From NCBI GenBank assembly GCA_963971285.1, contig OZ020244.1, positions 11,284,001-11,348,000 on the forward strand: a stretch of 64,000 nt of DNA. Direction: 5' to 3'. Origin of the DNA: Astropecten irregularis (lineage: Eukaryota; Echinodermata; Asteroidea; Paxillosida; Astropectinidae). A program made the position numbers and the translations under genes. Each line of letters starts with the position of its first letter. Position 1 is the stretch's first letter. This document shows, one piece after another, positions 1 to 64,000 of the stretch. The notes beneath the pieces are model-generated. The model worked only from the letters and a program-made list of their open reading frames with translations, ran no database searches and had not been told where the DNA came from.

Positions 1-36
1 AGTATTCTCGCACGAAATGAAATAAACACTACTTAC

Positions 37-3000
37 TGATTAACACCCTGCAGATTGGAAGATCGCTAAGAGCTCTCTTTCCTTTACGGCCCTTGTAGCT
101 GAACTGAGACCAGAGGAAATTAGTTCCAAGCTTTCGCAACATCCGCCGAACACTCTCGCCGAGATTATACCCACTCATTGTGGAAAAGTGGCGAATCTGA
201 AGAAAAAATTATAAAAGTAATGCTTAATAGCAAATCGTCAACGTTTTCACGAAGGGGCAAATTGCCCACCTGGGCGTTGAAACATAGCTTTGAGAAAATC
301 GGCTTTGAAGTCGGTTCCTTTTCAAATTGTATATTTCGCCCATTTTTAGAGGACATGTTGATTGATTTTTCATACCGGTTTCAAGCTGAAGACTTCCCTT
401 ACATGACGTACTAATAATTAAGAGTTGATGGGGCTTATGATTGGGGAGAAATTTACGTTCAAAGAAATTCACCCCTTCGTGAAAACTTTTTTCCTGGAAA
501 AATTGGCTGTCGCGGTGACCCAAAACTCTCTCCATACAAACATGCACAAATTCCTCCCTTGTGAAAGCTAAAAATAGCATGTGCAGGCGCTGGAATTCGC
601 CTCTTCGTGAAAACTTCGACGAAATAAGCTTCAACAGAAAAATACATGTACAGTATTAACAAACAAGTAATTCATACATGGATCTGTTTGCGGAAACACC
701 ATGAAATATTCGTTTGTAATTTTCCACTTATAATTTCATCGCATTCCTAATTAGATTTCAATGTTTCAACTAGCCTGCTATGATGATTAGAGAAGGCTAC
801 TCGAAACGTTGAGACCTAACAAGAAGTGCAATGACATAAGAAGTGCAAAATTACAAACAAAAATTACATGGTGTTTCTGCAAACCGATCCACATACCAAT
901 TGTCACCATGCAAAAGCTCAAAATTTTCTTGAACTAGCAATTTACCATTCGTTTTTTGAAGATGGCCTCTTCGGGGGAGTTCAGCTTCTGGCACAGGTTG
1001 TCAAGTTCGTCAATTGTTTCTAGAGGTTTCGGAGTCAAATCATCCATGCTGTCATCTTCTGGTGACCGAAGCTTCACTAGCTTTCTGAGCAAGGACAGCT
1101 CCTCTTTTTGGTTATCCAGAATCATGTCTAGTTTGACTTGTAGGCTCTGATCTAAAACGTTAAAAAGAAAAGGGTGGTAAAGCTTTGGTACTGCACGTTA
1201 CTGTCATTACATGTTCTTAAAATTTCAGTCCAAAAATCACACAAACAATTTACACTACTAGTTATTGTTAGTTATTTGGGATTGGGTGCCTGACAAGTAC
1301 GATGTTTTGGGTGGTCTTTTTTAATTAACTTAAAAAAAAGAGTTCAAAACTGTCCACAGAATTTGTTTAGTATGTAAAGCCCTGTCCGCACTGGACTTTT
1401 TTTGGGCAAAGTAACCGAGACGCTGGGTACTTTACCCATTTTAAGTCCAGTGCTGACGTCTCAGGAAGTCTACCTCTCAGTTACTTTGCCCGAGCCGCGC
1501 GGGTATTTCTACCGGCCAACTTCTGCCCGGGTAGAATGCCCGAGACGAAAAGTCCTGTGCGGACAGTGCGAGTTGGGTAAACTCATAAGCCTAGTATTGT
1601 CAGCTCGGTAATTCTTCCATGCGTGCTCGGTAATTCTTCCGTGCGTGCACGGTTAAGTTACCCGAGTCAAAAGTCAAAATGCGGACACTGGTAATATTTG
1701 CCCATTTTTCATTTACCCATCGGCTCGGTTAAATCCCTGGAAAAAAAAGTTCAGTGCGGACAGGGCTATAATGGAAAACCTGTACTTACATTCATCATTT
1801 CTTCTGGGCACCGGTCTCGTGTTAATTTCTCTTACTAAGGAAACACTCGGAGACGTCGCCTCCATATCTCTACTACGCTGTCGACCTTAAAAACAAAAAA
1901 CAAAAGCACATCCGTAATTAACATCAAACTTAAGATGTAGTCTATGTAAGGTCAAAATTAAATAAAACACACAACACATATGGGCAATTCTCCATGGGAG
2001 AGGAAAAAATGTCAAAATTAAATCTGTACATATTGAACCTTTTTTGTACTTTTTACAGAACACAATTAAATGGGGAATTCAGATCGAAAAACGAAATTGC
2101 CAAAAAATGAAAATTTGGGGTAAAAACAGTGATTTTTGCAATTTATGATAAAAAACGCAGATTTGGTAAAAAAAATATTTTTTGAGTATATTTACCTTCT
2201 GAGATACAGGGAAAAGCTTTGATTTTTTTTATAATGTTACATGTTAGCAACATTACGGGGGGTCATAAAAATATATATTATAAATATATATATATTTATA
2301 TATATAGTGTAGGCCTCAATTTAAAAATATCAATTTTAGCACGTAATTCCGTTACCGAAAAAATGGCAAAAGTTACTTATTTCACAGACTTTCTGGATTT
2401 TTTGTTTTGAAATCATGGATGTTAAGAAGGGCCCTACTATAAACATGAATGAAAAATGAAAACTTAAAAAAATTAATTTCTTGGCATTTTTCAAAGTGGT
2501 AACGGAATTACGAAATGGTAACGGAATTACGGTAACGGAATTACGCATGCACAAAGTGTATACATTTCCATATACTTATCACACAGTTTAAGTTTACGTG
2601 GCCAGAGCATGAAGATGTTGCATGTTATTGTGACAGCAACCATCACATTGATCCTACCTGAACCCCAGAGATGGATCTAGACACATCTCTCAATCTACAA
2701 CATCCAGTAACCATGGTAACTGGTGTTTTTATCCACAGATTGGTACAGTCTTGTTACATTTTCCTTTTCAGAGATGCCAACCAGCACAGTTTGAAAGTAT
2801 TTTGCACGTTCAGCTATTGCAATTTTTCAGAGTAAAGTATGATTTTTGGTGGAAAAACACATTTATGACTCTTTAAAATGTTCTAAATTGCACAGTTTAG
2901 AGCATTTCCCATATACGTGTGTACAACGATTCCAAGTACACTTTTCTCTCTCAATTCAGCTGCAGTTTCAGGTAAATACTATTTTTGCTTCGAAAAATAC

Positions 3001-6000
3001 TGTTACTCTGTCGGGTACAAGTACACTGTGGGCCTACTCTTTTTTGGGGCATACTGTAGGTTGCCATAATTCCATCTCTGCTTGCTGATCCTTCTGAAAT
3101 TTTTAGAATTCTGTGCAATTTGATAAAATGCTGTTTTCTAAAAGTATAGGCCCTAAATTAAGGAAATCCTTAAGCTTGAAGCATACTACACCATGCATTC
3201 CATTTGCGTGGTTATTAATTATTAAATCTACATTGTACATGTATAATACATTTTTTTACATGGAACAAACCACAGAGTGTTACAAGATATGACCAAGAAC
3301 CAAGCAAATTTGGAACATAATATGCAGTTCATGCATTTGAAATATTTCCATTTAAGGCCAGGACACATTAGAGGCAGTCTTATTAATGTTGACAATTTTG
3401 TTTTCTTTTGCAAGATTACAACAGATCAATCCATTAAGCCCAAAGTTATATTCCTAATGCTACCAAAAGTCAGCCAGGGTAAAATTCTCAAACTACATAG
3501 TGGTGAGCAATCCTGTGATTTGTCAATATGTAAAGAGTGCCCGGCTCAATGTATTAGTATATTACAGTAATTGGGCAAAATTTAAAATCTGTAAACCAGC
3601 AATTGTACCAGCAATGCAGTCATCACCTGACTGTATTTCACCTTGACCTTTGACCTAAAAAGCAAAGCCAAGACATGTTTAGGCCTAAAATTACATTTTG
3701 ATCTGTTAATTTTCACCTAGCCTATTATGTACATGTAGCTTTCCCCAGTTATATAAACCAGTTTATAAACTTCTAAAATTTGTATTGTGATGAGTTTATG
3801 TTGAATTTAATGTTATGTATTGCGTTTACTGTATAAACACTATGGCGTAATTCCGTTACCGCCCAGCCGTAATTCCGTTACCATGATTAAAATGCAAATT
3901 ATGAAAAGAGTGATTATTTTTTCAACTTCGCTCTGCATTGTAGTTAACAACACCCCTGAACTCTACAAATAACAGGTAGTGTCCAATTTTAAAATTTCAG
4001 AACTTCAGAGAGTTTTATCAATTTATGCAAGAACTCAAATATGCTTGTCCTCGGTCCGTAATTCCGTTACCGATATTAAGCTCCGCCCCTTAAAGGGTAA
4101 TCTTGTGGGAATTTTTTTTTGTAGTGGTCAATCAATTGTATTGGGTCTTGGCTCCCTTTCCATGTTTAGAGTAGTTGTCTAGCATAGAACATATTTTCTT
4201 GGGAAAGAATAATCCCTGACAAAGTGACAAATGGGCGTAATTCCGTTACCGAAGAATCGCCCATATAGTTACAAACGTAGTAACCAGGAGTTCAATAAAG
4301 ACTAGCGTTTTTGGGTGGTCTTTTATAATTGAACTTGCGAATAGAGCTCAATAATGTCCTCAGAATTTGTTTAGTATGTAAATGGAAAACCTGTACTTAC
4401 ATTCATCATTTCTTCTGGGCTCTGGTCTCGTGTTAATTTCTCTTATGAAGGAAATACTCGGAGACGTCGCCTCCATATCTCTACTACGCTGTCGACCTAA
4501 AAAAAAAAGCACATCAGTAATTAACATCAAACTTAAAATGTAGTCTATGTAAGGTCAAAATTAAAAAAAACACACAACACATATAGAGAGCGTGCACGTG
4601 ACGTCACTTGACAGCTTATCGGCCATTTTGGACGCCACGCGTACGCACGCACGTCGCGTATGCGTACGCACCAGACAGCATCATTATATGCACGCACTTC
4701 TGCGTACGTGTCCGGTTGATTTGCAAGCTACGCGAACACATGTGGGCTACATTATACATGTGTAGAGCGTTGCTGTCCAAAATGGCGTCCTGTTCACGTG
4801 ACTGCACACCCTCTATAGTTACAAACGTAGTAACCAGGACTTAAAAAAAAAGACTGGCGTTTTGGGTGGTCTTTATAACTGAACTTGCGAATAGAGCTCA
4901 ATAATGTCTACAGAATTTGTTTAGTATGTAAATTGAAAACCTGTACTTACATTCATCATTTCTTCTGGGCTCTGGTCTGGTGTTAATTCCTCTTATGAAG
5001 GAAACACTCGGAGATATCGCCTCCATATCTCTACTACGCTGTCGACCTTAAAAACAAAAAACAAAGGCACTTCCATAATTAACATCAAACTTAAGATGTA
5101 CTCTATGTAAGGTCTAAATTACAGAAAACACACAACACATATAGTTACAAACATAGTAACCAGGAGTTCAATAAAGACTAGCGTTTTGGGTGGTCTTTTA
5201 TAATTGAACTTGGGAATAGAGCTCAATAATGTCCACAGAATTTGTTTAGTATGTAAATGGAAAACCTGTACTTACATTCATCATTTCTTCTGGGCTCTGG
5301 TCTCGTGTTAATTTCTCTTATGAGGGAAACACATGGAGACGCCGCCTCCATATCTCTACCACGCTGTCGACCTTTAAAACAAAAACACATCCGTAATTAA
5401 CATCAAACTTAAAATGAAGTTTATGTAAGGTTTAAATTAAATAAAACACACAACACATATAGAGAGCGTGCACGTGACGTCACTTGACAGCTTATCGGCC
5501 ATTTTGGACGGCACGCGTACGCATGCACGTCGCGTATGCATGCACGCGTACGTACCAGACAGCATCATTATATGCACGCACTTCTGCGTACGCGTCCGGT
5601 TGATTTGCAAGCTACGCGAACACATGTGGGTTACATACACCGTACGTAGGTGCATTATACATGTGTAGAGCGTTGCTGTCCAAAATGGCGTCCTGATCAC
5701 GTGACTGCACACCCTCTATAGTTACAAACATAGTAACCAGGACTTCAATAAAGACTGGCATTTTGGGTGGTCTTTTATAATTGAACTTGCGAATAGAGCT
5801 CCATTATGTCCACAGAATTTGTTTAGTATGTAAATGGAAAACCTGTACTTACATTCATCATTTCTTCTGGGCTCCGGTCTCGTGTTCACTTCTCTTAAGG
5901 AAACACTCGGAGATGTGGCCTCTTTATCTCTACTACGTTGTCGACCTTAAAAACAAAAAAACAAAAGCACTTCCATAATTAACATCAAACTTAAAATGTA

Positions 6001-9000
6001 GTCTACGGAAGACAATTAACGGCAGCAGAATGGATAAACAAATTACAATGCAAGCTTTGCTTTTAAACAGCACAGTCTGTCCCATTTCACACTAGCACCC
6101 ACTCACACTACCTATCCTGAGCTCAGATCATGTAAATAGGTTACTTACCAAGGGAAGTGCAAGGTGGACTTGGCAGCAATGGAGGTGAAGGATCTGGAAG
6201 GGTTCTTGTTCTCTTTGGTTCTTCGTGATCATCTAAGACAGAGTTGAAAGACCTCTTTAAACCTTTTCCTCTTACAAAAAGATGCACAGTTGAGAAATTC
6301 AGCCTTATAAAATGTACATTGTATCAGACATCACTAGCTATACTAGACATGAGAATAAATTTCAATGAAAAACATGAAATTATGCACAAATAAGAACAGT
6401 TATTTGAAATAAGGCAAAAACTCCAAGACAGGCTCAAAGAAATAAGAAACACAATAAATTCCTAAAAGTAAAGGGTCATTCCATATGAATTCAACCACAA
6501 TCTTAAAATCTTCCATTGTGACTTAACACATGCAAAAATGTTGGCTTCAATTCGCAATGGTTTCTGAGAAACGCCCTTCTAAAATTTACAGCCACACCCA
6601 CCGGCGCACCCAGGATTTTGTCTTAGGGGGGGCTCAAAGAAAATTTTCTCCCATATAAATCAACTAGGCCTACTATGTGTATGTAAATAATTTAGGGTTG
6701 TATTGTATGTATAATATTAATAATGATGGATCTTCCCATCATGAAATCAGATGTGGAGAGGCATAAACGCCAAGCTGGCAAGATTCAATCTCAATCGCAC
6801 ACCATCATGAATGTATCGTCTGTAATGGCAAACTGTACAAATCCATCAATTGTGATTCAGTAACTACAGACGACAATTTATATAGGCATTGTGAAATCAG
6901 CAGTCAGCCTGGGATTCCGAACTCGCACCAGTACCAGTGCAAGCCCTGCAGTCTAACCACTTGACCACGGTGCCATTGGTATAATAGGGGGCTCCTAATC
7001 CTTTTATTAATACATTATAAAACCTATTGATGTTGACTGAAAAAAGGGATTTACAGTCAAACATCTTTATACAGAGATGAGATTGTCAATATTGAACAGT
7101 TTGCAGATTGCATGTTTTTGCACCAATTATCTGAGATTCAAAAAATCTTATTCCAGACTGAACTAGAAGTTGGTATCATTATGCAGGCAATATGAACTTT
7201 TTAGTTTAGTACATCTTTGAAAATGGTCTGAAAAATCTCATTCCTGTTTTATAACAAGGTCTTTGGAGTTTACAAATTACCTCGTTGTAATAGGTACCAG
7301 TAACTTTTACCATCAGTAATGGAAAACAAAGACTGAGAAACAAGACTCAGGACCATATTTTTTCATAAGCAGGATCAGGGATCGACTGTATTTGTCACAA
7401 AATGTGCACTTTACTTGATAAATCTAGTGAGGCAATTAAAGTGAAAAGTCCAATCTACGATGTTTCAGTGCCATTCGATTGATGACTTCATCGATGTCCA
7501 CATCTGTTGCTCTATGTATAGACATCAGTGCAAGGCCTGTCAGACGCTGGTTGCCCATGGTTGACCTCAAGTAGGATTTAAGGCGACGAAGGGTACTGAA
7601 GGTGCGCTCTGCAGTAGCTGAGGTAGCAGGGATGACTGCAAATATCGTGATAAGTGTGTGTATATTCGGATACAGGTCCGCCAATCCTGGTACTGAAGTC
7701 AGAGTCTCTGTAGGTGTAGATGGTACATTGCCGACGGCATTTTTCCACCGTGCACACCACATATCAAACTCGCCTCTCACTATGCTTTCAGATTGGATGT
7801 CTTTTGCGTACATTTGTACAATGTCCTGGAGTTGATTGAAGTTGGTATCATTGCAGTATGCAGGCAATATGTACTGTAGTTTAGCGCATCTTTCAAAATG
7901 GACTGAAAACCTTGTGCTGAGTTCACTGAGCAATTGATCAATGTAAATGTTAAACATTGATACCCTGAAGTATTCTTCAGCTGATTGAGATGGATGGTTT
8001 TCTCTGGCTGTTTGGCGAGATGCTGTCCGTGGTTTGCGTATGACGCCGTCTACTTCATCAGCCAACTTCGTCGCATCACTGAACAAGCGTCCAAACTCTT
8101 CTTCACTGTTTTCCCTCATTTGGTTGATGACCTGTTGCACATCACGCACAAGTCCCATGCATCCAACTAGGTCACATGTAGGTGACTGCAATTTCCTGGA
8201 CAAGGGTAGGAGAACTCCGCTGAGCCGGTTTAGTATGGTTGTAGCCACGATAAACACTGAAGATCTGAGAGCAGTAAGCAACGTAGACGCTCTTTGCGAT
8301 GATGACCTATCATCATTATGTGACACATAATCAAGGGCCTCCTCTATAGGGACGTATAGCTCATAGAAGACGTTAATAGCCTCGTGCCTTTCAACCCATC
8401 TTGTAGTGCACAGCTTCTTCAGACGGTTGTGTGACGACTGTGGGGCGGTCTTGGTGATGTAGTCACTTAGTAGGCTTTGTCTCTTGGCCGAAGAACCAAA
8501 AAACGAGCAAATCTCTTGAATGGTGCTGATCGTATTTAGTATAGTAGGTAAGTTACTTCCATGAGAGACAACCAGATTCAATACATGACTTGCACAATGT
8601 GTGTATACTGCAAGTGGGTTCTTCTCTCTTATGCATGCTTGGACTCCATTAAATTGCCCGCTCATAGCCGAAGCCCCATCATAACCTTGACCACGCATAT
8701 TCATGGGATCCAGAGTTTTTTCATGGAGTATGTCAAGTATGCTTTTCGCAAGTCCGCGTCCTGTGAGATCATTCACTGTCACAAAAGTCAAAAACTTCTC
8801 ACATACTTTGCCATCATTGACATATCTAACTGACAGGCTCATCTGTTCTTTTGTGGAACAGTCTGTTGTCTCATCCACCAATACACTGAAGTATTTTGCA
8901 TCCTTCACTTCATCAACTATCTTTTCAGATATGATATCTCCAACGGTGTTGATGATCTCATTTTGTGTGTTCCAACTTGTGTACATGGCGTTGCCTCCGG

Positions 9001-12000
9001 CAGTTTCTATGTGCCTCTTCAGACAGTTGTCTCCGGCGTTGATGCGGAAACGAAGGGCTGCCCTGAAGTTTCCATCATTTTCCGTGCATGTGTTGGCGAT
9101 ACTGCCGCTGTCTCGGTGACCACGAAATGAAATTTCCTGCCTTCCCAAAAAGAGCACTGTTTCAATCATAGGTCTGATACGTTGTCTATTGGTTATTGTT
9201 TGTTGTTGTCTTGTGTTGTCAAGTTGGTTGTCAATGCTTGGTACCTTGTCGGTCACAACCTTGAGAAACATCTGACATGAATTGACAGCATCAGCATGAT
9301 ACTTGGCACTGCTGTGCTTGTTGAAGATTTCAATTGCGTCTTTGTATTTGTTAAAGGGAGTGCTCACTAAAGCTTTTAATCTTTGATTTCCGTGTGCTCC
9401 GGCAGATTCAGGGGCAAATATGAGACATGGTTTACAGAAAACACCCTTCTCTGCATCGCTATATGCCAACCAGTTGTATCGTTTTAGCCAGCTATGTTGA
9501 AATCGTCTCCTAGAATTTGTACACTGTGGGAAGTTGAATGAAGAATCAGGTACCCAGCAGTTTGTGATGAGGGCCAACTTTGTTTCATCGTCTAGCAATT
9601 TCCTCCCGTGCGTTTTACTGTAGTTTCCAATGTCGTATTTATTCGTAAAACTATTCACATCAGCTGTGGTAGACTCAATCTGTGTACTGCAGTCGCCTGA
9701 TTTACCTTCACTGCTTCCACGCTGTGGGACGGACTTAAGGATGCTTGAGTCATCAGGGTTGAAAGGGTCATCAGGGGTGTCTTCAGAGCTACCTACTTTG
9801 CTCACTGGGGCAAAGCTTAATTTGGCTTGCTTCAGTTTCTTGGGTGGGGGCCCACTGGTGCTCATTATTCAATTTCTGAGGAAGTACAAATCAAACTTTT
9901 TGATTCAGAAATTTTATTTTAATGCCAGCCCTTAATTTGAATCTCGAACAAAGGGGCTTATAGTTGTAAACTTATTTATAAAAGATGGTTGTCAAATTGT
10001 TATAGGGACCATAGGTAATTATAATTATGTTTGACTTATTGCCACTCATCTGGGTTAGGCTGGTGCCCGCATGATGTCCCCAGAGTATTGCGGTATGTTG
10101 GTGTAATCTGTGTACAGTGCTGCAAAAACAGCCCACTGTACTTGCGATTGATTATACTTACCAAATCTATGGAGTCTGGATTGCAAAGCTATACTCGATC
10201 CTCCCTCTTGATGAAAATGAACTTGAGTGTAATCTGTCGGCAAGATGTTGCTTAAATGAAAGCTAAGTGCGGACCTTGTTGAAGAGATCAAAATAAGATC
10301 CAAGCCACAGCTTAGGCTCCGCCTAGACTGACTCCATCACCATTGCCAAACCGCAAGCACAAATCCAAAGCGGAGTCCAGGCTGGGGTTTGGATAAAGGC
10401 AAATTAGTTGTTCATTCAACGTCCGTACAGCTGAAGGTGTGGCAACAGCCAGCTTTTCATTACGGCGCGAAATTCAGGCGGGGTTTTCCCGAACCCGTCC
10501 AGAATCCAAATTTGCATATCGGATGGGCTAAAATCAATAGAATTTGGTTCGCCGGCATCATGAGGCCTATACTATAACATTTATAAAAAACCTCCTGAGA
10601 AATTGCCTAGCTTTGAGCAAGTCTGCAGTTTTCTATTTACAACATTCATAGAATTTACTACGGGTGAGGACGGGGATCCCGAGCAGACAGTGACGTGCCC
10701 AGGTTTCTCAACTTGCACAAGCTACAGGTCCATTGATCACTGCAATCCAAATAAATTTGAGTGACATAAGATGAAAAGAAATTTAACCTGCCGCGCGGCC
10801 GGGAAAAAAAATGCCCAACAAACATTTTGTGACACCCCCTCCCCTCATTCTCTCCCTTTCCACAGTTTAGGCTCCGCCTAGACTGCCTCCATCACCATTG
10901 CCAAACCGCAAGCACAAATCCAAAGCGGAGTCCAGGCTGGGGTTTGGATAAAGGCAAAGTTGTTCATTCAACGTCCGTACAGCTGAAGGTGTGGCAACAG
11001 CCAGCTTTTCATTACGGCGCGAAATTCAGGCGGGGTTTTCCCGAACCCGTCCAGAATCCAAATTTGCATATCGGATGGATTTAAATCAATAGGATTTGGT
11101 TCGCCGGCATATTTGAGCAACATAAGATGAAAAGAAATTTAACTTGCCGCGCGGCCGGGAAAAAAAACCGCCCAACAAACATTTTGTGACACCCCCTCCC
11201 CTCCCCCTCCTTCTCTTCCTTTCTCTCTCCCCCTATTTTTTTTTCAGGGACCCTCTTGGGGGGGGCTCAAGCCCCCCGAGCCCCCCCCCCTTGGGTGCGC
11301 CACTGGCCACACCCACTTTTGTCACTCGCGAACCGAGAAAGTCAATTTGGGAGGGATTTTGCACGTCAGTTTCCAAAAAACAAAATGGAATTACAGGTGG
11401 AATTTGGGTATTCTAGGTATTTTGCACCCAGAGATTCAAAATCTGCCATCAGAAATACTATCTTATATAGTTTCAGAGAATTTGGCCCCTGAATTTTGAA
11501 ATTTATCAAAATTGGAAGTAACAAATTCAATTTTTTTAAGGGCCCCCATTTGCCCAAGATGCATTCTGTTAGGCTTACAAAAGCATTAATTTAGAAGTTA
11601 GGAGCCCTTGACAAGGGTCCAGGCTGAAAACGGGCAACGTTTTTGCCCATATTTGGCTGTCAAATTCATTCTGTGGGCAATTACCCATGGTAATGAAATG
11701 TTTTCCACTTTAATGTATACATCTGAAATTCATTTGATCAAAATTTCAGAGAGTTTTTTTTACTTCCTTCACTGTAAAATTTTGTGCCTGTTAGATCAAC
11801 GTTTTGGTATTTAAATTTTAAAACTGACCATCAACATCAGCCTCTTCATCACTTGACTGTAGAAACCTCGCTGGCATCATTCGTTTCCGTATTGATTTTG
11901 ACTGGACATCATCGGCGGATTCCAGGTTTGATGTGTCTTCGGCTTTCTTTGCATGCTGCACAGCACGGTCATACGTTTCTGCAACACATGTAATCAATGT

Positions 12001-13158
12001 AAAGGAAACAACTGATTAAACTGTCGTGGCAACAAGGGGCCTTTACAAAATATGCTTCAATAGATATTTGCCTCTTCGTAACAAAACTCTGTGGACCCAA
12101 TCTTAATAGGCAACAATTCTATGTTGTAGTACAAGCATTCACGATTGTATTTTGAGCTGTGCTCATGGTGTACAATGTACAAAACCGCAATAATGTGTTT
12201 TGATCAAGTATTTTGTGTGACTCTGAGCAAAATGACATCGGATGCAATCAATGTTCCCATCATTTTCATGAACAAAGAACACTGGGCATACAGACTTACA
12301 AACTACAAAGAAATTACTTTAAATATTTTTGAAAATAAGAATCAGTTTCCAAATGGCCTTGACCCCTAACACAGCACACATTTTGTAAGCTCATAATAAC
12401 AGCTGGAAACATGTATGGGAATGCTTGATACTGTGCACCGTGTCATTAATAAAACAAGGTCGGGCAGGTGTTCTGAGAAAAAAAATGATATTACAAGTTT
12501 GCACAAATGAACAAGGTAACAAGTACTCAAACTATCCTACAATTACATGTATATCATGTACCATTAGACTGTAATTTTGACACGGCTTACCTGTTCGTGA
12601 CAACACACGGACTCGGTATCGAGACCAGTTGTCTTTGTCAGGGATCTCTCCTTTCCTAGCTTTCTGGGTGGCCCCATACCTTGGCCAGTAGCTAAAGCAA
12701 TCCTAAAACAAAATTAAAAAAATAATATCACAAAGGAAAAAAATTAAAAATATGTGTACATGTAAATATGTGCTGGCTGGTTTTGGAATTCATGTAGTTC
12801 ATGTAGTTCAAGCTGACTAATGGCCTGCACTATGAAAAGCCTGAGCCAGGTTCGAAAGGGGAGGGCCTGCATGAGGCACTTACCAATACCGATAGCTGGC
12901 TTAAGAGCACCTACCTTATACAAACCATGTAGAGACAAATAATTCCAGAATATCTTTCACAAGTCATTTGTTCCTTTATATTTAACCAGCCTAATTCTGC
13001 CATAAAAGCTTCACCTCTTACTAGCATGTACACATCTCAGTATGAATTAACGAGCTCAACATACAAATTCTTACCTCTTCCACCTGCTCAATCCACGAAA
13101 AATGAACTACTTCAACTGTATTTTCATCCAGAAATTCAACAACAGCATATGTAGGCAT
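37..13158 (-). CDS. Spliced DUF4806-type gene, probable second gene of a CACTA/EnSpm-like element (11 exons seen, 3' end outside window)
   Basis: Exons, in transcript order on the minus strand: 13158-13075, 12702-12591, 11978-11828, 6232-6149, 5945-5853, 5371-5276, 5046-4951, 4496-4401, 1885-1790, 1151-946, 196-37. Each boundary has an AG acceptor and GT donor, and the phases (0,1,1,1...0) agree at every junction, so about 424 codons read through without a stop. The first exon starts at an ATG (MPTYAVVEFLDENTVEVV), though a CAG just before it could also be an acceptor. The last two exons match what I know of the DUF4806 domain: a LETIDELDNLCQKL stretch, then SVRRMLRKLGTNFLWSQFS and KGRKGKRALSDLPI. 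The middle is Pro/Ser/Arg-rich. The gene lies about 600 bp downstream of, and on the same strand as, a tnp2-type transposase. Such pairing is known for invertebrate EnSpm-like elements, so a transposon accessory protein is the best guess; a domesticated host gene is possible. The final donor at 36/35 shows that more exons lie to the left. Confidence 0.72.
197..945 (-). other. Intron with dispersed CTTCGTGAAAA motifs
   Basis: This is the intron between the two DUF4806 exons. It holds three copies of a CTTCGTGAAAACTT-like motif (one inverted near 242, direct near 475 and 602). No gene is seen here: open frames across it run through the repeated motif and lack any recognisable domain. Confidence 0.5.
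1378..1767. mobile_element. MITE with CCCTGTCCGCACTG terminal inverted repeats
   Basis: The ends AGCCCTGTCCGCACTGGAC and, inverted, AGCCCTGTCCGCACTGAAC bound about 390 bp rich in GGGTAA/CCGAG motifs. It interrupts only the leftmost exon-array intron. The other copies of the same intron read GTATGTAAATGG without the insert, so they act as empty sites. No coding capacity is seen. The target duplication is short (TA or TAA) and not fully clear. A diverged related sequence with CCGAGACGATGGGTAA occurs near 43.9-44.0 kb. Confidence 0.65.
2343..4250. repeat. Dispersed 14-bp motif GTAATTCCGTTACC, eight exact copies
   Basis: Exact copies lie at 2343-2356, 3847-3860, 3869-3882, 4058-4071 and 4237-4250 in plus orientation, and at 2498-2511, 2517-2530 and 2531-2544 in minus orientation. 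They are confined to the 2.2-kb stretch that enlarges one intron of the exon array and is absent from the others. The inverted pairing around 2343/2544 suggests the ends of a small element. The rest of 1990-4262 is AT-rich, with an (AT)n run near 2270-2306, and holds no gene that I can support. Confidence 0.6.
4587..4814. mobile_element. MITE copy 1 in exon-array intron
   Basis: The ends are AGAGCGTGCACGTGACG on the left and, inverted from the right, AGAGGGTGTGCAGTCACGTG. The element is flanked by TATAG/ATAG, and neighbouring introns without it read CACATATAGTTACAAAC, giving a direct empty site. The interior has inverted GGCCATTTTGGACG / CCAAAATGGCGTCC and many ACGCACG steps. It has no coding capacity. 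Confidence 0.65.
5463..5717. mobile_element. MITE copy 2 in exon-array intron
   Basis: This is the same element and insertion point as the copy at 4587-4814, about 27 bp longer through extra internal ATGCATGCACGCGTACG-like and CACCGTACGTAGG steps. Because position and flanks are identical, it was copied with the exon unit rather than inserted independently. Confidence 0.65.
6717..6978 (-). mobile_element. tRNA-derived SINE inside hAT-1
   Basis: On the minus strand the unit begins with a tRNA-like head, GGCACCGTGGTCAAGTGGTTAG (bases 6978 downwards, box A-like), followed by a box B-like GAGTTCGGAATCCC (6924-6911, one extra base). It is flanked by an 8-bp direct repeat GTATAATA at 6709-6716 and 6979-6986. 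Box B is imperfect and the acceptor stem is not completed, so this is a SINE rather than a tRNA gene. Confidence 0.6.
7436..9865 (-). CDS. hAT transposase, TTF zinc finger / DUF4371 type, intact
   Basis: This is a single uninterrupted ORF of 809 residues, a normal length for the ZMYM/TTF-type hAT transposases. In order: a low-complexity N-terminus; a TTF-type zinc finger at about 75-190, with CKPC at 144-147 and histidines at 184 and 190; a DUF4371/RNase H-like core with LVDETTD (first catalytic Asp) and QGYDGASAMSG (second Asp); an alpha-helical insertion; and a C-terminal dimerisation region with SATAERTFSTLRRLKSYLRS, whose Glu is the usual third acidic residue. It would bind the element ends in the nucleus and catalyse cut-and-paste movement. 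The ATG at 9865 is the first in frame and follows AATTGAATA-rich leader. All key residues look present and the flanking ends are intact, so activity is plausible but not shown. Confidence 0.9.
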   Translation of the reverse strand: MSTSGPPPKKLKQAKLSFAPVSKVGSSEDTPDDPFNPDDSSILKSVPQRGSSEGKSGDCSTQIESTTADVNSFTNKYDIGNYSKTHGRKLLDDETKLALITNCWVPDSSFNFPQCTNSRRRFQHSWLKRYNWLAYSDAEKGVFCKPCLIFAPESAGAHGNQRLKALVSTPFNKYKDAIEIFNKHSSAKYHADAVNSCQMFLKVVTDKVPSIDNQLDNTRQQQTITNRQRIRPMIETVLFLGRQEISFRGHRDSGSIANTCTENDGNFRAALRFRINAGDNCLKRHIETAGGNAMYTSWNTQNEIINTVGDIISEKIVDEVKDAKYFSVLVDETTDCSTKEQMSLSVRYVNDGKVCEKFLTFVTVNDLTGRGLAKSILDILHEKTLDPMNMRGQGYDGASAMSGQFNGVQACIREKNPLAVYTHCASHVLNLVVSHGSNLPTILNTISTIQEICSFFGSSAKRQSLLSDYITKTAPQSSHNRLKKLCTTRWVERHEAINVFYELYVPIEEALDYVSHNDDRSSSQRASTLLTALRSSVFIVATTILNRLSGVLLPLSRKLQSPTCDLVGCMGLVRDVQQVINQMRENSEEEFGRLFSDATKLADEVDGVIRKPRTASRQTARENHPSQSAEEYFRVSMFNIYIDQLLSELSTRFSVHFERCAKLQYILPAYCNDTNFNQLQDIVQMYAKDIQSESIVRGEFDMWCARWKNAVGNVPSTPTETLTSVPGLADLYPNIHTLITIFAVIPATSATAERTFSTLRRLKSYLRSTMGNQRLTGLALMSIHRATDVDIDEVINRMALKHRRLDFSL
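10303..11215. repeat. Internal direct duplication in hAT-1
   Basis: A segment starting TTAGGCTCCGCCTAGACTG at about 10310 recurs at about 10867. It runs through CGGAGTCCAGGCTGGGG and TTCATTACGGCGCGAAATTC to a CCGCGCGGCCGGGAAAAAAA block (about 10792 and 11148). Copy one carries about 180 extra bases (about 10560-10745). The duplication lies upstream of the transposase and near the right end, a place where hAT elements often hold subterminal repeats. Confidence 0.7.
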
Positions 13159-13751
13159 CTGAAAGTGATTTTAAAAAGATAACAATGAAATGTTTGCCAT
13201 CACAAACAAGGGTTAATACATGTATGTCATTCCTGTCAGAGCTGACGTACTAATGAATCAGCCAATTTAGAGATTTGTTATGCAATTTGGATTTACTCTT
13301 TCAAGGTCTTATGTCAAATTCTTAATGTATGTTCAAGTAGCTATAAATAATTTGCTATTGTGGACTGTAAGTATGCAATCACATACAAACCGTGTAGTGT
13401 ACAAATCAATTGGCTATAGGCAATATTTGTTATTTGACACCAACAGTCAACAGATGGTAAACAACTTCTCTGAATGTATAAACAATTCATTTGGTGAACA
13501 CTACATGTACGTGCGTAATTCAAATATACCGTACATCAAAAGGGTCACTTTTCAATTATGGTGAAACACGATGCCCAGAAAAACTTAAATTGCAAATTAC
13601 TTTGAATTTCCAACATACATGTACCTGATATTGCAAATTTGTCATCCATTTTGAAATTCATTAGCTTCTAACAGTGCATGTCAATTATGTAGACTTGTAC
13701 AAAGGTTTCCACACATACCATAGGAGCACAAAGCTCATCAGTCATCACTGG

Positions 13752-15765
13752 TCAGAGGGTATGCAATATAGTCATGAACACAATTGTGGTGGCTGGTCTC
13801 TCATGCTCTATCATTATTGCTCCCCTTTCAAGAGAGCTTTCAGGCAGTAGTTTCATTTGAGCATTTCTTCTCTCTACTGCATACACACCAATGAGTCGTG
13901 AATCACAAGGGTGCATGAAGAGAGCCTCTGCTCTCTCATACACTCTGCACAGCAACATCCTACTGTGGTGCTCATCCTCTCTGTTTGTGATATCAACGAT
14001 TTCACAGCAAGATGAATTTTTGAGAACATAAGAATTGTCTGGTCTTTTGCAAGACAAATCCGAAAACTTTTTTTTTGTTACATGAGTCGCTACATCTTCA
14101 AGTTCCCCAATTCTGCGTACAATCTGCACCAATGGGGACTTCCCCGAGCGAACTAGTCGCTTCAGTTGTTGCAGGTAATTTTCAAAAGGGAAAGCTGACG
14201 TATTGTCAAGACAACCGTATTCTTGTGCATCTGCTGCCAGATGGATGCTAGTATGAACATTGTAAACAAGGAACTCAGTTCCGTACAGGATGCTTCCCTG
14301 CTGCACAAAGTACACAAGTAACGCATGAGCATATTCCAGGTGGTGTTGTGTGAAACTCGGGCACACAAGGATAGACAATGCAATACTAAATGTCATGAAA
14401 TGAGAAAACAGGTCTGGTTTCAGAATCGTACGCAGGACAATCTTTCCTGTGTATAGAAGAAACTGTCTAAGTTCAGTGGCTTTCCAACGGTCTATTTCAG
14501 CTAAAGGTCTTGGTTTGCGAGCAAAGCAGCTTGGAATAAACTTCCGAACACTGGTTAGCTTTTCACTGATTTCTTCAATATGGCCAGCAGACATCTTGAC
14601 ACCCCTCTTGCCTCTCATCCAAAGCAGAATCAGTTTCTTCATCACCCCAAGGCAGGATTGATGCATATAATCAAGAGGAAAATTCTTGACCATATCAATT
14701 GGTAAGTCACAGAAAGGCGACACAGCAAGATGGTGTTCTGAGTTTGTTTGGCTTCGGAATGATTCATCTGTACGAAGGTCCACATTGTGAACTTGATCAT
14801 AGCATACTCTTCCCACGTAGACTCCGTGCTGCGAACATCTATCGCAACCATAATACCCTGAAAAATGCTTTATTCCTTTTACCATAGCCTTGGCTGGTGC
14901 ATCACAAATTATTGCTCTTAGTTTCACATCAATACTTCTGTCATCACACTGCAAGCCATTCTGTAGAAGGTGACTCATGTCTTCAATGGTATCAACCAAA
15001 AAGTCTAGGTTTTGAGGCTTGCAACTACCAAGACACAAGGCTACGGGAAAGACACATGTACTAATTGATGGCATATGGAGTGCACAGAGAACTGGCCAAA
15101 GAGATGTCTTTGAACTCTTGAAAAGAGGGATACCATCGATGTTCAGTGATATTTCTATGGCGTCGACTTTTGATCTGATATCCAGCGGGCATTTCTCAAA
15201 CTTCTTCAGCAAACCGCGGGTCAATCCTAGGTAAATGTAATCCATTCCTGATTTGCGATCGGTATGAACATTACGGGCTGTATTGAGTAACGTACGAGCG
15301 GAAGAAGGCAAATCAGAATGCCCTTGCTTTTGGAGAAGTTTCAGGAGTTCATCTACAGCATTGTGTTTGACCTGAAAATTGTTCACCCATGCTCCAAGAC
15401 TATCTGCCAATGGTATGTCTTGCACGTTTTCCATTTCATTCTCAGAGTCTGATGAAATTGTTATATGCTGGTGTATTAAGTCCCAATTCCATGCAGCATC
15501 ACGCGTCACGAGGTTCATGGTTACAGTTGTTATCCAGATGTACAGAAGCATTTTCCACTTCTAACCCACAGCTAAAGCCTTGAACGGAAACATCTTGCCC
15601 TAACTCAGTGACTTGACTCTCTGGAGATGTAATGTTTTGGTCTCCATCACTATCATCATCACTAGACCAACTGCGTGTTTCTGCAGTACGTTTTCTATTC
15701 AATGACCGTGCTACCGATATCCACTTTCTCTTGTACTGAAGACGGTGTCTCCTCGTTTCATCCAT
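13752..15765 (-). pseudogene. CACTA/EnSpm-like (tnp2-type) transposase, one frameshift
   Basis: The main frame (15551-13752, 599 aa) and an upstream frame (15765-15499, 88 aa, starting MDETRRHRLQYKRKWISV) overlap and are offset by one base. A near-duplicate pair GCATCAC/GCGTCAC at 15496-15509 (plus strand) explains the shift: seven extra bases. Recognisable tnp2 features are LNIDGIPLFKSSKTSLWPVL, AIICDAPAKAMVKG, a zinc-ligand-like GYYGCDRCSQHG, FPLDYMHQSCLGVMKKLILL, and NVHTSIHLAADAQEYG with a later FENYLQQLKRLVRSGK. These match the family of large invertebrate DDE transposases related to plant CACTA enzymes. The N-terminal tail is acidic (SSDDDSDGD). No introns are needed. The DUF4806-type gene follows on the same strand. 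Element ends were not identified; the left end must lie outside the window. Confidence 0.75.
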
Positions 15766-16017
15766 TCTGAAATAACATTGTATATCATGTACATGTATGA
15801 GTGTATAGTGCCCTTGTGAAAAGCATCCTGTCTAGGTCTATGCATATTGTGTTATATTTAAATTGAACGTAGACATGATATGGCTGTCAATGGGCATGGA
15901 CCATGTCACCAGACGTAAATTGGATACATTAGGACAGCTCCATGGTATCCAAACTTTGAGGAGCTGAAAAAACTAACTACACTGTATCATGTTTGTTTAC
16001 TTTTGGCAGTAACTTTT

Positions 16018-18680
16018 GCCGGCACCGTTACTGTAACGCTATGGGTTTTTAAAACAACATTATTGATAGATGAAATTTTGATGAAACATTGCAGCACCTA
16101 CCGCCACTCCTAGATCATGAACAGGGCTGGAAATAAGGTTTGGTGAGGGAAAGGCCAAATGGCCTTGGTAATTTTCAAATTTTGGGGGCACCAAGGCCAT
16201 TGGGAAGGGCACGAAGGCCAAACACTTTTTAGCTGTAGGGCACCAAGGCAAAAATTGAAAACTGAAGTTTTATAGAGTGACCGTAAACCAATACAGCCTT
16301 CTTTTAAACCTCACTCAATGATACTTGATAATCTTGTAATGCAAACATTTCTTTCCATTAAATGTTGTAAAAAAAAATGTATGTCAAAATTATAGACTTT
16401 CTGAGTCATATCGGTGTTTTGTTTTGTTTTGTTTTGTTTGAAAACCGGCCGTCGGGAATTGCGGTGTGCCAGGCTCCCGATGTCCCAATGAAATCATACA
16501 TGTGCATACACATGTGCATTTATATGTACATGTACATGTACATGTACATGTACACATGTACAATACCCCAGTAGTACGACTTTTTATATTTCTTTCTCGT
16601 TGACAATTAAAAGAAATTAACATAAAAAAAAAACCAGAGCTGTTTTGGAAGACCGAAACAGCTATAGTTGAACGGAGAAAATAACATTCGATCGTATACA
16701 TAGGCCTACTTTGCGGGGACGCAAAGTACGTCGAAACCCGTGCAGCAATCATGTTGAGAGCTGAGCCATGTCTGAATTCCGCCTCCAGGTTGTCATACAT
16801 AGCACTTAATTAAAGGATCGCTGGAGCCGAAACCAGACTACGCGCTCAGTACAGTGCACGTGGTCGGACTGTCATTGAACGAAAGCATGGTGTAATGCAC
16901 GCGGTACTCAAGATTCTCTACGTTCAGAAAGCCACGGCCACACTTGCAAACTTGAGTTTCGGAAGGGGATTTGCCTTCCATAATTATAACGGCATCATAT
17001 GCACGACATTATTGAACATAAATAGTGTTTTGGGGAATGTTATCTTAGTTTGTCTATTCATTTTTCTAGCCATCCAGCCTGGAATCCGAAGAGGATTTTA
17101 CTCGCCCGTCCAACCGTACGCGTCATGTTCTAGTCTCACCATAATATTTCTCACTTGCATTTGGTGACCGTGCGTCAGATAATTTCAAATTCAAACCAGA
17201 AATAAATAGGTCTAACTTTCTGCTCATCCTATCGCTAATATACTCACTGCTTGAAAATGTTGCCAAATTTCTTGTTTCGGCTGCTGCAGCCTGAATTTCT
17301 GCAATTTTCCGTCGTTTTACACGATCTTTTTGAGGCTGGAAGTACCGCACGTATGTACTTAAACTTCATGTACATGTACATGTGTACATGTACAATATTA
17401 TTGTACACTACACACAGTGTTACACATACAGTACGTGCAATGTACGGTACATGTACATGTAAACTGTACCGTCTTCGCTTACGTTACGTACCCGTTGTAC
17501 GTTGTTATAGTACCCGCGGACCATGCTGGGCCGGGCGGCACATCGCGGCTCCCGGCCCGGTGTTCGGACATCGTCTACTCGGATCGTAAGGACACGGACA
17601 CGGCCGTTTGTCGTTATGCTGCGACGGAGTGGTGAATTTCATTTAAATTCGGCTGACAAAGAAAAAGGGCACGACGGACAAAGTAAAAGGGCACTACGGC
17701 CTTTGTGGCCTTCGATGATAGTTATTTTTGGAGGGCACCACGGCCATCAACGAAAATACGACGGCCATGGCCGCCGTGGCCGTCGATTATTTCCACCCCT
17801 TCATGAATTCCCCTTAATTTTTTTTTCCTGATCCTCATACATCCGTCATGCTTGTGCAGTCTCATTGTTGCAATTGACCCACAACTTTTCGAGAAAAGAA
17901 ATTGACTTTCTGTGCCACTCCACTTAAAGAAAGATTTTTCTTTTCCAATTCCTTCATAAATTTTTAGTATGGGCCAAAGCACTTTTGTATAGGGGTGTGA
18001 CATTGAAGAAGACATGAAAATCATGCACACTACACAGTAAGTGGGAGCCAGCATCAATAAAATATAAAACATGAACAACTGGTATCCGTGCACGTAAGAG
18101 CTACCTCAAGGCATGCAGCAATTGCTGGAACCAGTGAAGTCATGTTGCACCCGTCCAGAAAATGGTAGATCCAATAATGCGCATGCGGACTGATAGACAA
18201 CTTCAAGCGGGAGGTAAACATCGACATTTCGAGGATTGTGATAAGACGGAATCCCCAAAACATTTATTATCTTAGCGCTTAAAATAGCTTAACAGATTGA
18301 AGAAATTCGTGCAACATTTCAGTGTAAAAAAGCAATTGGAAAGAATTCCACTGACGGCCATCACATGTGCACAAACCTAGGCTATGCCTTAGTCTATATG
18401 GGACCGACAGAGGGCGTTTTGAGAAAAAGCAAGCAGAGTGTGACACAGAAAATCAATGTTTTTCTCGAAAAGTTGTGGGTCAATTACAAAAATGAGACTG
18501 CACAAGCATTAACGGATGTATAACTAGGCCTATAAGGATCAAGAAAAAAATAACTCAGGGGAATTCACGATCTAACATTAAGAGTCGCGATAGGCCTAAC
18601 GTTAGATGCTGCAATGCAATGTTTCACCAAAATTTAATCTATCAATTGTTTTCAAAACCCATAGCGTTACGGCACCCCGA
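16018..18680. mobile_element. Foldback element, left arm split by a nested insertion
   Basis: The left arm (16018-16122 continued at 17801-17925) is inverted-repeated at 18435-18680. Matching blocks include AACGCTATGGGTTTT, TGAAACATTGC, GAATTCCCCT, TGCTTGTGCAGTCTCATT and TTGACCCACAACTTTTCGAG. Each arm is about 230 bp. The loop (17926-18434) has no gene. The left arm resumes exactly on the other side of the 16123-17800 insertion, so the nesting is direct sequence evidence. Confidence 0.7.
16123..17800. mobile_element. Non-autonomous TIR element nested in the foldback arm
   Basis: The ends are AGGGCTGGAAATAA and, inverted from the right, AGGGGTGGAAATAA (13 of 14). Near-identical 8-bp flanks are TCATGAAC (16115-16122) and TCATGAAT (17801-17808), suggesting a hAT-type 8-bp duplication. 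Subterminal GGCACCAAGGCC / GGCCGTGGTGCC repeats extend the arms to about 140 bp. The interior carries (TACATG)n runs at 16519-16555 and 17370-17465 and no credible ORF; open frames there simply translate the microsatellite. Confidence 0.6.
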
Positions 18681-18730
18681 AAAGTAAGAGTCCTAGAAGG
18701 CTCACGGAGTAGCCTTCTATATCTAGAACT

Positions 18731-19208
18731 AGACCCAGTAACTGGGGCGCTGAACTCCCTTTTTTTTACCTTTGGGGTTGACGGTCGGTCTAGCGCCCCA
18801 GAGAATTATATTGCTCAAAATGTGTCGTACACATATTCATGCAATGACGCAACGTTAATGACCGCCATTTTGTGTGGAGCAGAGCCAGACAAATAAAAAA
18901 AAGGTTTTGACGTTCTTGTCTGGACATTCGTCAGAAAAGGTCAATTTTCATCAAAAGGAATGATCATGAGTACAAATGAATATGCTGCATTTCATCTCTC
19001 TCTACCTCTGGTAGAAGCAATGGAGCGAGTTTCAATTCTGTTATGTTTTTGTTGTCATTTGGGGACATTTTTGGCAAAACTGCCATTAATTTTTTTTCCT
19101 GTGTTGCCTACAACACATTTTGAGCAATAATATAATTCTCTGGGGCGCTAACGTTAGACCGACCGTCAACTCCAAAAATAAAAAAAGGGAGTTCGGCGCC
19201 CAAGTTAC
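18731..19208. mobile_element. Foldback MITE 1 (GACCCAGTAACTGGGGCGC ends)
   Basis: Left arm 18731-18825 and right arm 19115-19208 are near-perfect inverted repeats of about 95 bp, each containing GAACTCCCTTTTT, TTGACGGTCGGTCTA and GCGCCCCAGAGAATTATAT. There is no coding capacity. The terminal CCCAGTAACTGGG is itself palindromic. A second, related element begins five bases further on. Confidence 0.7.
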
Positions 19209-19212
19209 TGGG

Positions 19213-19985
19213 TCTAATCTAGACCCAGTAACTGGGGTGCCGAACTCCCTTTTTAATAAGGTTCAATTTGTTGTACTTGTGGTAGGCCTAGGCCTAGGCC
19301 TACACTGAAAAAATTGCAATTTTTGTACTTCACCGTACTTCCGCCAAAATTGTTCCCAAATGACAACAAAGACATCGCAAATCAGCTTGAAAATCGCTCC
19401 ATCTCTCCTCCGATTGTCAGGGATGAAATGCAGCTAATTTACTTGTAATCGCGATCATTCCGTTAGATGAAAATCAATGTTTTCCGATGGAAATTTTGAC
19501 CAATTTTGACATCGTTTAAGATCGTCCACCATCTTGGATTGACTCTCCGCCGATTAGAAACAAGCATGAAGTCACGTATGTCATGTGTGGCGGAGAACCA
19601 CACAAGATGGCGGACAATCCAAAATGTATGAAACAATCGTCTGGTTTTCTATCGAAAAAATTAATTTTTATCAAACGGAATGATCGTGAGTAGGCCTAAC
19701 GTTAGGCTACAAATAAATAAGCTGAATTTCATTCCTGACAATCAGAAGAGAGATTGAGCGATTTTCAAGCTGATTTGCGATGTCTTTGGCATGTTGGGGG
19801 ACATTTTAAAGTAGCCTATTAATACCGTGAAGTAGGCTAACGTTAGGCCTAACGTTAGGCATACACAAATTGCAATTTCTTTCCGTGTAGGCCTAGGCCT
19901 ACATTACAACAAATTTAACCTCCCCCCCCAAAAAAAAAAAAAGAGAAGGGAGTTCAGCGCCCCAGTTACTGGGTACGGGTCTAGG
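19213..19985. mobile_element. Foldback MITE 2, same family
   Basis: It shares the AGACCCAGTAACTGGGG...GAACTCCCTTTTT end at 19213 and its inverse at about 19938-19985. Inner inverted repeats pair 19335-19480 with 19670-19805, including GACATCGCAAATCAGCTTG and its complement. The right half is related to the interior of the adjacent MITE. Palindromic CCTAACGTTAGG and CCTAGGCCTAGG clusters occur around 19290 and 19850. No gene. Confidence 0.6.
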
Positions 19986-20638
19986 TCTAATCTAGAACTT
20001 AGTAATAATAGTAATCAATCATGTACAATGATAGCCTGCTGCAGTAGACTGGCCCTACATCATACATGTACAATAGTCAGTAGGCCTAAATCATAAATGA
20101 AGCATGCACGCTGTGCCAAATCATTCTACCGATCTCCATATATCATGACTCAGAAACTACGTGGAAAATACAGAAAATAAAGAATCCCTTATGAGCTATA
20201 AACAATCTTGCTTTAAATTACTTACTTTGTTGTGAAGATGATCAACGGATGTCTGAGTCAGACTCGGATTTGAACAAATTTATGAGGCAGCAATTTACAA
20301 CTCCCGCGGCGGATTCATCCAATTCATGACGCGTGTATAGTACTCGTCTTCATCCCCAGGGAGCAGGATCAAGCAAGAGGTTGGCGCGTACGCAGCTCGG
20401 CACCTTGGAAACGAGGCTGCTTTACGTTTGGCGCGCATTTTTTCGGGTACCAGTGAAGGTGATTTTGTACTGCTGCGTGATGTTGAGTGTGGTGTTGGAA
20501 CCATATGCATTTGTGCGCGTGCGTGTTGCAAACCGTGTTTTGTCTTTTATTGGATTTTCCGTGTTCAAAATTATTCTGTTTTATTGTGTCTTATTTTTTT
20601 TTTTTTTTTGGGGGGGGGGGGGGTTACCGCATGTATTA

Positions 20639-20787
20639 ATGGGAGACTTTTGAGAACCGGTCTTCAAGTCAACAGCGCACGCGCACGCAATTGTGAGCAT
20701 GCGCGCGTTGTTTTGCGAGGGCGCCTGCGCTGTTTTGCGTGCGCGTGCGCTGTTGACTTGAAGACCGGTTCTCAAAAGTCTCCCATT
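20639..20787. mobile_element. 150-bp near-perfect palindrome (small foldback MITE)
   Basis: Arms of about 53 bp, starting AATGGGAGACTTTTGAGAAC and continuing ACCGGTCTTCAAGTCAACAGCGC, are inverted at 20735-20787. The loop is GCGCG-rich. A T-run followed by a G-run (about 20587-20623) lies just left of it. The open frames over this region on both strands are products of the palindrome. Confidence 0.7.
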
Positions 20788-20959
20788 GCAGAGATCCCAC
20801 AGTATTTTTACTTTTAAAAATCCCGATTTAGTTGGACGCATGGAAATTATAATTATTAGGGCCTTTTATGTTATAGCAGTCTGCGTCTATACGTACTGTA
20901 CATGCGGAGCTTTATATAAATACATTTTTCCCAATTTTATAATAATTGTAGGATATATA

Positions 20960-21165
20960 TTCACTTTACAAACGTTTTCAGCACGTTCCACTGAAACGTT
21001 ACAATAAAACGTCCGTAAAACAATTTTTAGACGTTTGTTTATAACGTTGTATGAATGTCGCAATGCAACGTTTTTGTCGATCGTCTTCATAACGTCCAGC
21101 AAACGTTTTTACAGAACGTGACCACAAGAGGACGTTACAGGAACGTTATGAAAACGTTATGTGTT
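20960..21165. repeat. AACGTT-rich repeat block
   Basis: At least seven AACGTT or AAACGTT hexamers occur in about 200 bp, in loosely spaced inverted pairs. No ORF or gene is seen. Similar AACGTT blocks are common non-coding repeats in invertebrate genomes. Confidence 0.5.
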
Positions 21166-21179
21166 AGCTGGGAAGTCAC

Positions 21180-21900
21180 TTCTACCATAATGCCAATTCC
21201 GATTAACTTCATACTTGGCACATAGTTAGACCAGCACCCCGAATAGTGTCCCGCGTATGTACGTCATCGTGACGTCATCACGTGCACAGTTACGTAATCA
21301 TAAAAGTGCAAATTTTAGGGCTCTTTATCTCCGGAACGGCAAGTCCGATGCAACTCAAACTTGGTATGTAAGTATATGGGTACGTGTTATAGAAAAAAAA
21401 TGCAGTCACGTGTTGATGACGTAATCGTTCGATTTTATACGAATTATTCAATTTTTGGACCTTTTCTTTATATCTCATGAACGACAAATCGTATTTTCGA
21501 AATTCTTTCGGTAAAATGTTTGTTAGGCAATAGGCACATGCCATAGAAAATACCAAAAAGTGGTGACGTCATGATGACGTCATCAAAAAGCCGATTTTCT
21601 GATTCACATATAAGGGAATATCCGATGGTGATGAAACTTGGTGGATATGTAGGGAATGGTACTGGTATCCTAAATCTGAAGTGACGTCACGATGACGTCA
21701 TCGGCTGTTTTTTTTTATTGATTTTTGAATATTAAATTTTGCCATTTTTTCCCAGAAACACATATAAGCGAATATCCGATCGTGATGAAACTTGGTGGGT
21801 AGGTAGGAAATGCTTTTTCTATTCCAAATAAGAAGTAACGTCACGATGACGTCATCGACTGATTTTTTATTGATTTTTTGAATAATTAATTTTGCCATTT
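21180..21900. repeat. Degenerate tandem repeats with GACGTCAT clusters
   Basis: Units of about 155 bp recur at about 21600 and 21757, sharing ACATATAAG, AATATCCGAT, GATGAAACTTGGTGG and CACGATGACGTCATCG. A more diverged unit precedes them (about 21300-21590). The palindrome TGACGTCA-like core appears repeatedly. The 21900-22560 stretch to the right holds no gene that I can support. Confidence 0.6.
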
Positions 21901-22563
21901 AGAGTCAAACATAACACAAAACACGGTCTTTGGAACTTTTTGGACCGCTGATATGGCTATCTATAGTAGTGCGGCAATTGTGTACACGTGAACGGAGCAC
22001 GACATAGCTAGAAAATCACTCATTTTGTTTTTTCCACCGCCCATATGCACAACCATACATACTACGCGCGCTGGTCTATAATCGGCTATTCAGTGTTTCT
22101 CATGGGCATGTGTATGTACACCAATCTGTATACAGTGTACGAGTATTGATGGACGAGTGACGACGACAATTTAAACACCGCTATTTCTCTGTACTGGGCC
22201 AATTGCGTTCATGTTTGTTTTTCATATTATTTTTAAAACATACGCGAAACAGCTTAGTGTTTGTCAACAAACACTGGTCTAGTTGTAATTTATTTTGAGA
22301 CCCTAAACTGCATTACTTATAGTTTTTCAGTCTACATTTTGGTTTACTTTTTGTGACTTAATTTTGATGATCATTCTGTGAATGTGAGTAGAAATGATAT
22401 TGTACATGTTCACTACAACATTCGATCGCCTGCCCTGACATCCACAGGTTGATCGATGACCCGACAATAAAGTCCTGCGAGACATGAGGAAGAAAATGAC
22501 AGGAGTCTGAATCCATTCTCTGGAGTCCCTAGGACCTGCGTGCCTGGCTTTTCCCCTATACAC

Positions 22564-23643
22564 CCGGTGTCACGAGCTCAGGTGACCGGCGTGCCGAGGT
22601 GACCGGGTTACGAAACCGGTCAGCTAGGCATGTGACGAAGACGGGCTGAACTGCCCGGCGTGCCGAGTTGGCCGGTAGTATAATGTTAAAAACAGAATGG
22701 CTGCGTGTGTGTCCCTTCCTCCATTGTGAAAGTAAGTAAAGGGAGCAGTAAATAGACATCATGACAGCCACACATGTGGTAGAGTAATTAACTCCAGTGT
22801 AGGGATCTATAGAGCATGGAGGTAGGAAAAGAGAGACATCGTTTCCTAGTCATACATGTCTTTTCTACTGCAGTGTTCTGTACAGCAGTTTAGACAAGTC
22901 CTCAGACCTGCGGGTGGGGGGGGGGTCGTACGTTCTTTATACGTTTGCGCTAAGATTTACAAAATATGAAAATTCAACACCCCACCCCGTGATCCACGTC
23001 ACTGGTGCTTTTATCATATTGGTCCATGAATTGTTTACATAAGGAGATGTAGTTGAGCAAGGGATGTTTTTCTCTGTCAAGAAAAACCTCGATCTACTAG
23101 GCATGTCAGCCCAGTAGATCGAGACCCTTCGGTGTTCCATGCATTATTTTGCTGTGATTTTATTATACAGTTCATTCCGTGAGCCTAATTCCAATATAAT
23201 TTCCATTGTAATTTGGAAATTCAAACTTTGATGTTTACTTGATACAATTGCCTTTTCCCTATTGTCTTTTATAGCTATTCATAATCCATCCCTTTTGATA
23301 TTCTAAACTGAGCGAATGAAGACGATCACCACTTAAAATATTTTTACCACCACACTAGGATAAGTATATATAAAGGCTTGTCGCTGCTTACAGACCCCTT
23401 ACTATCTTTTCTATCAACAATCATCGATCAGATAATTGACCACAAGGTCACAAGTGGTCAGTTTGGCCATTGCTCCTGCTCCAGCGGCCCAAGGCCAGGG
23501 CACACCAGACTCAGCACACCAATAAAATGGACCAATTTTCGTCTTGTTTTGCGCAAGCATGGTGTGACGTTTCAGCTCCTTATTGGTCTGCCGCACGCAG
23601 TGGGGCAGCTCGGCACGCAGGTCACCTGAGCTCGTGACACCGG
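22564..23643. mobile_element. TIR element with 35-bp ends
   Basis: CCGGTGTCACGAGCTCAGG...GCGTGCCGAG at 22564-22598 is inverted at 23609-23643 with one mismatch. The 1080-bp interior has no recognised coding sequence; it repeats GCGTGCCGAG near 22660. I could not see a convincing target duplication, so the superfamily is unknown. From 23644 to 23843 there is only a C-run (about 23720) and otherwise plain sequence. Confidence 0.6.
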
Positions 23644-23843
23644 AACATCATGGACCCATCGCCATAGCAACCAAGGCCCCCTTCTTCAGTCTTGTACTTC
23701 TAGTCCCTCAGCCTTCCCCCCCCCCCCCCCTCCACAAGCGTAGTCGGCAGGATGGGATTGATGCTCAAGATTCGTCTCCGCAAACTACCAAGGTGTGAAG
23801 ACGTCGCCTTTGGAGACACATTTATGTAAATATTTCTGTAGGG

Positions 23844-24349
23844 AGTTTTAGAGGGGAGTGTAACCTTAAAATGCCTATTAAGCGGAATGATAATAACTAA
23901 TGAAGGGCTGCTTTGCCTTAGGTTGGAAATAGGTACAGGGCAGAACTTATGCCGAAATTACTCAATAAAGGAAATGAAAAGGTCCGCCTAGGATCATTTA
24001 ATAAATTTAATAATAAACTATAACTTTCACTAATAAGAGCTTACGGACTTAAATGATGTACGTCGACGACTAGGCCACGTTCCTGTGGCTTACCCTTAGC
24101 TGTATACTACTGCCAAGTAGGCTCGACACAGGAACGTGGACATCGGAGAATGGACTACAGATTTGACGGAGTCAATTTGGACGTCTGTACATCAGTGAAG
24201 ACAGAAAGCGAGTGGTGGAGTCTCGTCCAAATGACTGGTCATAAAGGGGGAGCTCCACGCATGCGGTCTCTGCACACCTGTGCATTGCTATGCAAAGCAT
24301 GCACATGCAAATTTCGGTCCGTGCGGTCTAACTTAAACTGGTCACTACA
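23844..24349 (-). repeat. 3' LTR of Gypsy-1
   Basis: In element sense it starts TGTAGTGACC and ends near CTCTAAAACT. A purine-rich tract AGGAGGAGGCTGA (about 24362-24350) lies directly before it, as expected for plus-strand priming. It is identical to the right copy apart from about one base. Confidence 0.85.
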
Positions 24350-24515
24350 TCAGCCTCCTCCTAAGTGCCGGAGGCATTTAAAAAAAAAAATAATTTTCAT
24401 AACACAATTATCTTTTTAATTTGTACAGTTGGTTTGTTTTTGGTTTTTTATATATTTTTTTTTGCTTTTTGTTCTTTTACTTTAATTTTTAGTGCTTGAT
24501 TTTTAGCTGAATATT

Positions 24516-27500
24516 TTAATTAATTAATTCTAGATATCGCTTAGGCCAATGAACCTTCCGGCCTGAGCGAGTGACTCTAACATCTTGTTTAGTCAAGGAG
24601 GGAGTTTGATGTTGTTTCATTTCGTCTCTAATTTCTTGTTTAGTCTCTTCATCCTTGGTAACTTCGTCTTCAAGATAAGCAGCTTTAAGTCTATTAATGC
24701 TAACGGTGTCGCGTTTGCCTTTGACATCTAGAACGAAATATTTGTCTGCACGTTCTAAAACTTTATAAGGGCCTTTGTAAGGAGATTGCAGAGGTTTACG
24801 AACCGAATCCACTCTCACCCAAACATGACTACATTTGTGTAAATCTTTCTCTATGAACGATTTGCTGCTTGACGGTCTTGTTAAAGCTGGTTGGAGTCTA
24901 GCCATTTTGTTTTTTAGTCTGTCAACAAAATCACTAGGGTCTGGTACCTTGTCTTCTGGGGTAGAAGTAACCAATTCACCTGGTAAAGTAAGTGTCGTGC
25001 CAAATACCATTTCAGCGGCACTGCAATTAAAATCACTTTTTAAAGCAGTGCGTATGCCTAACAAGATTAATGGTAAACTATCAGTCCAATTGTTCGGATC
25101 GTTGGTGGCTTTGATAGCTGCTTTCAATTGTCGATGGAATCTTTCAATCAAACCGTTAGCAATAGGATGATAAGCAGTGGTCCTTATTCGTTTGGCACCT
25201 AAGAGTTGTGCTAGTTTGTTGAATAATTGTGATTCGAATTGAGAACCCCTGTCAGTAGTGATGCATGCAGGAACACCGAATATAGAGATCCATCGACAAA
25301 TGAAAGCTTTGGCAACTGTTTCAGCTGTGATGTTAGGAATTGGAATAGCTTCTGTCCAACGAGTGTATCTATCGATTATGGTCAACATATAACTATTACC
25401 ATTGGAAGGAGGTAACGGTCCGACAATATCTATGTGGATATGACTAAAACGTGAATCTGGTTCAGCAAAAGTAGCAATTGGTGCTGCATTATGCCGGTGA
25501 ATCTTAGCTCTTTGACAGGCTAAACAGGCTCTAATCCAATTCCTGACATCACGATTTATACAAGGCCAAACAAATCTTTTTGTGATTAATTGTTGTGTAG
25601 CTCGGATACCTGGATGTGAAAGCGAATGCAAGGATTTAAACACAGTCTTTCTGAATTTGCATGGTACATAAGGTCGAGGTACACCAGTGGAAATATCACA
25701 AGTAATTGTTTTGTCAGACGTTTGGGAGGGCATATCGACAAATCGTAAGGAGGATGATTTACGAAGTTTTTCCAAGTCTTCATCGCCTAACTGTTCATCG
25801 GCAATTTTATCTAAGTCAATGATGCTAGAAGGTTCCAATTTCAGTGTCTCCACAGCACAACGTGAGAGTGCATCTGCGACTACATTTTCCTTTCCCTTAA
25901 TGTGACAGAAATCTGTTGTAAATTGGGATATGTAGTCTAGATGTCTGATCTCGCGTGGGGAATATTTGTCGAGATTTGTGCTGAAAGCGTGAGTAAGCGG
26001 TTTATGATCTGTGTAGACACGAAAATCGCGGCCTTCAAGCATGTGTCGAAAATGTCGTACACTGAGGTATATTGCCAACAATTCCCTACCAAAAGTGCTG
26101 TATCTTGTTTCTGTGGGTTGCAATCGTTTTGAGAAAAAACCAATTGGCTGCCATGTTGAGTCAACTGTTTGCTGCAAAACTCCACCCACAGCTACATTAG
26201 ATGCATCAGTGGTTAGACTTAGAGAAGCGTTTTGGACAGGATGACACAACAATGTTGCTTCAGCTAAAGCCGCCTTACTAGCGTTGAAAGCTTCGGTTTC
26301 AGCGTGGTTAAGTTGGATAGTCTTATTTTGCTTTTTGCCTTTAAGAATATCCGTTAGCGACTGTACAATGTGAGCACATGATGGTATGAATCGTCTGTAA
26401 AAATTCACTAACCCCAAGTACCTTCGTAATTGACGAACTGATGTTGGAATTGGAAAGTCTGTGATAGCGTTTACTTTCTCTGGTAAAGGAGTGACGCCTT
26501 TAGAACTGACATGATGTCCTAAAAACTCAACACTATCAACTCCAAAAGTACACTTGTCTGGATTGACTACTAAACCATACTCATCTAATCGTTGGAATAG
26601 CACTTTCAAGTGTGAATAATGCTCCTCGTTAGAACTACTGGCCACAAGCAAATCATCAATGTAAGCAAATACAAAAGGTAATCCACGTAATACTTGATCA
26701 ATGAATCGTTGGAAGGATTGAGCTGCATTTCGGAGACCAAAAGGCATTCTAGTGAATTCGAACAGACCGAATGGTGTCGTAATGGCTGTTTTGTGAATAT
26801 CGCTAGGTTCGACCGGGATTTGGTGATATGCTCTTGTTAAGTCAATTTTGGAAAAAATGACTTTACCGTGCAAAGATGCTGTGAAATCGTGCACATGTGG
26901 GATTGGATAGCGATCAGGAATAGTTACACTGTTAAGAGCGCGTTAAGAGCGCGATAATCACCGCAAGGACGCCAATCGCCAGTTTTTTTTGGTACCATGT
27001 GGAGGGGAGTAGCCCAACTGCTTTGCGATGGTCGTATGATCCCTAGCTGTAGCATGTGGTCAAATTCTTGTTTTGCAATGTTGCAGCGGTTTGGTGCTAA
27101 ACGGCGTGGACGGGCCTTGACCGGTGGTCCGTTTGTGCGAATGTGATGAGTTACGTTGTGCTTGACATCATTAATACCGTACCGAGGTTTTATCAGGTTC
27201 GGATATTGACTCAGCAAAGTATGATATTCGGATTGGCTAGCGTCGATACCAAATGAGAGACTTGACATGGGTGTTGAGGAATAGAAACCTGGAATAGACA
27301 GTGACGTAGTTGAGTCGATTAATCTGCATCGTTTAATGTCAACCAATAATGCAAAATTGTTGAGAAAATATGCACCTAATATCGGTTGGCTAACATCAGC
27401 GATAACAAAAATCCATCTGAAAATCCGTCTAAGTCCCAAATTCAGAGTAAGTGATTTCTCACCGTAAGTCAAAATTGGTGTTTTGTTTGCCGCAAGTAGG

Positions 27501-27640
27501 GTACTTTCGAAAGGTCTATTTTTCTCAGAAGCTTTAGCAGGAAAGACGCTTACATCAGCACCGGTATCGACTAAGAAATGATTCCCTGAAGACCTATCTG
27601 TCACGCTAATACGACGACTTTCGTAACTTTTGCCAGACAA
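24516..27640 (-). pseudogene. Gypsy-1 pol, broken by an 11-bp duplication
   Basis: Two frames, 27640-26924 (238 aa) and 26894-24516 (792 aa), are one pol gene. The break is an exact 11-bp tandem repeat, GTTAAGAGCGC, at 26931-26941 and 26942-26952. Upstream piece: aspartic protease LVDTGADVSVFPA (catalytic Asp 25 as numbered) and the RT start with [12 protein letters not shown]. Downstream piece: RT with [15 protein letters not shown] and [11 protein letters not shown]; RNase H with [12 protein letters not shown]; an HHCC-type region ending CLACQRAK; integrase core [23 protein letters not shown] and [12 protein letters not shown]; and a C-terminal [17 protein letters not shown] tail. Pol lies in the -1 frame relative to gag and overlaps its end, so frameshifted translation is likely; no textbook slippery heptamer was found. 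All catalytic motifs are otherwise intact. Confidence 0.88.
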
Positions 27641-27651
27641 TTGCGCCGATT

Positions 27652-28515
27652 TTAATTGTTGGCGTTGTCGTTTTCCTGTTTTTGATAAGAGCAGGGTGGG
27701 TTACATTTATTTGCTTTATCACCGTAGCGCCAATGATACCAGCAATGTTCACCTACATGATGAGTTTGAACAGGTGACTGAGAGCTTCGCTCGTATTTTC
27801 TATTACCAAAACCTCGATTGCTTCGGCTACTAGAACGACTTCGGGGCTTTCTACTCAATCTAGTTTCTAAAACCTCGACTTTTCTGGTCAGTTGTTCTAC
27901 CATTTTCATTAATTCTGAGATTTCAGAGGAACCTTCAGACTCTTTAGGTTTAGTAGGCACTATAGCAGAAATTTGGCTTACGGATGGTGCAACTTCAGAA
28001 ATCTTATCTGCAACGGCAGCAAGTTGGTCTATCGAGACTGTATCGCTCGTGGGAGCAAGGATAAGTTGAGCGTTTGTAGGGAGCCTTTGCAAAAACAACT
28101 GTTTTAAAATACTCTCTTCAAGTGCATGGTCTCCTAACAATTGACGCATTCGGCGCAGTAGTTGAGTTGGTTTTCGGTCACCTAATTCTTCCGCTATTAG
28201 TAACTGGTGCAAACGTTTTTGCTCAGAGGCCGAAGTGCGTTTGATAATTTCTTCCTTTAATGTATCATATGCATGGTCACCGGGAGGTTGTAACAATAAA
28301 TCTCGTACCTCGAGAGCTATTTCTGGTTGCAGAGAAGAAACAACATAAGCATATTTTGTCTGTTGTTGTGTGATACCGCGCGTTGCAAATTGGGCTTCCA
28401 CTTGAGCGAACCAAACTCGCGGGTCATTTGGCCAATAGGGCGGCAATTTCAAACTGACAGCAAAATGCTGACTACTCAGTCCTGAAGTATGGGGCTTTTC
28501 TTCCTCTGACGCCAT
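27652..28515 (-). CDS. Gypsy-1 Gag
   Basis: The first ATG of this frame is at 28515 (MASEEEKPHTSG), giving 287 residues. The N-terminal capsid part has LKLPPYWPNDPRVWFAQVEA, typical of Gypsy/Mag-type Gag, followed by helical capsid sequence with KRLHQLLIAEELGDRKPTQL. An Arg/Ser-rich stretch and a zinc knuckle of the form C-x-x-H...C-x-x-x-C (CWYHWRYGDKANKCNPPC) follow near the C-terminus. It would assemble the particle and bind element RNA. The start lies 65 bases after the SGNH ORF stop, and its end overlaps pol by about 40 bases. Confidence 0.85.
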   Translation of the reverse strand: MASEEEKPHTSGLSSQHFAVSLKLPPYWPNDPRVWFAQVEAQFATRGITQQQTKYAYVVSSLQPEIALEVRDLLLQPPGDHAYDTLKEEIIKRTSASEQKRLHQLLIAEELGDRKPTQLLRRMRQLLGDHALEESILKQLFLQRLPTNAQLILAPTSDTVSIDQLAAVADKISEVAPSVSQISAIVPTKPKESEGSSEISELMKMVEQLTRKVEVLETRLSRKPRSRSSSRSNRGFGNRKYERSSQSPVQTHHVGEHCWYHWRYGDKANKCNPPCSYQKQENDNANN

Positions 28516-28580
28516 TTTGTGCTTGGGGGACAAAAGCAATTTAAAGTATATGTCACCAGTTTTAAGGGACAACAGAAACT

Positions 28581-29315
28581 CTATTGAGGCAAATGCATCA
28601 ACAAGGCACGCGCATCAAATTCAAAAGAACGAAAAAGTTCATTGTACCACTTCTTTTTCAACGAGGAGGTGGCATGCAAGCCGTCATACAATTGAGAAAA
28701 ATCGTTACGCAATGATGTATTGTGTTTTCCCGACTTAGTTTTGCGTTTGCTGGGCTTTCTGACCGAAGTATGCCAGGACAGTGTGCGGGTATTAATTCCT
28801 AATTGTAACTCGTGATTGAATTCTCGAATGCGTGCATTGGCCTGGTCAAGTAGAGAATCCAATTGCCTTTGGTTACTACTTAATTCTTCAACTGCCAAAA
28901 TGGGCGACGATAAATGCCTGCTGGCTTGGAATTTGGAAAATGAAACCGAAGGAATTGTTACAATTGAAATAATCGTCAACGGTCTACACTCCAGAATCTG
29001 GCGCTTAAAACGATTCAATTTGGCAAATAAACCATCCAAAGATAGGTCAGATTTCTTTAGGACCTTAGAACGAGAATGAGCGGCATACACAAATTCTGTT
29101 AGATCATTTATCCCAGCTGCAAGTTTTATGATTGTAAAATCAAATCGGTCGTAATGACGTAGTTTGGTCAGAGTAGGTAAAATAAGATCATCAATTTTGG
29201 CGCCTCGCTGGATCACAAAGTCAACACTTAAATTACTGAAAGATGGCTGTAAATACTGATCAAATGAATAGGCTCTAGAATCAGCGACAAATAACTGATG
29301 AACTTGTGTAGGCAT
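28581..29315 (-). CDS. SGNH/GDSL-type hydrolase ORF, first ORF of Gypsy-1
   Basis: An intact 244-residue ORF whose ATG lies 32 bases inside the 5' LTR, right after the primer-binding region. All four SGNH blocks are in order: block I FVADSRAYS (Ser13), block II IQRGAKIDD (Gly38), block III KLAAGINDLT (Gly68-x-Asn70-Asp71) and block V LYDGLHATSSLKKKWYNELF (Asp201, His204). The expected catalytic triad is therefore Ser13-Asp201-His204, with Gly38 and Asn70 for the oxyanion hole. A basic stretch KPSKRKTKSGK precedes block V. There is no signal peptide or membrane segment. SGNH-like esterase domains are known in CR1-type LINE ORF1 and in some Ngaro/DIRS elements; finding one as a separate ORF ahead of Gypsy gag is unusual. 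Substrate and role are unknown. Confidence 0.75.
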   Translation of the reverse strand: MPTQVHQLFVADSRAYSFDQYLQPSFSNLSVDFVIQRGAKIDDLILPTLTKLRHYDRFDFTIIKLAAGINDLTEFVYAAHSRSKVLKKSDLSLDGLFAKLNRFKRQILECRPLTIISIVTIPSVSFSKFQASRHLSSPILAVEELSSNQRQLDSLLDQANARIREFNHELQLGINTRTLSWHTSVRKPSKRKTKSGKHNTSLRNDFSQLYDGLHATSSLKKKWYNELFRSFEFDARALLMHLPQ

Positions 29316-29329
29316 AAGTAAGGTTGTTT

Positions 29330-29347
29330 AATCACGTCAGGGTCACC
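29330..29347 (-). promoter_or_regulatory. Primer-binding region of Gypsy-1
   Basis: Directly inside the 5' LTR, in element sense, the sequence reads (T)GGTGACCCTGACGTG, beginning with the TGG that pairs with a tRNA CCA end. The priming tRNA was not assigned with confidence. Confidence 0.6.
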
Positions 29348-29853
29348 AGTTTTAGAGGGGAGTGTAACCTTAAAATGCCTATTAAGCGGAACGATAATAA
29401 CTAATGAAGGGCTGCTTTGCCTTAGGTTGGAAATAGGTACAGGGCAGAACTTATGCCGAAATTACTCAATAAAGGAAATGAAAAGGTCCGCCTAGGATCA
29501 TTTAATAAATTTAATAATAAACTATAACTTTCACTAATAAGAGCTTACGGACTTAAATGATGTACGTCGACGACTAGGCCACGTTCCTGTGGCTTACCCT
29601 TAGCTGTATACTACTGCCAAGTAGGCTCGACACAGGAACGTGGACATCGGAGAATGGACTACAGATTTGACGGAGTCAATTTGGACGTCTGTACATCAGT
29701 GAAGACAGAAAGCGAGTGGTGGAGTCTCGTCCAAATGACTGGTCATAAAGGGGGAGCTCCACGCATGCGGTCTCTGCACACCTGTGCATTGCTATGCAAA
29801 GCATGCACATGCAAATTTCGGTCCGTGCGGTCTAACTTAAACTGGTCACTACA
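29348..29853 (-). repeat. 5' LTR of Gypsy-1
   Basis: This is the direct-repeat partner of the LTR at 23844-24349. It begins TGTAGTGACC in element sense at 29853 and ends AAAACT at 29348, next to the primer-binding region. From 29854 to about 30659 no gene is seen: the stretch holds a (CAAA)n run near 29892 and may be the 5' untranslated or LTR part of the next, older element. Confidence 0.85.
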
Positions 29854-30659
29854 GATTGACCTCTATGATAAGTTGAAAAGTTTGGTCTAAAAACAAACAA
29901 ACAAACAAAAAAGGGGGAGAAAACTACGTAGGAAACTTTGGCAACATATTTGTTTACTCTTGACTTTGCCAAACCCAAGCCTTATACTAAACTTGAGTTC
30001 TCCGAAACATTTATATTTATATATTCACTGGCTGGGTGGACAGGGAGGCTATCCAAGACCGGGGCCAGTCATTGCCAGAAATTCTGCTCTGCTAAGGTTT
30101 AAGGTGTTCTATGTGCTTTTGACCTTTTGAAGTGTATGTTACAAAGATTTGCTGTTAAAGTGTAAAGTGTTTGTTATTTTTTTTTCTGAGGAGACTGCAT
30201 TAATACTGTGTGTGAGTTTTTTTTACTGGTATAGGACGCATGTCGTCGCTGTGATTACTGTCACCACTGTGTTTACTTAAACATTGCTACTGATATTGTA
30301 GATGTCACCTGGTGTTCTCAGCTTTTTCCGAGAGATTGTTTAATATGTTCGAGTTGCCCATGTGTGCATGGAAAGGAAAGTGTAAGCAATAAAGACTTAT
30401 GTTAACTAAATGTTGCTTACAGTATAGTGCGCTGTGATTAGGACCCTGCAGTAGATTATAATTGTGGAAACTCTGGTGACCTAATGATTTTGTAGAGCTG
30501 GTGTCATTTACAATAATTATATTGCATATATTCGTTGTGTTGTAGACCCAGTATACAGTATACCGTTGCTTGGTAAATTTCTGACCCGTGGATTTTGCAC
30601 TACTGTGTTGTTGCTTATAGAAGTTTTTTTAGGGATTTTGGTTGTGATTCATCGAAATA

Positions 30660-32712
30660 ATGGCAAATTATGTGAAGGTTGAGAGCGACGATGGCGTGCA
30701 CCACTTCCCATTGGCTAAAGAGGATGGGCCCCTCGTTCTCGAAGTCCTGCAGTCGGCCTACCCATCAGCTCAGGGGCTTCTATTGGATAAGGATGGGAAT
30801 AAGATGGTAATCCCTTCCCAAAAGGGCGTCAGGGGGATTGGGGGACCATGTGTATTCTGTCCTAATGCCAAAATCAGACCCTGCCCAAGGACAGTCATTC
30901 ATGACTGATAAGCTTCTTGAGGCGCTGACTAAGCCTCGGACGCAGTTAGTGATGTCCCCCGAGAGGAAGGTGACCCCCTTCGATGGAAAACCGTCAGAGG
31001 TGGAGGACCTTGTGACCTCCATCAAGGACGCATACCAGCGGTATTCGGTGCCAGCCGACCAGAGGGGCGCGTTCCTTGTTGATTACCTGCGGGGAATTCT
31101 TAGGTCAGAAGTCAAGGCACTACTGGCCAGCGGACAGACTGTGGCGGAGGTGCTGGTGTTCCTGAAGGGCTCACATGGAGAGAAGTTGGCGGTCGGAGAG
31201 CTACAACGCCTGTTTCTTGAGCGGAAGCAGCGCCAAGGGTAGGGAGCCCGGGATTATGCCGTTGACTTGGAGACGAGGTTCCTCCACCTCACCAGGCGTG
31301 ACCCAAAGCTGTACTCAAGTCCTAACGTGGCGTTGACCGAGCAGTTCGTCGAGGGGCTACAGGACACGTATATCCGTAATACATGCCGGGACGCATATTT
31401 TTTATTTACACCGCAGCCTAGGGTTTTTCGCTGTGGCAATGTAGATTCATGCTTGAGAAAAGACTACAGCTGTATGTTGTGCCACGCGCGCATCATTCCC
31501 TCATCAGTATACAGTGTTGCCAATGCAAGAATTGAAACTTGACAAATACGTCTAAATACTGCGAGGCTCTCCACCGATCTCTGAATATTAAAAACTATCA
31601 AGTATCAATCGTCAGCCTAGTTTGTAAATAAGTTATGAATACAGTGAGGTGCTGAAAATGACAACGATCACAGAAAAGAAACTGTACGCCGCGAAAAGAG
31701 AGCCTACGACAGAAAAGTACGAGTCAGAGATTACACTTGGCACTTCGCCTATCTAACATTCCTACTGTTATTCAATTACTCTTAGCATAGATCAAGTTAC
31801 TCTGACCATGGAGGACTGATGGTCGCAGTACATGTACATACATCACATTTACATGTAATGTACACGTGTGGTTTGTCGTGATTTTTCCATTTCATTCCGT
31901 CCCTCCACAACGTACAAAGCAATATACAGTACAACTCAGTTGTACACGGTATGTGATGTAATGTTTGTAGGCCTAAAGTACTGTACAGTAAATGTACACT
32001 GTACACCCACATGTAAATTACGCTACAGCTAGGTACAGGCCTACAGCTACAGACGTAATAAGCGTGGGTAGCACAACTTGTAGTCTCGTTTCAAGCATGA
32101 ATTTGCACTGCCACAGCGAAAAACCCTAGGCTGCGGTGTAAATAAAAAATATGCTGCCGGGACCTGTACGAGGCGGGTACCGTTACTTCATTCAGAGAGC
32201 TCCGGGAGTACGTTCTGAGGCGAGAGGGGCAGGAATGCAGTTGGACAAGGACCAGGTCCGCCCAGGTGAACTCTTGGCTGCCATAAAAGAGATGACAGAC
32301 AAAGTTGTCAGTGCTGTTCAAGATGCGGTGAGGCCATCCGCATATCACCCACAAAGCCGAATGCAGCCACCTAATAGACGACCACCACAGCCCAGACGCA
32401 ACCAGACTGGACCGAGAGGGGCATGCTACGGATGTGGTTCCATGGGGCACTTTGTCAGGCAGTGCCCCTACCGCAACGCTGCCTCTTACGGGAACCAGGG
32501 CCAGGAGTTTGCTGGAAGCACACCACCGGGATATTTGCGCCACAGCATTTTGAAGGCCTGTCGTCTCAACAATTCAGTGGACCCCCGTCGATGCAGCAGC
32601 CTCCCCAACAGTTCAGCGCACTGCGGAAGACGCAGCAGCCTCCACAGCAGTCGAGTGGACTGCCACATACCCAGCAAGCACGTCCACAGTTAAACTGGTC
32701 ACCTCTGCAGTA
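30660..32712 (+). pseudogene. Gypsy-2 gag, disrupted
   Basis: The reading starts MANYVKVESDDGVHHFPLAK at 30660, shifts frame near 30830, and continues through capsid-like sequence (FDGKPSEVEDLVTSIKDAYQ, then FLVDYLRGILRSEVKALL). It meets an in-frame TAG at 31240-31242 and is cut by a 762-bp MITE after CRD at 31392. It resumes at 32155, shifts again near 32225, shows a zinc knuckle CYGCGSMGHFVRQCPYR (about 32424-32475), shifts near 32525, and ends in a Gln/Pro-rich tail (PQQFSALRKTQQPPQQSSG). In an intact element it would be the particle protein; here it is clearly dead. Confidence 0.75.
31393..32154. mobile_element. Mutator-like MITE, copy A, inside Gypsy-2 gag
   Basis: Long inverted ends begin GCATATTTTTTATTTACACC and continue with CGCAGCC and TTTTTCGCTGTGGCA, about 80 bp in all (31393-31475 and 32075-32154). 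The perfect 9-bp target duplication TGCCGGGAC lies at 31384-31392 and 32155-32163. A 9-bp duplication and long ends fit Mutator-like elements. The interior (TGTAC-rich) has no gene. Copy B at 52781-53547 shares ends, length and much interior sequence. Confidence 0.85.
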
Positions 32713-32967
32713 GTGAGCCATACTGCAGATGTAGGATCGTCAGAGGGCTCACTGAAGGCAAGCCCCAATTTCCTGTCAAAGGCTGTCGGCGAATGTTACT
32801 CTGTCACCGTGCATTTTGAGGATGTTGCAGTTCCGTGTTTGCTGGACCCAGGGTCGCAGGTGACAACCGTCAGCGAGGGGTTTTCGCGAAGTCGCTTGCT
32901 TCGCGTGGGTTCCAGCTGCAAACAATTCCTGATGTGGTTTCCCATGTGTCTGCAAATGGGTCTGCAA

Positions 32968-35900
32968 CAGTGTTTCCCCTGCCTATTCAATCGTGAGGCG
33001 GCCCGCCTCACGATTTTTGGCGACCGCCTAACGGATTTTTGGCTGGGATTGCCGCCTCACGGCAAAAAAATCATCATAAAAAAATAAATAAAAGCGAAAT
33101 GATGGCCCTTTGTGTTTTCTAAGTTTGTGTACCGATGGTCCACCATCAAATTTTTGGACGCCAAAAATGCACAGTCGAAGCGACACACGAGCAATCAATC
33201 TTACCGTAACGCTGATTTATGCACCACACACTGTGTACACCATTAGTATAGTACAGTATAGCACATCGTACGGCCGTACGTGTGTACTACACAACATGCA
33301 ACGAGATCGCTTTCGCCTTTCCAGGAAATCATGATTGTGTGTGTCCCAACTGAGGAATGATCCCGTTTGTATACGTCATGCGCAATGCAAGCACTGATTA
33401 AGGGTGCAGACTAGTAAATAAATTCCCATAGGCTCCCACGCAAAATGGCCAATTTCAAAAAAATATTAAAAATACTCAGAAGTTTCTGAGGCAATCGACC
33501 AATACGGCAAAATAAAGGTGAAAACTTAAATTTTCATTTTCTTTTCAATTTCCTATAGGTTAACCGATGACTTTTTGCCGAAAAGTACATTCAAAGAAAA
33601 ATACCCCTAAAACGGCCGAATTGACCGGTGCCAGACCAAAAATAGTACCCCTCCACTACAGGGCAAAAATAGAGCGAATATATGGCCTTATTTCATCCAA
33701 ACGGCTCAAAGGTGAAAGTCCAAACTCTGGTGATCGGGTTCAATCCATTTTGTCTACAAGACTTACCACGTAGGGCTCACCAGACGCTTTAAGAGAAAAG
33801 ATTTTGAGGGTTTACAAAAAAAATAATGAGCTCCGCGGACCGATTTGGGCCTATTTACTGGTCTGCACCCTTAACATAATTTTAGTCCCAGAATGCAACA
33901 CATTTCCCGGTATATTCGCAATGGGCTTTAATACGCAATTGGGATTTTGTTTCAGCCGTGGTCGCTGGTTTCCAACACGCGTGCTTACGCTATGGGTGCC
34001 CTGGTACCTCGCTCTGCATAGCCTATGCGTACACTCAGCAGAGATCAATGCAACGCATCGGCGCTTGGCCTGAATAGATTTTGCACGTGACTCCTAACTT
34101 TAGATCAATCAAAAAAGTTTAAAACTGGCGGCGTGCAATAATGGCTCAACTGCGTTTGACGGAATTTTTCAAGAAAGGTGTAAAGCGGTAAGACTCTTGA
34201 GAATTAGCATGAACTTTAAAAAAAATTGCGTTAAATCAGTTTAGTAAAAATAGTACACTCAGGTCAGCTGGTAGGCTAGTGGTAAAAAATCACCGCTTCA
34301 CGTTTTTATTCCAATTGAAACGCTGATTAAACTGCCTAGCAGTTACTATAAGTAGGCTAGTATTTACCCATTCAATTAACCTTTATAGACCTAGGCCTAA
34401 AATAGGCCTAGGGCAAAGCCCTTTTTTTTATTTCCCCCTTGCGGCGGGCAAGGCCTAAGCCAATTATTATTAGCCATGATAATGATAGGGCCTACTGTTT
34501 TTCGAATCTATCTTTGCCACAAGAATAAACTTTTAAGTTTAGGTTCTTATCAATTGCGATAAAAAAATAATTATCTTTCTGTCAGGCCTACAACAATTCT
34601 CAATTGTATCAATATCAACCAAATCACGTTTTCGTTAAATACAATATTACTTTATGAATATTAATTATTAGGCCCCCTATTTGGACGTTGCAACACAATA
34701 ATTTCGAGTGTAACATAGGCCTAGGCCTATTCTGTATCTATCCTGAGTCATGTCATTTTATGTTGGTCATCTTTTAATAAAAATGATTCAAATTTGGCAG
34801 GCCAGCCCCAGCAGACAGTGAAGATGAGGGAGGAGTAGGTCTAGCTACATGTGCTTCCTTGGAGCCAGTTGCCAGCACCAGCAGTTCTACTGTTTCTTCA
34901 TCTAAATCTGGTGTCAGTGGTGAAACACAGTCAAGCAAAAATAAGGTGACCTATTTTAAAAATACAAGAACATATCTAGTAGACTAGTAGAATTGAACAC
35001 AGCTTATTAATAAATTATACATATTTTTGTTTATTACTAACATTTGAAAAACTGAGACAATGAGACTGAATTTAGTATTCAATTCTTATACAAAGTTTGA
35101 CTGCTGTTAAACGTGACATAATTATTCTTACATAATTTGCTTGTCCTTTTGAAACAAAATTTTTTTAATTCATTTTAAAAACCTCCTGCATAATTATTAT
35201 AATAATTCATTATTTTAAGTTTTCAAGTTTTATATTGGTTGGAAAAAAAGAGAGTTTAAAAGAGCATTTAATGCTAATACATTTTGCAGAAAGACTCTTG
35301 TAAGCATAGAGTGTCCGGATTTGACCCTTCCTGGCTGGATACGTTCCAATGGCTCCTGCACACCTCTTCAGGTATGGTCTGCACTATCTGCAGGAAACAT
35401 CTTGTTGGAGCAGCAAAAGACCAAGTGTTTGTTAATGAGCCTTCCACCAACTACAGATTAGATGCCGTAACACGACATGAAAGGTGCAGTGGCCACATTT
35501 CGTGTGTTGAAAAGAAAAAGACTCTAAGAGCAGGTAATGAAAAAAAAATTCTTTCTTTGTTTTCAAATATTTTGCCGTTTTCAACAGTTAATTTGATATC
35601 AATCTTAGCATGAATAAATTCACAAGGTTCTTAATGATTTTTCTTTTTAAAACACCAGGTAAAACACTTCCTCAAATAATTAGCCAAAGAGCTGACATTG
35701 AGCACTGGGCACTGGAAGGCTGTTTTCGGCTGATGTACCAGATGCTGCGGCAAGAAATTCCACATCATACGAACTACAAAGGGTTCCTTGATCTGCTCCA
35801 GGACTGTGGGTGAACATATTTTGAAGCTCTTAGGGTAAATATGCAATGGCAACAGTGCCCTATGATGTACACTGCCAGATGTAATGACTTTCAACTCATT

Positions 35901-38900
35901 ATAATGCAATGACCAAATACACATTGATGCACTCATTTGTTTTGGGTTTTTTTTATCTAAAGGTTGACAGTAACACTAATTACTGTAGTCATCGTATCAT
36001 TGATGAAATGTTGGAGATTATCAATAGGACTGTGCTTCAGCCTCTGCTTGTTGAGCTTAGGAAGACTGCTGCATGGAGCATCCTCGTCGATGAATCAACC
36101 GACATCAGTGTGACTCAAGAACTTGCAGTCAGTGTAATGTAAGTTTAGACATTGGGAACTGTGAGCAAAAATATTACCAACTAGATTTTTACATTGACAA
36201 CTGCAATTGTAATACTGTACTTAATATTATATTTACTAAAATTATATTTCCCCAAGGTTTCTTAACCAACAAGGTCTTGTGGAGACAAACTTCTTGGACA
36301 TGGTCCCTGTCACCAATGGCAAAGGAGAAACAGTAACAGATGCAATTCTACAGCTTCTTCTTATGTGACCATATATTTACATTCATTCATTGTCAAACTG
36401 CTGATTCAGTCTCAAATGAAAGGTGTATTAGTATTGCATTGTTTTCTTTTTGTATTGCATATATATGTACACAAGATAAAGCTGTGAACATTTGTATTCC
36501 TATTTAAATGTCTCTTCCTTTTTTATTTTCCCTCTTCTTTTTTTGGGGGGTGGGGTGGAGCAGGTTCGAAGCTCGGTGTTGTCACCCGAATGAAAAAGCA
36601 TGTGCCAAATCTGATCTCGGTGCACTATGTGGCCCACAGATTGAATCTTGCCGTCTCAGATGCAGCCAAACACGGCTTCCTAGCAAGATTTGACCGGACC
36701 CTAAATAGCCTGGCTACATTCTACAACAACAGCCCAAAGAGGACACAGTCCCTCAAAGAAATACAGAAACTTCTTCAACTTCCAGAACTGAAATGCCAGG
36801 TAAATACCTTTCGAATTGTTTTGCATTAAAATGTAAGTACCTCCTTTCCAAAAGTAATAATTTCGATATTTGCTTTCCATTTTCAATAGGGAGGTGTCCT
36901 TACTAGGTGGACAAGCCAAAGCAAAGCCATTTCAGTTCTGAGGAAAACATTTCCAGCAGTTATTGTTGACCTCAGCAAGACAGCAATTGAAGATCCTGTG
37001 GCAAAAGGTCTGCACAAATCATTGGAAAATTTCGAGTTTGGCGCGGCACTTGTCGTGATAGGGGAGATACATAAGCGTCTAGAGAGGACCTTCAAATTGT
37101 TTCAGAAGAGAGACTTGTTCTTCCAACGTGTAAACAAAGAGGTAAGAATTTCTTATCCGTCTTGTGACAATTGGATTTTTAGGTAAAAAGATATACTCTG
37201 AATTTTATACAGGAAACATAAAGTAATAAAGAGATATGGACATTGTTCTTCAGGTCTCAGCAACTGTTGCATCACTGAAGCGACTGCCCATGCGTCCTGC
37301 GCTGAAGCAAGAGGTGATCTCTTAGTTTAATGCAGATTCTTCACTGCAAGAAGCCGGCATTACATTCATCGAAGAGAAGTGGCAATGTTTCATTGATCTG
37401 GTTAGATTCCATAGATTTAATTCATTGTCTTTCAAAGAGATCATTTACATAAATATTTCATGATATTATTTTGTGAATATTTATGAAATAATTAGCATTC
37501 TGTCATTTCCTTGTTTCTTTTTCAGATCGCCACTCCTTTCACAGCAAGTTTTGCTGGAAACATCACTAAACGCCTTCCTGACATGAAAGACCTGGAACAT
37601 TTCAAGATCTTTGAACCATCCCAAGCTTGTGAACATATTAAGGATGATCCTGAATATGGTATGGTAGAGGTCGAAGCATTGGCAAATAGGTTCCTGAAAA
37701 GTGGAGAGGAATCCCATTCCCAGGCTACCACTTTTTCCTCCACCAAGACTTCAGTCAGTGCAGTGGCTGCAGCAAATGAATGGGAACCATTTGCCTATTG
37801 CCTATCTACTGAATTCAAGGTAGGTCTGGTCGGGATAAAGTCACAGTTACATGTAGTTTAAGAACCTGTAATTAGTAAGATACTATTATTTTACAAACAT
37901 GAAGTATGCCAACAAAAACTACATGTACAAACCAGGCTATTAAACCAGTTTATCTTATTAATGTTTGCTTGGTTCTTGCAGTACCAATCACTTGAATGTG
38001 TCCTCCAGGAGCTAGTGAAGGATAGGCTTTCTGGGTTTTATCCCAACTTAAGTACACTGGCAGCCATTGCACTAACTGTGCCAGTAAGCACTGCAGAAGT
38101 GGAGAGGTTGTTCTCAACTATGAAGAGAGTAAGTATTGAAGACACTTTATTAAGCTGACAATTGGTATTTTTTTCTTCATTATTTTTATGGCTTATATAA
38201 CTTGGGCTGTTTATACATTATATGTGATTTATATGTACATGTTTACATTTTTGCAGGTAAGGAACCCACTTAGGAATCGTCTCCAGAAGGACAACTTAGC
38301 CACCTGCATTAGGATTTCTGGTTTCAGTCCGAAACCAAGAAAGATGAACTTTGGGCAGATGGTGAAGGCTTTCTACACCAAAAATCCCAACAGAAGAGTA
38401 AAGTGCAGCAATGTCCACTGTGATATTTGTGGATAATTGCAATGCAAGTTTATAGATCTATATGCATTTACCAGAGTCTTAATTTCTGCAAAATTTTATA
38501 TTTCATGTCATTCATGATTCAACATAGGAAAAATTAGCTTAAACACATATTGTTTTGATTTATTCTATACATTTCCTGGGTTTACATGATTTTCTGTGAC
38601 TGGAAGAAGGTTTAGTTGTCACTAGATTTGCTCATTAGACCTATCAAACCTATGTTATTTGCACTCTTACTCAACTTGGTCTTAACAAATTGAAGTCATG
38701 CTTTCTGTACACAACATTATAATTATGCTTTTGTGGCTTTGTGCTCTAGTCATTGTCATTGATGTTGTTGTAGTATTTACTGGGATACTGATATAGCAAA
38801 GTCCAAGCCACCAAGGCTTTATGACTCACATAAAGTAGGTCAGTAACTTCAGTATTTCATAAGACATGTGTAAAAGAGGCAATATTTTTGAAACTTTGAA

Positions 38901-39280
38901 AGTACTTGAAATTGAAGTTGTGAAATGTGGAGTTTATGCTGTCCTGTCATTGTGTTCTCTTCCTGCTCTTATTTACATGTTGTCAGTCCTTAGTCGTTTT
39001 TACTTCTTTCAGGAAATTAGAATCGTTGCGAAAGAAATACAAACAAAAAGTGCTACTTGTTCATTTAGTTTCCTCAAAATGCCCTAAATACCTCAATAAA
39101 GAGCAAGTTAAAGTTTTCCTGGGCCTAATGTGGGTCCCAAATCCCATACTGCAAGGCGCAAGGATTTCGCGTCCGACGTGTAGGTTTGGCGGGTTCGCGA
39201 TACCAACCATGCCGCACGGTCCATTCTTTGAAAATTTTGATCACCACCTCACGCCTACCAGCAACCCAGGGAAAACACTG
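32968..39280 (+). mobile_element. hAT-2: 6.3-kb intron-containing hAT transposon
   Basis: The ends CAGTGTTTCCCC and, inverted from the right, CAGTGTTTTCCC are hAT-like. A perfect 8-bp duplication GTCTGCAA flanks them (32960-32967 and 39281-39288). It interrupts the Gypsy-2 protease. Subterminal CCGCCTCACG repeats occur at 33003-33012, 33024-33033 (one change) and 33052-33061, with an inverse at 32992-33001; these could be transposase sites. 33070-34140 (leader side) and 38437-39280 (tail) contain no other gene that I can see. Confidence 0.88.
34141..38436 (+). pseudogene. hAT-2 transposase, 12 exons, inactivated
   Basis: Exons: 34141-34187, 34801-34945, 35290-35533, 35659-35834, 35963-36138, 36257-36364, 36564-36799, 36890-37141, 37254-37400, 37526-37819, 37982-38128, 38257-38436, with GT/AG borders. 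The start is MAQLRLTEFFKKG. Exon 3 has a zinc-finger-like GMVCTICRKHL...TRHERCSGH. Exon 5 carries ILVDESTDISVTQELAVSV (first catalytic Asp). Exon 7 has VTRMKKHVPNLISVHYVAHR. Exon 11 holds the dimerisation motif PVSTAEVERLFSTMKR. The end is CSNVHCDICG. It resembles the ZNF862/C17orf113-like hAT group. Disabling changes: in-frame TGA at 35811-35813, TAG at 37323-37325, and no exon for the usual GFGSDGA segment (second Asp) between exons 6 and 7. So many introns is unusual for a transposase. Confidence 0.82.
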
Positions 39281-42200
39281 GTCTGCAATACCGTACACTG
39301 GCTACTTCGAAACAGACATACATGCCTTGGGCAACACGATAAAGTCCCGAGTGGTGCTGGTAATTAAGGAGGCCTCCAGCCCACCGCAGGCAAGGAGGGG
39401 GATCCATGGCATCCTGGGGATGAATGTGTTGGAGCAATGTTGGGAGGAGATACTTGGACCTGTCTGCAGTGCCCAGCTCGATAAAATCCTGTGGCCAGTG
39501 CGCGAGCCAGTCTGGCAGAAAGCACTCGGAACGGTGGGAGAGTTTATCTCCTTTGGCGACGACAGAGGATGTGTCGGGCAAGCTTATCTAGGGGGACAGA
39601 CGGTCGTGTTGTCTGCGCACCAGGCGGTCATCATCAAAGCTCAAGGATGCCAAGGGCCAGGGGGACTTGCATACGATGCCCTTCTCGAGCCGACACAAGA
39701 TAAGGGGACAGCTACTGGCATGACTCTTCCCCAATGCCTGGTTCGAGTGGAGTCAGGCACGTTTGATCTCGCCCTATACAACGAGACCGACTCTGAGGTG
39801 GTCATCCCGAAGTCATCAGAGCTGGGTACGCTATACCTGGGGGCAGTAGCTAGAAGCACAGAAGCTGGAAATTCCGACACGAAGTCGGGTGACGTAGACG
39901 AAGCCATCATCAACACAACCCAAGTGTTGGGGGAGGGTTGCAACCTACACGTACCCAAGGTCGACATTGGAAAAGACCTGACGCAGGATCAAGATGACAA
40001 AGTCTCAGCTCTCCTTTGTACACATCGGGGCACCTTTTCGAGCCATGCCCAGGACTTCGGTTACACTGACACGATTGTACACCAGATCCACACAGGGTCT
40101 GCACATCCCACCCGGCAGTGACACCGGCCTCTCCCTCCTACCCAGTATCAGGCAGTGAGGGAGCACATCCACGAGCTGGTCAACAGGGGCATTGTTCGGG
40201 AAAGTGCCAGCCCATGGGCCTCCCCAGTTGTGGTGGTCCAGAAGAAAGATAAGAGCATTCGCCTTTGTGTCGATTACCGCCAACTCAACCAGCGGATCCA
40301 TAGGGACTCCTTTCTCCTTCCCCGGATTGAAGAGTCCCTGCAGGCCCTTGGAGGAGCAAGATTTTTCAGCGTCCTTGACCTGACCAGCGGCTATTATCAA
40401 GTGGCGGTGCACCCCGATGATGTAGAGAAGACGGCTTTTGTGGTCCCTTTCGGATTGTTCGAATACACAAGGCTCCCCTTTGGTTTGTCGAATGCCCCAG
40501 CCACATTCCAGCGGCTCATGCAGAGGTGTCTTGGTGACCAGTGCTTTAATAATGTCCTAATATATCTGGATGACATCATAGTGTATTCACCAGACTTCGA
40601 GTCGCATGTCTCCCACTTAGACAGAGTGTTTTCTCGACTTGGTCAGCATGGGCTGAAGTAAAAAGACCGGAGAAGTGCCACCTGCTGCAGCATAAGGTTC
40701 AATATCTGGGGCATTTGGTATCTGGTGAGGGAGTGGCAGTTGATCCTGCGAAAGTCGAGGTGGTGCAGAATTGGCCGGAGCCTGCGTCAGTTCGCGACAT
40801 CCGTGCATTCCTGGGGTTTACGGGATTCTTCCGCCCGTTCACCAAGGATTATGCAAGTATCGCAGGGCCTCTATTCCAGTACATGCGGGGAGAGAAAAAG
40901 CAGAAGGGCAGGCAGAGCAACAAGAGTATCGTGTTGACCGATGTCGGGCGTGCAAGTTTCCACCAGCTCAAAAGGTGCCTCACGACAGCCCCGATATTGG
41001 CCTATGCTGATTTCACCAGACCGTTCCGTGTTGAGACTGATGCCAGTGGAAATGGGCTGCGTGCGCTCCTTCTGCAGCACGATGATGGGGGTAGGCCACA
41101 GATGATAGCGTATGCATCCAGGGTGCTCCGTCCAGCCAAGAAGAGCGGGAGATACAGCGCGTTCAAATTGGAGCTTCTCGCTGTCAAGTGGGCGGTTACA
41201 GAGGTATTTCGGGACTACCTCATGGGTAACCGATGTGTGATCGTGACTGACCATCACCCTCTGCTCTTCATCGACAAGGCAAACCTGGGTTGCACCGAAA
41301 TGCGGTGGTTACAGTTTCTTAGCGCATATAACTACGAGATGGTGTATAGACCTGGCCGGGACAACCAGGGCCCGGATGCACTCTCCCAGCAGCTCCCGGA
41401 TGCAGGTACAGATGCCCCTTGCACTCAGCCGCCACCTGTAGAAGTCTCTTCCTCCACAGTGCGGGCATGCCTTGGTTGCCAGACGCCTGGAATAGATCTT
41501 CCTCCTGCATTTTCCCACTGCATCGAGGCATGCAGGATTGGAGGCATTCGGTGTTTACCTGGCCACCCACCAGAACACCTACGATCACTGCAGCAAGACG
41601 ATCCCGTGGTAGGGCAGGTCGCCCGCTTCGTGCAACGAGGGAAGAAACCCGACCGAGGTGAAAGGGGGAAGCTCAGCCGAGAAATCTTGGTCATGCTAAG
41701 GGATTGGGATCGGCTCTCCATCATAGACAAGTTGCTCTACAGGAAGGCTATCTCCCCTTCTGATCAGCAGGAGTTCCAGCAGTTGGTCCTTCCCAGTGTG
41801 CTGTGGGACGAGGTGCTCCAAAAATTTCACGATGATGCAGGACACTTTTGGAGCTAAGCGCACATGGCGGCTTCTGTGGGACAGTTCCACTGGCGCGGGA
41901 TGAAGGCCTCCACCAAAGAGTGGTGTTCGAAGTGTCAACGCTGCGCAATCAGTAAACCACCAGTACACCAGACGAAGCCCCCTTTACTTCCCTGTCTGCA
42001 ACTGCGCCCATGGAGATACTCGCCATGGATTTCACAGTTCTGGAGAAGTCCAGGGACGGGTTCGAAAATGTGCTCATAGTTACTGACGTGTTTACTAAAT
42101 ACGCCTGGGCCATCCCCACGAGGGACCAACTAGCGTCCACCGTAGCTAAGTCACTTGTGAAGCATGTCTTCTTGCCCTTTGGAAGCCCTCTCCGTCTGCA

Positions 42201-43102
42201 CTCAGACTGCGGCCGTAACTTCGAATCCCGCCTAGTGAAGGAGCTCTGCGATATGTATGACATTCAGAAGGGCAGGACAAGCCCGTACCACCCGGCAGGA
42301 AATGGCCAGTGCCAGAGATTTAACCGCACCCTCCATAATATGCTTGCTGCACTACCTGGGGCCAGAAAGCTACGTTGGACCGAGTACCTGCCTGCGCTGA
42401 TCCTTGCCTACAACAACACCCCGAACTCGACGACTGGCATTGGTCCCTTCTTCCTGATGTATGGACGCAACGGCCGCTTCCCACATGTCTGGACATAGGT
42501 GGGGAAGCACCACAGAAGGGGTCGTGTGACCCTCAGGCGTATGTAGTCCGCCATCAAAAGGCTCTCAAACTGGCACGGAAAGTAGCTGCCCGCAATTCAG
42601 AACTTGCCTTCGCAGCTCGTCAGGCAAGACAGGCAAAAGATGACTTTGAAAAGCCGCTTGGACTCAGACAGTACGTGCTAGTTAGGCGACATACCCACAA
42701 GGGACGCAGCAAAATCCAGGATCACTGGGAAGCAGAGCCCTACCTGGTTGTCAAACAACCATACAATGACAGGCCAGTGTATGTAGTCCGCCACTCATCG
42801 GACCGGGAGAAAGTCATCCATCGTTGCCATTTGAAGCACTGTCCATGGCTCCCAGAAGGCCGGGCAGAGGATCCTTCTTCTGACGACAAAGCCAAAGTCT
42901 TTGGGTCTTCGTCTGAGCCGGTGGGCTATGTTGTCCACCCCCAACTTGGCCCATCAGTGTCGACACCCAGTGGTCCGGGTTCCCCTACATTGTCAGATGG
43001 AGCTGATGCCCAGGAGAGTCCTGCCGTGCTGAGTAGCCAGTCCTCAGCTGACTCCGACGGTGACCCTGATAATGGTCCCCGATATCCAGTCCGCTCATAT
43101 AT

Positions 43103-43499
43103 CCACCACACGTCCCGCTATTGCCCCAGCAAAAGAGGAGCTACGGCCACTCAGAAAGGTAGCTTGCACACTTTTCCCACCCAACTAGGAGACTGCTCCC
43201 AATAGGCTCCCACTAACCAACTCTTACCAACTAGTCCGCTTGATAGCTGACAAGAGGTAATTAACGCACAGAAAGAGCTACCAGAGCAACTCCCCGAGTG
43301 CATGTCGCGCCCAGCTTATATAGTGCTATTGCGTACGCTGCATTGCCTACGTCACGGTGGCTGTGACTTACCACACCGACCAATCCGCTTCGTTCTTAGC
43401 CTGCGCGCGCAGTTCGCTGCATGCCCTATACGCCTATGCTGCACTCGCTTATAGAGGCTATGCTCACGCTGCATGAATTGCGCCCTCTGTCGCGTCACA
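43103..43499 (-). repeat. Partial LTR of the Gypsy-3 family
   Basis: In minus sense it begins TGTGACGCGACAGAGGGCGC at 43499, has a TATATAAGC box, and matches the first part of the Gypsy-3 LTR (54276-54651) with small indels. It is cut off at about 43103, where the Gypsy-2 tail joins. A purine-rich AGGAGGCTA lies just before its start, so it may be a 3' LTR whose own body is gone. The 43500-45800 stretch next to it contains a C-run near 43777, CCGAGACGATGGGTAA repeats and TGTAC-rich sequence, but no supported gene. Confidence 0.7.
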
Positions 43500-45934
43500 T
43501 AGCCTCCTGACAGGCCTGAAATACCCTCATTCAATTAGCCGACTTTTATTAAACATCAACGGGACAGATCAATTTAAACGACTTTATAATCACTAAAGGC
43601 ACCTTCTCAAAATTCCTGTCGGTTAGGTGTTGGAGAGTTCCGATCGCAACATTTTTCTATAGGTTGAACTTGCGGTTCATGTTTACTAGAGTCTTCTCTC
43701 TCGTCCCTATTCTGCAAAGACATTATGCTGTGGTCAGTCAATGGTTTGTTTACTGTATACCAGTAGAGTAAGAACCCCCCCCCCCCCTGCTATCAGTAAT
43801 CCGATTAGCACAGAGTCTTGACGGATAGCCCCAGTGGTCTGACACCATTTCCTGTCTCAAAAGCCCCGTTCGCACGGGATAAACATTTAGGGTATTTTAA
43901 CCGAGACGATGGGTAACATTCCAACGGGTTAATCTTCCTACTGTCCGCACTTGGATTTATTGACGCGGTTAGAATTACCGAGACGATGGGTAAACTAACC
44001 GAGCTGCCCCCAAAAGCTGCTCGAAGTTTACGCACTCCATTATTTTCTTCGCTTTACTTGTGGTGCTAGGTCAACAAAATGAACTAGTTTGGTGACCAAA
44101 AATAAAATAGAAGAAGAAAAACAGAGAGAAATCCGACGTACCGAACACCGATGTCGAACATTTTAATTATGCAAAAACACAGTTGGACTGAGTGTCCGGT
44201 GTACATCACACCGGCGATCTATGCATTGTAATTTTGGTTGCGAGATCCCTGTAAAATATTCCTTCCAAATTACCATAAATTGCATTTTCCCGATGAGCTG
44301 AATCTTACTTGAATTTCACTCAGTTATTATGTCCAATTGGCCAAGTAGAAACATCGTGAAATCCTTCTGAAATCAACGATCGCATTGTGACTCTGGGCGT
44401 AAACATCGATCGCGCACGCCATTCTCGAATTTTCCATGCCATGCGAAACCACGTGTTTCGGCAGGAAGCTTTCACGTACATGTACACCAACATGTGTACA
44501 GTACTCAACGTATGTACACCCACATGTACAATGACATGTGTGTATGTGGCATTCATGCCAGTGAAGTAGCGCTCGGACGGACCGAAATATTTCGCATCAG
44601 GACTAGACGTGCTGGGAGTCGGGGAAGAAAGGATTGTTTTCGGGTTTTTTTCGTGTTCGTTGTCTGTGTGCAATGATATTAAATGTAAATTGTCCAGCTG
44701 TATTGACAACACACAATCGACACCAGTTTCATGTGCGTAATAACAGTCCTGTGAACGGTCACTGACGTAACCTGCACGGTCATTGGGAGATTTAACCGAG
44801 ACGACGCGTCCGCACGGGATTTGCTGGCTCTTGAGCGGCAATAACTGCTGACCACAAAGAATACAATTTGGTTCCTCAACAACTCTTTGGTTTTAAAAAA
44901 TTATAACCATAATTTCTTTTCAAAATTATACACATACAATGGTCCATCATCAGCTGACCTCGATTTAAAGTTTAACAATGGCAAGATAGCGGAAAAAACG
45001 AGTGCGTAGAAGGATGAATTTAATGCTCTTTTAGATCACGTCAAAGATGATGAACTGTGGATTTCTATACGTGGTCGGATCGGGTATCGGCTGTGCGTGA
45101 TCGGCCACTGTACATTGGGATTAGTATAGTAATGTACAATGTACATTGTTGTAATACATTGTATAACTGCTTGGACTACGCGCATTATTCGCGGTTGAAA
45201 TGCTGCAACATAGCTCCCAAGTCCACGATACTCGCGTAATCTGAGAGGGCTATTTTGTTGTTTAGCATGAATCTGTAATAGTTTTACTCTCGATCACGAT
45301 TCATGGTTATACTGCTGATGATAGTGTTTGGAAATTACATGTGAGGCCATATATAAGTGTTGATTAGGCCTACCGTACTATTTTATTTTTCACTTACGCC
45401 TCAGGCCTGGAAATTAATTCTGAGCTTGGAATTAAAAAGAATAACATAACAGTGTTTGAATCATGTCACACGTACACATTAGAAATACTAGGAATCACAA
45501 AACTTACATTATTTTTGTTTAATGATTATAAACAACAGTCAATTACATGTAATTTACTATTAAATTAATTCATAGGAAATATAAATCAGGGCCATAATAT
45601 TTCATGACTCTGCAATGATCCCCATTCTACTCACAACAGAGGGCTAGTGCTGAATTAATGCAAGCCGAGCATGCAGAAAACCCTTAGTTACACTGACTTC
45701 ATCTATAGTCATACAACTGAAAACTCCTTGCTAATCCATGAAATAGGATTTATGGGATTTATATTTAATTTTAATTCATTTTCATTTTTCTGTGAGTGTA
45801 AGCGTCAATTGTTAGTCTAGATTGCTAGACTGTGTTATCGTACCCGCCACGTACCACGAGAGGGCGTATCGTGGCAATCCGCTAGCGACGCACGAGTGCA
45901 CGACTACTAACTTGACTTCGATAACACAGTCTAA

Positions 45935-46615
45935 GTCTAGACCATTGATCTCCATAATACACTGGATAGGACATCGCGCGCCATTTTGTGTAACGCGTGC
46001 GTTTGCTCAGGAGGGTTTAGAAACTTCAAGCGCGGGTCGGCGCAGAGACCGTACGCAACACAAACAAATGAAGTTTGGGGGTTGGGACAATAAATTTGCC
46101 ATATATTTTGCTGATTTTTGAGTGGTTTAGAATTAAACTTTTGGAGGAAATACCTTACTATGGCAAAGTATGGATTATAAATTGTGTTTTGCGTTTGTGG
46201 ATGTAGGCCTACGAATGCCGGGTGCACGGATGACACAAAAAGAGGGATTTGATTCCATAAGTAAGCGTTTTAGTCTGCAGAACAATAAGTTTAAGTGTGT
46301 GGGAATAATTCTAACTTTATTTGAAAAGAATTCTAGAATCCTTATTTCATTTGCCTTTTTTGAATGATCGTTGTAAGCTGTAGTGGTGGCGATTCATTTC
46401 TTTAATTTGGAGCAAACAAAACTTATCATTTCCACGATATTGTATTAAGTTAGCCTTATTTTGTATCTATAAATAACTACTGTGAACTATCATGATGGCA
46501 TTCATCAGCGCATGCGCAACCCTCCTAAACGGGGCTGCGCGTTTTTACAGGAAGCGCTGTACAAAAAGAATACGCGTGTCCTATCCAGTGTATAATGGAG
46601 ATCAATGGTCTAGAC
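45935..46615. mobile_element. 681-bp TIR element with 39-bp ends
   Basis: The ends read GTCTAGACCATTGATCTCC...ACTGGATAGGACA at 45935-45973, inverted at 46577-46615 almost perfectly. They are flanked by TCTAGA-type sequence. The related arm at 47950-47966 (AGTCTAGACGAACTGCT) resembles the site without this insert. The interior shows no domain-bearing ORF. Confidence 0.65.
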
Positions 46616-47374
46616 GAACTGCTATTATTTACCTTATGCGCGCGCACCTACCGTGCCTGATTATATGACGTATGCATAATATATCATGCATAATTAGGTC
46701 AAGCAATGCATATTCATATGTCTAGTCCCCTGACTTCCCTCGCACCGTCTATAATGCACTGCATGTAATGTACTGTACAGTACTCGTACATGTACATGTA
46801 CAGTACACATGTATAAATACCATACAGGTATATTGTACTTCACGAAGTTTTGTAAAACCGTGGGAATTTCCATGGTAAAACAAGGAAGGAAAACTGTATG
46901 TAGGCCTACACGAAATAATGATGCTCGATATGATCGGTAGGCACAAACCAACACAACCCATGATGCTGCGGGTGCATTACCACCGGTTCAGACACAGCGC
47001 GTGGGGGGCTTCATGCGACGCATTCAGCCCGAGGCATGGGCCCGTGATAACCAGTGCGGTCCATCCGCGCACGGACGTTCGTGTAGTATTATTTTTTTTA
47101 TGCGAGACCGCACGGCCTGCAAGTGACTGAGTCAGTCACCCGGTCCCCGTTGTATTTTTTGGGGGGAGGGGGGATTTTCGAGCGGAGCGGGAAAGCCTAT
47201 AGAGACAATTTTTTGTCATACATGAAAATCATTTCATGGCCTCAAAATATTTTTGTGTCATCAAAATTATATTTTGTGTATTCATATGGAAATCTTTTCG
47301 GTCCCTCAAAACATAGAGCTAGGAACAGATCGAAATTGTTTCATCGATTCATGCCCCCGAATTCCTTTTGTCAA

Positions 47375-47515
47375 AAACATTACGTCAACTCGCAAACATT
47401 GCGTCAACTCGCAAACGTTACGTCAACTCGCAAACATTGCGACAACTCGCAAACATAACGTCAACTCAAAAACATTACGTCAACTCAAAAACATTGCTTC
47501 AACTCAAAAACATTT
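47375..47515. repeat. 19-bp minisatellite, about seven copies
   Basis: Unit AAACATTACGTCAACTCGC repeats about seven times, with changes such as GTTACG, TTGCGA and a switch of the last bases to CAA in the final three units. There are no spacers, so it is not a CRISPR array. The frames across it only translate the repeat. Confidence 0.75.
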
Positions 47516-49069
47516 TGTAAATAATTCTGAAAATCCTTATTTATGTTTTCAACATGCATAATCCAAGTACGTGTAAAAAATTGCCGGGGAAGAATTTCAC
47601 CGCCGACAATCATTATTCAATTTATTGTGCACAAGTATTAATGGGACTTGACTGACACATGTGGGCCATGTTTTCTCCGAAGGCGAAGACCATGCCCGGC
47701 CGCCGTCCCGGTGGGGAGCTCCCCGCCTCACCGTACGCGTAGGCCTACGAGTACGAGGCGAGCCCGGTTACGTACACACCGTACCAGTCCTCCTGCCTAC
47801 AGGCCGAGGAACTTCCAGGCAGTGGAAGAACAAGTGAGCTACCTGGCTATTGTGCATTTCCGTGATTTGTGTACGCGTGCGCGAAGCGCAAATTATTCAA
47901 CAATTTCGCGCACGCGCACTAGTTTCCCCCCGTTTTCGGGGGGAAATAATAGCAGTTCGTCTAGACTGTGTTATCGAAGTCAAGTTAGTAGTCGTGCACT
48001 CGTGCGTCGCTAGCGGATTGCCACGATACGCCCTCTCGTGGTGGCGGGTACGATAACACAGTCTAGCAATCTAGACTAGTCAATTGTATGCTCAGGGTCC
48101 GAAGAGCCATATGAAATTAGGCCCCGAGTACATAAAAATGGTGACAAAAGTTAGTTGGGAAAAGCACTGAACATCGTTTTAATTGGTCCAATCATAATTT
48201 TATGCATACTAATACTACATGTTTATATGGCATGACTTGAATTTCATTTGTTTGATGTCATTAATAAATTAAAACACTAAAGTAAAAAAGGCTGGAGGAG
48301 TCATCTTGGTTTTAGGATGTCGTCATCACGTGATAAATTATCTGAGGCTTTCGTCATTTTGATTTTAAGAAGTCAAAATCCCGTGATAAATGGTCTCATG
48401 ATGTGCAACAAAAGCACAGAAAATACGCAGGTTGTGCCCCCCATACAAGGATACAAACAAAGGGCTCAGCATAATTGCCACCGGAATAAAGTTGTTCATT
48501 AAAAGTTCTTTTCATTCCCCTCCTGTTTTCTTCTTTGCTAGCGATTTTGTATAAATTGATTGATATTTTCTGACTGCTTAAACAGCTTAATACAAGCATG
48601 TAGGTAGAAATAGGGGCAGAGAAACACCCGTTATTCTCAGTTGGAATGTAAGTTAGCTGTTTTCACTACTATAAATCATGTTAGTTCCGCTGGTTTCCTT
48701 TCTCCCCACACGCCATCCAAGCATCTTTTGTGACAAAACCATGTGGGCTTCGTGATTAAAACGATTGCATGCGAGGATTTTTGTTTATGTGCAATCACGT
48801 ACCGTATGTAAGAGTATAATGGGCCGTTTGCTACTGTCTGTACACTGTGCATGTGGTAAAGCGTTTATATACGATACGTTATAATGGTTATACGGATACA
48901 CGCTTTGAACCTTGACACGACTCAGTTGTTGCCATGACTTTTCTCACCTTCAAGTGCACCCACGTGAATTTTATTTCAATCAATGGTTAAAAGCAGTCAA
49001 AATGCATATCTCATTATGGTTTAATTCAATTAATAGCACGGGGATATCACATTATCCATGAACAACCAT

Positions 49070-49190
49070 GGGGGACACAAATTACATGGAGGGGGACAGG
49101 TTAAATTCAGGGGGGACATAATTAACACGGCGGGGGGACACTTTTAGCCGGCTGAGTCTGTCCGGGGGGACACGTTTCGAGGGGGGACAG
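49070..49190. repeat. G-rich GGGGGACA repeat cluster
   Basis: Six GGGGGACA motifs (near 49070, 49091, 49110, 49132, 49163 and 49181) lie at 17-31 base spacing and abut the broken end of the Gypsy-3 pol. Several G5-G6 runs on one strand could form G-quadruplexes. From 48087 to 49069 there is no gene that I can support. Confidence 0.6.
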
Positions 49191-51186
49191 ATATAACCTT
49201 TACACCGGAAATACTTCAAGTAAATTACAACAGCCAGTAACTCCCGTCGAGTTACGCAATCATTCCTCTCGGCCTTGCTTAACTTCCGGCTCGCAAAGGC
49301 CAGGACTTTCTCTACGCCGTCATGGACCTCGGACAGGACAGCCCCTATCCCCCCGTTACTCGCATCCGTGTCTAGAATAAATGCGCCCTCTGGCGATGGA
49401 TAGGCCAAGATTGGGGCCTCTTGCAGCGCCCTCTTGATTTCCCCAGACGCATCATCCCAGATAAACTCCTTTGACTTTGACGTAAGTGCATGCAATGGAC
49501 TGGCAATGGTCGCAAATCCCTGTATATACCTTCTGTAATATGAAGCGAGGCCAAGGAAACTCCTCACCTCCTTCACGCACTTGGGACCCGGCCAATCAGC
49601 TACCGCCTCAACTTTGGTGGGGTCGATAGCCAAGCCTTCTTCCGAAACCACGTGAGCCAGGTAGGTCACCGATTTTTGGAAAAGGTTGCACTTACTCGGC
49701 TTCAATTTGAGCTCAGCCTTTCTCAGGCGCTCAAATACCTTGCGCAGACGCTCCAATTCCTCCTCGACCGTTCTACCAAACACAATGACGTCATCTAGAT
49801 AGACCAATAGCATTTCCCATTGCAGTCCAGATAACACCTTTTCCATAACGCGTTCAAATGTGGCGGTTGCGCACTACGAAAGTTTACTTCTGTTGCGCAT
49901 CTTCATCCAAGGTCACTTGCCAGTAACCCGACGCCAGATCTAAGGTGGAAAACCATCTAGCGCCCTCTAGCGCATCTAGTGTGTCATCAATTATGGGGAC
50001 AGGATATGCGTCCTTTATTGTCACGGCGTTAAGGCCTCGGTAATCGATACACAGCCTTTTTGATCCGTCCTTCTTTCTTACTAGTACCACATTTGCCGCC
50101 CAAGGGCTGTCAGATGCCTCAATTGGCCCTTTATTCTTCAAGTCTGCTACCTACCGGTTAATCTCCTGTTGATTTCATACAGGGTGTCTTCTCGGCCTTT
50201 GTTCAGTATCGATACTATGCTTTACTTGGTCAGTAGGCCTAATATCGCTATCGCCCTGAGAAAACACATCCTAATAGTCGATTAAACATTGCTTATGCTT
50301 TAAGCAATCCGGCGGTTTCAAATTCTCTCTACTCCTCTTGTACGAACTCTGTATTAGTAGTGGCTGGGCAACGTGCCAGAACATTCCTCACTCCCCTTAC
50401 TTTGGGGAGGAGCTTCTACTTCAATGGCTACGACTGTGGCTGCGGTAGTCCCTGCCCGGAGGACACGCTTATCCCTATTGGGATTCAGCACTCTAACGGG
50501 CACCACCTCGGCTGGTACGTTCACCAATGTCTTTGCCAAGACTAAGCCTTTTTCACCAAGTTGTCCACCACACTCAATTGGTTCTAGTATCACGGGCCCT
50601 GTCAGCCCTTCATTATGGCCCACTATTCTCCCGGCAATGATGGTCTCATGGCCTGATGGGGTAACCGTAGTCTCAGTGACCACCACCCGACCAATGAAAG
50701 GGTCCCCCGTCACTGCTCTTGCTTCGAATTCGTTCACCATTAACATTCAGCTCCAACCGTCTGAAATCCAGACTTCCTCCAGCCTGTAACAGCCAATCCA
50801 TTCCCAGCATTGTCGGAATAGGCATGTCCGTGAACACCGCCCTCACCAGGTTTACTGTTTTGCCAATCCGTAAGTCAACCCATGCTGTTCCATACACCTT
50901 TAATGGACTACCGTCCACCTGCCACACCCCGGATTCACAATCCTCCAATACTGGTTGTTGTTCCCTTGGCATTAAATGATAGACACTCATACTAATCAGG
51001 GTACGTGCCCGTGGCACCTGTATAAACCAATAACCGGAACTTGGTCGACCGGACCGACCCGTCTACAAACAAACTATGACAGGCTCCGCCCATAGACACT
51101 GTGGTATTGCGTCCTTCACCTTCTAGCTTTCTCTTCTTTACACCTGTTGTGGACCCTTCCCCTGACTCATCCTTCCCGCGGGTCAC
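49191..51186 (-). pseudogene. Gypsy-3 protease-RT-RNase H, broken
   Basis: Protease frames 51186-50992 and 51017-50354: where the catalytic DTG is expected the sequence reads LLVYTGATGTYPD (Asp to Tyr), followed by PREQQPVLEDCESGV and PTMLGMDWLLQAGGSLDF. RT starts at 50141 ([32 protein letters not shown]) and stops after DAQQK at 49884. The next frame (49846) begins MEKVLSGLQWEMLLVYLDDV, so about 20 residues of the central RT fingers region are deleted. RNase H shows FILDTDASNGGIGAVLS and then loses homology at about 49200. The segment 50150-50350 is a decayed linker. No integrase. Confidence 0.75.
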
Positions 51187-52427
51187 TTGGTCGGCTGCAG
51201 GTCGTTTCCCGGAACGAGGAAACGTCTTCGCTTGGATTTCTCACACTCAAGGGCGAAATGCCCCCTTAAACCACCTCGTCTATGTTCTTAGTCTGTCTAC
51301 TCAACGACTCGGCCACGGCATTATTTACCCCGTCGTTGGGCCAGTTTGGCAGGCCGCTCCATCTTGCGATGGGCCCCTACCTTGTGAAAATTCTCGGTCT
51401 CGAGTGCGGCATGCACCGCCTCCGTTAGATTCCTGGGCCGAGCCCGGAAGATGCCCTCACGCACCGTCTGATTGGTCACAGCGTCCACAAAGTGCATCTT
51501 TTCCAACCGTTCCCGTGATTCACCGGGAATTTCCGGGTACGCCCTAACTGCTAACTCGTGAATTACCTGTCCCAACTCCTGCAGAGTTTCTTTAGGCTTT
51601 TACCTTCGATGACGTAATTCCACGAGAAAATTCTCAGCCTGTTGACCAGGCCCAAACCTCCTAGCCAATGACTGCACTAGTTCATCATACGTCAGCCGAC
51701 GCCCTTGGTAAACCCCGTCTCCAAGGGTACGGACGGCATCTCCCTGGAGACTTAATTGCAGCCAAAAATTCGGCAGCTTGTTCATCGTCCCATTGATTCA
51801 CCCTTCGGCAACTCTTGAAGTGCCCGTGGTATTCATTCCACGGCACCTTACCACTGTACCGATCTGGGATTTAACATCCTCGCGGGGGGGGGGGACTCAG
51901 CGGCCACGCCCTCAGCCCTTAAATTAGGCGGAAGTGTTGCAAAACTCATTAGATCACAATGTTTCATTGCATCAGGTGTACAGGTAGTGTCTTCAGATGG
52001 GTCGGTGTCCCTAAATGGGTTCCCAATGCTAGGCTCCTTTTTTACCGCGAATGCTGGAGTGGACGCATTTTCAACACCCCTAGGGGGCGCCCACTCTATT
52101 CCACTAAAATCACTCCTCACCTCTGATTGGTGGGGTTTCAGCAATGTTACTTCGTCTACTGGTGGTACCTGATGCGACTGGTACCCAGAAGTCATATCTG
52201 CTTTGTCAGCCAAACCTTGGCTAGGGTACCGGGCTCCGAACTCTGGGTCAACTCTGATCCCCTTACGGATCCCAGGTACACCACTTCCGCTCCCAGTGGA
52301 CGCACTCGTCTCTCCCAAAGCAGCCCCTTAGTCTAGAAATCTGCTCCAAGTACTGAGTCTTCTCCCACTGTGACAACTGAAGCTCCATATGGGACCTAAG
52401 AAGGTCCTCCTCTGCATGACCACTCAT
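51187..52427 (-). pseudogene. Gypsy-3 gag, several frameshifts
   Basis: An ATG at 52427 (MSGHAEEDLLRSHMELQLSQ) overlaps the stop of the preceding small ORF (ATGA). A frameshift near 52320 leads to an acidic, Ser/Pro-rich stretch. Capsid-like sequence follows: LWLQLSLQGDAVRTLGD-like at 51785 and ARRFGPGQQAENFLVELRHR up to 51600, then, in another frame, ELGQVIHELAVRAYPEIPGE to 51321. A C-run/G-run near 51885 also disrupts it. The order and motifs match the better gag fragment at 61.1-61.7 kb. Confidence 0.65.
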
Positions 52428-52642
52428 ACCGTTGTTTCAACCTCGTTCAGACGATTCAACGCTGCTGTATAATCTGCCCGAGCCCACTCAAAATAGCTCC
52501 TTACTTGTCTTTTGTGCCCGCACCACAAGTAGCCAAAGCAGCCAAAGCAGACAATAACCAATAGCAACAAACCAAAGAACAGTGCCAACAACGTAAACTC
52601 AAGCTCATGCATCGACAAAGTAGATAAAGCCAAGAAGGACAA
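52424..52642 (-). CDS. Small single-pass membrane ORF before Gypsy-3 gag
   Basis: A 72-residue ORF with one strongly hydrophobic segment at about residues 15-40 (TLLALFFGLLLLVIVCFG...), then a basic CGHKRQVRS and a mostly polar tail with ARADYTAALNRLNEVE, which could form a helix. It begins about 32 bases after the primer-binding site, and its TGA overlaps the gag ATG by four bases. An internal ATG at codon 11 could also be used. I do not recognise it. It could be a leader or membrane-anchoring peptide of the element, or an accidental ORF in leader RNA. Confidence 0.4.
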   Translation of the reverse strand: MSFLALSTLSMHELEFTLLALFFGLLLLVIVCFGCFGYLWCGHKRQVRSYFEWARADYTAALNRLNEVETTV

Positions 52643-52673
52643 AACTAACAGACTCTCTATACACTACAACACA

Positions 52674-52691
52674 ATCCCACTTCAGACACCA
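52674..52691 (-). promoter_or_regulatory. Primer-binding site, tRNA-Leu type (Gypsy-3)
   Basis: TGGTGTCTGAAGTGGGAT in element sense is complementary, with one change, to the 3' end of tRNA-Leu (…ATCCCACTTCTGACA plus CCA). It lies three bases inside the LTR end (GGCGTCACA). The same site without the change occurs at 60679-60696. Confidence 0.75.
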
Positions 52692-52694
52692 ATT

Positions 52695-54651
52695 TGTGAC
52701 GCCACGCCCCTTTCATGGGGCGGAAGAGAACCTGACGAGAGCGCGCAGACGGCACTGACCGGCACGTCCCTGAGTGGCTAGCATATTTTTTATTTACACC
52801 GCAGCCTCGGGTTTTTCGCTGTGGCAGTGTAGATTCATGCTTGAGAAGAGACTACCGCTGTTGCATTACACATTTTTCCCCACATCACTGTTGCCAGTTA
52901 CATGAAGTTGCAATGCAAAAATTGAAACTTGACAAATACGTCTAAATACTGTGAAGCTCCCCAGCTCTGAATAAAATTCAGAATGAAAATATAAAGTATC
53001 AATCGTCAGCCTAGTTTATAAATGAGTTATGAATATGAGGTGTTGAAAATGACAACGATCACAGAAACTTTGCCGCGTACGCCTACGAATGCTTATACGA
53101 CAAAAAAGTACGAGTCAGAGCATGGAGGTAGAATTAGGTCACAAAAATTACACGTTGGCATTTTGAATCGCCTATCGTCCAAGCATAGATCACGTTACTC
53201 TGACCACACTCCGAGTACATTTTATACATCACATTTACAAGAACTGTACACTGTAACTGTAGAACTGTTTTGTCGTGATTTTTACATTCCATTCCGTCCC
53301 TCCACAACGTACAAAATTAGCAATACAGTACAACCGGTATGCACATTGTGATGTACAGTGTACATGTAGCACAAGTACAAACGTGTACACTGTACATATC
53401 ATGTGTACACCCACATACTGTACATGTACATTGCACTACAGCTACGGTATAAGCGCAAGTAGCACACAACTTGTAGTCTCTTTTCAAGCATGAATTTGCA
53501 CTGTTACAGCGAAAAACCCTACGCTGCGGTGTAAATAATAAATACGCGAGCGGCTAGGAACGCGTCCGTTGGGATGGAAATATACCGTCCCAGTGCTGCT
53601 GTGTGGTGAGTTCCGCTGGGCTGAATTACGTCACCGGCCGGGTCTTCGGTTACGAGGCAACGAGCTAATGAAATCCTGACACAAAAGCTGCCTGCGATGA
53701 GATGAAGGTGTTCTTCTGCACGGCGATGGACGTCACACATCGGGGGTTTTCCCGCAAGGGAAAAAAAGGCTAATTGAAACAGCAGTGTGAACAGGACCCA
53801 AATAAAACCACAGGAGACCAGAAATACCGTAACATGAAAGAATGGTTTATTCAACACTTGATGAGCATAAATCTGAAATCTCTTAATAAGGGGTGTCCCA
53901 CAGATCTAGTCTGAACGCACAATCAACGCAATACTCGGGTTTGCAGTACAGTGCACCCCAACCAGCTCCCAAAGAGGGTCAATCTCCCAGTCACGCGCAC
54001 ATAACAGGGAGGCTTGGTTAGTCTAGGGCCTACCGAAACAAGGGAGAAACGCCTACACCCAACGGGGGTTGGATGTTACCCACAAGGCTCCCACCGGTGC
54101 GACCTTTGACCCACCCAGTTCCCACTACTGATGCGCTACACGCGAAGGAGTATGCTGTGAGCAGAGCCTACCAGCCAAACACTTTACGTGCTTGCGTAAT
54201 TCCGAGTTACCGATATCCAAGGAGGCCTCCTCTTGCAACTTGCGCTGCAAATACACGGTGGCTATTCCCTTCTGCCACACGTCCCGCTATTTGCTGGGGG
54301 CAAAAGAGGAGCTACGGCCACTCAGAAAGGTAACTTGCACACTACTCCCACCCAACTAGGAGACTGCTCCCAATAGGCTCACACTAACCAACCCTTACCA
54401 ACTAGTCCGCTTGATAGCTGACACGAGGTAACGCACGGTTAGAGCTACCAGAGCAACTCCCCGAGTGCATGTCGCGCCCAGCTTATATAGTGCTATTGCG
54501 TACGCTGCATTGCCAAGGTCACTGTGGCGGGGACTTACCACACCGACCAATCCGCTTTGCTCTTAGCTGCATGCCCTATATGCCTATGCTGCACTCGCTC
54601 ATGCAGGCTATATGCTCACGCTGCATGAATTGCGCCCTCTGTCGCGTTACA
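52695..54651 (-). repeat. 5' LTR of Gypsy-3, interrupted by a Mutator-like MITE
   Basis: It starts TGTAACGCGACAGAGGGCGC at 54651 and ends GGGCGTGGCGTCACA at 52695, a TG...CA pair. Without the 767-bp insertion and its duplication it is about 1180 bp. A TATATAAGC box lies about 160 bases from the start. A shorter relative lies at 43103-43499. Open frames in this stretch have no recognisable domains. Confidence 0.7.
52781..53547. mobile_element. Mutator-like MITE, copy B, inside the Gypsy-3 LTR
   Basis: It has the same GCATATTTTTTATTTACACC ends and interior as copy A. Flanks GAGTGGCTA (52772-52780) and GAGCGGCTA (53548-53556) form a 9-bp duplication with one change. The second end is slightly diverged (AATAATAAATACGC). 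Two independent 9-bp duplications support the Mutator-like assignment. No gene inside. Confidence 0.82.
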
Positions 54652-55017
54652 GACATCCAGTCACCTCGTCTGGTATGCAGTCCAGCACTAGCTCATACAA
54701 ACTGTTACACTCAGGCTGTGATCATCCTCCTTAATACAATCGGTAAATATAAATCAATAATCAAGTAAACATAATTGTAATCATACAAAACAGTTTTCAC
54801 AATGGAGTAAAATAATACACCAATCCAGTAGGCCATTCCACCATAGTAATATCCAATCAACAACACACACATGGACGCACACATTGCAACTAATTCTACC
54901 CGATGGGATCTCTTGGCAAACAAAAATTTAAATTTGTTTGTGCTTGCTATCAAAAAGGAAACCTCAACTTACCAAATAATATAATCACACCTACATGTAA
55001 CACTCTTCCCATCTCTC
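54652..55017. other. No feature recognised
   Basis: AT-rich sequence without a supported gene, RNA or repeat; short open frames lack any domain. Confidence 0.4.
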
Positions 55018-55198
55018 TTATTTTTTAAAGCCCTTTGCCCTGTAACACAAGTCTTGCCACTTCTTGCGGGTGGTTAGCCAATCTCTACACTTTCCCCCAG
55101 CAGCACGTACATGCTCTGCTGCAGTTTTCCGAGTCTTGCGCTTTGTTGCCTCAATGCCAGCACCCCCACCAGAACCAAAGAGTGCTGCCTGATTTTCC
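55018..55198 (-). CDS. Orphan terminal exon of an unrecognised gene
   Basis: A CCTGTTTTGCAG acceptor precedes a 181-nt exon ending in TAA. The frame gives about 59 residues: a Gly-rich start (ENQAALFGSGGGAGIEATK), then a basic helical stretch (KRKTRKTAAEHVRAAGG) and KCRDWLTTRKKWQDLCYRAK before GFKK and stop. The R-x-KKW-x-DL-x-x-R-A-K pattern recalls the last helix of Myb/SANT-like DNA-binding domains of Harbinger-associated proteins, but that is only a resemblance. A possible upstream exon on the same strand (about 55845-55770, ending before GTAAAAG) is too uncertain to call. Confidence 0.4.
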
Positions 55199-57570
55199 CT
55201 GCAAAACAGGGCAAGAGAACTGATTTCAAAGTCCTGTCGAAGTGCTTTATGGGAATGTAAATGTATGCAATAATATAAAGTGAAATGAAATTAAATATCA
55301 AAGACAAGCACAATGTACTGCCTTCCAACACAAATGTACCGACACCATAACCACATGTATGCACCTTCCTGAAAATAGAATTTGACTTGATTATTAATTG
55401 AAACCCATTAAAAACTTCAGTTCAATTATATTACGAAAAGTAAAATAATGACATGTAGTGCAAGATTAATTGAGATGTTTAAGACATCACATTGTCTCAG
55501 CCTTATTCTTAATTCATTGATAATGGTAAAGATACATGTACATGTACTTTTGGCCCCAGGGTAGTGCAAATAATGGCTTGTCTGTTTTCATTATGCTAGT
55601 TCTCCAATGATTTTTTTTTTAATTTCTGATTACAGCTTAATTCATAAGACAAAGAGAACGCTTTAGTAGGTTGTTCATGCTTAATAATAAAAAAGTGCAC
55701 AATTGTGCATAATATCAATATTGTTACGAATGTGTTTAGTGTACTTTACTTTTACCTTTTCTGTCGTTTCCTTTGCCAGTGGTTGCTCTTGTTGACTGCA
55801 GCAGAAGAGGACCCCAAGTTTGTCCAGCTGTTTTATTTTTCAATTGCTTTGAAATGATGAATGATTTTTCTCAATGAAATGGTTGAAAGTGGTGGGTGTG
55901 GAATGTTAGGAATAAATTGATGAGACAGGGGACACAGCTGATATGAAACGAACATTGATTGGTACTGCAGTACCGATGCGCCGCAGATGAAGGCTAAGCT
56001 GTAAAGAGACAAGACTAGATGAACGACTCATCATGCTTATAATAGTCATATTCATGATACTCTGAAACACTGAAAAGGGTTTACTTTGAATTCAATCTAG
56101 TAACTACTAGTACTAGTAGTAAGAGTAACTGCTTATTCATTCATTCTGTTCTTAATATGGTCTTAATTTACTAAGGTTTATTTAAAGTTGTGTCATGTCC
56201 CTCAAAATCAGTAACAACAACACTCAACAGTTGTTAACTTGTATATGAATTCAGAAATCACGCACAGTAAAAGATACGTACTGAACTCAGACTCATTGTA
56301 TTGACAACATTTAGCTAGCCTAGGCAGGACTAGGCTATAAAGCAATCCCTAGCCATCCATTTGAAAAAAAACCCCGGAAACTTCCATGTTAAGAAACGCC
56401 TTACCTTGACTATGAAGTACGAATACGAGTACCGTGTCCAGCGTACGCGTTATACATACTAGCCAGTTAGGCCTAGACTAGGAACTAGTAGTACTAGGCC
56501 CACGTTAGGCCAAGGTCTGGGGGCCAAAAACTAGTACTACTAGTCCTAGTACTAGTACTAGTAGCGTAGGCCCATGTCTTTCTAACAGTACTATGTATAG
56601 GCCTAGGCCTACTACGATGTTATTGACGGTTGGTCAGTAAACCTGTTTTCGAGGTAGGCCTATCAAGTTTTCAAGGGTTGGCCTATACGTCACTGGTACT
56701 ACTGTAGGCGTAGCGATGTGTAGGCCTGTCCCATACAACACATTTTATCATTAAATGATCAAATTATTTATAAGCAGTGAAATGTGCATGTTTCTGGGGG
56801 TTTAACCCTCTCCTTGTTTTGAGACAATCTAGACTGGGATATGCTCACTGCAGTTCACTTACAGACATTTCTGATATTAAGACAATGTGTGTGTACTTTC
56901 CCATACAAATTTTGTACATGATTTCCCATAGACAATTTTGTGTCAAAAGCAGGATTCACTGCTATAGTTCAGTAGCCAATCAAAAGGCCCGGATTGCTGG
57001 CCAATGGGTGAAGAGACTGTGTGACTGTCTGGCCTATGACCACTTCTGTATGATGGTGCTGGCTAAAGCTAGGCCTAGACCAATGGGAAACAATGTTTTA
57101 TGCCCAGCTTAGTGAGTTAAGGCGGGAGATCAATACATGTGCTCACTTTTGTCTCAGCCTGCATTGATGCAACATATATTGTTGCTGGAATTTTTGGTTT
57201 ATTTTTTGCCTCCGGAAAATTATCTGATTTGCCATAATTCTTCATTTTTGTCCATTGCCATTGGACATTGGAGCTTGATTTTTGTGGCCCTTCTGGAGCA
57301 TTTTCTGATTTTCCATCATTCCTAATTTGGAGCTTGACATCGCTAGCAAATTGTTATCTGCCATCTTCCATCCACTGGACATTTGGAGCTTGATTTCCGT
57401 AACATTTTTGACTTGCCATCAATTCATCCATCCTTTTGTACATTGGTCGGGACATTGGAGCTGAATTTTTGTGGAGCGTGGCCTCTCTAGCATCATCCAT
57501 CCATTGGACATTGCGGCTTGACTTCATTTTATGAACTCATAACTCTCAGTGACTCAGTCCCATCAGCTAA
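55199..57570. other. Mostly unannotated stretch with CTAGTA simple repeats
   Basis: No gene is supported. ACTAGTACTAGTAGT-type simple sequence occurs at about 56100-56125 and 56483-56570, with TAGGCCTAGGCCTAC palindromes nearby. Around 57130-57510 a loose repeat of CATTGGAC/GAGCTTGATTT recurs about five times. Confidence 0.4.
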
Positions 57571-58203
57571 TCATCATGCCTCGTCCGAAACGACGAGTAC
57601 AAGCACCAGCAAGGTTGCGGGACGAGGGCCCACAACAACCGAAACGATGATGAATTCATGTTTGCAGTTGAGGGCAACAGAATGGTCGTCCGCAAGGCAT
57701 CGGCCTCACGTAGCAAGAAGATCGATACCATTGAAAAGTGGTCTTCTGCTTTTCACACATTCATGGCTATCTATTTGACACGGCACCCAAATCGTGCTCC
57801 TGAGCTGTTGAAATATGCCGAGACCATTCGGCTTGCAGCTCGTCAGTTTTCCGGGTTGGGGTGGCAGAAGTATGACGAGCAGTTTCGTCTTCGCCAAGAA
57901 CTTCATCCTTCTAGTTCTTGGGGGGATATAGATACTGAGCTGTGGCTAACTGTTGCAGCAGCAGCGACTGTATCCACCCTTGCCACTGGTGCAGGCAGTT
58001 CACAGCGTGCATCATTTGATAAGAGTGCTAACATTTCTAAGTCAGGGGTTTGTTTTGCATTCAATGGTGCGCAAGGTTGTCACTACCGCACATGCAAATA
58101 TGCACATAAATGTAGTCGGTGCTTTCGCACGGGCCACGGGGCTACCTCTTGCAGAATTGGAAATGTGGCAAATACTGGGTCTCAATTAGGCCTGTGCGAT
58201 TAA
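57571..58203 (+). pseudogene. Gag-like fragment of a retroelement (possibly DIRS/tyrosine-recombinase type)
   Basis: It starts MPRPKRRVQAPARLRDEGPQ at 57571. A one-base shift near 57643 leads into DDEFMFAVEGNRMVVRK and on to W..AFHTFMAIYLTRHPNRA. The C-terminal part carries two zinc-binding-like clusters, CFAFNGAQGCHYRTCKYAHK and CSRCFRTGHGATSC. This CCCH-then-CCHC arrangement and the W-rich helical region resemble Gag-like ORFs that precede RT/tyrosine-recombinase genes in invertebrate DIRS elements, as far as I remember them. No RT, RNase H or recombinase follows: the sequence runs into an unrelated AATCG-rich element at about 58186, so the gene is truncated. Confidence 0.45.
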
Positions 58204-58300
58204 CTCGATTAATCGATTAATCGCGATTACATTCCTGTGTCGATTACTCGATTAGTAAATTCTGAACTACTCGATTAATCGTGCCAGCGCGATTAGTGCC
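58188..58300 (+). mobile_element. End of an AATCG-rich element (hAT-like terminus)
   Basis: TAGGCCTGTGCGATTAACTCG followed by ATTAATCG repeats looks like the terminus of hAT-type MITEs that begin TAGGCCTGTGCGATTAA. It cuts off the gag-like fragment. No matching other end was seen in the window. ATTAATCG-like and ATAATCGTG repeats recur at 63685-63855. From 58301 to 59045 no gene is supported. Confidence 0.4.
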
Positions 58301-60050
58301 TTCGAGTTGCGATTAATTCCATAAGTTACTACTATTCTCATTCGATCAATAGCCATATGCCGTGTGTGTTGCATGGAGCAGCTGCATAGACTTGATGACA
58401 AGTCGTTAGACATTCGTGTTTTGTCCATCCGTCCGTCAATATCATGCATCGTTCGTATAGTGAGGCGACGTAATCTTGATTCAGTAGGGGTCGAGGGTGT
58501 TTATGTACCGCGGTCGCGTCCCCGCATGTTGGACATTATGCAGGACGTACACAGTGTAATGTGAACACGCACACCGTACCCCTGGTGTAGCGATACAATT
58601 ACCGACTTCTATAATATCAAGTCTGCCTGCTGCACGTGCACCGGATGCCCGCCCAATTGTGACAGCACCATGACAACATTTTGAGATTACACTGTAATTG
58701 GCCAGTAGCCCTTCTAATAATACTGCCTTATATGGTCAACGTGGATGAGGCATGAATGAGGGCTATACCATTTCGCTGTTTATTGAGGTACATTTAGTTA
58801 TGTTGCATTTTCAATAAATACTATTTATCTCACTTAGTAATAAAACGAGAGGTTGTCGGGACTTGTCACATGAGTTTTTGGATACATACAGTTTAAACGT
58901 GTCGGGGTGAATATTTATTCAAGCCTGACAGCTGACAGCGAAGTTTTTCTCATTCTTAGGCCCACGTGTTTACAATGGATTCGGCTACCATGGCCGGCCA
59001 GCGAGGCTTGGCGCATGGCGCGATGGCATTCAACTACTCGAGTATTAGTCCAGCGGATAAGGGCTATATTACGAGAGAATCGTGCACTTTGTGGTAAAAG
59101 CATGAAACTTGGTACACATGTACTTAATACCAATGCTTGCAATTTTAGATATAGTGCCATCTCTGAATTGGCCTGTGGTGGCCTTGGCGGCCATTTTGAA
59201 AAATGGCCGCCAATTCTGATATAAAACTACATAACTCAGAAAGTAAGAGTCCTAGAATCCTCATTCCAGTGGCTATGTATATGTTTGCCAGGTCCAACAG
59301 TTCAATGAAAGCATTATTGAGTGTGTCATACTTTAAGATCCGCCATTTTCAAGATGGCGTCCTTGTTTTTCAAAATGGCCGACGATTCTGATATAACACT
59401 TTATAACTCGAAAAGTGAGAGTCCTAGAATCTTCATTCCAGTGGGTATGTATATGTTTTCCAGGTCCAACAGTTCAGAAAAAGCATTATTGAGTGTGTCA
59501 GACTTTTAGATCCGCCATTTTCAAAATGGCGTCCTTGTTTTTTCAAAATGGCCGCAAATTCTGATATAACACTATACATAACTCGAAAAGTAAGAGTCCT
59601 AGAATCTTCATTCCAGTGGCTATGTATATGTTTGCCAGGTCCAAAAGTTCAGAAAAAGCATAATTGAGGGTGTCAGACTTTTAGATCCGTCATTTTCAAA
59701 ATGGCGTCCTTGTTTTTTCAAAATGGCCGTCAATTATGATATAAAACTACATAACTCGAAAAGTTAGAGGCCTAGAATCTTCATTCCAGTGACTTTGCAT
59801 ATGTTTGCGTAGTCAAACGGTTAAAAAAAAGCATTGTTGAGTGTGTCAGACTTTTAGGTCTGCCATTTTCAAAATGGCGTCCTTGTTTTGTTTTTTCAAA
59901 ATGGCCGCCAATACTGATATAAAACTTTATAACTCGAAAAGTAAGAGGCCTAGAATCTTCATTCCAGTGACTTTATAATGTTTGCCGAATCTCACACTTG
60001 AGTAAAAAACATTATTGAGTATGTCAGACTTGAAGGTCCTCCATTTTCAA

Positions 60051-60676
60051 TGTGAGGGAGCACGTGGAAACATGGGCAGTTTGTTTGCGTTAGTTCGTAG
60101 TTCTCAGAGTAGAGTTGCAGTGTAGTTCGTTGTTCGAGTTTGTCATTATAGCTGTTCAATTCAGAGTTACTGTGGAACAGTCAGCAGGTAACAGGCCATT
60201 TACTTGTAAGTTAATAATTAAAGTTACATGTTTTGACAGATAAGTCCGGGGGATTATTTATAGTTGATAAAGGGAATAAGTGAGGCATTGTTGGAAGTGA
60301 TTTATGGCCACACGTGTTGTAGGACACATAGGAAGGTGTCAGCACCTCATGATGTCATAGAGTTTATTGTACCTGTTGAGGAGAGCACCTGGGACGGTAG
60401 AGCACCTTGTACTTAGGGCCTTACAGGATGAGTATGCAGGTGGTGAGAGCAGGGAATAAAGGATATCAGTGACACCAAAGAAGCAGAGTCCCGAGTATGA
60501 TTGAGAGGTGCCCCCACTGCTTATCCCTTGGAGTGTGCTGCGCGATAGGATCCCCCTGGCCCGCTGCCACCCGGTCCCCTGCAATTTAAGGTTGTTCTCC
60601 ACTTCACCTGGTGGTAGACCGCCCCAAACAGGCCCCCACCCTTGACTTGGCGGTTGCTGTCGGCGGGACCACCACA
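60051..60676 (+). repeat. 5' LTR of Gypsy-4
   Basis: It begins TGTGAGGGAGCACGTGG and ends GGCGGGACCACCACA, a TG...CA pair of 626 bp. A possible TATTTATAG box (about 60255) and an AATAAAGG polyadenylation-like signal (about 60456) are in order. The primer site follows after two bases. Confidence 0.75.
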
Positions 60677-60678
60677 AA

Positions 60679-60696
60679 TGGTGTCAGAAGTGGGAT
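60679..60696 (+). promoter_or_regulatory. Primer-binding site, tRNA-Leu type (Gypsy-4)
   Basis: TGGTGTCAGAAGTGGGAT is complementary to the 3' end of tRNA-Leu (ATCCCACTTCTGACA plus CCA), directly after the LTR. Confidence 0.82.
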
Positions 60697-60731
60697 TGGT
60701 ATCATGGGTATAGAACAACTGGAACTCAACA

Positions 60732-62640
60732 ATGGAGGACGTGCTGGTGGGCGCTCAATGAGGACCTAGTGAGGCAGATGCAGGAGATGGTGCTGGAATT
60801 GCAGGCGGAGATGCGTGAATTTAAGGGAAAGATGGCTGTATCAGAGGGACGTATAGGCGCGAGCACCTGCTGGTACCAGACACACCAAATGCATCGACAA
60901 TTACACACTTTGGCGGACGAGAGGGACAATCTCGATCCACTCCAAAACCAACAACTAGACCTCGGACGAGATTCTACACAACACCAACGGCACCAGTAAA
61001 CACTCCGGAGACAGGGTCAACACTGGACGACTCATCCACTGTTGATATGGTTGAGACCAACAGCTGGCAACCGACATGTGAATCGTCGGATTGTGGTGCT
61101 GAGCAGTCAAGGGCAACATGGAAAACCTGGAAAGGGACAAGCACGCACCTGCCAAGGTGGAGACGGAGCGACCGAACGCCATACCGGATCGCTTCGACAG
61201 GAAAACACCATGGCGTGATTTCCTCCAACACTTCGAGGCGTGTGAGCTGGCCAATGAGTGGTCAGATGGGCAGGCGAAGATTTTTCTGGCTTTGAGTCTG
61301 TAGGGAGTTGCAGTCAAGGTGCTTGGAAGTTTGAAGGCTGGAGGCAGGGACGTGAGTTATAACCAACTCGTGTGCCTTCTGGAGGATCGTTTTGGGCCGG
61401 GACAGTTGGCCGAGAATCACCTGGTGGAATTGCTGCACAGGCGGCAAGGTGCAAAGGAGTCACTGCAGGAGCTAGGACAGGCAATACGAGAGCTGTCGGG
61501 GCTAGCTTATCCTGAGCTGATGGACGAAGGGAGAGATAGATTGACAAGGGGACATTTTTGTGATGCCGTGGAGGATCAGGTGATCCACAAATGGATAGTC
61601 CGTTCAAGGCCGAGCACCTTGGAGGAAGCAATCCGTGTGGCAATTTCTACTGAGGGATTCCTCAAGGTTGAGGAGCAGAGTGCTGGCAGGTAAGTCAAGT
61701 ATGCGAGGGTACTTGGCGACGAGTACGAGGCCATGATGTGGCAGAAGTTCCAGACGGACATCATCCAGAGACAGAAGGAAATGGAGGAGGCCTCTGTCAG
61801 AGCCAGAGAGAGTTGAAGGAGTGGTGGAACAGATAGCAAATGCCGGAAAGGCATCTACGGTTAAGCAGGAGCGACCAATAGGCACACATAGTACTTACCA
61901 GCGGGTAAGGAGGGAATCCACGTCAGGTGATCTTTGCTTTAGGTGCTCAGAGCCAGGGCATTTTGCACGGGATTGTAGGCGGCCATATGGAGACAAGGCT
62001 AAGAGGTCGGGAAACGCATCGCAGTGTGGCCGGGGGGGGGGGGGGGGGGGGGTGAAGGGGACGGACAACCCCCAGAAGTAGAGAAGGTGTCGGAGAAAGG
62101 ACTTGGGATGTGTCGGATGATGCAGGCTATACGAGTGGACTATTATTTTGTTCCAGTGACTGTCAGGGGCTATAAGGCGAGTTTGTTGGTGGATACAGGC
62201 GCGAGCATCACATTTCTCTCCACAACCTTAGACTATCAGATGGCGCCTGGAGATAGACCACCTTTGGACACAAGGGGACCGAGGGTCAAGAGTGCGGATG
62301 GGATTTCGCTAGAGATCATCGGTAGAGCATGGGTTGAGGCACGAGTGGGAAGAACTACTCATCCTGTAGAAGCAACATTTGGCAAGCTTGACACCTTAGA
62401 AGGCATCCTGGGGGTGGATTTTTTACTGGCTACTGGTAGGATTCTGAACTTCAAGGCGATGGAGCTGGGATGGTGATTCATGGGGAGAAAGTACACTGTA
62501 CAGACACCAAGGGCGAAACTTTCTGCGCCAGGGTTGTGGTAGACCGCACGACCAGAATACCACCAGGACATGAGGGTTTCAGAATCATCGAGCCAGTTGA
62601 GGTGGCAAGCAATGGTGTTGTGATGCAGAGTACCTAAATG
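60732..62640 (+). pseudogene. Gypsy-4 gag-protease, several stops
   Basis: Gag begins in the helical MRQMQEMVLELQAEMREFKG region (about 60769). Another frame carries DRFDRKTPWRDFLQHFEACE and, after an in-frame TAG at 61301-61303, VLGSLKAGGRD and LEDRFGPGQLAENHLVELLH. A second stop lies near 61692. A zinc knuckle CFRCSEPGHFARDC lies at about 61937-61980, followed by a 21-G run (62032-62052) that shifts the frame. The protease has an intact-looking LLVDTGASITFLS, then GRAWVEARVGRTTHPVEATF and LEGILGVDFLLATGRI. The frame ends at 62476 and homology at about 62640. Confidence 0.72.
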
Positions 62641-63684
62641 TTGTTGAGTTCTTGACATATGGAATGTTTTGCCATTGAAATAAGGACACCATAGTCTAAC
62701 AGACTCAATAGTGCGGTTTTTTTTTAAGTGTGAGACTCGGCAAACATATACAAAGTCACTTGAATGAAGATTCTAGGCCTCTGTTATAGTTTTTATATCA
62801 GTTTTATATCAGCTACATGCATAGTATTGGCGGCCATTTTGAAAAACAAGGACGCCATTTTGAAACTGGCGGATCTAAAAGTCTAACACATTCAATAATT
62901 CTTTTATTGAACTGCTGGACCTGGCAAACATATACATAGCCACTGGAATGAAGATTCTAGGACTCTTACCTTTCGAGTTATGTAGTGTTATATAGAATTG
63001 GCGGCCATTTTGAAAAACAAGGACGCCATTTTGAAAATGGCGGATCTAAAAGTCTGACACACTCAATTATGCTTTTTCTGAACTGTTGGACCTGGCAAAC
63101 ATATACATATAGCCCATGGAATGAAGATTCTAGGACTGTTACTTTTCGAGTTATATTAAATTATATCAGAATTGGCGGCCTTTTTGAAAAACAAGGACGC
63201 CATTTTGAAAATGGCGGATCTAAAAGTCTGACACACTCAAAAATGCTTTTTCTGAACTGTTGGACCTGCCAAACATATACATAGCCACTGGAATGAAGAT
63301 TCTAGAACTCTTATACGTTTCGAGTTATGAAGTGTTATATCAGAATTGGCGGCCATTTTGAAAAACAAGGACGCCATTTTGAAAATGGCGGATCTTAAAG
63401 TCTGACACACTCAATAATGCTTTCATTGAACTGTTGGACCTGCCAGACATATATATAGCCACTGGAATGAAGATTCTAGGACTCTTACTTTCTGAGTTAT
63501 GTAGTTTTATATCAGAATTGGCGGCCATTTTTCAAAATGGCCGCCAAGGCCACCACAGGCCAATTCAGAAATGGCACTATATCTAAAATTGCATGTATTG
63601 GTATCAAATACATGTGTGCCAAGTTTCATGCTTTTACCACAAAGTGCACGATTTTCCCCCTTATCCGCTGGACTATATAGACGC

Positions 63685-63855
63685 TACTCGATTATACGAT
63701 TACTGTACTGGACTACTGTATCGTATCGTATGATAATCGTGAAGTGAACATGTGGAATAATCGTGAAATGTAAAATAATCGCGATGTGTTCAGTAATCGT
63801 GAGCTGTGTAATAATCGTGTTCACTGTTCAGTAATCGTGAACTGTATAATAATCG
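63685..63855. repeat. ATAATCGTG-rich repeat
   Basis: Loose repeats of (T)AATCGTGAA, AATCGCGA and TGTTCAGTAATCG occur between the foldback end and 63855. There is no ORF. The remaining 145 bases show nothing recognisable. Confidence 0.5.
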
Positions 63856-64000
63856 TGTTCACTGTTCAGCCTACATGGGGTGTACAATGTGTCATCGTGT
63901 ACATGTACTATCGTTGGGTGTACGTACGTGAGACAGTAACTGCATGCCTTGTCGGCCAACACTCCGCGAAATTACCCTACTTTACTGAAGGCATACCAAT

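What the first reader, a model, noticed from the sequence alone, without database searches (positions are those of the whole stretch)
28581..29315. Intact SGNH hydrolase as the first ORF of a Gypsy LTR retrotransposon
The ORF directly follows the primer site and precedes gag on the same strand, inside near-identical LTRs. Ser13, Gly38, Asn70 and Asp201/His204 fall in the four SGNH blocks in the right order. SGNH/esterase domains are established in CR1 LINE ORF1 and in some Ngaro/DIRS elements; I do not know a described Gypsy lineage with a separate one ahead of gag. Because gag is intact and pol has only one recent lesion, the ORF has probably been kept by selection. A membrane-lipid or RNA-particle role is only speculation.
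Basis: partly seen in the sequence, partly recalled or inferred. Interest (0 to 1): 0.88.

Follow-up and report, generated by a model that had tools for sequence, protein, structure and literature searches.

The report
Esterase-like gene ahead of retrotransposon gag
A group of animal Gypsy-type jumping genes carries, ahead of its particle-protein gene, an extra gene for an esterase-fold protein that has been kept over long evolution, an arrangement our limited searches did not find described and whose job is unknown.

Summary

It is not a one-off. Four more families in this genome (46-68% identical SGNH), each with its own LTRs, have the same order. All 19 long SGNH matches outside one satellite-like cluster have gag just downstream. 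Six of 29 database relatives share an exact contig length with a gag protein. Synonymous sites are saturated between families while the protein is kept. Sister elements in this genome have a primer site just before gag and no SGNH.

Function is unproven. I propose a soluble basic esterase, made from the first cistron, acting on the element's RNA-protein particle or a membrane. SGNH ORFs are known in LINEs, Penelope-like and Ngaro elements and rotifer LTR elements (as ORF3), so this is a new variant of a known kind.

The parts
29348..29853 (-). 5' LTR as aligned; begins TGTAG; true 3' end probably 29351, judged from target-site duplications in related families
29332..29348 (-). primer binding site TGGTGACCCTGACGTGA, tRNA-Trp type
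   Evidence: published CsRn1 PBS in PMC2582038 (passages); the host's own tRNA-Trp gene was not checked (tool busy)
28581..29315 (-). SGNH-fold ORF, 244 aa, first ORF after the PBS
28695..28790 (-). conserved basic segment, residues 176-207, holding a modelled strand pair (186-192 and 198-204) ahead of catalytic block V
28552..28564 (-). 13-nt copy (TAAAACTGGTGAC) of the LTR-end/PBS junction, between SGNH stop and gag; its 12-nt core is also in the other 4 family-A copies examined, not seen in B-E
27652..28515 (-). gag, 287 aa from its first ATG; DUF7041 and CHCC (CX2HX9CX3C) motif
   Evidence: motif read by eye against PMC2582038
26924..27640 (-). protease and start of reverse transcriptase; frame breaks at its 3' end
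   Evidence: (protease matches below cut-off)
24516..26894 (-). reverse transcriptase, RNase H, integrase
24350..24364 (-). polypurine tract next to the 3' LTR
   Evidence: by eye
23844..24349 (-). 3' LTR as aligned

Best explanation
SHOWN: this is an accessory gene of a sub-lineage of CsRn1-like Ty3/Gypsy elements, not a chance ORF or a private gene capture. It encodes a small protein of predicted SGNH fold with the catalytic residues kept. In the five families seen whole it sits between PBS and gag, and it has stayed with gag long enough for synonymous sites to saturate. INFERRED: it is translated from the first AUG of the full-length RNA. It has no long hydrophobic stretch, so it probably acts in the cytosol. 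Its basic hairpin binds RNA or acidic phospholipid, while the Ser-His-Asp site hydrolyses a small acyl or acetyl ester. It thus aids assembly, localisation or release of the particle, as proposed for the LINE ORF1 esterase. How gag is started behind a 244-codon upstream ORF (reinitiation, internal entry or splicing) is open. Likelihood: conserved SGNH accessory gene about 0.95; some enzymatic activity about 0.65; lipid- or membrane-linked particle role about 0.35; RNA binding by the hairpin about 0.4.
Against: No activity, RNA-binding or expression data. Pfam and NCBIfam give no significant match for the window's ORF; sequence searches of solved structures found no esterase; a profile comparison with one typed E. 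coli thioesterase I sequence failed. No coordinates were available, so triad geometry is unchecked. Contig-length matches suggest linkage, not gene order. The Mantel test on raw distances was weak (r 0.31, P 0.039). Within families B and E the synonymous excess is not significant (P 0.33 and 0.30), and the C9 cluster ORFs show none (P 0.40). Sister elements without the ORF exist, so the clade as a whole does not need it.
Confidence: 0.7

Rival explanations
1. The protein is mainly an RNA-binding RNP factor, an Oskar-like use of the SGNH fold: the basic hairpin binds the genomic RNA and catalysis is secondary or absent.
For: Basic segment in 27 of 27 relatives and pI 8.4-10.6. [quoted passage not shown]
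Against: The catalytic positions are nearly invariant, which RNA binding alone does not require; OSK is described as inactive.
Confidence: 0.25
2. The ORF works through its position: its translation, or removal as an intron, regulates the ratio of gag to genome, and the protein itself is dispensable.
For: It sits between PBS and gag in families A-E, with 24-105 nt spacers and inconsistent frames, so gag needs some bypass.
Against: Amino acids rather than mere length are conserved (pN far below pS), and catalytic residues are among the best kept.
Confidence: 0.07
3. A recent chance capture of a host esterase gene without function.
For: SGNH genes are common in animals, and retroelements capture genes (both recalled).
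Against: Five diverged families, relatives elsewhere, tree agreement and purifying selection.
Confidence: 0.02

Closest known systems
CsRn1 clade of Ty3/Gypsy (CsRn1, PwRn1, AgCR; PMC2582038, passages)
   Same: tRNA-Trp PBS, CHCC Gag (CX2HX9CX3C), 4-bp target duplications; PR-RT-RNase H-IN order (order recalled for the clade)
   Different: the passages describe a fused gag-pol ORF, two ORFs, or overlapping ORFs, and an env-like third ORF in Boudicca and Saci-3; no ORF ahead of gag was mentioned in them
GDSL ORF3 of bdelloid Vesta LTR elements (PMC5408684, passages)
   Same: an SGNH/GDSL ORF in an LTR retrotransposon
   Different: there it is ORF3, and the authors saw no significant departure from neutrality in intragenomic evolution; here it is the first ORF, with purifying selection
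Esterase of LINE ORF1 in CR1, L2, RTEX (PMC3905857, passages; L2 named in PMC5408684)
   Same: SGNH fold and triad, first ORF of a retroelement, proposed lipid role
   Different: a domain of a multi-domain ORF1p in elements that lack Gag; here a stand-alone protein beside a true Gag
Hydro-SGNH ORF of Ngaro-like elements (PMC9210276, passages)
   Same: separate SGNH ORF in a retrotransposon, no proven function
   Different: different element class, located after the tyrosine recombinase
Oskar OSK domain (PMC12247748, passages)
   Same: SGNH-like fold with positive surface, RNA binding
   Different: OSK is catalytically inactive, a host germ-plasm protein

Membership tests
SGNH hydrolase superfamily | alpha/beta/alpha SGNH fold | tested here: met
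SGNH hydrolase superfamily | Ser, Gly, Asn, Asp/His in four blocks in order | tested here: met
   S13, G38, N70, D211/H214; S, G, N follow strands 1, 2, 3 and D/H precede the last helix in the model
SGNH hydrolase superfamily | match to curated GDSL profiles | tested here: inconclusive
   none for the window ORF; Lipase_GDSL in 8 of 69 and Lipase_GDSL_2 in 3 of 69 members, best E 0.001
SGNH hydrolase superfamily | ester hydrolysis | not testable with these tools
   needs enzyme assay
Ty3/Gypsy CsRn1 clade | PBS for tRNA-Trp | tested here: met
   TGGTGACCCYGACGTGAT in families A-E against the published PBS; one mismatch to it in A, B, D, E, none in C; own tRNA gene not checked
Ty3/Gypsy CsRn1 clade | CHCC Gag motif CX2HX9CX3C | tested here: met
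   CWYHWRYGDKANKCNPPC in the window and in P0037, P0048, by eye
Ty3/Gypsy CsRn1 clade | 4-bp target-site duplication | tested here: met
   cttt, aggt, gatc, gtac in the B, C, D, E copies by eye; the window copy matches at 3 of 4
Ty3/Gypsy CsRn1 clade | RT/RNase H/IN phylogeny within the clade | not tested
   no named reference elements were at hand
CR1-type ORF1 esterase | esterase embedded in a multi-domain ORF1p | tested here: not met
   stand-alone ORF of 235-244 aa in six rows from this genome, beside a separate gag
Vesta-type GDSL ORF3 | ORF located 3' of pol | tested here: not met
   located 5' of gag in families A-E

The most novel reading that the evidence does not exclude
A Gypsy lineage spread over several animal groups has for a long time carried a dedicated, catalytically competent esterase as its first gene, encoding a replication step (lipid or RNP remodelling) not known for any LTR retrotransposon, with gag demoted to the second cistron and expressed by an unusual route.
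Probability: 0.4. Interest if true: 0.78.

Novelty: new variant of a known kind. Interest (0 to 1): 0.62.

Why it matters
SGNH/esterase ORFs are known from LINEs, Penelope-like elements, Ngaro and rotifer LTR elements, and now also ahead of gag in Gypsy. Here the ORF is stand-alone, under purifying selection, and has sister elements without it in the same genome. That makes the open question of what retroelements gain from an esterase testable by comparing like with like. It also poses a translation problem: how gag is made downstream of a long first cistron.

Tried and rejected
Chance ORF and recent useless capture were rejected on conservation, selection and recurrence. In-frame SGNH-Gag read-through was rejected as a general mechanism: the frames agree in B, C, D but not in A and E. 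PBS duplication as the capture scar: the repeat flanking the ORF is in the 5 family-A copies examined but was not seen in B-E, so it cannot mark the original acquisition; left unexplained. Single gain of the ORF: on gag alone (19 own loci, 6 contig-paired and 13 named rows) the separating split has support 33-41; with known-status rows only it is not recovered, m9321 (SGNH+) falling among SGNH- rows. With gag plus protease plus 150 aa of RT, 12 of the 30 gag loci were used and the 6 SGNH- rows separate from the 6 SGNH+ rows (aLRT 90.6, UFBoot 84; L069 has gag only). L053 and L070 (no primer site, no SGNH) were dropped from the status sets; L074 and the other loci were not used. Gain versus loss is not rooted. 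Raw-distance Mantel correlation was weak. L065 has a weak SGNH-profile hit (E 0.007) that lies upstream of its primer site. Sequence search against solved structures found nothing relevant. Viral-contig scans and one scan of prokaryote genomes found no relative. The LINE (ZfL2-1) esterase was not recognised among the 50 rows shown; this excludes nothing. Literature: nine searches (open-licence papers; only 20 of 32 and 15 of 57 papers listed) gave no such arrangement. Of the papers listed, passages were read in PMC5408684, PMC3905857, PMC2582038, PMC12247748, PMC6431247, PMC5718144, PMC9210276 and PMC7599744, PMC9025612, PMC11939994, PMC3286476 (SGNH or esterase there is a reference title, a host plant gene or a neighbouring gene); the rest were seen as listings. 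This is absence from those searches, not proof that it is unpublished. Repbase and Dfam could not be checked.

Full report
What is there. The element lies on the minus strand, 23844-29853, with LTRs of 506 aligned bp and 1 mismatch. In its own direction it reads: 5' LTR beginning TGTAG, PBS TGGTGACCCTGACGTGA, SGNH ORF (29315-28581), gag (ATG 28515, stop 27652), protease/RT start (27640-26924), RT-RNase H-integrase (26894-24516), polypurine tract, 3' LTR. Gag is DUF7041 (E 2.9e-34); pol hits RVT_1, RNase H and rve. Pol has one frame break between the last two ORFs; it is only described here.

Which element. The passages of PMC2582038 that I read give as CsRn1-clade marks a tRNA-Trp PBS, Gag motif CX2HX9CX3C and 4-bp target duplication. 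The window Gag has CWYHWRYGDKANKCNPPC. The PBS differs from the published one by one base in families A, B, D, E and matches in C. Target duplications are visible in the B, C, D, E copies; the window copy matches at 3 of 4 (by eye). RT phylogeny against named members was not possible.

Recurrence. The window's own genome (475.7 Mb, 168 contigs) has 74 matches: five near-identical family-A copies; families B (68%), C (55%), D (49%), E (46%); 30 matches in a cluster on C9 at 4.94-5.59 Mb; and fragments. One copy each of B, C, D and E showed SGNH, gag and pol inside LTRs that are 99.6-100% identical; the E copy L034 lacks protease and part of RT. By eye across, 19 of 19 matches of 200 or more aligned residues outside the C9 cluster have gag directly downstream on the same strand. 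Of the 30 gag loci with flanks (of 106 gag matches), 21 have SGNH upstream and 9 do not. In six of the nine a primer-site-like TGGTGACCC stands shortly before gag (L061, L064, L065, L069, L072, L074; the full site only in L064 and L074); three (L053, L066, L070) show none.

Elsewhere. The protein search gave 29 relatives, the profile search 84. The species-named ones are two Holothuria leucospilota proteins and two from a Sedimenticola MAG (possibly animal contamination, inference). Gag gave 1827 relatives, 120 of them listed, including echinoderms and a jellyfish. Six of the 29 SGNH proteins and six of the 120 gag proteins share exact contig lengths (12783, 7537, 5489, 9321, 14038, 3612), so they very probably sit on the same contigs; gene order there is unseen.

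History and selection. SGNH and gag trees of 12 paired rows share 5 of 9 splits against a random mean of 0.27 (P 2.5e-4); the raw-distance Mantel test was weaker (r 0.31, P 0.039). Between seven representatives (21 pairs) pS is 0.74-0.91 while pN is 0.20-0.43. Within family A, 7 synonymous and 3 nonsynonymous changes were counted against a neutral synonymous share of 0.223 (P 0.0017), like gag (8 and 4, P 0.0015). Families B and E alone are not significant, and four C9 cluster ORFs show no synonymous excess (3 and 7, P 0.40). Elements with and without the ORF separate on gag+PR+RT pieces (aLRT 90.6, UFBoot 84) but not robustly on gag alone. One gain or one loss is possible; I favour gain because the published trematode and insect members are not described with it in the passages I read (inference).

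How it may work. In family A the SGNH AUG is the first after the PBS; the leader of the E copy holds one earlier ATG (by eye). Gag starts 24-105 nt beyond the SGNH stop, in varying frame, so neither read-through nor a fixed frameshift explains gag expression; reinitiation, internal entry or splicing remain. A soluble, basic, probably catalytic protein made in cis fits a role in RNP or particle assembly, lipid remodelling, or both. PMC3905857 (passages) argues for a lipid/membrane role of the LINE esterase; PMC5408684 (passages) suggests membrane passage for the rotifer ORF3. None of this is demonstrated here.

Known or new. SGNH ORFs in retroelements are known; a stand-alone one ahead of gag in a CsRn1-like Gypsy lineage was not found in nine full-text searches. 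I rate it a new variant of a known kind.

Noticed in passing
G000:C9:4.94-5.59 Mb (L035 and others): A satellite-like cluster with 30 of the 74 SGNH matches, 8 of them open at 246 aa without stops; in L035 truncated gag and no pol hit, embedded in kilobases of about 31-bp tandem repeats. Four copies show no sign of constraint.
   Followed up: partly
window 28552-28564 and 29342-29354: A 13-nt direct repeat of the LTR-end/PBS junction flanks the SGNH ORF; its 12-nt core is at both places in all five family-A copies examined, but was not seen in families B-E.
   Followed up: partly
P0157, P0159-P0161, P0163, P0164, P0175, P0176, P0181, P0184, P0185, P0194: Deeper relatives (about 30-40% identity) carry an acidic, serine-rich C-terminal tail ending in a basic W-K-R-like motif, reminiscent of a nuclear localisation signal (by eye).
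   Followed up: no
G000:C19:4.27-4.34 Mb: Several SGNH pieces of 56-68% identity, two places split with the same internal gap (residues about 125-195 missing); remnants or a repeated deletion derivative.
   Followed up: no
window 7436-9865: An 809-aa hAT-type transposase-like ORF (DUF4371, Dimer_Tnp_hAT) on the minus strand.
   Followed up: no
window 40715-41857 and 49082-49846: Two further Gypsy-like pol pieces with RNase H (and RT) matches.
   Followed up: no
window 59046-60030 and 62693-63675: A pair of inverted arrays of about 172-bp tandem repeats, 88% identical to each other.
   Followed up: no
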